Part shown: positions 1-64,000 of the stretch, in pieces | Layout: each line of letters starts with the position of its first letter | Position numbering within the stretch: position 1 is the stretch's first letter | From: Lepidurus packardi | Taxonomy: Eukaryota; Arthropoda; Branchiopoda; Notostraca; Triopsidae | Assembly (NCBI GenBank): GCA_023053545.1 | Contig: JAKZAN010000002.1 | Coordinates: 9,606,790 to 9,670,789, forward strand | Length of the DNA stretch: 64,000 nt | Reading direction: 5' to 3' | Notes under the pieces: generated by a model | What the model was told of the DNA's origin: nothing | The model's input: only the letters and a program-made list of their open reading frames with translations | The model's database searches: none | Translations under genes and position numbers: made by a program

Positions 1-381
1 AAGGTCACTGGTCCCGGCGAAATGCCTATGTAAATGTACAGGGGGAAAAATCGGCTATAACGTATTCGCCTATAGTTTATTTTCGCTTGTAGTGGACTAA
101 AACCGAGGTACTTTAGGCCACATAGCTTTTTTTGTTCGGCTATAATGAACTTGCACCTTTATGTCCCACAAGATAATGCTACTCGAGCTAGGGTTCCCCG
201 AGTTTTTAGTAGGGCTCCTACACAAAAATTTTCGTTGTGGTGTCGCGCTCAAACCCCTCTCACTGGCCATTTGTGTTGCACAAACCCCTTCTACTGGCCA
301 TTTGCTATTTTAACGTACAATCGGCTATAACGTACAATTTTTCCGTCCCCTTGCCTTGGACGTTATAGCGAGATTTTACTG
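1..381. mobile_element. Right end of a pogo/Tigger-like (TcMar) DNA transposon
   Basis: The interval ends in a terminus that, read inward from 381 on the minus strand, starts CAGTAAAATCTCGCTATAAC. This is the style of TcMar-Tigger/pogo inverted repeats. A TA dinucleotide follows at 382-383, as expected for the target duplication. Related 'cggctataacg' motifs recur inside at about 52 and 321. No transposase reading frame is visible, and the left end lies outside the window. The family call rests on the terminus alone, and the element looks non-autonomous or truncated. Confidence 0.55.
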
Positions 382-445
382 TATTGGAATTTTGAGGCTT
401 TATATACAGACATACAGTTGTAAAAAATGGACGCAAATAAATTAA

Positions 446-900
446 TCATAAAGGACCCGGAGTAGGAGCCTGGAGAATGGGCACTGTTACCACGCGATTT
501 ACTATCGCTCGGTTTTTCATGTTTTCCAATTCTTGCAAGCGTGTGCGAGCATGGTCTAATCGATGTAGGGACATTTTCCACATCTTTTGAGCGGCATACG
601 CGGAGCCTTCATGAGGTTGACCAGTTGAAACTTGGGTTAAATAGTTTATGTGTTTCGATAGTTCATTCTCTACGTGACTTAGCGTCTTTAAGAATTGATT
701 CGTATGCATTTCTACTTGCTTCATTACAGGTTTATCCTTGCTGAGTTCCGTCAGCGCTTGACCTAAGAAATTCAAATGTATTTATAATACTGGAATTAAC
801 GGGTTGTAACAAAATTACTTGCGCTCTGAATACTAGCCGAAACATCTTTTTCTATGGCATCTAGAGCCTGCAATTTATCTACGGGGACGTTTGAATTCAT
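446..900 (-). CDS. MED11: Mediator complex subunit 11 (MED11)
   Basis: Two exons: 900-819, which starts MNSNVPVDKLQALDAIEKDV, and 762-446. They are joined by a 56-base GT-AG intron that splits a serine codon, giving about 132 residues. The exon 2 stretch QALTELSKDKP, then FLKTL, ELSKHINYLTQVSTGQPHEG and a final helix with HRLDHARTRLQEL, is the conserved MED11 core. That core forms the four-helix bundle with MED22 in the Mediator head module, which links activators to RNA polymerase II in the nucleus. Animal MED11 is about 117 residues; the extra length here is a non-conserved tail after the last helix. The start is the first ATG of the family-like exon. A gap of about 600 bases separates it from MECR on the same strand. 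Confidence 0.93.
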
Positions 901-1506
901 CAATGCAGCAGATTTTTGTATTGTTTTGCTTCGTGTAAAGATATTATATTTAATTTAAAATCGAATCAACTACTGTAGCTCTAACTGATAACGATAGTAA
1001 AATAGAATCGATTTCGATTTTGTTGTTTGCCGCCAATTCTTTTAGGCGACGGAATTACGAAGTCGTCAGTTTATTCCACATTACAGTGAATTCGTCTACA
1101 ATTACTAGTCACGAAGTATCTGCACGCCTAGCAGTCATCCGTAATTAACTCTTGTGTTTTCCGATGCTTCTAGCTCTTCTAACATGTGTGGTGAAAAATT
1201 ACTTTTGATTTCCAGCAGACGAATGAAATCTCGTTTAATATGTGACTGCTTCGTGTCGTGGGAGATACTTGCAATGATCCATATACTCAATGAAATCCAG
1301 GTACACTTCGTTTTTCAAATATGATTTGATGCATAAAAGATTCTGTAATTCGCTTTTTTGGTCAGCTTATAAACACACAAGGCTTTTATTATTAGAGTAT
1401 TTGGTATAACATATGAAACGCTATAAGGTTGAAATGTAACGAGCCTTAATGCAACCAACAATATAATCGAAGGTATCCAAGATTAGATAATCCCATCATC
1501 GCTAGA
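901..1506. other. Intergenic, MED11 to MECR
   Basis: AT-rich sequence between the MED11 start and the MECR stop, both on the minus strand. It should hold the MED11 promoter and the MECR 3' UTR. I see no reading frame or repeat of note. Confidence 0.6.
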
Positions 1507-2901
1507 TTATTGCTGCCCCAAGTGAAAGATAATCTTCTTATTCAAAAATCCTTTCGTATCAGCCACCATCATCAGAACGTCTTTATAATTGCACATAGGG
1601 ATTACTTTACATTCCGGTGCCTGCAATTCCCCACTCTTCACCAAATTACTCAGCTCTTCCAACATATTCCACCTACGGGGCACCAATAACTTTAAATTGT
1701 AACTCTCTCAACTTAAATTAGCACCTTTCTTGGTCGCTTGTATGCTTATTGTTCCACCTCGTCATCCAAAACCCACGCGCGACAATATCTTTGAATATCT
1801 GGCTTCCAGCTGGTACGAGCAAAGGTTGTCTCGACATGGCTCCGTAGGTTACAATAACCCCTCGAGGTCCCAGGTGTTTAATTAGCTCTAATCCACTTTT
1901 CCCGCCCACGCAGTTCAACGCTAAACGCGGACAAGGGATAGTTTTGAAAAGATCCGTGCTTCGAATTTCCTCTTCGGTTAATACCACATCAGCTCCTGTG
2001 ATAGAAATCTTAATCATAGTATTTTTCTCGCATACAAAAAAGTAATAATTGTAGAAAAAAAGTTATGCAAAGTTACCTAAATTTTGCAAATCTTCCTTGA
2101 GTTTATCGATATCAGTACGATTACGAACTACGTTAATGGTCTTCCATTGGTAATGCTTCGCCAATTGTATCACAGCACGACCTACTGCACTATTGGCGCC
2201 ATTTTGCAAAACAAAATCGCCAGGTTCTAACGAAACATAATCGTGAAGCATTCTATACGCAGTCGCGGGGTTAACAGCCAACGTTGCTGCCGCCACTGGG
2301 GGTATATCATTACGAACCTTGTACATCTTTTTCTTTTAATTGTCTTTTTTTTTACGGATTTAAACAAATGAAACCTTGATTAGCTCGCTAGCATCGCAAA
2401 TTGCGTGAGTTCTCCAAGTGCCCCAGGCATTTAAGGCGGGAATAACCCAGTCTCCCACTTGCAGATTGGACGGAACTCCATCGCCAATCTTCTTAATCTG
2501 GCCTAGACCTTCATTCCCTAAAATAGCGGGTAATTTGGGCTTAACGGCATAAGTGCCTTGGATCGTATTGATATCTGCAGGGTTAATGGGCGCTAGCAAC
2601 ATGTTTACAAATACCTATGTTGTGAAAAACGCTAAAACTTAAAAGAAACTGGAGAATCGTACAGAATTACTTGGCCCGGTCCTGGGGTGTCTGAGATGTA
2701 TACTACTTCTTGCTTTACGACCTTGGCAGGATCTCCATATTCGGTTAACATGAGCTGCGCAGCTTGAGTGTGAGCGAAATTGCCCGAAAACGAATACGAA
2801 AACTTCGTTTTCAATGTTGACAGCTGACCCAACTTCAAACTTGGGCCTGTCGCTTTATTATAGTTCAAAATCAGTAACGAGGAACGCCTTATTGCTGCCA
2901 T
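1507..2901 (-). CDS. MECR: Enoyl-[acyl-carrier-protein]/trans-2-enoyl-CoA reductase, mitochondrial
   Basis: Five exons (2901-2671, 2614-2375, 2317-2077, 1995-1758, 1672-1507) join in phase through introns of 56, 57, 81 and 85 bases and give 371 residues, close to the 373 of human MECR. This NADPH-dependent reductase does the last step of mitochondrial type II fatty-acid synthesis, which supplies the octanoyl precursor of lipoate. Visible features are a basic, hydroxylated N terminus suited to mitochondrial import, the active-site region LAPINPADINTIQG with its catalytic tyrosine replaced by the family-typical loop around it, the cofactor-binding QNGANSAVGRAVIQLAK, and the C-terminal WNMLEELSNLVKSGEL. 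An in-frame ATG four codons upstream (2913) is an alternative start. It is divergent from the transposase-like gene beginning at 3347. Confidence 0.95.
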
Positions 2902-3070
2902 TTTTTCTTTCACTCAAGGTAGCAACTGCACGGGCTAACATGACCCTTCCCTTGTTTACCAAAAGTAGCAACTCTCGCATAAGCGGGTTCAGACATGTTT
3001 GGGGAGGAGCCTAAGCGACCCGCAAAATCCTTATTTAGCTTCAGGCGAGGTATTGCAAACCGCAGCACAC

Positions 3071-3078
3071 TATATAAG
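3071..3078 (+). promoter_or_regulatory. Candidate TATA box upstream of the OTU gene
   Basis: TATATAAG lies about 270 bases before the ATG at 3347, with pyrimidine-rich initiator-like sequence about 30 bases further on. A repeat-rich leader follows. The assignment is based on position only. Confidence 0.4.
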
Positions 3079-3142
3079 GCCGCTGCATGTAACGTTTTCT
3101 TCTTCCAGTCCTTCACTTTCTTTCGCTCACTAGTCGGCAATA

Positions 3143-3232
3143 AGTGTAGTTCCTTATTTAGTGTAGTTTCTTGTTTAGTGTAGTTCCTTATTTTCTGTAG
3201 TTCTTCATAACCCCGGATTACTTATTTAGTGT
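3143..3232. repeat. Short degenerate tandem repeat (about 18-20 bp)
   Basis: Variants of 'tttagtgtagttccttatt' occur at least four times in the leader between the candidate TATA box and the OTU gene. Copies differ by a few bases and are interrupted by two 'aaccc(c/t)ggatta' segments. Confidence 0.6.
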
Positions 3233-3346
3233 AGTTATTCTCTTAACCCTGGATTAATTTTTTCAGTAAGGTTTGTTTTTATTTTATTCTGTGTTTCCCT
3301 GTGTTTCTTTTCTTCTAACAAATTAACTTTTTCATTTCCTTTTAAT

Positions 3347-5653
3347 ATGGATACATCAAGGGCGCTGTTTTTTGAAAGCTGTCTTCGCGATCTTGAGCAT
3401 GCAGCTAATTTGCCAGCATCGGTCTACGTTAGCACGTCGACAGAGCGCGTAAACATTTCTAATGAACATTTTGAGAAATTTCGACAAGTATGTTTCTCGA
3501 AAAAAAAAGAGTTTATTGCCTACCCTCTACCAAACCGTGTGGCAAGGGTGCAGTCATTTCGGTGTTTGAGAATTGACCCAACTGCTTGCCAAACTTTGCC
3601 CGAACGTTTTAGCGGAGTTTTAGCTTTGGAAAGCAAAGGAGATGGGAATTGTTTCTTCAATTCCGCTTCTTTGTCTTTGTTCGGCAACCAAAGTAAGGCC
3701 GTTGAGTTGCGCTGCCGAGTTGTAGTCGAGTTGGCGACTAATTATAAGTTGTACTCCAGAGAGTCAGCCGGATACCTCTCCGAGAAACAAATTACTGCCC
3801 TTAACACGTACTCAGGATTCCGTTTCGACCGTATTATCTTCACGGGCGATGATGGCACAGCGTGCCCTACAGGTATTCCACCGACGGAAGACTGTTTGAA
3901 GTTCTATTCCATGGAACAGACCAAGAATCTGGAATATTCGAGCATACTTGCATTCCCAGCTTTGGCTAATGTTTGTAAGATAGCCGTGGAGTCGGTTTAT
4001 CCGAAAGCGGATGGCAGCCTCGCGCGACTTCATCCAGCGCTTCTTTTAAACGAAACTTTTTCACCAAATGATGTCGTTTCGCCGGAAACTATCCGCATAA
4101 TGTGGACTGGGGATTTCAGGGGGTGCTCGAGGTCAAAAAGTGGACGTTTAGTCCCTACACCTAACTGGAATCCCATTCATTTTGTACCTTTGTTAGAGCG
4201 CGAGCGTGCGAGTCAATCTCCCGTCCTTTTGTCAGAGAATTGCTGTAGGCCTACTCTGCCCGTTGTTGATTTTGTAGAAGCTGCATCAGAAATTTTCGAT
4301 CACCCAGTTGAAGCTGCAAGTGTGGCAGCACCTGTAGTTAACTTATGCAGTTCTATGCAAAATAGTAGTACCGCCACTAGTTCAGGGCTTCGCGAGTCGT
4401 TCTCCCATGAAAATTCAGGCTCAAGGTTGGGATTGTCAGTCCCTAAAGCTGTTGTCGCTAAAAATGGAGAGCACGAAGGAAATGTCACAAAAGGCATTTC
4501 ATCGAATGATAATAAAACACCTCGTGCAAAGCTAGGCAGAGCAGACTCCCATAATAAGCAAGGGCATGCAAAATTTTCGTGCACGGGATGTGCAACAACG
4601 TTTAAAACAAATCAAAATTTGGAGAATCACATTAAGAACCAGCGCTGTAAGCTTCAGCTAGAAAAACAAAGCTCTAGTCAAATTCTTCCTGTGGACCAAG
4701 GATCTCAAGGCTTTACATGTGAAGACTGTAAAACTGTTTTTACAAGGAAGAACAATTTGAAGGTACATGTAGAAAAGAAAAGGTGCCATGTGTCTAGATT
4801 TCAATGCCTGCAATGTAGTTTGCAATTTACTAGAAAAGACCTGCTCACCCGTCATGTAGACGTAGTTCATTCTCTTGTATTAGAAGAAACAAGTACTTTC
4901 GAGGAGATCCCCTTAATTGCCCCGGTAGACAAGGAGCAGCAGTCTTTAACCGTGGTTTCAGTGGACAAGCAGCAATTGCCTAGCTTAGTCGAGTTAGATC
5001 AGTCAGAGCTGATTCATGACCCAGTAGTACATTCTGCGTCTCAGAGCAGTGGTAGTGCTAGCGTTGCCAAAGATTATTCTTTAGACATGATTTCAGGTAA
5101 CACACAGCAATTGCATACCTTAGTCGAGTTAGATCAGTCAGAGCCGACTTATGACCCCGTAACAAGTTCTGCGTCTCAGAGCAGTGTTAGTGATGGTAGT
5201 GTGTCTGCTGATACCATTAATTGCAGTACTTTAGTCACCGATTCTGACGATGAATTCTGTAGCGTTGCTAGAAAAAAGAGAAAGCTCGAACAGCAACCAA
5301 GAATAGTTTGCTATTACCCTGGTTGTGAAGCGAAGCTGTCACGTCTGACGTCTTATGTTGAGCATGCTAACAGTCATGGTTTGTCCTGCAAGCTAGACGA
5401 ACTCAGTTTTACTGACGAGAACAGTTTCTTGTCATGGAAAACAGAGATAGAAAGAAGTGCATGTGTTAGTTTTCGTAATAGAAGGGGAGCTCGGAAGTGC
5501 ACTAGTTACAGTACAACAACCTACGTGTGCAATCGCTCTTTCTTGTATAAAAATGAGGGTACGGGCAAACGTGCCCTGAAACGACTAAAATCTTGTCGTA
5601 CAGATGTTTATTGTACCAGCTTTATAATTGCGCAAGTATGGCACCTTACATAA
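3347..5653 (+). pseudogene. MULE-type transposase N-terminal part: OTU protease plus C2H2 fingers
   Basis: An intronless frame of 768 codons. Residues 90-285 form an OTU cysteine protease: the nucleophile motif DGNCF places the cysteine at 102, and the catalytic histidine fits NPIHF at 278. C2H2-type fingers follow at about residues 408-515 (FSCTGC..., FTCEDC..., FQCLQC...), with another CYYPGC...H...H unit near 650. The last 50 residues (VCNRSFLYKN, then CTSFI) resemble the FLYWCH/FAR1-like start of MULE transposases. The frame is cut by TAA at 5651, yet the same frame stays family-like to about 5772 (LTHVGHDRLPGR), so this looks like a nonsense mutation. A further part lies at 6154. OTU domains deubiquitinate proteins. 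The transposase link is inference, and a host gene of unknown function remains possible. Confidence 0.6.
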
Positions 5654-5775
5654 AGAATTGATGTTACATGTTGCCTAACTCATGTTGGCCATGATCGTTT
5701 ACCAGGACGTTGTCGCCTTCATAAAGAAACAAAACAAGAATTACAACAGAAGCTTTTGTTATGGGAGTAATGCAC
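5654..5775 (+). pseudogene. In-frame continuation of the OTU/zinc-finger frame past a stop codon
   Basis: Directly after the TAA, the same frame reads on for about 40 codons with THVGHDRLPGRCRLHKE. This has the spacing seen after FLYWCH-like modules in MULE-type proteins (H-x2-H motif followed by a basic helix). It stops at TAA near 5775. The next 340 bases (to about 6115) carry no matching sequence. They look like an insertion or an unrecognised intron before similarity resumes. Confidence 0.5.
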
Positions 5776-6153
5776 GTTTGACACGAAGAACGAGGGGAAA
5801 AATACGTACTGTATTCAACACCTCAACTGTCGATGTTACAACGATGACAGTGTAAATGATAATTAACAATGGGGGGTTGATTTCACGGGCACGCCTATCT
5901 CTTTTGCTCACTTGACAAAACCTCTGTTCTCTAAGACCACTCTTTCTCTTCTCTCTCCCTTGGATTCCCCACTCCCGAACTCAACTCACTTTTCTACCTC
6001 GGGGGTTGACATCGTACAAACAAGGTAACACAAAACAAAACAAGGGAAAACTGGTGCCCGTTTACCCCAAGCCTAGCGCTTACTAGTGCACATGTACCGG
6101 GGTACATAACACTTTTTATCGGAATCCCTAAACGCAAAATTGTTGAGAGTTGT

Positions 6154-7059
6154 ATGGCAGAAACCATCATCGGTGATGGACTTTCTAGGGATCAGGCCGT
6201 TACCATGAAAGATCTGCATAACTTAGCTCAGAAAAACCCGAGTGTCTTCCGGAAACATAAGATCGATTCTGAGAGCGTTGACTTGTGGGTCAAACAAATG
6301 GCAACAGAGGAATATAATCCGGTATTTCTGTATAAAAAGCAAAATGTTGCAGATGAAGGTGTCTGCAAGCATATCCATAGAGTTACCCCAGTTTTAAGTG
6401 ACAATCTGCGTCATTCACGTGTCATAGGAGCGGCATTAGTAGAGCAACAGATCGCTGAAAATGCCCAGCTAGAAAAGTTAGCTAGAACAACTAAACCGCC
6501 AGCCGTTTCCTTGGCAAACATTCGTAGAGACTTGCGCGAGATTCTTAATACGTTAACAACTGATCCTGGAGCCATCCGTGATTTGGAGATTCTTGTGGCT
6601 ACAGCAAGACTTGTTAACAGTAGACCACCAGAGGAAAAGATAGTAAAAGAGACGTTCGAAAAATTAACTGACGTCCGTTCTAATGCCAAATTTATACCTC
6701 AAAGAGAATTTCATCGGACGCGCAAGCCGTACAATAACAAACCATCGAATGTCTTTCTAAGACATGGATTTAGCGATCAGCCATCCGACGTTTTAGATGA
6801 CATCGTACCGCAACTCTGCGCTGGTTGCAGCAAACGAAACGATCCTGATGACGACCTTGATGATGATATTACTTGGGTTTGTTGCAGCGTGTGTAAGTCT
6901 TGGTTTCATATAACTTGCGCTCACAAGCAGCAGCCAGATTTATGCCTAAATAGTATACCAATGGACGACTTACATGATATTCAGTACATATGCCTTGTCT
7001 GTGTTAATGAAAGGGATAATGTAGTATTGCTTTGCATTTCGCAAAGCAATACTAATTAG
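6154..7059 (+). pseudogene. MULE-type transposase C-terminal part with SWIM remnant and PHD finger, DDE core missing
   Basis: A frame of 301 codons. Residues 1-62 (KDLHNLAQ, VDLWVKQM, YNPVFLYKKQ) match the linker that precedes the DDE domain in MULE-type proteins. At residue 63 it jumps straight to DEGVCKHIHRV (about 67-77), which looks like the CxH half of a SWIM zinc finger. Such fingers lie after the DDE domain. The few hundred residues of catalytic core are therefore absent. The C-terminal third carries a PHD finger: CAGC at 223-226, WVCCSVCKSWFHITC, then a final CLVC. The frame is open upstream of this ATG, so the true start may be earlier (about 6118). It is on the same strand as the OTU frame and is probably the same decayed gene. 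No intact transposase can be made from it. Confidence 0.55.
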
Positions 7060-7129
7060 CAATAGCAATTTTTTGATTGACTTCGCATTTTATTGCCGTA
7101 TTCATGTCAATAAGTGTCAAGGTAGTCAA

Positions 7130-7437
7130 AGGTAGTTTGGGAGTTTTACTCGCAGGGTGCAGCTATGTGCAGCAAAGTTGTGATTTTTAGTTTCCACGAA
7201 GTCTGATAGTCTTACTCGCAGAACGCAGCTATATGCAGCAAAGTTGTGATTCGTGTTTCCAAATAATCTGCGAGTTATACATCAGCAATTATATTCAGCA
7301 AAGTTGTGATTTTTAGTTTCCACGAAGTCTGATAGTCTTACTCGCAGAACGCAGCTATATGCAGCAAAGTTGTGATTCGTGTTTCCAAATAATCTGCGAG
7401 TTATACATCAGCAATTATATTCAGCAAAGTTGTGATT
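7130..7437. repeat. Tandem array, 126-bp unit of two related half-units
   Basis: The string 'cagcaaagttgtgat' recurs with its ends near 7184, 7250, 7310, 7376 and 7436, a spacing of 66/60/66/60 bases. The higher-order 126-base unit is nearly identical in its two full copies (7185-7310 and 7311-7436). The array begins about 70 bases after the PHD frame and may belong to the end of that element. Confidence 0.9.
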
Positions 7438-8220
7438 TAAGTTTTCAAGCTGAATTGTATTTATGATTGTGAATTCGATGTATGGTTGTGAATTGAGTGT
7501 ATGGGTGTGAAGGTAAAAAGGGGTACCACACACCGTGACACGACTGAGATGTATTGGAATATTAATATCAGTACACTCGGTAACCGTGTCATCGCTGAGT
7601 GGGACCCGCAAGCACTTTGAATTGTTGTGAATTCCATTTCATTGTGTTGTGTTTTGAAATTTGAATTTTTTTAGAACATTGCAGAAATATACAATTAAAC
7701 AAGAAAAATATTTTTTTTATTTTACAAAGTAATTTTTATTTTTTCGGGCATATTTTAATAGGCATTATGCGGTCACAGCATTATTACAGCGGCCACGGAA
7801 GTGTGCATAACAAAAAAGGTAACCAGAAGCAACTACTGTACATACAAAAAAGCTTAATAACTGACATGTCAGCACTCTTTTCAACTTATCCATGACACAA
7901 CGCCATCAGTGATTTGGACTGAATAAGGAGCTTCTAAAGTTGGCAACTTAGATAGGGCTGCTCGAACTGCTCTTGTCTTACCTTCCCACGCTCTATAGGT
8001 CCGCTTAAACAAAAAACTCATAACTCCCGATGGATTTTTTGACAGGAAGGTTAGCAACGTCTGCAAAATCTTTTCTGATCATTTTAACGGCTTTCCTTAC
8101 TTTTTCTATTGCCCACACCCAATAACAGCGAAATGAAGCGTGAAATTTAGCGAAAACTAAAAGAATTAATAAAGGAAACTCTAAAGATCGCAAAAACTAA
8201 ATACAACTTTGTAGACTGCT
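7438..8220. other. Non-coding, AT-rich
   Basis: Nothing convincing on either strand: reading frames are short and lack family features. A purine/T-rich patch lies near 7650-7750. Confidence 0.5.
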
Positions 8221-8302
8221 AGGTGGTTGCCTATAGTCGCTCCGGGTTTCGGCTTTTCGAGGTTTTGCCGCCTAGTCGCTCCGGGTTTAGGCTTTTAGGC
8301 AA
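8221..8302. repeat. Two-copy GC-rich tandem repeat
   Basis: 'tagtcgctccgggtttcggc' near 8234 is repeated at about 8273 with a single change (tttagg for ttcgg). The unit is about 40 bases. It sits in otherwise AT-rich sequence. Confidence 0.6.
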
Positions 8303-8770
8303 AAAGTCAGTACTGCTCACCGTGTACTCCCTTCCTGTCTTCTCTTCCCACGGTACGTAGGCTACACAATCTTTTCTGCTTTTTCCAGAATCTTCCTTAC
8401 TTTTGCTATTGCCCCGCACCCACTACTTGTTTTTAGGCTTTTCTACCTCAAACTTTGACTTCCAAATTTGGCTTATATGAAGAATTTGCCATGCGGTTTA
8501 ATAGTGTTGATAGAAGAAGACACTACATAGCTGATGGGCTATGTGTCTTTTCTGTTTACTGTTTTAAAAAAATGCTATCAAATAAATAAGAACTGATACA
8601 AATAAGAATAAGAATTGTAAGAACCGGTACTGATAAAGAAGCTATATACAAAGATAACTACTTATATACAATATATGCTACTGTAATAACTAATACGAAG
8701 ATAACTTACGCCAAATCAACTGGTCATAAACTTAAGCTATGAAAAAAATTTGCTTCAGCAACACCGGTTC

Positions 8771-9062
8771 CAGAATTCCCTAATCGGAAATTCTAAGTTG
8801 CCCTCTTTGGACCCCTTATGAGTTGTCTTCTATGTTGACTTTCTTATTGTGTTCCTTTATACTTATTCCTTAGAAGGGCCTATTGACTTAACTTGGCTAG
8901 CACTTCCTAGACTTTTCGTAGAACAGCCTCCAATACCCTATATAGGAGATTATCTCTTGCGGATATATAAAGTGGAATCAGCATAGGCAAAAGATGTAAT
9001 TCTTCGCCAGCGCTCACGCAATCTACGCAAGCTCTTGTAAAAGTAGCCAAGTAAAACAAGTT
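8771..9062. repeat. Dispersed repeat copy 1, with TATA motif
   Basis: About 290 bases that recur with roughly 85-90% identity by eye at 9934-10222. The unit contains 'cctaatcggaaattctaagt', then 'cagcctccaataccctat', a TATA box (atatataaag, 8963-8972) and the downstream 'cttcgccagcgctcacgcaa'. A TATA box followed by a conserved leader would fit the promoter part of an LTR or of a lost gene family. No polymerase or gag frame lies between the copies, so the element type is unknown. Confidence 0.7.
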
Positions 9063-9933
9063 CCTTTAACTATAATCTAAAAAGCCCAACACTTTCATTG
9101 TCTTTTCATTTTAATTCTTGCGATCAAAATAAATGTCCTTCACTTTTGCTTCTTTCGTTCTTCACGACCTTCCCATACCAATACCGCGAAAATAGGGGGT
9201 GGAGGATACTTGGAAGACTTTTGACCGACTTCTGCAAACAATCTACGTCTATTCTCTCTGTCGTGTCAATAAACGGCGAAAACGGACCACATTTCGAGTT
9301 TTTATTTCAGAGTGGTAAATATTTTGAGAATTTTACTCACTTCTGTTGGGTTTTCATCTGTACTTCTTTTTGGTGGGCCATATCAAATCCAAACTGGGCT
9401 CATTTATTCTATTTTTTTTCCAAATGAAGTCCAAATAAAGGTGAAAAAGACGCCCAATCCTTCTCCATGAGTTCAATAAACATCTCGTTGCGAACCTGAA
9501 TTAAATTTTAGCCATCGATTAAGCTTTCCAATTCTTGAGATTGTTTCAAGTTCTAAGAACATTGGTTAATTTCCATTAAACCCCGTGTAGACACCCTAAT
9601 TCTCATTAACTGAAGCGCAAGTTGACAAATAAGCACATTTCGCAAACCTCGGAAAAAGTTGTACCCAGGTAGACTACGTTTGAAAAAATAAATACTGTGG
9701 TAGTAGGATGAGTCACGTACGAGAGCTAGAGAAGGCAAGTCGTGTACCAGAGTGCGAACAGTAAAGTCGAGTTTTTACTTTTGATCCGTGATTACTTTAA
9801 CCCTGTGTAACGAGTGAATTTGCTTGCCATACAGAATAAAGACACTTAGCCTATATTAATACAACATTAACCCATGCTTATAGAAGCTGCTTATTCTTCG
9901 AAGTCGGTAAGTTAGCTCACCGTGTATTCCCTT

Positions 9934-10222
9934 CCAGAGTTTCCTAATCGGAAATTCTAAGTTGCCTTCTTTTGACCCATTCTGAGTTGTCCTCTCTATT
10001 GACTTCCTGATTTTGTTCCTTCATTTATCCCTTAGAAGCCAGCATTGACTTAACTTAACCAGCACTTCCTAGACTTTTTGAAAAACAGCCTCCAATACCC
10101 TATAGGAGATTATCTCTGGCGTATATATAAAGTGGAATCAGCATCAGCAAAAGATGTAATTCTTCGCCAGCGCTCACGCAATCTACGCAAGCTCTTGTAA
10201 AAGTAGCAAAGTAAAACAATGG
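9934..10222. repeat. Dispersed repeat copy 2, with TATA motif
   Basis: Second copy of the unit at 8771, in direct orientation about 1.16 kb downstream. Its TATA box is at 10122-10132. The 'gctcaccgtgtattcccttc' just before it also occurs near 8316, so fragments of one element seem to be shuffled across this tract. Confidence 0.7.
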
Positions 10223-10372
10223 AATAAACTATGGAATCAGGATAGGTACCAAGAGTTTTTCGAGCAATCACACAATCTACTCGAGCTCTTGTAAAAAGTA
10301 GTCTAGTAAAACAAGTTCCTTTAACTAATCTAAACGCCCTACATTTGTCATTGTAATTCTTGCGATCGTAAT
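10223..10372. repeat. Partial third copy of the dispersed repeat
   Basis: Only the 3' part of the unit is present: 'atggaatcaggatagg', a diverged 'caatctactcgagctcttgt', and 'aacaagttcctttaacta' followed by 'aattcttgcgatc', which also follows copy 1 near 9112. Confidence 0.6.
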
Positions 10373-12460
10373 CGTCATGCAGCTTACTTAAAGTTAATCA
10401 TGGTTGCTGCCTGACTTTGGTAGTTAGATAATGCACTCCAAAAGAACCTGGTCTATTCATTAAAACAACACAGGAACCTTTTTTTTCCAAAGCCAAAACC
10501 GTCGGAGCTTATATACGGGTAGTTCAGGACGCAAATATAGAAAGATCACAACAATTAGTCGTCCGAGTGCGGTTAATCAACAGTACAAGTGGAATAAGGT
10601 CAGGTCAGGTCAGATCAAAGACTTAGGTCAAATACCAAACATAATCTCCCAATACCAAGGTTAACTGATAAGAAATACACATCCTTATACCTAGGCTATA
10701 GATGGGACTAGTTAATGCCGATAATCAACTCCGACTATGCTGAGTTAAATGTGTTTAAGTGAGTCGTCTAGAAACAACAACATTAACGCTAATGATAATC
10801 AACTGTTAACGAAGTTTCCGAATTGATAAAGTTGTTACAACTTCATTAACTATGACCAACATTTAGCTAATGCCTAAAAGTCGCGTCTAGACAACTTATC
10901 TGATTAAGTTAGGACTAGGATATGACAAAATAGCATTTCGTCACTTCGTAAAAACGTTTTCCTCATATAAATATAAAAAATAACCAATCCGAATAAAAAC
11001 CGAATCGGTCTCTTTTCTAGTGTAGGCCTTAACTGATCACAAATGCACCGCAAATAATGCTCTGAAAAAAAATAATTGGCCATACGTGAAAACGTCATTT
11101 TTTGGTCGTTCGAATGGACTTTCTGTCGATAATGTGTTTAATTATGTGAAGGTGCTACACCTAATAAAGCACTGAAAAGGTTTAGTCTTGGTAAAGCATA
11201 TTTCTTCGCGTCGGAAAAAGTCTACATTCCGAAAATGAACAACACGGATGTGAAAGAAAGATGGTTATATAACAAACTATTTTTCAGAATGTACTACTTA
11301 TTTATAGATCTTTATACAAATCAGGAGACGTCTTATTAATGAAACTATATATTTTGATTGATTGTCTCTCCTATTTCTCGCTATTCTTTTGCGCAAGATG
11401 AGCAGCTGGACGAGAATTAAAGTTTCTCCAAGAAAACTTGGACAAACACTTCACTTGTCAAAGGTGTAAGCGGAAACACGTCCATCGTTTGCGGTTCAAA
11501 ATACTTTCTGATAGGAAAGCGACAGTAAAAATACTTTTTGACAGAAAAATGTTGTCCACATGCTTCCAAACTCTCGATATGGCCGTCACGAAAAAAATTC
11601 CTTTCCTATTTTAGAGCTCCGGAAATTCTGTGGGTCAAAGTAATATTCTTTGCGTCATAATTAAGTTTACCAGTCAAACAACAGCTATCAAAGAATTTAT
11701 TATGCATAAATATAGATAGATCGAGAAATGGACTGTTTCACACAGCCCTCTACGAGACTTGTTGGAAAATGCCATATCTACCAAAGCACTATGTATGACT
11801 CAACAAGACAAGACAGACGTACCATTTCTACTTTAATCAAACTGAGATCCACACATTTTCCTACAGAAGCCTTTTTATAATATCTCAACACAAGACTTGA
11901 CACACATTTCCTTCCGGTGTAGACTTTTAAACAGACTAGAGCCTATATTTATTACGTGAACTGGCAAAATTGAAACTACATTTTAAGTTAACCCACAGAC
12001 TTTTTTGACTGATCAAAGGCTTTTCCCAATAGTCGTGGCTTTATGTCAGCCTAAGAACTTTGCAAAAAACATAGTCATACTGCTTGCTGCCTTACAAGAA
12101 TTGAAACGAAGAAAAAAATCAGCAGCAGCATCAGATCACTTACGTTCCCAAAGAAAAGTTGCGAACTTCTCGTCCTTTAATTTTTATTTCAGGTTTTTAT
12201 TTTGTATTAAGGCATTTGTTAAGCATAATTTGGTCTTCTTGGTTATAAAAACTTGTTACTTAAACAACAAAGGACGGGGCTGTTAAGATAACATTCCACT
12301 TTCACTGTACGTTTTTTTAGTCATATTAATATTATTTCCGTTTTGTTGCCGTCAGTTGTCAAAAACCCATGCCACCTACTGAACACATAATATTTTTATA
12401 TTTATTATTTCGGTTCTAAGCACCCTAGGGCGTAAGCCGCAGCAAGGCATGGGGAGAAAA
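10373..12460. other. Non-coding tract
   Basis: No gene found. The one local oddity is a head-to-tail run of AGGTCA-like hexamers at 10595-10630, given as a finding. Confidence 0.5.
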
Positions 12461-12467
12461 AAAGATC

Positions 12468-12640
12468 ACGTGCAACATGCGTTTTGCTGCTTTTAAGAAC
12501 CTCCTACAACATGGCTGAATCCGCTTATGCGGCTTGCTGCTTTTAAAACACCTCCTGCGACATGGCTGAATCCGCTATGCGGCTTGCTGCTTCTAAGCCA
12601 CCTCCCTCAGAACCCGCTTTTATGCGGGGTTGCTACTTTT
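12468..12640. repeat. Imperfect tandem repeat, about 60-65 bp unit
   Basis: Roughly three copies of a unit built on 'ttgctgcttttaa', 'cacctcctgc' and 'catggctgaatccgcttatg'. Each contains a small 'ccgc..atgcgg' hairpin. Confidence 0.7.
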
Positions 12641-13616
12641 GGTAAACAAGAGGGTCATGATAGCTCAACGTGGTAGCAACTACGGAGTTCGTTGCAGTTG
12701 GAAGGTCACACTGCCTTGTGTATGCAAACACAGCTTGTTTAACAACAAAAAAGGAGGGCGGGGTCTAAAGTTTCAAATTTTAAATGGTAAAGGTCAACCA
12801 CGAGATGTCCTGCATTTTCTTTAGTCTCCGTTAGATGTCGGCTTGAAAAGTTCGAACATAACAAACATTACAAGCGTAAAGGCAGCGGTTGCGTCGTAAA
12901 TGCCGGTAAACGCGAATGCAATCACAAATACGGGTTGGAGTTGGTCAGTTTAAGGTTGCGTAAGGGACGATTAAAGTCATTAAAGAAGCGATTATCAGTC
13001 GCAGAAAAAAAACGGATTTGTGTTTGGTAGTCAACCCTAATTATTCGATAACTATGTGCAGAGATAGTCATCGGTCAAAGAGGGGAAGCCAAGGGCGGAT
13101 TATTGATCCGATCCATGCATATACACATAACGACAACATAAGAGCGGCGATTTCATGTTTAGGGGGGAACGGGGGCGGGGTCTGCTTTCTCCCCTTTAGC
13201 TGCAAGCTTTGAACCCAAACAGGGGATTCCTCATGTTCCATATGCTCCCCCGCCGAGCATTAGGCAAAGGCCTCAAGTTATAGTTAGACGTGTTCGCATC
13301 TGGCATCTGCGTCTGGCTGCTCACATTCACACAATCCTTACAACGCCCCCCACACGGTGAACCCAAACACAAAATCTACGGAAGTTAGTTGCACCCTCCC
13401 CCCATTTTGGCCTGGCTTTTTCGCCTCCCGTTCGCCGAGTTTACAGTTTAGGTCCGGACGAGAGCAAGAAACATCAACGTCCGCTTTGTCCGTTGGCTGC
13501 TCTCAATTAAGTCCAATTGATCTCATCAACGTCAGATTTTTAACTCACCCAGTGACAAAATTTCCTAGGCACTGAACCAAACGAATTAGCTTAAAACCAA
13601 ACGAGCTTTGTTAAAA
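12641..13616. other. Non-coding tract before the first Orange-domain gene
   Basis: No reading frame with recognisable features. The last few hundred bases are GC-richer and presumably hold the promoter of the gene starting at 13617. I could not pick a TATA box. Confidence 0.4.
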
Positions 13617-14604
13617 ATGTCACTGAAACCCGAAATGGATCCTCTGGAAGCAATTTGCCCCAAAAATCAGGTACCAATGTTTTCCGAATCTTTAATTAGT
13701 TACATTTCTACGTCAGAACAGATATTAGTAGTGTCTAGTTATTAGAATTACGCCCTATAATCAATAGGTGCAACTATAGAATTGGAAAGGAAAGCACTTT
13801 GAATTGAACTTAAACGTTGTTAAGTTCAATTAAAAGTGAAGTCGAAACTAGATTCGTAGAAACGAATATAAAATCACAAGAAACGAAAATGAATTCACAG
13901 AAGACTTGAATTGATCCGAACTGAATTGTTGTACTTAAACTTTGCTTAAATTCAACAAGAGTTCGTAGAATGAGTGTGGAAGAGGTGAAACAAGGGGACG
14001 ATGCTGCTGTGAGCGATTCGGACGAGTTGAAGCGCATACTTCGGTCGCTGATTAGGTTACGAAGATCGTGACGTGGAATTGTATCAGTCTATAATGAGAA
14101 TGTACGGCTCTTGGGAACCAGGTGATTAATACCGATTCCATGTTTTCGTAATAGGACCCTATCCAAATGGCCGGTTATCGCGCTTGTTTGCTGGAAGCGT
14201 TGCGGTTTCTAAGGGAAGAAGCCCAGTGCGATGGGAGTCATCCGCTAGTCATGGCACTGCAACAGCACTTGCAATTAGAGCAAGCCGCTGTCGAGTACGA
14301 GAAGCTGCTTAATTGCTTGTTCGAGGATCAGGCCGAGCAAAAAACGGTGAAGCATTGTATAGCCCAGCCCGGTGGTAACGGTGCTACTTTCGCTCCGCAG
14401 GACTTGACAATTGACGAGTTGGAAAACAAAGAAAACTACCAGTTAGAGAGCGATGACATGGAACATGAAAGTTTGGAGCAGATGCGGCAAACTCTTATCA
14501 ACGCAGCCTATCGCGGTTGTGATTTACATCCGCACAATCCCAATCTCACATTGAATACGTCCTTACCGTCACCAGGAACGGTCCCTCGCTCACCGAGTCG
14601 TTAA
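13617..14604 (+). CDS. Orange-domain protein lacking bHLH (HES/HEY-related), copy A
   Basis: The secure part is 14155-14604. Its residues AGYRACLLEALRFL, then HPLVMALQQHL, fit the Orange domain of Hairy/E(spl)/Hey repressors: a helix with GY/GF-x3-C-x3-E-x2-RFL, a short loop, then a second helix ending in HL. The rest is acidic, then Ser/Pro-rich (SLPSPGTVPRSPSR). A short first exon at 13617-13670 (MSLKPEMDPLEAICPKNQ) ends at a GT donor and joins in phase to the AG at 14153-14154, giving 167 residues. That exon is tentative. No basic helix-loop-helix is visible in the flanking 2 kb, so the protein may dimerise or recruit partners without binding DNA. It is convergent with a paralogous gene at 15054-15626. 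An exact family name is not possible. Confidence 0.6.
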
Positions 14605-15053
14605 ACTCCCCACATTTTCACGTGCAAAAATTCCCCTCAACATAGTCATTTTCATCATATTGTTTCGTCCTAAAACCTCCTTGTTTGTCAACGAAAGGCG
14701 AACCTTCTTACACAAGAAGAACGTTTTTAACCAAAGGAAAACAATTTTCTTTTAGCATCTATATTTTTTTTTTACTGCCAAACAATGAGCAGCCGCATCA
14801 TTGTGCATTTTCTAGTCTTAAAGAGAAGTTCTACGGTTGTCATGCATTGCAATTATTTTTTGTTTTCTCTTTTCTTGCCAGAAAAAAGGAAAAGCCAAGG
14901 TAGTTTATAGCCTTGACCTTGGAAGTCGTTCGGATATGACTAGGATGATAAGGGGCGGGGCCAATTTTTCGTATCTACTTAATACATTCACTCATATAAA
15001 CGGCATGTCAACGCTATCACACTTCTTTTTAGCTTTTTCCTTTTATATCAGGA
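14605..15053. other. Convergent 3' flank between the two Orange-domain genes
   Basis: About 450 T-rich bases shared by the two convergent genes, likely both 3' UTRs. No feature seen. Confidence 0.5.
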
Positions 15054-15626
15054 TCATTGTGTGTCAGGTCCCGCCTGAGGGGGCGGGTCCTCTTCTGAGG
15101 AAGCGGCCATTGTTGCCGAAGTGGTAGCAGCAGCCGAGGAGGTACGAGGAGGTATGGAAGAGCTGGGTTGGTGGGATTGTTGATGGGCTAACAACAGTTG
15201 CTTTTGGTGCTCCAAATGCTGTTGAAGCTGCTGCACAATGGGATGCGTGGGTCCCAAGCATTCTTGTTCGATTAGGAAGCGAATAGCTTCGCGGGCACAT
15301 GTTTCAAAGCCTGCCAACTCCACCGCATCTGGTAACGCTGGCGAGGAGGTACCTGAAGAACGAGATCGAGAACGAGATCCGGGCCGACTGGTGGGTGAAG
15401 ATGCTGCCGACAGAGAGATGGACACTTCCGGTGATGCTGGAGGCGAGGGAGGCGTGCGGCATGTCTCAGGTTCGGCGGCTATAATACCCAAAATATTTTA
15501 GATCTTTTAAACCTCACGCCCCCAGGGGTCTCTTGTAACACAAAAGCTATGACCAAATGTTATACCCAGTCGTTTAGGAACGGTGGACAAGTTGTCCGCT
15601 GACATGGCCCGCTTCCGTTTCTCCAT
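15054..15626 (-). CDS. Orange-domain protein lacking bHLH (HES/HEY-related), copy B
   Basis: Two exons, 15626-15566 (MEKRKRAMSADNLSTVPKRL) and 15478-15054, are joined by an 87-base intron within an alanine codon, giving 161 residues. Residues about 21-75 are Ser/Pro/Arg-rich (SRPGSRSRSRSSGTSSP). The Orange domain follows: AGFETCAREAIRFL, then HPIVQQLQQHLEHQKQ. The tail is Gln/Ser-rich. The domain matches copy A at the GF/GY, C, E, RFL, HP and QQHL positions. The length and the two-exon plan also match, so a local duplication with inversion is likely. As in copy A, there is no bHLH. The basic KRKR at the N terminus could be a nuclear localisation signal. Confidence 0.7.
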
Positions 15627-15845
15627 AACGAATTTGATAAGTGCAAGACGGTATCCTAGACAACACGTGCGGCTGCTAGACAGATGGTTTCTTTTGGAAT
15701 CCAAGCGCAATTACCACAGCTCCTGAAAGTTCAAACCTTAAGATTTATGACAACACAGTGTTTGAAACATTCGAAACTTTTCGAGAAACAAATCGAGACA
15801 ATGAAACGCTTACAAGAGAACGTTTCTCAACATTTGATCCTATAC

Positions 15846-15895
15846 TTTAAGTACTGCAGCATGTGTCTTATAAGACACATGCTGCAGTACTTAAA
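15846..15895. repeat. Perfect 50-bp palindrome
   Basis: Twenty-five bases are followed at once by their exact reverse complement (centre between 15870 and 15871). The left arm begins tttaagtactgcagcatgtg. There is no spacer and no mismatch. It overlaps the next palindrome by three bases. Confidence 0.97.
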
Positions 15896-15924
15896 CCTTC
15901 GATACCTATAGGTATCGAAGGTTT
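15893..15924. repeat. Perfect 32-bp palindrome
   Basis: The arm aaaccttcgataccta is followed by its exact complement, with the centre between 15908 and 15909. It directly adjoins the 50-bp palindrome, so the pair could form two adjacent hairpins or a cruciform. Confidence 0.97.
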
Positions 15925-16040
15925 TCCGGTTGAATAAACTACGACATTAAACAAATTATGTACAATTTAAACAAAAATATCTCCTCGTAAGACAGCAAAC
16001 AATCTTTAGTTTAGTATCAGAAGAAGATAATATCGCGTTT

Positions 16041-16200
16041 TACTGGCTGCACTGGTGCAATATTTTTGCCACTCAGTGTATCAAAAACCTACAAGTTAGT
16101 TTAACATTTACGTGTATAACATAGAGATGTAAACATATACATATTTGACACACGGTGTACACACATTGAGTGTCAAAAATATTGCACCAGTCCAGCCAGT
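16041..16200. mobile_element. Foldback/MITE-like element with 40-bp inverted repeats
   Basis: The left arm 16041-16080 (actggctgcactggtgcaat and on) and the right arm 16161-16200, read in complement, agree at about 36 of 40 positions. They flank roughly 80 AT-rich bases. No clear target duplication is visible, so the superfamily is unknown. Confidence 0.65.
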
Positions 16201-16375
16201 GGAACTCACTACTACATTATACCCTGTTAAGCGTACCCTAGTAACGTATAGCATAGAGTTAGATAAAAAATATAAACTTACTAACAATGAATTATCCTTA
16301 CAAGGGAAGGATAAGATGGTCTGGTCACAACAGTTTCGTCTTATCTTGTTTAATCCAGGTGTGAGCCACACATGA

Positions 16376-17717
16376 CACTTCGGTGTATAGTAAGTTTAAC
16401 CGGTGAGGAAAGTGTGTTATGTTGAGAAAGAATAAGCGACACTCACAGGGAGCAGGCCAATAAACCGATATGCCAAAGTCGGGAGAACTACCTCATGTTG
16501 AGAGGCAGGTTGAAGGAAGACTGGGACCCCCATGCCCCCATACGTTCTTACTCTTTGCTGTCTAATCCTCGCAAGGTGGTTAGCATTCAAGTTTTAAAAG
16601 GGAGGGTGGGAGAAAGGCACGACACGCTTCCTTTTACCCCAACTCAGTCTTGGAAGAAGCCGAGGAGCTCGAAAAGCAGTAGAAGAAGAAAAGATTCTCT
16701 CCTTCATGGCCAAAGGGAGCACACCGGGCAGGTGCAGATCGGCGCCCGTGACGACAAACGAACTAGTCAGTTGGTCGGGACAGGCAGCTGCAGCTGCTAC
16801 TCGCCTGGAAAAACCTCCTACCCAACACCCCACAACGCTTTTTTCCCTGCTCGGCTGCTCCCTCCGTTCGCGCGCGCGTGGCACAGGGACAATTAAAATC
16901 CCACTCCAAATTATGGTCCGTAAGAAACGAGTCATACCCAAAGCAACGCTCTGCCGCTTTGCCATGGTCACATACACATATTCGCCCGAGGTCCAGCAAC
17001 CTTTTCAAAAGATCTCCCCAACCGAAAATGGTTCGAAATTCCGGCGAGGCTCTGTAGTCTCTCTACACAACCCAGCTGCCCGTCGTTCCTTTTTCGCTTA
17101 GGGGTCGATAGCTAACAGGTCAGGCAGGGAGCAAAAGCAAAAGCCCACTTTTGTTCCTCCTCTCAGTGCTTTGCAAAGCAATTATCTTGGTAGACAGGTA
17201 AAAACCATATGGCGCGAAATTCACCCTGCACCCTGCGAATCCATCTTCTTCTCCGGGCTCGGGTCATAGTAATAGTGTGTAGTTAACATAATACTGACAA
17301 GAGGGGGACGATGGACGCCAAAGGCGAACTGAGGCGAAGATGCAAATTTCTGCAAATAACTTTGATTTATTTTTCTTTTACAGCTTGTACATAAAGAGCG
17401 TAAAGTATAGAGACTTCTATTGCACCTGCAGCCTTGGGTTTCGGTTTCAGGGTAAGCAAAAATGCGTTACACCACACCTGCCTCCAAAGTAATAGTTAAT
17501 AAGATACACGGCTATTATTTACATGCTTGATCTCTGAGTTTTGGTAAGCAAGGTTTGAAGACTTGATCCGTAGTCATTAAGCCCAGGTTTTTGGAAAGGA
17601 AGGTTATAAAGTATATAAAAGCCCAGAGGCGGGAAAACAAAATGCATTGTTATAATAAAGTTTTGTTGGAAAAAATTTTCCTTGCATTCCGTTTATTTTG
17701 GCGTCCCAGCACTTGCG
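16376..17717. other. Non-coding, downstream of the large disordered-protein gene
   Basis: Several frames are open for 100-130 codons on both strands because this stretch is GC-richer. None carries a recognisable domain, and overlapping frames on both strands argue against coding. A 'gtatataaaag' motif lies near 17611. Confidence 0.4.
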
Positions 17718-20700
17718 TTAGTGACGGATCGGCCGCGATCGGGCTAAAAAGTCCGAATCAGAGTCCGTATGGCCCGAAACTGAACCCGAGGGGCGGGGCC
17801 GGCTCTTATAAGGGGCGTAGTTCACTGTTGGACGTGGTGAAGGGGCGCTGGTTCTGCCCCCGTTCGCAGCATTTGCCCCCAAACCGTGAGCAAAATCCCA
17901 GCGATAATTATCAGAGTAACGAGACGCAGACGCACCTGAAAAGAACGCAAATAAGTATTCATGTGTTGTCTCTTTTGGGGCGAGCTCTACTTCGTTCAGG
18001 CTTAGAATGGCTGCTATACATACCAATGAACTGAGGGGCTAATGATACTGGCAAATAGCAAATAACGTATACATAAAAAGTATTTCACTGCTCTAAATAA
18101 TATATAAGGTGTAGAGTAACTTGTTTTCAGTACCCGCACAGCTGCACGCACACCGTATCATTTGGATTCTTGGAAGTCTAAATGATACACACTTTTTATA
18201 CACTTTTCAAAGTGGAATTTCTTTCTACAAGACCTGGTTTGAGTTCTTTTTCTTTGAAGCCTGACTAGGCTTGTTTTTATAGTAGGAATATGCTGGCAGG
18301 GATGCCCCAGTCTGTGCAGGTGGTTTGAATCAAGTCAGCTAACTTAACTGGTGCAAGGAAGCTAACATACTTTACATGAAATTATGTAATCCAATTAAAT
18401 TATTTATCTCTCAGAATTATGTTAAAAAAATTGAAAAAGCTCGAAATGTCAAAACTTGCTTTGACATCAAAAAGATCACTTTTAGCAAAGATACAAGACA
18501 ATAAATAAATACATAATAAAAACATCAAATACAAACATGTGAAAATTATCCGCAATATTTCTTATGTTAATAGTTTGTTAACATCAAATTAGTTCTTGTT
18601 GAATTTTTTATTAGTTTCTCTTAATATTTATAGTTTGATTTTTCGTTTTAGACCTAAGTTTATTAAAAATTCTGTTATATTTTTATTTAGTACTAGCGAT
18701 TACTGTTACACTTTGATAGCTTCATTATATGGCTAGTTTAAGAAAAAAAATTGAGAAAATAGAAAGTTGATTACCTGACGGAGTATTTGAGCGGCAATTA
18801 GAACTAGACCGACCATCTCTGTATAAAGAGCTCTCACCCCCTGACTCGGACCCCCTGTAAATGGAAACATTTTGATTAGTTTTCCAAGAAAGGTACTCCC
18901 AAAAATATATGGTACCTTCTTTGTGGTCGAGGGTTAGGATCCACGTACTGTCGTGGACTGCGGTAGTCTCGGTACTGGCGATGCTCTGTCCGGTACTCGG
19001 ACAATTCCTGGGTTAGGCATCTGTTGCGCGACGGAGAATCGCGTTTGGATTTCTTATCCGTTTTGCTCAAGCTACTCGTCGAAGACTCGGCTTTGCGTGG
19101 AATGTGGTATCGTTCGCTGAGTTCAACAGAAGACGTACTCAAGTTGCGACTAAAACGAGCTGCCTCGTTTGTTAAGGCTGTCGGACGATGCTTATTCATA
19201 CTGGAGTCACTGCTCCTGCGCGGTGTGTAAGAATCGCTCAAGTCAGCCGAGGAAGTGCTGTAATCCAGTTTCCCTTCCTTTTCACGCGGCTTCGAACGCA
19301 TGGAATCGTCATCTGGGTACTTTAGGTACCTAACGGGCATAACTCCTTCCTTTTGGGACTGGGTTACAGTGTTTTTCCTCTCGAATCGCGATTCCCGCTC
19401 TGCAGAGGGAATTTGCGCCGTTTGAGGGTAATCTGCGTTGCCATTGCGCACCCGCGAAGCCGCAATGATCTCGCGGCGCATTTCGACCTCCTTGCGAGGA
19501 GCGGGAGCGCCTTCAGGATCCTGGCGCGTGCGCGAAAGGGTCGAATCAGCGCTGGACAAAGCACTTTTGGATCGGCGCCATTTCAAACCCAGAAACGAGC
19601 GTTCTTTGACGATTTGCGGTGACCCGGACGGTAAGTCGGGTGTTCGAGAGTCCCTGACGCGGTAATCCTTGCCATTGATCGCGTACGGTTGATTTTCACG
19701 ATTGGGCGATCTGATCTGATTTGGATTGGGCAACCAGTACTTTGAATCTTTGGTAGAATTCGACTCAGCTTGGGCCGAAGGAGATTGGGGAGCCGAAAAC
19801 GACGAATCCCAGGGTTGTGAAGGCGAAGATTCTTGAGCAGAATCATCCCAATCCGCTGGCGACGTCGGCCAAGTCGGTGATTCCTCTTCCTCTTCTTCGC
19901 CGTCACTGCTCATGCGCACTGGATTCTCACCTCGACTAGAACTTTCCAAATTCAGCAACCGTAATTGCTGCCGAATCGTCGCCTTCTCTTTGGCTCGCTT
20001 CTTTTGGAACTGCTCCTCCACTTGACGCATTGATTCAACTTCGCGCAAACGCTGTTTCTCGCTAATTTCCGCTTCTTTAGTGAGCCTGGCCTCCACCATG
20101 CGTCGCTCTTCTTGCCGTATTGTGCTTTGGAAGGTGAATTTCTTCCCCTTTTTGCGCGCCGCTCTCTGAGCTGGGCCCATATTGCGCACAGAATCGTTCA
20201 CGCGATCCAGCGATTGCGTCAAACCGTTCTCCATGCTAGGTTCCAGCAACGGATCGGCCGATCGGGACCGCTGCATATCATACGCTGTTACAATACGACG
20301 AGAATCGTACTCTGGCAAATACATGATCCGTTGCTTGGATCGATTCGAGTTCGAATTCTTTGAAGGTGACACCAAAAGTTGGGAGTCGGAACCGTTCAAT
20401 ACTGAATTGGGAGCACTCCTACTCAATAACCAGTTATCGGTCTCTTTTTCCCCTCCAGATTCAGAGAGATCTGGTGATTTACTCCTTGCTCGGATCGCGG
20501 CCGTGATTCCCGACACGGATCGCTTCAACTTTCGCAAACTGTTGTAAGTTTGTGGCGAGTTTTTATTTTTCTCGGTAGAAACCGATTCTTCCAGCGGGAA
20601 CATCTTCCGCGTAAATTTCGGCGGAGTGATTCTACCGGACAAGTGCTGGTCGATACTTCCAGAGCGCTCAGCGATGGATTCGTCGAGGGTCTCATTACGA

Positions 20701-23365
20701 TCCAAAGGGTTTGGACTGGAATCGCTGTTTAAGTCGTGCTCTGGTACCCAGTGGTTCGATACCGGCGACGACATAGCTAACGGCTGATCCGATCTCCGTA
20801 AAGGCGACGCTCCACTCGGCGCTAGATCGGGTAAAGGCGCCGGGCTATTGGTGTCGTCGGCGGAGATTCCTGAATCTGCCGATCGTTCGTTTGGTCTTGC
20901 AGGTGCTGCTGGTCTTACGCGACGACTGATCCGATCTTCGAACACGTCATTCATCTCGGCACTACTATCAGATCGAGATTGAGTGGTGGTGGCCAAACTG
21001 GGAATTCGTTTCTCGGAATCGGTCAACGAGTATTGGAATGTGTTGGACTGATTCTGACTCTTCAAATCAGCCTCTTCATGGCTGACGCGGGGCACTTTGG
21101 CTGTGACAGCTCCCAAAGCGCGCCACGCGGCCGACGGAGAAAACTTGGGCAAATCGAGGAGTTTTTTAGGTAAAGTCGGTCGCAAAGAGAGCGAAATCTC
21201 TTCGTGACTGCTGTCGTCGTCAGCGCCGGTAGTTTCGGGCGGTTGCGGTTTTAGAACGCTGTTGGAACGGTGAGGACGTTTGGAGCTGGATGGGGGGGAA
21301 GGCGGCAAACGCGGTGGAGGAGGGGATAATCGAGTGCTTTTGATTTTGGAGGATCTTAAGGTGGACATGTTGCCTGTAGCGACTCGGTCAAAATCCTGCA
21401 GGATCCGGTCGATTTCTTCTTGGGTGACGTTATCTTCTTGGCAATCGCCAGTGGTGACACGGGGTGGTGTAATCACAGGTGATAACGGAGGTTCCTGGAC
21501 TTGTTCGGTGGCGCCGGCTGGCATTCCAAAGTAAAACTGCTTCGGCGATTCGAACGGTTGAACTGACGGAGAATCGGAGGTTATTTTGAGACTTTCTTTG
21601 CGTTTCAACTCCGAAGGTCGAACGTTTCGTTCGTGGACCACAAACGACGCTTGGCGAGCAGGTATTGCCCGTTTCTCGAGTGGAGTCTGGCTGTTTTCGG
21701 CGGTTTGAGGGCTGCGATTCAGGAACGATTCCTTGCGCTGGACCGCGTCTCGAATTTCGCGCTGGAACTTGGGGTCTGGATTAACAATCAGCGTAGGCTT
21801 GCGTTGGAGACTCACTTCGAGAGGATCATCTTGATCATCCCAATCGTTAGGGACTTTGACTGTCGCCGAACTGAATACAGTGATCGGACCTGGTAAGGTA
21901 GTGATCCTATCGCCAGATTCACGTCGATGGCGCATTTCGTTCGAAAGCGAACTGACCAGATTGCTGGTACTCGAAGCCTTTTCGCGCAGCGCTTGGTTGT
22001 GCCAATGTTCTCCTTTGGCTTTCACGTCAGATTTCGTTTTGAAGAGTCGGATCTTAAGCGATTCTTTGCTCAATTCCGGTTCGGAGAGGTTGAAGCCCGC
22101 TGAACTCGCCGGTCTATCCGAATCGCGGCGCTGGTACATTCCATTCTTCGATTTTGAAAGTGCTGGCTGCTGCGCATCCTCATGTGCAGGCGGGGGAGGG
22201 GCTTTGATGCGCTTTCTCGCCTTGATGCGCGACTTCGCCGGACTTTCTTCGATGATCGTGTAGGGCGCCGGTGGAGGAGAAGCTGAGCGCGAGGATTCAT
22301 GTACGTCTTCGGATTCCGAACCCGGTTGGTAGCGGCTGTCACTCAACTCTCGCTCTGACTCGTAATTCGGGTCACGTCGTCGGTTCTGTGACTCTTGCGT
22401 GTTAGAATGCCGCACCAAAGGGGAGAAACCGCTGAGTGATTGAGCTGCGCTTTCTCCATGGCTGTGAGGCTGACAAACCGCCGAATGAGAAGACCGGTTC
22501 AACAGACTTTCGCGTCGCGACAAACGACTTTCGTCTATTATCTCATCGCTTCCGTCTAACATGCTGCGACGGCCCGAAATGGTTCCACCGTTCTGCAACA
22601 GGTTTCCATTGTTAGTCGGTCGGAGTCGAGGACCAGCTGGTAAATGTTCAGGCAATACTTTGACTTTCGGTACCTCCGATGGTGGTCCTCTTTTCGTGTA
22701 CCTAAAAACAAACAAAATGAATACACATTCATTGGATTTCTTAGAAAATTATAAATAATTACTCTACCAAAATATATTGAATCGTAATCCCAAGAAGAAA
22801 GTAACCAGTCAATCTGGGCCGTACCCAGGATTTGGGTTCGGGGGTATTCTTTGGTTATTTGATTAGAAAAAAGAGCCGAAAAACAAAATGTCAACTTTGG
22901 CTTGGGTCGTATTTTAAATGCTCATGCATGCGTCTAACTTGCGACCCAAAAAAACGTCGAAAATTAAATAACAAAATGAAATTATAATACGAGAATTCAT
23001 AAGAGAATTTCGTGAAATATTTCATTAATATGTTGGATTTTCTGTGGGTTTTTAAGACCAAACTTGGACTGGAAAATTAGCATATTGTGGGTAAGGGAAA
23101 TGTAGTTTGAACCTGTTACGTACCGTGCAGGAGGGTACCGGATAACATCACTGAAGTCGTCTTCTTCCCATGTGCGACTTGCATAGCGATGCTGTTGATG
23201 TTGGGTAGCATGGTGGCCTGTTAATCCGGGTGCGATTCTGGGTTCAAAGTTGAGCGACGAAGGTCCTTCATAATACTCAGTTTTGTAAGGGCGAGGGTAG
23301 GTTTGGTTCCATTCTCCTTGCCCCCCTTCGTGCGCGTAATTATGCGAGGAATGCGCATGACCCAT
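17718..23365 (-). CDS. Large disordered scaffold-like protein, family not recognised
   Basis: Four exons fit in phase: 23365-23124, 22701-18916 (3,786 bases), 18854-18775 and 17935-17718. They encode 1,441 residues from the ATG at 23365. The reading frame stays open for about 13 codons upstream (YWPQWDNVYDQV), back to a possible splice acceptor, so earlier exons probably exist. Most of the chain is Ser/Pro/Arg-rich and predicted disordered, with polyproline patches (APPPPA, SPPPPRLPPSPP). One ordered part, around residues 925-1000, is a charged coiled coil (KKGKKFTFQSTIRQEERRM, then MRQVEEQFQKKRAKEKATIR). The C terminus is aromatic/Gly-rich (SRYSDNYRWDFAHGLG). I cannot name it. Its composition suits a cytoskeletal or cell-junction adaptor, which is inference only. 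Confidence 0.8.
17936..18774 (-). other. Last intron of the large disordered-protein gene
   Basis: 839 bases, strongly AT-rich in 18360-18774. The donor gtaatc follows the exon ending NCRSNTPS, and the acceptor precedes GASASRYSDN. No embedded gene is seen. Confidence 0.7.
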
Positions 23366-26300
23366 TACTTGGTCATAAACATTATCCCATTGAGGCCAAT
23401 ACTTCCTCTATTTACTATCCAGAAACGCCACGACTTTTAGTACACCTGTATAACGAGAACCAGAAAGTCCAGATATAATCGAGGTACAAAGATATAGATC
23501 TATTCCGCCATAAAACTGGTAAGGCACAAAACCACCAAATAGCGGAAGTTGGGTCTGAATGAATGAATGTAAACTTCGGTTTTTGCTTTTCCTGTTTCTC
23601 ACGGAAAAGTTGTTACCCAAGTATATTTATTACACAATGCTAAACAATTTCTCAAGAAACGTAGCAAAATTTCCCGTTCTTGTTCCGGTTCCCATAACGT
23701 TCGAAATGCTTCTATTTTAGGTCACAATTCAGATTATTGCACAAGATTCAGATCAATTCTTGATATTTCTTTATTTTATTAGATTTTGGTATTTGAATTT
23801 TCTTTCCTGAATTCAGTTCTTTTTTTAATATTTTATTCTACATATGTTAAATCTGCATTTCCCTTTTCTTTATAATTAGTTTTACTATGTTTTATTATTT
23901 AATTCTTATTCCATTTCTACATTCAGTTAAAATTGCGTTTTAATATGAAATTTAAATTCTTTTTCTACTCCAATCTTAATTTCTTTTTCTCTTTTCACTA
24001 TTTTTTACGTTCAATTTTTTTAGATTCAATTCGAAATCTGTTTTTTAGTCTTAAGATTTCAGGTCGCACGCAAGACAGGAATTGTTGCATGTTGTTCTAT
24101 CATTCTAATCTCTTTAAGCTTTGTTTTTTTGGGAGTTATGTTTCTTTCTACCAAAAAAATAGATAAAAAATGACATATGAACACATTGGAGGGAAGGGAA
24201 ACGGAAAAGCGGAAAAGCCAAATACCTCTGGAAATGAGCAAAGAGGTTAAGCAAATTACAGACTAGGACCATAATAAAGTAAAAAGTCTTCCTCCCCGAA
24301 AAGAGGTTACCTATGAACTCCGACAGAAGTGATTATGTTTAGGGTCTGGCACCTTTGACATTCTCACATAGTTAAAAAGAGCTGTGTCGGTCGGGAGATG
24401 ATGAGAAAAACCGAAAAGCTTCCTTGTGTTGTCCTCTTTTTCCGTATTTCCGTCACGTCGTCGGCGAACGAAGGGTCTTTTATGTTAACAGAGCACACAA
24501 GGGGCCAATAGCCGGGTATTGTCGTGTTGATTCAAGAATTGGGTGTAAAAACGAAGAAACGCCACCATGTCACACAATAATATGCTGCTCTTAATTTGCA
24601 TAACGAACAATGGTGGAAATTTCTATCCCCTTCCGTATATCCTGCAAGTCACGTGACCCGGCATGCCAATTCAATTGCCGCAAAAGAATTCGCCTCCGTC
24701 AACCGGAATAACTTACAACTGCAACACGAAACACAGACTTTCCCACCTTGGAATTCCAAAACGTTTCTAACTCTACGAAAGCTTCTATGCTAATTACGGT
24801 GCCCTTTATTACAGCAAACAAGAATGAAAAGTTAACTTGGCACAGATGCTGGGGAGAAATTTTACAGCCCCGAGCTTCTTCTTTTACCACTTTTTCTTGA
24901 AGAGAGTGACTGAAAGAGAAAGAGAAACTAAGCTTTTTAGCTTTCTATTTTATGTAGGGTGAAAGCATATGTTTAAATCTATTCGACGACCTACTTTAGC
25001 ATGCAAATCAGTTTGATTTTTTAGGGTCACTAACAAAGACAATCCTAAGAAGAATCTTCAAGCTCTTCGGCAAACAACAATAGATTCCAAAGTTTCTCTC
25101 TAATTTCCCTCTTACATTGAATACTGTTTTTTAACCTATTATTTTTTTCGTCTGATTTGGGATATTTCCAATTTTCCAATTTTGCTCGAGGTTTTGGGTT
25201 GTTAATTTCATGTCGGTTAGCGATTTCAAGTTTGGTTAGGAATTTCATGTTTAGTTAGGGATTTTTCAATTTCCCTGAACGAATTCTTGCCTAATTTGAG
25301 TTCTTTAGTTTAACCGCAAGAAGATTACGGGATTCCTTGGGGTCTTAAAAAACCAGGAAGCCGAAGATTTAGGCAAACATGCAAAATGAACATTTTGTTT
25401 ACCCAAACGAGTAGTTTCGGGGAAACGCAAACGTCACTTAGTTTCGCACCAGCACGTTACATACATTACGATTTGGCACCCGTAGCTGAACCCTGTTGCA
25501 ATGTCCACATCCCGCTCGACACCCCCTCAAAATTCATTGTTAACTTAACCTGTTGCAATTTGCGAGCAAGCGTGGACACGTGACATTCTTTCTCATATAA
25601 CAAAAGCGCGCAATGTCCAAAACGGTTTCGTAAACCCGCTTGTAGTTTAGACTTTTTTTTAACGTGTTCTCATTCCTCAGATCGAACAAAAAGTGCAGTT
25701 CTAATTATTACTGAACTTGGCCTTCATCTTTCGCGCGCGAAATCTGGATTCTTGCTCTCTCGTTCCGTTCATTGAACTTTTCAACCATTGTTATTAAGGA
25801 CCCTTGCACCACTCAACCCCCTGCTCCCCGAACTCCTCCCCAAGTAGGCCGTTTAGGGGATCAGAAGTTGCTCCCAGAAAGTTGTCGGTCTTTTAGTCTC
25901 TTTTAAGCCTCTTTGAGCCCTTCAAAAGCTAGGCTTAAAAGGGGGCTCAGATGTATTTGGGAGGAAAAAAAGGTAAGGCTGGTCAAAAAGACGCTGTATA
26001 AAGCCACACCTGTGCGAAGGAGGAGTAAGCGACGAAAAAAATTACCCAAGCATGGACGCCGACAGGTAAAGCCCAAAGGGCCGAAGTTCTTTGGCGAGTT
26101 CTGAGGCATGGAGCTGGTTTTTGGCAGCCTTCAAATGTGTGTGTATATTTCAGAGCTCATGCTGTAGGGGCGGGAATTACCATTTACCATGTATTAAGCA
26201 ACAATCAATTATGCAGCAGACAACAGGGCAACAAGCCACAGGTGTGGCGTTATTTCAGTGCTAATGCAGAACGCTACAGGTGTCAAGATTCGAGCTAGAA

Positions 26301-28621
26301 CTTTTCGAAAAGACGGAATTTTTTGTCGATCTTCGCCTTAAAGAAAAAAAATTCAGGCACGCATGGTTGGGTTAATCCATCGTTTTTGCTGGAGCGAGTT
26401 TCATAGCGCAGGTGCAGTGTAGCAGAAAGAGAAACAGAAGCCGTACGAAAGAAAAATTCTTGTTCCTTCACTGTAATTCTATCAAATGCAATTCAAAAAT
26501 CCCGATATTACCTTGTGCGCTTGGCTTAACTTGGTTTCCAGTTAAAGGGCAACGGGATTATCGGGTACAGTATTTATATTCCTTGTATTGGGGGAATCAC
26601 CAAAGCGATTTTGTGAAACTAAACCTCACTTAAACGAATTCACAAAAGCTTAGAAACTAGCATGCTAGGGTGACAAGCTTCCGAGGGGATTGATGTGTCG
26701 AAAGTAACGTACACTAACGAGTTGGTACACTGTTTTCCGGATTTCGTGCTCCTCTAGGCACCTTTAGAAGGCTTCTAGTACGAAACCTGGCCTTGCCTTG
26801 CCTTACGAGAGACGATGAGAGACGAGCTTGAGGCGGAAAGTGTCCCTGTCTTGGGCTGAGAGTACTACCTTTAGTATATGCATACAACACCAAAGGCGAA
26901 GGATACTACCGCTAAGGATAAGCAAAAGCTAAAAGTAGGCCACGCCCCTTTGGTAGGAAAAGGCCCTTAAAGGAGCGTAACGGGACGTATGTTTGGGGGA
27001 ATTTTTGGATATACAGGTAGGTCTGCGGACCCGCACATAGCGTTCTTAAATGGACAATATGTTGGCTTAAAACGGCTTTAAAGAAAAGGTTTTCCGGTAT
27101 GCGAAGGTATTCAACCTGTTCTTGTTTTTCCAACATGGTTGAATGGCCGTACTCCATTAACTGCTGCCAGCCAAATTCCGGCCCAGATACGCCCCCTCCC
27201 CCTAAAAAAACCCCCGCCAGAAGTCGCAGGCGGGGCAGATGAAGTGACCGATATTAATTAACTGGAAGGGAGCTTCTTTTTTTTCTTTTTTGGAAAGGAA
27301 AAGTACTCGATCTTAATCGTAATTGAGAGTTAGTTGAACCGAATTTAGTTTTATTTCCGGCTTAGCGTGTTTTTTACATTTTTAGAGCGTTCATGTGCAA
27401 ATTCGCAAGTTCTTGTTAACTTTTTTATTTATAATTTCTAAGAGGGATTGGAGGGTTTTGTTAGGTTGGTGCTCAGAAGATTGGGAGTTCGGAAATTCAG
27501 ACAGGAGATATGGACTTTTTATAAACATATATCTGATTATCGTTAGAGTCTTGTTGAACTTGTCTGGCCGAGTTTTTTTCCCATTCAGGAAAAGTCTAAA
27601 AGCTGTCATTTGGTCATTTTGGGCCGGAAATGGCTGGTACATTGTGTCTACACGAACTTATCGGCGTTGTTTTTATGGCTTTTTTAGTCAACAAGGTCCG
27701 AACTTTTTAGTCCAATTTTCGGAACAAAGTGTTGCACTTTTGTTGCTCGTTAATTTTTAATTTTCTTTCTTCGAAGGGAAGTTCGACTAATTAGTCGTAA
27801 AATCTAAGACATTTATGGATCGGCAAGATTGCTGAGGTCTCCTTCCAATTAAGGAGGTTGATTAGTTAAACGGCGTTAATCTCCTGCACGGAAAACGAAA
27901 TTTTAGTCTGAAAAGGGAATCTAGGAATTAAGGAAAAATTTTCAACTGAAAATAACTACAATGGGGTTAATGCCAAGAGATACATATCGGAAATACATTT
28001 AGGTTTCATAATAGGTGAACGTACTGTCAAGCCACGTACCTGCTGTGTGTATCTCGGGAGTTTTTGCTTGGATTATTCCGCCTTTTTTATAATCGAAAGC
28101 TTGATCAGTAAGGCGGGAAGAGAAATGGCCAATAATGGTCGGTATTTACGAACAGGAACGGACAAAATGGACGAAACGTGCTGTCTGCTTCCAGGCTCGG
28201 GAAAAATGCTCCGTTTCAGACCCCAAGGACGAGTGACTTAGCATACGAGCTACCAATTTTCCGAGGCTCTCCCAAAACGAACGCCCACAACAATAAATTG
28301 GAACATATTCAGTTTTGCTCTGTCCACCTATCCCAACGTTATTTCTTCCTCGCACGAAAAGTAAAGATAGAAAACTTGAGCCGCGTTCGTTTTGTACGTT
28401 CAACTTAAACGTAGACTAGCCAAACTTCCTTTACTTACGTTTTTAAGCGTTCGTTTTTAGTCCAAACTTTGAAAGTTGACGTAAGTCGACTTGTCCAAAA
28501 GTCTTGAGTCCAAAACGAACGGTTATCAGCATAAGTTTACAATTGCTCCGCCCATGGGTCGGTGCTTGTCCAAAATAAACAAAATACGAGTATGGATGTC
28601 AATAGCAAATCATTCTTTTGT
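23366..28621. other. Gene-poor tract
   Basis: AT-rich sequence between the large scaffold gene and the hAT MITE. It probably contains 5' exons of the scaffold gene and possibly the missing last exon(s) of Sfmbt. I could not recognise either. A few GC-rich islands (about 25800-26110 and 26930-27240) contain only short frames. Confidence 0.4.
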
Positions 28622-28629
28622 TCTGTGGG

Positions 28630-28930
28630 CAGGGGCGTCGCGAGGGGGGGGTTTGGGGGGGTGCACCACCCCCCCAATAATTGGCCAAAAACCGATTCGG
28701 TAAAATTTGGGTCGCCGTCGGTAAAATTCGGAAAATGAAAATAAAACGAGTATTATTCAATAAATCTCGAAAAATTAAAGGAAATAACTACGATAATAAC
28801 TGTTTAAATCTTTAATAGTCGATAGAAAATATAAGATAGAAACTATAATACAGTCGGTAAAATCGTCAACTACAGTCGGTAAAACTAAGGTCTCCACCCC
28901 CCCAATGGAAACCCCCTCGCGACGCCCCTG
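28630..28930. mobile_element. Non-autonomous hAT-type MITE, 301 bp, with 8-bp target duplication
   Basis: The termini are inverted copies of CAGGGGCGTCGCGAGGGGG (19 bases), continuing into G-rich/C-rich tracts. The element is flanked by direct repeats TCTGTGGG at 28622-28629 and 28931-28938. The CAGGG start and the 8-base duplication are diagnostic of the hAT superfamily. The interior has three or more copies of 'gtcggtaaaa' and no transposase, so it depends on an autonomous relative elsewhere. The perfect duplication and near-perfect ends suggest recent insertion. Confidence 0.92.
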
Positions 28931-28938
28931 TCTGTGGG

Positions 28939-30165
28939 TAGTTAATTTCTTCCCTTCTTGAATCAGTTTTTAGTATTATCCGGACAATTTGAAAATATGG
29001 CCAAGGAAGATGTTGACAGGATAATTCTCTCACACTAGTTGTTTGCAACTTATGCTCGTGCTTCTTGTCCCAAAATTCATTACTTCGATTAAAAAATCGT
29101 CGATTGCGAATTAAATAATAAAAAAACAATTAAAATATATTAGAAATGGCGTATTCTTGAAAAGTAAGCAGTCTCCGGCATGCGCATAATAAACAAAGGA
29201 AATAAACAAGAGGGCGTGCTTAAGTTTAAGTCTGGACACATGAGTACTCGTTATAGACTTGCCTGACTTGAGACCAAAACTAAAAGTTGACTTTCAAAAT
29301 CTAAGTCGACTAGCTAAATAAAACGCGTATACGCCCGAGGTCTCGAACGCAGATAAGCGCAAGTCTTTGGGTAGACTTCTAAGTTGATCAAACTTTGGTC
29401 AAAACGAACGCGGCTTTGATTGCATAACGGCCCTAAAGATGGAAATGTGTAGCTTGATTATATTACCTTATAACTTACATTCACTGTTGAAATTCTGAGT
29501 AAAAGTGGAAATTTTGCAGAAATATTACCTTTACAGACAAGAAAGGAACACAATTTGATTGGTTCATACATTCGCAATGGCCGGATCTGGTTCGTTGCGC
29601 AAAATTAACTCATTTGTACGCTATTTCTTGTTTCTATAGTTAATTTCAGCGAGAAGGTTTCCGAAATTGACCCAGAAAAGTCAACTCGAGCTTCTAAAAG
29701 GGTAAAAGAGCCTTCAAAGCTGAGCACAAACGTGCTAAAATGAGATACCACTAAATAAATACGTAAAAAAACGCCCCGGAAACGTCAATTTCAATTCCAT
29801 CGAAACGACTCGAATGATATAAAAAGAGAGATTGTTCCATTTCCGTAAGCAAAGAAAGGGAATTCGCACATTTCAAAAAGTTTTTTTATTTGTTGCTTTT
29901 GATTTCCGTGAAAATTCTACGGGAAATTGGGTTAATCGCTTCAATCACCGAAGGCAATATTACAGCGTTTATAATTCTTACACTTCTTTATCCACGTACA
30001 ATTTCACGTAAGTGTAACGGAGCGAGGCGACGACTGAGCACAGTTGCAAGGCCAGTTGAGGCGAAAGTGTTAAAAAATCGAGAACCGTGGGTAATGTGAG
30101 TAAGAGAAACGCTCGTCCATCCACTTCCTACATAAATCAAATTTGTGAAATCAATTCTCACGTAC
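28939..30165. other. Non-coding, possibly within the Sfmbt gene
   Basis: Downstream on the minus strand of the last Sfmbt exon I could place. No recognisable exon or gene. Confidence 0.4.
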
Positions 30166-30173
30166 ATGTCTGC

Positions 30174-30250
30174 CTTTTTTCATCATCATGTCATCTATTT
30201 TTTCGTCATCATGTCATCTATTTTTTTTCATCATCATGTCCTCTATTTTT
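30174..30250. repeat. Three-copy 26-29 bp tandem repeat in an Sfmbt intron
   Basis: 'tcatcatgtcatctattttt' is repeated three times with small length changes in the T run. It starts 50 bases beyond the donor of the last placed Sfmbt exon. Confidence 0.8.
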
Positions 30251-30300
30251 CTTTCACTTTTTCTTTATTTTATTTCGTTTCTTAATTATTAATTTTTTAC

Positions 30301-33212
30301 CTCTTTGAGAAGCTTGTGAGCTAAAGCGGCACAATCTGCTTGCTGGACAAAGTCATAAACTTGCGACGGAGTCCAATGCATGGGATTGGTTGTGATATTG
30401 AACACATTCAAAGGCGGCAAATCCGGGTGTCCCATACCGGGCAGGATTTTCGGAGGTCGGCCTTTCTTTTTCTTATATAATCCCTTTTTGCTCAAGGTTT
30501 CATCGCTGCCATTTTCGAGATTATAACAGGAATTGGAATCAATCAAGTAGTCGTCATATTTGGGGCGCTTATTCTCAAGATCCTCTTCGCATATCTCTTT
30601 CCTTTTGAGATCTTTTTGATGGTGCGAATTCTTACCGTGTCTTCTTGGTGGACAGGGTACTTCATTGGAATACAATTATTAATTAACATAATTTTACAAA
30701 TAAATAAAAATTACTTTTAACTTACCTTTAGTTTGTTTTCGACATTGTTCAGGGCAATTTTCACCCACAAGTTCGAAAGATATGAGTCGAGGGCAAATTT
30801 GTAATCTGGAGGCGATTAAGCGGAAAAAATCTGGTACTTTGCCCAAGTGACTGGCTAATGGTACTAAACCCCGATAGGTACAGTTTTTGTACCTATTATT
30901 AAGAAATTCAATTTGATATTTTATTACAAATTTGTAGATCGGTGGATTGTGGACCAGGGTAAATTAAGTAAATTAAAAATTTAGCTAAAACTTAAGAATA
31001 AGGATTGTATCGAACTCTTAATTAGATATTTTATTAAAATATTATGTAAGGGCTGCTTTTAAAAAATAAAAAAAAATATGAGATTTTAAATTAGAGCCAA
31101 CCTCGCTTTGATCGTTTCCAAGTACATGCCAGGGGGCGCAGGAACACCTATATCCCCTTGTAACTGTTTGAGGACCCAACCGGGCTTATAAGCCACTCCC
31201 AGGAGGAGCGTGAGTACTTCCTTAAGGACTAAATTAACCGGACCAGGTCCGACTTTCTTGGGCAAAGCTGTAAGCTTGTTTCGGCTCAGCCAAGGACCAA
31301 CAAAACAGCGAAAGTTGAAATAAATCGCAGGACACCACATGAGCGGATTGGCATTTAGGTCAGGAATGGTGATTATATCCTTTGGCCTACGGAAAAGGTT
31401 AAAAAGAATGTGATGCCATCTCAAGATTGGGCAGGAATGCTGATATTTACTTGGGATCGGACTCAGGTTCAGGTTTGGAAAGGGAAGAAATGCGATCTGG
31501 AGTGTATAACTTGAACCCGTATGCCTTGTGCCAATCAATAGGGAAGATATCACAGCTGCTGCTATTTACATAAAATTCGAGCCTAGAGTCATAGAATTTT
31601 TTCTTTATTTTTATTCGGCTTAAAAGGTATTTACGAAGTACGTTACCCGTCTGTGTCGAGCTTAAGTTTGACTATGTGGCTATAAATGCCTATAATTGTT
31701 GCGACATGGATCTGCTCCGGCATTTGGGGATGCACTGCTTCCAGTTTCACGTTTAAGATCATTCCTAACTCTTCACCATGCACCAGTATCCGTTCGCTTA
31801 AACTGTTTTTCCAGTGAATATCATGTATACTATCTGTTACGCCATGTTCTTTCGCAAAACCTAGGATAATTATGAGAATAAATTACGTTCATTTTAAGGG
31901 TAACTTCATACCTGGCGGGAGAACATAAGGATCCGAAAGGTAGGAACACCGTTTTTTGCCACTAGCCAAATCTAGTTGGAAAAACGTGGCGTCGACCACT
32001 TGTACAACAGCTGGTTCTAAGGAAAACGGGTTGTTGGGATCAATAGCTTCTACTTTCGATCCACTTTCTAGTCTGTGAGGCTCTGATGGATTCCAATCCT
32101 ATGAATCGAACCATTAAAATCTATTAGAATTATAATACTGGTAAAAATATAGTTATTATATAATAGTTAACTTATATATTATATCATACAATTGCATTAT
32201 ATTGATATTGAAAATATAATAATAATAACAATAATACACTATTATGATTAAACTATTGTGTTCGTACCACTATTATTATGACATTAATATTTGCTAGTTT
32301 TTCTTCGCTTACGGAGATGAGATGAGCAGGAATGGGTGTAAGATTACTAAAATCTAAATTGGCTTGCCATTCCGACTGTAAACAAGTCTCGCAAGGCGGT
32401 TTATATTGAAAGCCTTCTGCAATAACAGAAAATTTTAATGACGAATCATGTAAAAGACTTCTTATTACCGTGTTGGGCAGTTTCTGTAGGTCGAATTCGA
32501 TGCGAGGTATAAAAAAGCCAAAAGCTAGGCAAATGTGGACAGTAGAGATACGTTAACTTGAGGCGTCCTCCTCTATTAGTATCGACAGTGGCCGGCCAAA
32601 GAGAATAAGGTTCAGTTTCGTCTTGTATTTCGACGCACATTCCTTCTTGTATTTCAACCCACTTTGGTCCTTTAACCTTGAATTTGAATTACGGAAAAAA
32701 TTTACATACAAAAGAAAATTAAAAGAAAGGTGCTTGTACTTCGGGGAATTCACCAGGTAAAGTAGCCGGAGTGGTGGCTAGAAATTCTCGCAAGATTGTA
32801 GGCCAGCTGCCGATCTTTCTCGCTAGTTCCGGAGTAGGTTGGACTACGTGTCCGTTCTTCGATGCAAAACCAATAGGTTTTATGTCCAAATCTTGAAAAT
32901 TGCCCCAATGTTCATGAACGGGCTCTACGTCTCCCAGCCATTTTAATCTGATAAACGGCCCACATTGTAAAGTGATTTGAGCAATCCAGTAATTTTTGCA
33001 TGTAGGAGTGCGGAATTCTACCGCCAAACCTTCGTAGTTATTTGTTATCTTCTCCTCGCTCACCTATCAGAAAGAAAATATTCAAACTTGCTTCATTTCA
33101 GACTAAACTTATCTACATGTTGGAAAGCAATGGGAGGAACTGGCTCTGTCCCAGTAGCTTCCAAATAAGCATCCCAGGTAAAGTTCTCCTCAGTTTTGTC
33201 CGTTCCGCTCAT
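30301..33212 (-). CDS. Sfmbt: Scm-like with four MBT domains protein (Sfmbt), C terminus incomplete
   Basis: Ten exons join in phase: 33212-33117, 33063-32740, 32676-32469, 32416-32313, 32098-31912, 31860-31647, 31555-31451, 31386-31102, 30892-30726 and 30659-30301, giving 683 codons with no stop. MBT repeats begin with FTWDAYLEATGTEPVP and contain hallmarks such as GLAVEF, FIRLKWLG, GSKVEAIDPNNP, FPIDWHKAYGF and LGMILNVKLEAVHP. Four repeats fit. A short basic linker (KKKKGRPPKI) then leads to the first two helices of a SAM domain (PMHWTPSQVYDFVQ, HKLLKE). MBT repeats bind mono- or dimethyl-lysine on histones, and Sfmbt acts in the PhoRC Polycomb complex. The last exon ends at a GT donor mid-SAM. 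I could not find the rest downstream. The gene is divergent from RCBTB1, with about 690 bases between the starts. Confidence 0.88.
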
Positions 33213-33900
33213 TATCTACAATGTAGTGCAGAAGTAAAATAATTAATCTCCATAGTTTTCATTTTAAATTAAAGAGAATTACCTGTGTCGCATTGGTTTC
33301 TAAAGAGGTTAAATTTCGGAGCTAAGTACTTTTTGTCGCCCTATTTTGCTGCTATAATTTCAAGTTCCCAATAGATGGCGACATCCGTCGATCACTATGC
33401 GAAAATTCGATTTAAATCCCTCTTTCATTACTTTAGTACAAATTTCACTATTACTTTTCTATTAAAATAAATGCTTATTAATTACTAAATAAGTTATACA
33501 AAATATATAAATGACGTCTTATCATATAAAAAATATTACTCATAATTAAACTTCTACGAATTCCGACATGGAGAAATAAATTTCTTGAGGTTGAGCAGAT
33601 GAATCCAGCAACAACACGTTTATTACTTGACAGTATTGATTTAGAGTGTGTATTGAATTGCAGAACGCATTTAGGATTTTCTATAGATTAATACGGCGGT
33701 CATAGAATAGGCTCACTTGTCTGAGTTCGCAGTGTCAAGTTTGTTTCCGTTATCGCCTCTCCAAGGACGTCTCTCTTTCTCGGATCGGAACAAGGAAACA
33801 GGGGGACGAGATATTTTCCGCTAGGGATGTGAATGTTTTCAGTGTTGACAATGCGTTGACAGAAGCACCTAGTCACAAATGGAGGAAACGTCTAAATAGA

Positions 33901-36704
<2,804 letters not shown>

Positions 36705-37389
36705 TGTTCCTTTAATTTCTGCCTGGTGTTATACTTTATGACAGTGCAATTCTGAGAGGCTTGAGGTTATGGGTTTATATTTCTCAAGCAGACTAATATT
36801 CCGTTATAAAGTGTTTTTTTTTGCAAACCTTGCTTGGCATATATTTTCCCCTGTGTTCAGGTCTAATGATTAAGCCAAGATAAGTCGAAGGGTTTGGCTG
36901 GGAGGCTTAAATGATTAAGGATCCATGATATTCGGGTTTGGTTTTACAGATGCTTTGAGGAATTTTGAGTAAAACGTGTTTACGGGTTAGAGCATCTATT
37001 GTTAACAAGGAAACTGTGCAGGGGAAAAGGTATTCGGGAAGTATTGTAGGCAAACTTGTACTCGATATATTTGCCCAGCTTGTTGTGATGTACTTATAAA
37101 TACCAGCCGAGTATTGACGGCGTATTATAAGTAAAAATTATGTACTTATATCCAAGACTAATAAACTGCGTTATTTTTATTGTGGATTTTTTAAGTCATT
37201 TTTAGATTTTCTCTTCATGCAAAAATTTATTCTCTCTTGGCCATAAAATGCGCAGTTGGGGTATGACTTTTCTTTCTTCAATTCTCTGAAATTGTGTTAC
37301 TTTAGAATGGTATTATAATATTCTAGGGAAATTAATTGACAAAGTAATATTCCTTTATTATTTTTTTTTTTTAAATTATAGGTACCATA
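36705..37389. other. 3' flank of RCBTB1
   Basis: AT-rich, with no gene. It should contain the RCBTB1 3' UTR and the junction of the partial duplication. Confidence 0.5.
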
Positions 37390-38765
37390 TGATAAAGCAT
37401 CAGTGAGATTACAGTGGCAGAGTATTGACTTCCAGGACTAAATAGCCCATCGTGGAACCGATTACACCTAGTATATATACCACGCCCAAGCATTTTTTGG
37501 TATTCTCCATAACCTAAACAGCGGTAAGTGCAAAAAAATAATAGTGATAAACTAAAAAATACTGGAATATTCGGCTAATGAATTCCTTTCTTTTAAAAGA
37601 AAAAACTGATGTACAAGTTGTGCGTTGAGTAACGGAATCGAAGTACTGGCGGAAAAAAGCATTAGGTAACATTCATTAGGTATTCATTGAACATTGCATT
37701 TAACTTTTGATTCGTCTAGGAAGTATATTGGATGTTGTGCCCATGCCTATTGTTGAAACGGGAGCTCAAGGCTCGCTGCCAGTATCCATTGAAGCGGAAA
37801 CCTGGCTGTTGACAATGTAGCCTTGCTGTACGCTTTCGAAGCTCAGGTAAGTGCTTCTCAAGATGGGTTTTGTGCCGATTTTTTTTTTGGACCACACCTC
37901 TTCCTTACCATTTCCGTAAAGTCTTTTCAGTGTGTCTCTCTTTCTCTCCACGACACAAGCCACGTTTCCGGTCGTGACTTTGCAATAAGTTTGGAACACA
38001 AAAAGGGCAGGAAAGCGCAAGCAATGTGGGCTAAACCCAGGTTTTATCTGCGACATATCTAAATCAGGTCTTCTCGCAAAAATATAAAGGTGCTTATTTG
38101 GCAGTTTTTTCAAGCTTGTCTTTTTGCATTCAGGTTATCTATAAGAGCCGGAGCACAGTCATTAGTTACTTGTCAGAAACTGTCTATGCTTGTGTTCTGA
38201 TGACAATTTGCCCCCAAATAACTGGAAAAAGCGCGAGATTCCCCTTTAGTTACTCTTGCAAGTATTGCTTCTAGTTTGACTGTACAAATAATTATATTAC
38301 TTAACTTAGTTTAATTGTTATATTAATTTTAATTTCTTGTTTAGTTTCTCTTTTTATTTTAGTTGTTTATTTCTTGTATTATTTAATTCGGAGTAATTGT
38401 TTTTTATTTGTTTTATTTCGTTTGTAGTATAAAATAAAACCTACAGACGAGAATGGATACAAAACTTCAGGATTTGCGGGTCTTGGATTCAGTCTTATGT
38501 GCTTGTTAAGCTCTTTCAACGAAAAGTGAAAAGGAAAGTTGAGTTGTTGGCTGGTATTCCTTGAGCTTTTCGGCGGTACTTTATGTCCCCCAAGGTCTTT
38601 TTTAGAAAGTATTGAGTCGAATTCGCTGTCCATCATAAAACAATAGTTGGTACAAAGCTAATCTGTATAGCTGGATTAGCCGCGAATGCTGCAAAGCATT
38701 TGATATCTGAAGCAAGACCACTTTGTGTGCTATTCGTTATTGACGTTTTACGCCTTTGTGCACAG
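37390..38765 (+). pseudogene. Decayed tandem copy of the last four RCBTB1 exons
   Basis: Segments match RCBTB1 in order and orientation: 37391-37440 matches exon 9 (cataaagccattttgaag region), 37619-37671 the end of exon 10 with its gtaacatt donor, 37713-37848 exon 11, 37849-38060 the first part of intron 11, and 38618-38745 the last exon. Even the intron is alignable (for example 'accatttccgtaaag' and 'acaagccacgttt'), so this is a DNA-level duplication and not a retrocopy. Single-base insertions in the exon 11 copy (for example 'acgggagct' for 'acggagct') shift the frame, and the last exon copy has lost several codons. It lacks the RCC1 exons, so it cannot make a protein of the family. Confidence 0.85.
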
Positions 38766-41700
38766 TATTTCGTTATTAATAGTATCGGCTGGAGAAGTAG
38801 GAGGTTGAAGATTTATGTCTTTCAATTCCCTATAGATGGACTGTTAAATATTCCATGCCCTTAACGTTCAAACCCTGTTCCGCGTCTTTCCTGGACGTTT
38901 TTCTTTTGCTTCTTTTTTTTCCAACTGTTTTTCCTTTTCCGAATTGAATGATAGATTAGGGTGGGCAAAGACAAGACTCAGTGTACTAGTGAATTCGGAG
39001 AAATGCTCGATGAATTGTATCTATGGACGCATTGATATTCTGGAGAGTCCCGGCTTTCTATTCCTAGGTCAATTCCAATGAAGTTTCTTGCTGTCACTGT
39101 CAATTTCAGGGATATTAAGGCCAAAGTTGACGTGCAAAAGACAACTTCTCCAACATGTCCTCATGTTTCCTTGTCGTAAAAAACTTTTGCAGAAGGGCAA
39201 GTGATGGAGACATCACGGAAACCAAGAAAGAACCTTCTAGAACTCATATTTCCCCGCATCAAAAGACAAAAGACGCCGCAAAAACCAGTCAAAAGAACAT
39301 CACTAGAGTTAATCGTGGTTGCTAGCTTTCAGGTTTTGGCGTGTTTCACTGACCTCGTTTACATACATATAGATAGCTTGCAAGTTCAGATTCCCTGATC
39401 TGAGCTAGCACGCTATGGTCACGAAACTTGCACTGCATTGTTAAATCAAGGTGCTATAAAGGGAACGCTGTAATCAAGAGCTTCACTTGGTAGTTACAGA
39501 TTGTATACTTGCATTTCAACTTGCCGATATGGCTACTCTAACAAATAACAAGTCTTTGTTACTATTTTAGGGGATACAATTTTGAAAAAAATCCGTTGAA
39601 CATTTGGCCGCCATTTGCAAACGCTTTGAATCTTTGGCGCCAATTTCAAATTCTTTGAAGGTTTTGAGGCTAATTTTTAAATACTTTTGTCATTTTTATG
39701 GTGTTACTACGTCTATGTTTCTCAATCGTATATTTCTTCTCTCTAACACCCTTTATATCTTATCTTCTATCTAACTTAGGGCATTAGCGAGCTAGTTGAA
39801 CTCTAGCTTTACTCCTGAGTCACGTGTTGGTCTGATTTTGAGCAGCTTAAGCTCCTTTTTTCTAGCTCCGCTGAAAAGCCATTGCCGTTAAACATAGATT
39901 ACGTTCTTTTCTTTAAAAAAAAATAATCATTTTGGGCCCTGCGAAAGGGAAACACATTAAACACCATCAATCTAGCATTTTCGAAACTCTTCTATATGCC
40001 GAGAATATTCTGTCACGAGCCAGCAAAGATTTTACGTTTAATTTCCTTGGGCTGCTGTTAAATAATTTATTTTCTTTTTCGACCTCCCAAAACCGAGCGA
40101 AAGGCTAGTCTTAGCCCGCATATGTGGACGGAAAATCTCCAGAATGTGGTTAAGACTACCCTATTTATCACTTTCCAAACCACCACATCGTATATATAGC
40201 TTGAGTCGGGGACGTGGGCAGTTTCCAATTCGAATCTCAAAACGGCTTGCTTCCAGAAAGGAAAAAAGGAAATACTAAAAAAGTTACGGCTGCTTGCTTG
40301 CTGCTGTTCTTGCTCCTGCTGCTCCTTTAGCTGAGCTGCTGGAGCAGGACGCTAGGACGGATTGATTTTTCCTGCTAGAGAGTAGATACGAAGGTAGAAC
40401 TCACCTGCAGACTGTTGTTTTCATTTCTGCTGAGTTTCCTGATCCTTTTTTTCTCTCCTGCTCTTTTTTTCTTTTTTATTTATTTTTATAGACCTCCAAA
40501 GAGTTATATACAGTACACCGGCGTGTGTGTGCGTGGTGCTGTGGGAAGTTTATTGATTAGATGCAAGCCTTTCATTATATCTTTTCACCCCCCTTGGCGT
40601 TTCTATTTGTTGTTGTCGGGATATATTCTCTTTCCGGTCTTTTTTTCGTCGCCAGGTCATGAGATCGCGTAAGAACATTTGTTCGAGATTATCACTTTTG
40701 TTTGATTGTGGGGAGGTAAATTAGGGAGATGGGAGGGGCGTTGTGGGGAAGGTCTGGGAGGCGGGAGCCAAAAACCCGGAAGTGCGCTTACACCTTGTAC
40801 AGAAGTGGGGCAAATGAGGTTCAGGTGCTCGGCTCCCATCAGGGCTGCTAATGCTGCTTCTGGGAAACACAGTAGACACTCTCCTTGCTGCTTGCTGCTG
40901 CAGCAGCACAACAGGTAACGGCCATTAGCTTCACTTGACGAACTCCGGGAGAGTAAAATAAACATCAGACACACAAGACTATATTTAGGGAAAAAAAGAA
41001 GAAAAGGAACCACACAAAAAATAAAAATAGTGAGAGGAGAAAGAGGAAAAAGGGAAAATAAAAGCAAGCGAACTATGGAGGAGAGAGACGCAAACAGCGG
41101 TTCCGGGCCCCGGTTGCCAGCACTTAACACTAATTGTCTTCGTTATTGCAGCTTTAAGGGCTGCTGCGAGGGGATGCAAAAGTTTTGGACGCAGACAAGT
41201 TTACCTTCTGGGTAGAAAATTTCAAGATCCAGCTCCCATAGGTCGGTTGGTACCAGCACTGTATTTTTTTTTTTCTTTTTTTTTTTAAAGATTATTAAAG
41301 AAGAAAATATCACAGTAACGCGTGAAACAGTTGGCGGAAAGTACCTTTCGGAATGCAGCAGTCTTTGGAATGCGTAAGTGATTAGCGAGAAGGTTGTTGA
41401 GAGTTGAGTTCAGAAGTTGCAAATTGGGAAGACTTACTTTTCAGATTTTGAGGGTCTCAATTTGAGAGTCTGCCGGTACCTCCACGGCAGAACGAGAGTT
41501 CGTCGTGGCCTGGTACAATAGGAAGCTCACCTGTCCCCTTTCCCAGGCTGCACACCAAATAGTTTGGCTAAATATACACACGTTTCTTACGAGCTCTTGT
41601 CACCCTTCTGGGTCGCTCTGTCCCTACGTACCCTTAACCACCCGTCCTTTTATTTGCGTTAGATTTTGTTGGGCCGTTTCCTGTTGGGGAAAACGGAAGT

Positions 41701-44700
41701 AAGCTCCTCCCCCGCAAACCTCCTGTACCCTAAGAATCCTCGAACATACATATGACTCTGATCTCTCTCACGCTCCCCTTCGTATCTCGTGTCGTAAAAA
41801 CCGTATTCATCAGAAAATTTTCTACCCTCCCCCTATAGGGTAAGTTGGAGCTATCATTTGCCATGCAAAGTTATTCCACGAGATCAAAATGCAAAACAGG
41901 GATGTTTTGAGTACTCTTTTAAGGGGTACAGAACTGACGTATACGGTCGGATCGGGTCGGGTCGAGTAGTCGGGGTAGCTCGTCAAGTCAAAGCTTTTCC
42001 TGGACTGCGTGTCCAGACTTGAGAAGCCCGTGGCGCTATTAAACTTGACGGGGTGGAAGAAAAATATGAAAAAATGGCCAAGGCACCGAATGGTACCGGG
42101 GAGCGATTTGCCAGCACAGCTTCCTTGGGTAGTGCGCGGCCGAACGCCCGGAAGGCATAAGTACCTAACACTCGGGCTAGTGTATAACGCTGTTGTGGGT
42201 CTGTCTGTCACTTCCTTGCACGGGGAAAATGCGTTTTTGGAGTGGCGAGACCATTTCTCTCCGTTAAGTTTTACCTGCAGAAAAGGCTTACAGAATAGCG
42301 TGCTTGTGTCGCACAAGAAACTCGTCGTCAAGACCTCTTGCGTGTACGTACGAAAACCCCGTTACGAAACGTTGTGTCTGTCAGTTATGTTGTTATAAAG
42401 TTATATACTATATACAAAGTTTACCACGTTAAGTTAACGTGGTAAACTTTACAACAAAACCTCTTATCTCGGGGTAAAACCGTCCCTCGTGTGTCTTATC
42501 TCGCACCCTTCCTAATGCTCCACCTTGTTTCAAGCTGCACCCGCGGTTGCCATTATGGACAGTAATGAGATCCACCAACACTCTTTTAACCCCCCCCCCC
42601 CCAGTATTGCGGCTTACAACAAAGAAAAAAGAATGGGAAAGGCAAGAGACTGAGGAAACAACCACGTACCGTGTCGTACCTCTCCATGCGAGCACACACG
42701 ATTTCCTGGCAAGCCTCAGTTTTCTGTTTGTTTTTTCAGAGTTTACTACTTTATATCCCCCGTTTTGCAAATGAAGGTAGTATTTTGAGGTTTGTAGCCT
42801 TAGAGTCCCCTCCTGATTATACCAAGGGAGCCAGCTTTGTTTTCTTTACCCCAGTAGTTCCTATTTTTACCGCGGATCAACCTTGACGCTAAATAAGGAA
42901 CGACGTTTTTAGCCCGACCACCCTCTTGTGTGATTCACCAAAGTTCAGTCGCTGGGAATCATAAGGAGGCTGCCAGGACCCTATGCTTTTTCTTAAACGA
43001 GAGGCAAATTAGTCCTCGGCATTGCTACTCGACCCAGCTGCGATTGTAATGTAAAGGAAAGGTAAAGGAAAGACGCAGCACGGGACGGGGAAGTTGGTCG
43101 CGGAACTGCATGGGTGCGAAGCTCCGCAGCAAAGGAGCCAGAATCCCTAACCATCGATCCAACCTTTCCAACTAGTTCTCCCGTAGCTTGTTCTTGGAAA
43201 TGATGCTTTGTAACGCATTGTACTGTACTGGACATACTGCATGTTCGTTAACCCAACCACCTGGATTTTGGAACTAGAGTTCAAGTCCAACGACAGGGGA
43301 GTCCCCCATTAGACTTCATTACTAGACGCGGAAAAGTATAAGTATGTCGTTCAAGTCATCGTTCCCTGATTGGCCGCGCCTACTTGGTTTTAACTCGTTT
43401 GGGGTACTCTAACTGAGAAGCTTTGAAGTTTCAAGGCACGTTTTCTAGCACCCCGAATCCATAAGTCGGTGTCGACTTCGCGTCGCTCTTCCGTGCTCAG
43501 AAGCTAATTAGGAATACATGAGAATAGTTGGGTAGTGTAGAAGAACCTGATCGTTTGGATCTGCAAGTTGTGTGTGTGTGCAATAAGCAAGTTCGCGTCC
43601 CCCTCCCGGAGATAAAATTGAAGGAAACGAAAGAAAATTTGTAGAGGAAGGAGGTTCTGCCGTAATGTTTGAGATCAGTCTTGTCGAGTTAGATTAAGAT
43701 GGGGTTGAAGGGGAGGGGGGGGGGGATCTAAAGGGAGGGAAGTCTACACGCGGTCGCTTCCTCCCGTATTGCCGCAGCGCGTAACCTTGATGGGTCCGCC
43801 AGCTACTCTGAGTACACCTGGCCTCCTATATTTGTCTTACCTGCGACAGGATGACAGGCCGGCTAAAAGATTTACGGGCAGCGCTCAAAGATCTATCCTG
43901 TGCTCGCGTCCGCCAGTGCGCAGACGCGAGGCGGTTCTGGAGCGCCCTAAGTGCCGCTAGCTACACTACTGCAGGGACATCTTACCCGTTCCAAGGCCTA
44001 AGCGCTAAGCCGCGTCGGCAGGAGCGCCTGCCCTGTTTGCTTAATGTGCTGTCGCGTCCATGTGTCGAGTGTCTCTACCATCGAAACGTCAGTCGGAGTC
44101 GATACCCGAAAGCAGCAGTGCCCCTTGTTTCATATTTCAATCTCGCGTCCGTTTGCTGGTTTTTCGTCGAGCTTTAGGCTTCCTCGATAGTCCCGGAGTC
44201 GAAGGCCGATACAATGGGTTTGCGGGCACGTGCCCTTTGACATTTCACCCTCTCTCGCTGCTGCTGTTTGGGTATCCTGGAACCCTGGAATTAGTTCATT
44301 ACACAAAAAAGTTAGTTCCCCTCGAAAAAACGAAAGGAAACAAAACTCCAACCCGCCAGAAAAGAAGCGAACCGAATCGAATCGAATCGAGTTTCTTATA
44401 TTTCAGACATTTTCCCTTGAATTTTCGCTGCGAATATCTCGGCGGGCCTGGAAACGTGTGTCAATAGTAGTTGCAGTAATTTGGCTCCAGTTAAGAACTA
44501 GTGTTAACGTTCGGGGGATTGAGTGAGAGAAGACGCATGGCTTGAGCGGGAATGTGCAAGCGTTTTCACTTGTTTACCAGCATATATACCTCACCTAACG
44601 AGCCAACTTGACGTATGTGTTTCAACGTACAAATTTATGACTTGCTGACTCCACGCCAGCAAACAGGTTACTCAGTCTAACAAGGGTACTGGGAAAAACA

Positions 44701-47700
44701 AACAAGCCTTTTTTAAAAAAAACTTTCGGACTTGAGTGACACGTGTATACTGCGTTGACGGTGAAGGTAAGTCCGACACTTTTAAAGTGTTAAAATGATG
44801 GAGTAGAAAAACCCCAAGTCCTAACTCCCATAACGCACCCTGGCGTTCCCTTACGGGGGGAGTGGAGAACAAATAACAGATAAGGGGGCTGGTGGGGAAA
44901 ACAGCTTTAGGGTTAAAAGCTTGGTGGGCTACGTTAGCCGGGCGTTAGAAGGTTTTAGGGTTATAGTAGAGAGACTCTCCCTGGAGCATCATCACCCTTA
45001 GGGCGACCCCGGGTCCATGATTCCCTATTACCTGAGGTGCTTGGTTGAGGGGTTTGGAATAGCTGGGGTGGCCAAGGAGATGTCTTGTTATACAGTTCCC
45101 TTCGAATGGGGAAAACAGTGCCGACTACGGACAGAAGCGGAAGCCAGTGATAGCGGGGTAATACACAGGACTCTTTTGCTAGTTTCTAGAGGAATATAAA
45201 GGTTGCTCTTCTCGCAAAGTCCCTCGGGAGTTGCCGTGAGCCCGGGAGCCGCTTTCTTATAGACATACGTATACATACACACGAACCTTCTGGCGCTTTT
45301 TTTCTGTTTCTCGGGGAGCAACCAAAATCGATGAAACCAAGACCCCCAGTATACAGAGTCTGGAGCCCTGAAAAGGTCTGAAAAGGTGCGTAAAACGTGT
45401 CACGCGTACAGCCGACCTGTTTTCTTAATATCCACTAAGGGGCTCTATTCGTATCTTCTTCTCACTCCACTCCTCTGCCTCTATCAACTTTTTCAGAGCC
45501 AATCCGGATATGGGATATGAATGACTTTTTTGTCTTTTTTGTTGGCGCAACCACGTTTCTTGCATAACTCCAAATGGAGCATTACTGCCTGTCTTAACTT
45601 CCTGGCGCGGCATCCTACGTGTGTGGTAACCCACTCGGTAGGAGATGCGGAAGATCAAGTGGTTTTTTGAATTTGAAAAATGTCTTGGGCCTCTTGTAGT
45701 GTCAGCTGAAGATATCTCGGAGCTTCTCTGAATGCTCTTCCTCGTGTTGACCTTTGCATGGCGCTGAAGACGAAGTTGACAAAAGATGCCAATAGAGCGA
45801 AAATCTGGCACCAGGCAGGTTCTTCCCAGATTTACCGGGGAAGGGCTTTTTGGGTTAAGTCAGCATTTTCTGGAGGAAAACCCACCCCGACCCGGGTTTG
45901 CCATGCAGCATAAATTTATGGGAACAGGATAAACCCTACAAGATTGCAGGACTCGAGACAACTACACAGCGCAGAGAGAATCTTAGATAGAGAGCAAGGG
46001 AGAGAAGTTTAAGATAGAGTAGCGTAGAAAGAGAGAGAGAGAGGGTGGATAATAAAAAAGAAAACTCCGCAGTAGCGTAAGCGTGCATGGCATGCCGGCA
46101 CCTTGCGTGGGTATCGAACCGCGAGGCTCGACCCAATCAAGTTCCCTGCAGCGTAAAGATCCCTTTAGGGATCTTGGATTGTACCTTGGCATTCCCTTGT
46201 TAAGGAACTTGGTTAGATATGTACTACTACTACTACCCGGGTGCAATTCGATGGTACTCGGAGTGCAATAGCGTGCAACATTGCTTTCCGAAAGGCCCCT
46301 TTCTTGTATTCTAGTCAGGAACTCGGGAGAAAATTAGGTCTTCAGCACGTATAAAGCCGTTTGGCAATAAAGGAAGAAGACATCTGCATTTTTGTCAAAG
46401 AATTTCCTCATGTGCGCTCGCTCTCCTGCGTGCTTCCTAAACGCTGACAGAATACAGCTTGTTTATTACACCTTGCTGGTTGCATGTTTACCGCACTATC
46501 CGTACCGTACTTTCTGGTTCAGTGAAATATCCCGCCTCGCACCAAAAGTGCTACTTAGCTTGGCACAGTAAAATCAGGTCGGAGTAACGCTACTAGTCGC
46601 CGTTAGTAAGCACCATTGATTCGCTTACTGTCTTCTATTCATTATTGCAGTTTTTACACTAATGCCAAGGCAGGGTGCAGGGTCGTCGGGAGTTTTTTTT
46701 CGGACGGGAAAGCAGAGCAATTGCAATTGAAGTAAAGGAAGTCGAAAGTTTGGAATCCGTCTAAAGGTGGATTTAAATTGTTGCTTGTTGTTTTCAGTAG
46801 GGAGGCAATCAAGGCATAGCTAGTTGTCTAAACTGTCTGTTAGTGATAACGCGTGAGCCATTCCTTTCCATTCAGTGTGACAAGGACTTGGCACCCAATC
46901 TCCAAGTATACGCGTGGATAGTTACGTCACCGGTCACTTGGCCTTGTTTGATAAACAGTTGCTTCCTGTATCCGCTAACAACCACATTGTGTACAATGGT
47001 CCATCTCAAACCACTCCTTAGAAGAGAACAAAACAAGACAAAAAACTTGGCATTTGTAGTGGTGGAGCCTTTTTTTCGGGAACGCAATATGAAACATCTT
47101 TCTTATATTTTCTTTTCATACAAGTTCTATGTGCGAGACCCAACAGTTGCTGTCGCTGGTTATCACGCGTTCGCTGGTAAAACGTCCCAGCTTTTGGGGG
47201 AAAGACTGACAAGATAAAAGCCCAAGACCGCAATGTGGATTTTCTCTCCCTGGGCCCTCAATCTGTCTCCGCTAGACTAGAAGGCAAAACTAAAACCAGT
47301 GAACAAAGTAAACGGAAGCTAAAGTCGACATCCAAATTGATCCTCCAACGTTTCTGCCTCAGGAACATAAGGGGTTCAAAAAGCCTCCGAGGCTCTCGTG
47401 GGTTGTTGGGGATATGAGGCATGGGCCAGTAACGAGCGGTTGCGTGTCTGCTTGCGTGAGATATATCCTTCGGAATATTAACTCGTTCTTAAAAAATAAA
47501 AAAGGCATATAGTAGAAGACAAAATGTTCGTTGGTCATCTTCCGCGTCAGCTGCGGAGTCTGGCATCTCGTCTCTCGTCAGTCATCTTTCACTTAATTCA
47601 CACCCTTAGACCATGTCCTGCTCAGCAGTAAAAGAGCCCGGTCTGTCTTTTTCAATCCTGCCCTTTCTACAACTCGGTCCACAGAAAAAAACATCAAGAA

Positions 47701-49513
47701 ATGTCAACTTTCTATGCAGACTATTGGGTTTATTTTTTCATTTTACTTCTTATTCCTCCTGTCAATGGACTGCGTGTCCAGAATGACAGCATGACAAGAA
47801 TACCCCTATTTCTTGTGGAAATTCAACAAGAAAACGAAAGCGTATTTCTGCTCGTATTTTTCTAGATTTTTCTTTACTTTTGTTAGCGTGTCCTGAATGT
47901 TCGTTTGTAATGGGGCCAACTTAATATTGGGAGTCCCTTCTACCTTGTTCGAAATAGATGAGACACGACAGCAAGTTCAATAATCAGTTGGTATCAATGT
48001 AGTAAGTCTTCCATGTTCTGTACCACGTGATGTATGAAGCGGCGTTCAGTACCTCGGAGAATTCCCTTTTCCTAATCAATTTACGGACGAATCTTGCGGA
48101 TGTTTGGGATTGAGAATTGCTGTGATCCTTATTCATGGAGGACCTTTGTCGTCCTTTTGTTTTTATTTATTTTTTACTTTTTTTGAAGGAGAGAGAAAGG
48201 CCAGCTTTTTCTTTGATGCAATTTCCTTCTTTGTAGTGGCGGCTGAGGGTTATTTCGCGTAGAGAGCCAATTAGGTCGCCTTGCTTGGGACTTAAGTGGC
48301 TCAATCGGTCGTAATGGGACAATGATACATGGAGAATGGACCCAACCTCCCGTATCTCATCCGTTTCCTTTTAGCGATATAGTAAGTAGAGCCCCTAGAC
48401 TTTGGTTGGTTGGTTGGTTCCTGCTGCAGCAATTCCGCCGCTGCCTTATTTTCTCTTCCCATTTCGGAATTGGGCGCGATGCACAACCAGCCATGGGGGG
48501 AGAGAGCCTGAGGCGAGAGAAGAAGCAGAGTCTTCATTTACGGCCCAGGATAAATGTGCCAAAGCTTTCAAATTAGCTTCCCCCTTAATTCCGAAGATTC
48601 TTACATGTTTTGTTTTTTGGGGGGTTTCTTTAACATCCTTTATGACCCATAATCCCTCTTCAAGAATTGTAGCTAGCAAGGGAGTCACCTTGGGAAGTGC
48701 AAACTGGAGTGTTTTCCGAGCATTGATGGTTTGGTTTCATGGCAAAAGAGTATCATATTCTGTGCTAGGACGCTGACATGCAGAAATGGAGGATAGTGAT
48801 GGGGAAAAAAGGGAGGCAAAGGGCATTAACCTATTTCGTTGTTAATGTAATGCACCCCAGAAAGCCTCAGACATTCCTGGCAGTAAAATAAAAGTAACAT
48901 AAATAAAATAAAAGCTAATGTCGTTCTGTTCACTGGCTCATCGATGTAATTGTATTTTGGCTGCCCCGCTACCTTCTACCTCTCTCTCTGTCCTTCCGTA
49001 AGAGGAAAAGAAATGAGGAGCAAACAAAGTAATGGTTGCGGGAGTTGTTTCTTCTGCGTCTATCAGTGTCACGTACCTTTTTTCTTGCTTTTTTATTCCC
49101 TGTTTTCCTTTTATCAGAAATCGATGGCCCAGGGAAACGAAAACGAAGGGTGTGGTTGCAATGCTGGTTTTCCGGTTTGCCGTTCCTCTCCACGCTAATA
49201 GTCTTTTTTCAATCTGTCTATATTGCTTGGCACCCGTAAGAAAAGGAAACAATCGCAATTTTTCCCAGACATGGAAACATACTTCTCTCTTTAAGTGAAC
49301 CTGACCTTCCCCGAATTACTGTTCAGTATGTTCGGACTCAAGTTCGCTCTAGAACAAGTCGTGTAATTTCTACGTTGTATCTGTTTACATTATTTGTTCG
49401 TAAAATCATGTTTGCTTGTACTCTGTTTTCACAATCGTGTTTTATTGGTTAGTTTACAGAGGATTCAATTAAATTTATATAGAGAATTAAAGTGTAAAGG
49501 GTATATTATATTA
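38766..49513. other. 10.7-kb gap between the RCBTB1 copy and the Tigger-like element
   Basis: No convincing protein-coding gene. Many frames of 60-170 codons overlap one another on both strands and have no family features. Low-complexity items include poly-T near 41265-41287, a C14 run at 42589-42602, a G11 run at 43715-43725 and a short TAC repeat at 46208-46222. Non-coding first exons of the acetylcholinesterase gene are likely here, because its first coding exon has a splice acceptor just before the ATG. A TATA-like 'cgtatatatagc' at 40189-40200 is one candidate promoter. Confidence 0.5.
42416..42450. repeat. Perfect 17-bp inverted repeat with 1-base spacer
   Basis: The arm aaagtttaccacgttaa, a single g at 42433, then the exact reverse complement. 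Confidence 0.95.
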
Positions 49514-49515
49514 TA

Positions 49516-50362
49516 GAGTAGAAGCCGCTTATTCTGATCACTGGTTATTAGAATCGGCCGCTTTATGAAATCAAATTTCAAAGGACTGATTCCAAATGAT
49601 AAAATTCATAGCCTTTTAATCGAATGTTAGAGTCACAATTTCGGGTATTAGAATCATTTTCAAAAGAATCTTCACATGCGCAGTAACAAAACTATAGTAG
49701 TGATTGCTACGTGGATTTTGCATATTGACCAATGACATTGCTTTTACGTCGTTTTGACCAATCCTGCCATTTCCAGCCTACTACTACACTTAGGAGGAAA
49801 TCCCTTCTAAACTTCCCAGTCAATTAAATGAACAGGTTATTCAATTGAATGACCCGTTCCTTTAATTGACTGGGAAAATTAGAAGGGATATCGTGTTGAG
49901 AACCCTACGTAAGCGTAGGAGTAGGCTTCAAAGACGCAGCGTTGGTTGTGTTTTAGACGTCTGGTTACATAAAAACGGCGACGAACAATAAAAGAATTAT
50001 TCTAAATGTAAAAGAGAAGTTGCGGCTCATGAAACTTACGACAAGTTAAATTTAGAACATTTGCCACAAAGGGAACCGGCCGTTAAATTAGGAATTCTTC
50101 AATCACCTCTATCAAAATTGTTGAAAAATTGTTAGGAAATAAACAGTAGTGGGTGTAGTGAATCTAGAAAAAGGCGACGTGTGAGAAAGTGTGAAAAAGT
50201 AGGCGATGCTTTGTTTCTTTGGTTTAAATTAGCCAGTTCGTTTAACGCGCCGATTAATCGTAGCATTCTATTGCATAATTCTGATTTTCGGTTATTATAA
50301 TCTCCGCTTAATAGAATCAATATTCGCTTGAAAAATGTGATTACAGTAAGCGGCATCTATTG
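49516..50362 (+). mobile_element. Internally deleted pogo/Tigger-like transposon, about 847 bp
   Basis: The ends are inverted and similar: GAGTAGAAGCCGC on the left and, in complement, CAATAGATGCCGC on the right. Similarity continues for about 26 bases. TA dinucleotides flank both ends (49514-49515, 50363-50364), the TcMar target. A remnant frame near 50005-50134 (HLPQREPAVKLGILQSPLSK) resembles the psq-type helix-turn-helix at the N terminus of pogo/Tigger transposases and then stops. No DDE domain remains. An 88-base palindrome sits inside it at 49801-49888. Confidence 0.8.
49801..49888. repeat. 88-base imperfect palindrome inside the Tigger-like element
   Basis: Two 42-base arms with a 4-base loop (aatt). 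The left arm starts tcccttctaaacttcccagt and the right arm ends with ttagaaggga. About six mismatches. It could be a separate small foldback insertion. Confidence 0.85.
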
Positions 50363-50573
50363 TATTTAAGTTCTAATGTCACCCTGGTACATTATTAATT
50401 CAATGTTTAATTATTTTCGTTTATTATGAATACTTGGATTGAAATTTAGCTTGTTATGTGCTATTAAAAATTACATTTAATGGAATAACTTAAAAAGTGT
50501 TAGCTTAAATTGAAACTAAAGTTAAAATATGAAAGCTAAAAATTGTGGAATATTCGATCATTAAATACATTAA

Positions 50574-54449
<3,876 letters not shown>

Positions 54450-56210
54450 CACTGGTCCGGGAATGCTTTACTTCTCTGATGGGATAGAAATGGCCAATGA
54501 AGGAGATCACTTGCACCTTGACGCTAAAAAGAAAACGAAAAACTTAATCAACTCGGAGGCGAGCAGAGAGACCTCTTATGTTTTATTGGGTCTTTCTGTG
54601 TATGACGGAGGTTTTTAATGGTGGAGAAGAGAAGTTTGCCAAGCGCCAAACAGAACTCGAGAATCGGAAGGAAATGACTTCCTTCAGAGACACTTTTAGG
54701 GACGATTTTCCCTTTTTTTTCCTTACAAAAATAGCCAAGAGTTTGATGCTGTGCTGGGAAAACTGCAAAGTGGAACTCATGACCATGGTGATAATGTTAA
54801 ATCATATCTTTAGCAGTTCGTTTTGGGACTTTTATTTTAGAGATTTTTTACAGTAACTTCATCGTGGCTGGTTGATGTTCTGAATTTTATCCTCCGTCGT
54901 CGATGTTCTTGGAAAAATACGCCACTCTTCGCCACACTCAAGAGTGATTGACCCAGTTTTGTCAATTTAATTTTTTAAACCAAATGTGTCATATCCCGAG
55001 AAGTTGTGAATATCCGTATAATACCCGGACGCTTTCTTTTTTGAGTCCGTGGCAGTTAAAAGTCTTGGCTACCATGTCCTATTTTTTTGTTCGACGATTT
55101 TGAGAAGGAAGTTTTTGTATATTAAATGCTGTTCAGTTTTTTGTTGGTTTCGTGTGATCACGAACTCCGTATTGTGTTCCACGTAGTGTAGTAGGGCAAT
55201 AATTGTAACGTTAAAACGTCAAGACTCGGTGGAATCTTTGTAAGATTCTCAACCGAGCTTTTGAGTGTGACAACTCACTGGTTAAAAAACAAAAAACTAA
55301 CTCGTAAAGCTTTGGGTATGCAAACTTCACACATTTTGTACCCGTTCCACTTTTTTGTTTCTCTCATTACTTATTTATTTTTTTCAAGAAAGGAGATATT
55401 TGGGTGCGGAGTTGCAATGGGACAATCCGCGCAAGTTTTTTAAACGGTTGTTTTTGTACAGATTAGAAAATCTTTAGAGCCTAGAGCTTCGTCGGTGTTT
55501 TTTCACTCATCACTGTAGGTCTCGGAGCTCGCTCACTATGCATCATATGAATGGCGTTAACAAAGTTTTTCCTTTCCCGTTGTTTATTTTGTATTACATT
55601 TGTGTTTCGAATGATGACTCGATTCCTGTCTTGAGGAACGAGTTTTATATTATAAATTGGACGATTGTGTTTCTGGTTTCCAACTTGTGTTTCATTCCCA
55701 TGGAGAACAACCCCTTTGTCAAAGTCCTAAAACTCCCAAGAAGACTTTCCCTCATATAAAATGCCAATTGTTAGCACTGCTCCATATAAAGCCTGCGTTA
55801 AGTAGCGTAGCAAAGCCGCGTGGCCTGCTACAGCTCGACGTCACTGCCGACATCATTTTGTGCACTTCTTGCTGGAGGAAAACACGACAAATGATCATTA
55901 ACAAACGCTCTTTTCATTTTTGCATTTTCTCCCTTCTCCCTTAAAGTCGACTGTTGTTCTCTCTTGAGCCGACGATTTCTGCGCATCATAAGCGCAAAGC
56001 ATAGAATAGGGCACACGCAAAGAGGTACGTTTTCCCGGTTCTCTGTTCGCCGTTTCTAGCGGCGAAGGCGAACCACTTTATAAACAAAGTAGAAATGTGC
56101 GAAACAACGTGATTATAGATTTCCTGTAAGTAGAAACAATATTGCTTGTTAAGTCTATAGAAAATATATAACTTCTGAACTTAGTGTTTGTAGGGTTTCG
56201 TGGTGACAGG
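54450..56210. other. Intergenic, acetylcholinesterase to rhomboid gene
   Basis: AT-rich and presumably includes the acetylcholinesterase 3' UTR. Nothing else recognised. Confidence 0.5.
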
Positions 56211-57055
56211 ATGGCGAGAGAAATGAAGCTTTTTGAGTGGGATGTACTTCAGTTTTTAAGAAATCTGTTTAGCACAGACGACCCTCTGGGAGGTCCATTC
56301 GTCACGATCTTCCTCATTTTGCTCCAAGTAAAACAAATATCGACGTAGAAATAAATTAGACCATTTAACAAAGGTTGTTGATCTCCAGATGATTTTGTAT
56401 CTTGGGTGGATACCGGTTCCGTGGGATCAAGATGAGGTATGTGTCAGTCCCCATTTGGTTTTGAGGAAAAAGGAATACTGGAGGCTCTGGGTGGCTCCTT
56501 TGGAACATGCTGACGAAATGCACCTTCTTTACAACATGTTCGCGTTATTGAAACGAGGAGCTCCCATGGAAAAGAAACTGGGACATTTGAAATTCGTTTA
56601 TATGGTAATCCTCCTCACTAGTCTCACAAGCGGAGCTTACGTTTACTTATCAATGCAAGCTTACAAAGAATTAAAGGTCAAGCACTTTTACTATGACTGT
56701 GCCATTGGGTTTTCTGGTAAATATAGCAAAATTCCATATTTATCATACACATTTTTTTCGGTAGCTTTATTCAATGTTAAATCTCATTACAGGGGTCATG
56801 TTTGCGTTAAAAACGATTGCAAATGCCGATGATCCTGGAAGGGCTTACAGGAGATTTTTTGATTTTCTTATCCCCACTGAGTACGTTGTTTGGGTAGAAC
56901 TGCTGCTAATTGAAATCCTAGTTCCTGATACTTCTTTCCTGGCCCATTTAGCCGGAATACTTGTCGGTTACATATATCGCATGCATTTTGTGCGGAATCT
57001 CCTTGAGTTACCTTGTAATGTCGTTCAGTCCTGTTTCAGAACTCGAAAATCTTGA
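56211..57055 (+). CDS. RHBDD1: Rhomboid protease, RHBDD1/RHBDL4-like
   Basis: Three exons, 56211-56327, 56389-56716 and 56793-57055, give 235 residues. The intramembrane serine-protease dyad is present: Ser in GFSGVMFAL (the GxSG motif spans the exon 2/3 junction) and His in SFLAHLAGILVGYIY, both within predicted membrane helices. HLLYNMFALLKRG and WRLWVAPLEHADEMHL are typical of the RHBDL4 branch, which cleaves unstable membrane proteins at the ER. Human RHBDD1 is about 315 residues with a cytosolic ubiquitin-interacting motif and p97-binding tail. Here the protein stops soon after the last helix (SCFRTRKS), so that tail is missing, or sits in an exon I could not find. Confidence 0.88.
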
Positions 57056-57371
57056 GAAATTGCTCTCAAACTGTATTTAAAAGCAGAAGCGTCTCCTGTC
57101 GATAAAATGACAGCAGGACAAATAAAAGCATCTAAATTTGAAATCCGCGGGGATTTTTTTAACGACCCGCCCTTAAATGTGCTGCCATCTATTCGAGTGT
57201 TTATGCGTGTACGACTTGGTGTGTTTGGGGTTGGAACGTCTTTTGGCTTTTATGCGTGATGAATGTGGAATGAATATTGAAGCTTATTTGAATAAACTCA
57301 TGTACAGTCATCTGTGGAAGTGGTGTGATCTTTACGAAAAGTGTGCAGTGTGAAAGGGTGTACATACAACC

Positions 57372-57380
57372 TATAAAAAG
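57372..57380 (+). promoter_or_regulatory. Candidate TATA box for TDP-43
   Basis: TATAAAAAG lies about 125 bases before the TDP-43 start and 317 bases after the rhomboid stop. Initiator-like sequence (ctcattctt-type pyrimidine/A context) lies about 30 bases downstream. Position-based call. Confidence 0.4.
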
Positions 57381-57505
57381 CGAGTGTTGGAACGTCTGGC
57401 AGCCACCCATATTCTTCTGACTTTACCTCCATTTTTTCTTCTCGAATCAACTGAACTTTTCCTTAGTCCTTTAGTGCATTAAACAATTCTAACAACTGTC
57501 CTAAC

Positions 57506-59381
57506 ATGAGTTGTTACATACAAGTTGCCGAAGAAGAAAACGAAGAGCCCATTGAGCTCCCCACAGAAGATGACGGCTCTTTGCTTCTCTCCACCCTAGC
57601 TGCTCAGTTTCCAGGGGTTTGCGGCCTCAAATACCGGTCCCCAGAATCCCGAGCTTTCCGTGGGGTCAAAGTCGTTGACGGACATCTTCTACCCCCAGAA
57701 GAAGGCTGGGGCATTCATGTCTACATCTGTGTGTTTCCCAAAGGTAAACTATTCCCTTTACGTTCCTAGGACTATGAAAATTCTCTATTAACTAAATTCT
57801 CTACGAACTAAAAGTTAATTTCTCCTGTACAGAAAACAAGAGAAAATCCGACGATCATGCAGAAAACTCAACAGCCAAAACCAAACGCATTGAAACACGA
57901 TCTAAATGCTCGGATCTCATTGTTCTGGGTTTACCCTGGAAAACTACCGAACAAGACTTGAGAGCATACTTCGAGTCTTTCGGGGAAGTCTTAATGGCGC
58001 AGGTAATACAATTCTTTCGCTTTTATAGTAATAAAAAGTTACTTTTGTCTGTTTCGTTTTGTTCCCTTTTGATGCTGGGGACTAGGTGAAGAAAGATCCT
58101 AAAACGGGGCAAAGCAAAGGCTTCGGCTTCATTCGTTTCGGCAATTACGAATCCCAAGTGAGGGCTCTGTCGCAGAGACATATGATAGATGGCCGTTGGT
58201 GCGACGTTAAAGTGCCCAATTCAAAAGTGGTAAGAACAAAAACTCTAGCATAACAAAGGTTGCTTATGCGCCATTTTCAACCTTTTTTCTTCTTGTTTGG
58301 TCAATAGGGAGGCACTCCGCAAGTTCCATGCAAAGTATTCGTGGGACGATGCACAGAGGATATGAACCCCGACGACTTACGGGACTATTTTTCCAAATTT
58401 GGGGAAGTTACGGATGTATTTATCCCCAAACCCTTTCGAGCGTTTGCATTTGTCACTTTCCTGGATCCCGAAGTGGCCCAGTCACTATGTGGCGAAGATC
58501 ATATCGTCAAGGGCGTTTCTGTCCACGTCAGTTTTGCAGCCCCCAAGTCAGACCCTTTGTCACGTATATACGGACAGCCCCATTCCCCAGGTAATTATCA
58601 TTTTCTTCTTTAATGTATTTCTTCTGTAAGTACGTATTGAACCAGAAACGACAAATTCCACCCTGAGTATATATCGTGCATTTCACGTCCTAAAATTGTA
58701 TTACTTCCAGGCAACGCTGCTAGACCTGGCTATGGGAGTGGCATGCGTCCGGGGTCAGAGGTCATGGCCCAGCGTCCGGGGCCTGCTGGACCTTGGGGAG
58801 GAGGTGGGGGCGGAGCTTCGGGAGGTGGCTCGTCTTCTTACGGCGCGTACCAAGGCAGTGGTGGTCATTACCAATCCAATACGAGTGGCTGGGGCCAGCC
58901 TCCTCCCCCAGGTTCTCGACCCACTGAAATGCCCAATCTGGCAGCATTAGGCTCATCGCTAGGCATTACTGGCAGTCCTGGTACCACCACTGCTCAGTTG
59001 GCGAACATGGGAGCTTTAAATCTTGGAGCATTACCAGTAGGATCTGCTCTGGTGGCTGCAGCCTTAAACCAAGCCGGATGGGGAGGCTTATTCGGGGGAA
59101 TGGGAGGTCCTCAAGGTCCCCCACCTCAAGATGGATCCGGATACCCCCCTAGTGCACAGCAAAGTGTCAACCAACCTCCTCCACCGCCTCCCAACTCTTT
59201 ACCGCCAGGTAATACCGCCCAAGGCCAAGCTGGCTTATTAGGATGGATGAGCCAAGGACCAGGAGGAGAACCTGTCCCTCCAGGTACTCCAGGCAACCCC
59301 GGTTCACAGCCACCTCCTGTTTGGCCACAACGAGACCCTAATCCCAAAGGTGGCGGCTTTAACATGAAGTACGATAACTAG
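57506..59381 (+). CDS. TARDBP: TAR DNA-binding protein 43 (TDP-43/TBPH)
   Basis: Five exons (57506-57743, 57833-58002, 58086-58229, 58308-58590, 58711-59381) in phase, 501 residues against 414 in human. In order: the N-terminal ubiquitin-like oligomerisation domain ([16 protein letters not shown] to about residue 80), a bipartite nuclear signal (KRKSDD...KTKR), RRM1 with RNP2 LIVLGL and RNP1 [11 protein letters not shown]2 with RNP2 KVFVGR and RNP1 RAFAFVTF, and a Gly/Pro-rich low-complexity tail. Around residues 388-407, [15 protein letters not shown] aligns with the short conserved helix in the tail of vertebrate TDP-43 that drives phase separation. The protein binds UG-rich RNA and controls splicing and mRNA stability, mainly in the nucleus. 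The tail is longer and more Pro-rich than in vertebrates. Introns are 80-120 bases. Confidence 0.96.
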
Positions 59382-61134
59382 GAAACGCTTTAGAAACAAA
59401 ATACGATTGAAACCAATCCTAAAAGTATAAGCAACTCTTTTGGGCCATGGGATTTACATGTTGGAGGTTCCTTTCCTGGAGTAAAAACGATTTATAAGTG
59501 GTTGAAAGGAAGAATATTCAAAGAAACAAGGGTGCGGTAGGGGAGAGAACTTTGCATGAAGTTTTTGTGTGGGGTTGCACCTGTAATTTAAAGGAATGAT
59601 TGTAACTTCTTTTCTTTAACCTAGCTTCTTTTTGACGTGTCCTCTCAGTTAAAAACTTGGAAGAAAGAAAACAAAGAGACTTGCCATGTTCGTGGGCTTT
59701 AAAAGAGAAAAGGCAAGGTAAATATTTCGACAGAAAAAGAACGATTTTTTTGGGTGGGAAAGGAACGTCTACTTCTTTCAGAAACTATTTAAATTTTTGA
59801 AGGGATACAATTGGGTTTCTCAGAACCCAGTTCTAGTTTTACTATTTCGGAGACTAATTAACCAAAATCGCAAAGCGTGGCTTTAGAGCTATTGAATTTT
59901 CAAATTTCGTTCAATTTTCCTCTCATTTTTGGTACGGCTAGCGATGCCAAACGGCGTCGTTCGACACTAAGTTTACAGTCTGATCGTCTGCTGTTTAGTT
60001 GAACGTTGTGGTTTGCAGTTAGGGTGATGTTTTTTCTAGTTTTTTGCGTTTTTTTGGGTTGGTTGACCGTTTGGCAGTATATATATTATACATAGATAAA
60101 AACTATGGAGGTTTTCTGTCCACAAGAGGTAACCTTTATAAAAATCTTAAAATAATTTGAATGGATTGGATTGGTGTGTTTCAATGTGCCGTTTGTTTGC
60201 AAATCTTACCCCTTTAGTAAAAAAAACAGCAAAAAATATTCATAATAATTATCCAACAAGTCTAAAAAACCTCCTCCTCTCCCTCTGCCTCATTATTGGT
60301 GTGTCCGTTGACCGTTGTATCCGGGTTGCACGCGGTGTGAAAGCAACAGAAATAATTTGTCAAAAATCACAACAAATGAGCCAAGAATGGAAAAGACAAA
60401 TAAGTTGTTCATTAACGTTTTACCGCGTAAACTGCAAATAACTCTTCGAATATTTGAAACAAAGAGAAAAACTAACGATTGCAAGAAGTTTCCCATTTGC
60501 TCGCAAATGGGCTCGTTAATTTGATCGGCCTATTTGCAAGAATGATAGAAGGGGATGGATAAACGGATTCTGTATGGATTTCATAGTTAGGGGTTGTACA
60601 CAAAAACATAAAAAGCAAATGTGTGTCCGTTTTTTGTGACGCCAAAAAGACAGGTGGGATTTTCTCCCCCGCCTTGATTGAGGCGTCCGCAGTCCAAAAC
60701 AGGAGAAAAAACATAATTCAAGAGGATTAAGATTTTGCAAATCTTTTAAAAAGGTGTGTTTCAAACGGTTTGTGTTTGTTGCGATGTGCTGGCATTATAC
60801 ATATAGGGTGGATGGCAATACAATCGACTGCGTGCACATAAAAGGATTCTTTACGGACGGTACGACTTATCCCCTTCTAGCGTCAGACATACGTATCAAA
60901 CCCGGATCTGTACCGGGACTGGCCACATGTCTTATGCTACGGACCTTTAACGGTCTCCGTTGCTACCAACTCATCGACCTGGCGGCCTTCGCACCTGACC
61001 TCTGAGCTTTTCGCCCTGTAATTGATACCTGGAGCAAAGTAGTAGTAGTCAACGCCACCTCAGCCTTGTAGGTTAGGTTGACCAATAAAGTCTTTCTCAC
61101 AGGAATACTTGGAGTGCGTTAATTAGTGGTCGTT
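59382..61134. other. TDP-43 3' flank and upstream region of the ankyrin gene
   Basis: Non-coding or unrecognised. A splice acceptor (ttctcacag) at about 61094-61102 precedes the ankyrin ATG by some 30 bases, suggesting a 5' non-coding exon in this gap. An 83-codon frame at 60754-61005 has no recognisable features. Confidence 0.5.
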
Positions 61135-63704
61135 ATGATGCAGACTAACCGCAAGAGTGCAGCTTCAGCTGCGACGCTGAAAGATGACAAAGTGAGCGTC
61201 ATGATCAAGGATCGAGATCTCGCCGGTTTGGAGAAGTTGGTTCTAGAAGGCCATGGTGACGATTTGTTCGGCAAAGTGGCCCGGGATCCGCAAACTTCGG
61301 CGTTTTTACGGGGAGTACCGGCTTTACAGGGTAGCGTGGAGCAAGTATGGGAAGCGGCAGAGAAAGGACAGCTCAAAGCGGTACAAAATATGCTTAAAGA
61401 GGACAAACGGTTAGCTCATAGCAAGAGTCCCAAAGGGGCGGGGCTTCTACATGCTGCTGTGCGAGCTGATGGACAGGATTTGGCTGCCTGGTTGGCAACC
61501 AAGTACCCCGAAACTCTGGATATAAAAGACAAAGTATACAGAAGCTATTTACATTCCTTTCTTACTATTCGTATTTTGCCTTATTTCTTATTACTTTTTC
61601 TTGGTTATGAAGTGTTTGTGAAGAATATTTAGCTTCTAGTAGAGTCCTTGGAATTATTTAACGTGTTGTGGTCATTTAGTATGGAAGAACACCGTTGCAT
61701 TATGCGGGAGCAGTTAGAGATCCTCATGCGATGTTTGGTATTTTGGAAAAAGCTGGGGCAGATTCCCACATTACTGACAAACAGGGGCGTTTAGCATCGT
61801 ATTACATTCGGCACCCCGAAGAACTGCGATCCAACAAAACGAGAAGCGATAAGGACAATTTAAACGACGATAAAATACCTTCGCCTAAAAGTTTTCGATC
61901 TGAACCAAATACGCCACGGCGCAGCGTTACGCAGTTGGCATCAGCGCGCTCGGCCTCTTTGGCCGATGTAGGTAGACAGCAACCAGGTAAAGAGTACTGT
62001 AGTGTGTGCTTTGGTCCCTGTAACTTGTTTTTTGGCACTTATGGACGCTTCTTCATCGAGTGATCGTAACACTTCGTATTTTTTTTTCTTTGACGAACTT
62101 TTTTGGACATGCTCTTTTGACGTCAAGGAGACTAATGAAAGCTTTTATGTATTCAGGATCACAAAACTCGGCTGGTAGCGGATCGCTCAATGGTAGCGCG
62201 AGTGGAGTCTTGACGGGAGGCGTGCCTGTGAATCGCGCTAATATCCGGAAATGGATCCATGAGAAGGACTTGGGTAAATTACAGCAGTTAGTCGTCGAAG
62301 GATATGGAAACCGATTGCTCTACGAAACGGCCTCTTCCAGCGCGATACGCAAGTTTCTGGATACCGTTCCTGTGTCTATGGTAAATTACGTCATAGGTCA
62401 CATTACATGTCTGTGGTACAATTATGTAAATTACGTCATTACTTAGTAAGTCATACGAACCCTACTTTGATATTACCGCTGTATAATATCTTAACTAATT
62501 AATAATCCAACTCCTTTGTTATTAAAAGACGTTTTTATTTCTGTAAATTTCTTCCTAGGTGAATATTATTTTGTTAATGTTAGCTATTACTTATAGTTAA
62601 TTATTCCTTGTACTGATTTCTATGTAATCAAAAACTGTTTATATTCGTTTCTTTATTATAAAACTTTAATTTGATAAGGAAAAATTGAGATTTGTAAAAT
62701 TTAAGTTAGGATGTAAATTTCAAAAGTAAATTCGTGAAAGTATGAAGGTCGGTTTCTCAAAGCGAGTGTTTTAATTTTTAGCGATCTATTAAAGAAGTGC
62801 ATCAAGCTGTAGTCGAAGGAAAATCTCGCGACTTGGAACCATATGCTAAACGAGAGGATATTTTGCAAAGTCGAGACCAGTACGGGCAGACACCGTTGCA
62901 TAAGGTAATTATATTGTTGGTTCTGGCAAGCCTTTTTTGTGCTCCGGAATAGCTTGATAACTAATGCATGACCCGACAATTCATTGTGACACTGGCCTTG
63001 TTATGCTATTTCGTATATACTCGATCAATAGCTTCGAAACACCTTTATATCTCACCAAGGCCGAATCAATATTTACTTGAATGCACTTGGGTATGAATCA
63101 TTGAGTGATCTTGCCGTTGCACAGTTTAACTTTGAGAGTTTCTACCCTTTTATACTTTCGCAAACTAATGAGGATGTCGGATCCTTTTGTAGGCAGCAGC
63201 TTTGGGCAATCATGCTATCTCTGAGTTCTTAGTCCGACATTGCCGAGGAGCTTTGGAAGCCAGAGACCACGACAAGCGAATTCCATTGCATATGGCAGCA
63301 GCTCCGACCAATAATAAAGCTCGTGCTGCCATGTACGAGCTTTTGAAACGTGGATCGGATGTCAATGCTGTGGATTCGGTGATTAATTTTATGTTTTTTT
63401 TTTTTCGCAAGAAGTTCATATTTGGAACTTTCGTTTCTTTCAGAAAGGAAAAAATGCCAATTATTACCAAACTCATCCTAATGAGCTTACTCTCCAGCAC
63501 ATTCGTGAAATCCCCGAAGCACCGCGGGCTAGTTCCCAAACCCAGGATACTCGAAAAGTAGATGCTGCAACACCACCTAAGAAAAAGCAAGACTCGGGAG
63601 GCAAAGATAAGGAAAAACCACGAGTACGTTTTGTGACAATGCGAAACAAGAACGACTCGACAAAAGAATTCCGTGTACCCGACACAAGGACGCCAGGTCC
63701 ATAA
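61135..63704 (+). CDS. Ankyrin-repeat protein with duplicated modules, family not named
   Basis: Six exons, 61135-61533, 61680-61986, 62157-62380, 62782-62904, 63193-63378 and 63444-63704, all in phase, give 499 residues. Two similar modules follow each other. Each has a helix pair (AGLEKLVLEGHGDDL and GKLQQLVVEGYGNRL), a linker (FLRGVPAL and FLDTVPVS), a second helix pair and then ankyrin repeats (GRTPLHYAGAVRDP and GQTPLHKAALGNHA, then KRIPLHMAAAPTNNKA). A Ser-rich segment (residues about 175-260) separates them. The tail is basic with PPKKKQDSGGKDKEKPR. Ankyrin repeats bind proteins. No enzyme domain, signal peptide or membrane segment is seen, so it is probably a cytosolic or cytoskeletal adaptor. 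A second possible 3' end is given as a finding. Confidence 0.85.
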
Positions 63705-64000
63705 TCTTTTAAGGGACCAATAGAATGTCGAGTTTAAGAACTTTCTGCTCATTGGTTAGCGCCAACGAGATTAGAAAGTGATTAAGCCGTCTTAAAAATA
63801 CGTCACAAGGTTAGGTTACGTTAGATTAGATTAGGCGTACTTCTGTTGGGGCCCGGCGTCCTTGCGTCGGGTACACGGAGTCCTTTTGTCGAGCCGTCCT
63901 TGTGTCTACTTTCCTGTTTTGTAAAATGGTAATAATTGTTTTAAATTATCGCGTATCATATTTATTCTAGACTGCCAAATCGCCTCCGTCGGATCGTTAT
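63705..64000. other. Downstream flank of the ankyrin gene
   Basis: Contains 'ggttaggttacgttagatta' near 63810 and a GC-rich patch near 63850-63895. A possible splice acceptor (attctag) at 63964-63970 is followed by an open frame to the window end. Confidence 0.4.

Follow-up and report, generated by a model that had tools for sequence, protein, structure and literature searches.

Repeated in-frame loss of the DDE core in a Rehavkus-like MULE family of Lepidurus packardi that carries an OTU-like domain at its N-terminus

Results

The window, the 64,000-nucleotide stretch of Lepidurus packardi DNA that was analysed (positions prefixed W), carries two plus-strand reading frames. The first spans 807 codons from stop to stop, with a methionine at W3347 and a stop codon at W5651–5653, and the second spans 349 codons (W6010–7059). 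The initial annotation had read them as the two ends of one MULE-type transposase, and this proved correct: they match residues 1–805 and 803–1453 of a 1,453-residue protein encoded by a relative on contig C5. This C5 element measures 10,953 bp and has a single open frame with an OTU-like domain, three C2H2 fingers, a MULE DDE domain, a SWIM motif and a PHD-like finger. Full-length matches to the 768-residue N-terminal part of the window copy, at 98–99% identity, occur at four other loci, and its frame is therefore not a product of chance.

Table 1. Features of the window copy
Feature	Position (W)	Strand	Remarks
Left target-site duplication	2918–2926	+	GGTAGCAAC; exact 9-bp repeat at both element ends
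Complete transposon copy	2927–12671	+	9,745 bp; TIR pair; ends set by comparison with the C5 element
5' terminal inverted repeat (TIR)	2927–2993	+	Begins TGCACGGGCTAAC; TIR search and C5 comparison
N-terminal frame	3347–5653	+	OTU-like (residues ~60–300), three C2H2 (~409–508), linker, cysteine-rich region
OTU catalytic boxes	3638–4186	+	DGNC (C102 at 3650–3652), WNPIHF (H278 at 4178–4180)
Left 4-bp target duplication of insert	5753–5756	+	CTTT; right copy 6112–6115; against the uninterrupted C5 site
355-bp insert	5757–6111	+	TG...CA; splits the transposase gene; absent from the C5 relative
Transposase coding	6112–6360	+	Aligned to C5 protein residues ~804–886
Deletion junction	6361–6362	+	GT microhomology; 1,008-bp in-frame deletion against C5; MULE DDE core and first SWIM half lost
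C-terminal part	6364–7059	+	SWIM remnant CKHIHRV, then PHD-like finger (~6817–7002), stop 7057–7059
Tandem repeats 3' of gene	7142–7438	+	Periods 60, 66 and 126
Minisatellite	12477–12605	+	50 bp x 2.6, directly before 3' TIR; same array in the C5 relative
3' terminal inverted repeat	12607–12671	-	TIR search and C5 comparison
Right target-site duplication	12672–12680	+	GGTAGCAAC; same exact 9-bp repeat

The gap between the two frames is due to a substitution stop and an insertion, not to loss of the DDE domain. A TAA, in the place of a lysine codon of the C5 relative, closes the N-terminal frame. The 355-bp insert has 27 matches in the genome, including at least six pairs spaced 4.8–5.2 kb apart, and is probably a solo LTR; it supplies W6010–6111 and with it the opening 34 codons of the second frame. 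The window copy thus interrupted cannot make an OTU-to-PHD protein and yields at best a 768-residue fragment with the OTU-like domain and C2H2 fingers.

The span first proposed stops at W7059; the element extends far beyond it, to W12671. We consider W2927–12671 very probably a Rehavkus-like MULE DNA transposon that is non-autonomous through an internal deletion, a confidence that covers the identity of the element and its non-autonomous state and does not extend to the proposed regulatory function. The TIRs align at W2934–2993 against W12664–12607 with 85% identity over 62 columns. Target duplications of MULEs measure 8–11 bp; here a 9-bp duplication accompanies the TIRs and is found at both the window and the C5 elements, that of the latter being CTACTTCCA.

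The meeting point of YKKQ and CKHIHRV in the second frame does skip the entire catalytic domain, by 1,008 nucleotides and in frame, as the initial annotation had supposed. The junction lies inside the second frame as described, but at codon 117/118 of the stop-to-stop frame, not between residues 62 and 67. The C5 copy matches the MULE domain PF10551 with 40.6 bits (cut-off 27.6), the domain is absent from the window copy, and the DDE profile matches 63 places in the genome. Full-length relatives with a DDE domain thus exist, as the 1,453-residue C5 frame illustrates; a family whose intact members never had one, which would have refuted the initial reading, is not what we found. The deletion took more than the catalytic core: where C5 reads CDC...CDD...VCKHIHRV, everything before CKHIHRV is gone, so that half of the SWIM motif, thought to have been kept, is lost as well. 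The reading as a non-autonomous derivative is supported.

Both catalytic boxes of the OTU-like domain are present with their cysteine and histidine, as initially noted. Two alignments of four sequences each show no variation at the GNC and W-P-HFVP positions, and GNCF and W-P-HFVP are common to the family and a sister family despite an identity of 41–42%. The Pfam match of the window OTU remains below the cut-off (E=0.015; 16.2 bits against 23.3). PDB searches with this part returned OTU enzymes as 4 of 5, 9 of 9 and 10 of 12 matches, none of them significant (best E 0.064); the 9 of 9 come from a profile search and are all OTU deubiquitinases at a non-significant E of 0.15 or worse. One PDB match, 6dx2, is presumably a viral OTU. 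A single-sequence AlphaFold2 model of the fold had a pLDDT of 30 and was left unused. Searching the genome with the Pfam OTU family gave six matches, none at copies of the W2927–12671 family, whose OTU is therefore too divergent for the Pfam route. All three C2H2 fingers have significant Pfam matches and were rightly listed as kept. The PHD assignment is by likeness: a C-terminal Cys/His pattern with sub-threshold Pfam matches in the window (E=0.008; 16.6 bits, cut-off 24) and in the C5 copy (E 0.021).

A search for 5' ends gave 42 matches, 39 of which are 5' ends, and OTU coding follows all 39, within 432 bp in 38 cases and after 3.0 kb in one. These ends are not independent, 12 lying on the single contig C20, and some copies escape the search, as 16 of 55 OTU rows lack a listed 5' end nearby. 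OTU-only derivatives occur among them; L070, the sole one read, keeps both catalytic boxes. Between the A and B subfamilies the OTU evolves fast (omega ~0.8).

DDE-less copies arose repeatedly: within this one genome, two related families have each lost the core in frame more than once. We read 30 loci at base level from each of two genome searches for family copies and found ten distinct deletion junctions in the window family and two in the sister family. One open frame runs across 9 of the 10 (p=3.6e-4) and across both of the 2, so that 11 of 12 junctions are in frame against one third expected (p=4.7e-5; post hoc test). Junctions with a common left breakpoint may be nested events; when counted more strictly, 7 of 8 are in frame (p=0.003). 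Of 21 DDE-less copies, only about 10 have an uninterrupted frame from OTU to PHD, and 11 do not. Among the siblings, C1:4843976–4847416 and C3:124728–127970 combine an open frame and retained C2H2 fingers with a deleted transposase core.

The window junction also occurs at C1:4847326, C1:4684935, C1:4760777 and C2:1556920, making five places, three of them read at base level. Three of the five belong to a single composite that is present in copies, as head-to-head pairs at C1:4.68, 4.76 and 4.85 Mb; these may stem from duplication or transposition and were counted once per junction type. Another single junction is common to two DDE-less copies with different 5' flanks (C1:3643266 and C3:124818). 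An old remnant at C1:10159824–10162888 also appears DDE-less, its junction frame not scorable because of seven stops in the C-terminal part.

In mapping the junctions, copy alignments of at most 40 bp, protein-mapping pieces shorter than 25 columns and pieces that reach no further than reference base 2300 were dropped. Left out were C-terminal pieces that are 5'-truncated or lie at a contig edge (C26, C41, C1:3827414, C6:8288655), the short piece C4:7751103, and loci whose C-terminal part is absent (C20, C21, C46, C16:814400, C16:820935, C6:3477755, C6:707534, C6:725490). C6:6383915, known from tabulated rows only and apparently of the 844/1236 type and in frame, was likewise omitted, as was C3:65819–69340 of the sister family, which has no MULE match, yet most of the core is kept in its rows. 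L071 (C16:1816104) was assigned to the 788/1272 type.

Within the DDE-less classes, four pairs hold 14 synonymous and 28 non-synonymous changes (p=0.14 or 0.08, depending on the assumed neutral share). The pair C1:4847326/C1:4684935 (4 synonymous, 8 non-synonymous) was excluded from this pool because one of its copies is shared with another pair.

Discussion

The closest described group is Rehavkus, for which the portions of the literature available to us give a 9-bp target duplication, a PHD finger and a minisatellite before the 3' TIR (PMC6446971), as well as a length of 9.5 kb for Rehavkus-1_TC (PMC10218199). The present elements share the 9-bp duplication, TIRs, a single transposase frame, the 3' minisatellite and the large size (9.7 and 10.95 kb), and carry a PHD-like pattern that is sub-threshold in Pfam. 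Compared with those descriptions, which in the portions available do not mention an N-terminal OTU or C2H2 fingers, our family has both and also a SWIM motif. The Phantom subclass of Mutator, described in PMC3169594 with an N-terminal FLYWCH finger, is likewise an animal MULE that joins a MULE domain to a zinc finger, but OTU and PHD go unmentioned in the part seen.

Transposon proteins with domains like those of deubiquitinases or SUMO proteases are known: according to the available part of PMC2836005, Ulp1 occurs on Mutator, and OTU on Ginger1, at the C-terminus, and on Helitron. Here, by contrast, the OTU is N-terminal and sits on a MULE. We found no OTU-bearing MULE in the literature searched, mostly open papers, which does not prove its absence. 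Two apparent precedents were discarded on the text available: in PMC6875170 OTU denotes operational taxonomic unit and PHD refers to a thesis, and the OTU proteases of PMC2673047 are maize genes unrelated to its Mutator lines. The initial annotation was only partly right in calling the domain set unusual, since OTU, C2H2, SWIM and PHD-like parts belong to the regular make-up of both this transposon and its sister family.

The window deletion probably came about through repair of the microhomology or filler type, either following excision or during gap repair, and the DDE-less form probably spread with transposase from full-length copies. Such spread in trans is suggested by the same junction at five places, three of them copies of the one composite, and by the other DDE-less class, whose two loci differ in their 5' flanks. 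Spread of a junction by gene conversion instead of transposition is also possible.

A similar structure is known from the P element, whose KP derivative is an internal-deletion repressor with experimentally known repression (PMC12393704, seen in part). As described there, KP shares with our copies the internal deletion, the retained DNA-binding part, a possible truncated protein and mobilisation by full-length transposase; it differs in belonging to another superfamily, OTU and PHD-like parts are kept here, and any repression here would be by analogy. The DDE-less siblings have this structure, a deleted core with an open DNA-binding part, whereas the window copy, with its stop and insert, does not. 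The DNA-binding part would be the C2H2 fingers. The 11 of 12 in-frame junctions suggest that DDE-less OTU/PHD proteins are retained. That these copies keep their frame because an OTU, zinc-finger and PHD protein of whatever function still acts is plausible from the sequences, if somewhat short of an even chance. Such a protein would most simply be a dominant-negative, KP-like regulator, binding element ends without cutting. The broader proposal, that OTU-bearing MULEs repeatedly shed the DDE core in frame and that the products are selected as trans-acting regulators or anti-silencing helpers, we put forward tentatively.

The strongest alternative bears on this regulatory step alone and comes close to an even chance. 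It holds that the copies simply decay without function, their frames still open through youth and the in-frame junctions owed to luck or nesting. Breaks are indeed found in the window copy and in about half of the DDE-less copies, dN/dS within classes is not significantly below 1, and the A-type copies, 98–99% alike in their N-terminal halves, are accordingly young. Youth accounts for missing stops, however, and not for the phase of the deletions, 11 of 12 of which are in frame against an expectation of one third; the sister family, if with two junctions only, behaves alike.

If a protein is retained, it could instead be a helper: copies that still make it would be favoured because its OTU deubiquitinates the transposase or chromatin or acts against silencing. 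VANC and MURB are accessory proteins that aid some plant Mutator elements. We regard such a helper as unlikely. The OTU coding that follows 39 of 39 5' ends, OTU-only derivatives among them, would suit it, but the fast evolution of the domain between the subfamilies speaks against it, and at the 5' end its retention may only mirror the part that deletions spare.

That the transposon is giving rise to an OTU-PHD host gene at this locus, the early domestication which the initial annotation had also considered, is highly improbable. The presence of the OTU cysteine and histidine boxes speaks for it, but the element has its own intact TIRs and 9-bp target duplication, its frame is broken by the stop and split by the insert, and it has many siblings; moreover, the OTU/PHD set belongs to the transposon itself and is therefore no sign of domestication. 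An origin of the DDE segment as an intron, with the DDE-less copies derived from processed cDNAs, would fit the clean loss of one internal block and nothing further, but is ruled out, to near certainty, by the diversity of the ten junctions, some of which show a filler or microhomology, and by a window junction incompatible with GT-AG splicing.

The window copy itself is an ordinary dead derivative and one copy among many of a MULE family. The interest lies in that family, in which a MULE carries an OTU-like domain at its N-terminus and has lost its core in frame on several occasions, as has the sister family. Should the DDE-less proteins act, they would form a natural series of independent births of repressors or helpers within one species, and what ubiquitin-type proteases do for transposons could be tested by comparing full-length with DDE-less forms. 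If the proposal is true, this would be a transposon family that repeatedly evolves its own deubiquitinase-type control protein.

The window copy and its full-length relative

Both frames of the window (C2:9606790-9670789; genome 108.6 Mb, 344 contigs) have near-identical relatives at many loci of the same genome. The best, hereafter C5 (C5:10844470-10848909, minus strand), encodes 1,453 aa in a single open frame that begins at its Met. From the N terminus, the protein has an OTU-like region carrying DGNC and WNPIHF boxes, then three C2H2 fingers; a linker and a cysteine-rich region lead to a MULE DDE domain (PF10551, 40.6 bits; cut-off 27.6), and beyond this come a SWIM motif and, at the C terminus, a PHD-like finger. 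As one frame spans all domains, the initial annotation rightly took the first window frame for the N-terminal and the second for the C-terminal end of a single transposase. Six copies with a DDE core were compared along the greater part of their length (C5, C1:3626087, C2:749651, C1:3836077, C2:834335, C33:21721), and among these only C5 is free of stops and frameshifts. The 3' part of the 10,953-bp C5 element also holds a nested 551-aa frame, which we read as a hAT-like transposase.

The C5 element begins with TGCACGGGC... and finishes with ...CTCAACGT; its duplication is 9 bp long, CTACTTCCA. Since this relative fixes the ends, the window element could be delimited by transfer, with GGTAGCAAC on either side. 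In both copies a 50-bp minisatellite immediately precedes the 3' TIR.

Mapped relative to C5, the window copy has a stop (Lys in C5), a 355-bp insert and an in-frame 1,008-bp deletion that removes C5 residues ~888 to 1221. The DDE core is indeed skipped, as had been proposed; the SWIM motif, thought to be kept, is deleted up to CKHIHRV. Because the insert starts with TG, ends with CA, has a 4-bp CTTT duplication and finds 27 genome matches, including at least six pairs spaced 4.8-5.2 kb, we read it as a solo LTR. The window copy is unremarkable: a dead, non-autonomous transposon. Beside it lies a gene of several exons, one of which carries an ADH_N domain; we take this gene to be MECR-like. 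As its ATG (2901) is 25 bp from the transposon end, the element is inserted in the 5' UTR or promoter.

Recurrent in-frame loss of the DDE core

Comparison of 19 copies without the DDE core (DDE-less), and of one more read in part (locus L071), with the C5 coding sequence revealed ten distinct junctions in this family. Several show the short microhomology or the filler bases that post-excision repair is expected to leave. A single open frame crosses nine of the ten (exception C1:7510523, 1181 nt), which has a chance of 3.6e-4 if one third is expected per event, in a post hoc test of a pattern already noticed. Pooling with a sister family gives 11/12 (p=4.7e-5); allowing a single junction per left breakpoint in the pooled set, and preferring the out-of-frame one given a choice, leaves 7/8 (p=0.003).

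Coordinates of features (W, window position; junctions as approximate C5 residues)
Feature	Position	Strand	Detail
N-terminal window frame	W3347-5653	+	frame listing
Second window frame	W6010-7059	+	frame listing
Window element	W2927-12671
Window TIR pair	W2934-2993, W12664-12607
Stop	W5651
Insert	W5757-6111		355 bp
Deletion	W6361		1,008 bp
ADH_N gene	W1507-2901	-
Junction	888/1222		net loss 1008 nt
Junction	807/1195		net loss 1161 nt
Junction	851/1258		net loss 1206 nt
Junction	844/1236		net loss 1176 nt
Junction	844/1238		net loss 1181 nt
Junction	851/1253		net loss 1206 nt
Junction	844/1262		net loss 1233 nt
Junction	844/1122		net loss 840 nt
Junction	788/1272		net loss 1449 nt
Junction	932/1206		net loss 816 nt
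213-nt finger-unit repeats	C2:1555974-1556790, C2:1026539-1027142, C1:4516438-4517043		B-type copies
C1 composite copies	C1:4679291-4689653, 4756268-4764880, 4842476-4852958
OTU-only derivative L070	C20:21600-24200		386-aa frame
551-aa frame (L069)	C5:10838000-10843000
Sister-family frames	C2:3077959-3081975, C3:2887812-2891828, C1:4668473-4672489		1,356 aa

The OTU-to-PHD frame is open in ~10 of 21 DDE-less copies, including both arms of two copies of a composite on contig C1. This composite, present three times, joins an A-type and a B-type element (subfamilies A and B) head-to-head, each arm DDE-less; two copies are joined at the 5' TIRs, and the third has lost its middle, its arms meeting within the coding part.

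The sister family is 41-42% identical to the window copy's family in the OTU part and ~50% in the remainder. Its candidates were C-terminal matches without a MULE match in the genome search, and four of five sequences were read; the fifth, C3:65822, keeps most of the core according to its alignment rows. Since two of the four are mutually identical (401 bases compared) and one is a 5'-truncated fragment, there are two distinct internal junctions (1440 and 2157 nt), both in frame; the best candidates of a fuller family listing held no additional ones. Of the three open frames of this family, the other two share 97-98% identity with the first across 1,032 aa, and the family has therefore probably been active recently.

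OTU retention and selection

The 5'-end search returned 42 matches: 11 at 96-100% identity, 28 at 69-71% (B subfamily), two 3' TIRs and one unplaced. OTU coding lies downstream of 39/39 5' ends (38 within 432 bp, one after 3.0 kb), a non-independent set with 12 on contig C20 among repeated OTU-only derivatives, from an incomplete search (16 of 55 OTU rows have no listed 5' end nearby). The one derivative read, L070, retains both boxes. Fifteen further places (C20, C21, C6) hold such derivatives, with frames of ~400 codons; 12 of the 16 are on C20 (249 kb) and four have an internal stop.

Between subfamilies A and B the DDE core is nearly identical (dS 0.01-0.02), whereas the OTU has diverged (dS ~0.26, dN ~0.21, omega ~0.80); the copies are therefore mosaics, with a fast-evolving OTU. 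The fingers give omega 0.25-0.30. Finger number evidently changes rapidly in B-type copies, where a 213-nt unit with C2H2 fingers is repeated in varying number. In four pairs within DDE-less classes, 28 changes are non-synonymous and 14 synonymous, a ratio that does not fall significantly below neutrality (p=0.14 or 0.08). This result speaks neither for nor against selection acting on the DDE-less protein.

Relation to known elements and possible function

Rehavkus, listed for arthropods and annelids, is described with a 9-bp TSD, TIRs 26-400 bp long, a single frame, a PHD finger and, ahead of the 3' TIR, a minisatellite (PMC6446971); the size given for Rehavkus-1_TC is 9.5 kb (PMC10218199). 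Compared by description, the window element shares the TSD and minisatellite; its PHD match is below threshold. The word OTU does not occur in the main text of PMC6446971 and PMC13359780; elements described with OTU are Ginger1 and Helitron, and Mutator is the one described with Ulp1 (PMC2836005). Our literature search found no OTU-bearing MULE.

Structure, deletion, insert, recurrence and frame are directly observed; we propose that full-length copies would supply transposase on which DDE-less copies spread. One junction is found at five places, and a second DDE-less class occupies two loci that differ in their 5' flanks; both are compatible with transposition, and gene conversion could instead have spread a junction. 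P-element derivatives offer a parallel: KP-type copies can make defective proteins that sit on transposase binding sites, and preferential mobilisation of internally deleted copies is considered probable (PMC12393704). With KP, a P-element deletion repressor, and similar derivatives as the model, the DDE-less protein would act most simply as a dominant-negative regulator. That some DDE-less copies encode a retained, acting protein of whatever kind is to us a serious possibility, somewhat short of even. Recurrent in-frame loss of the core in an OTU-MULE family merits follow-up.
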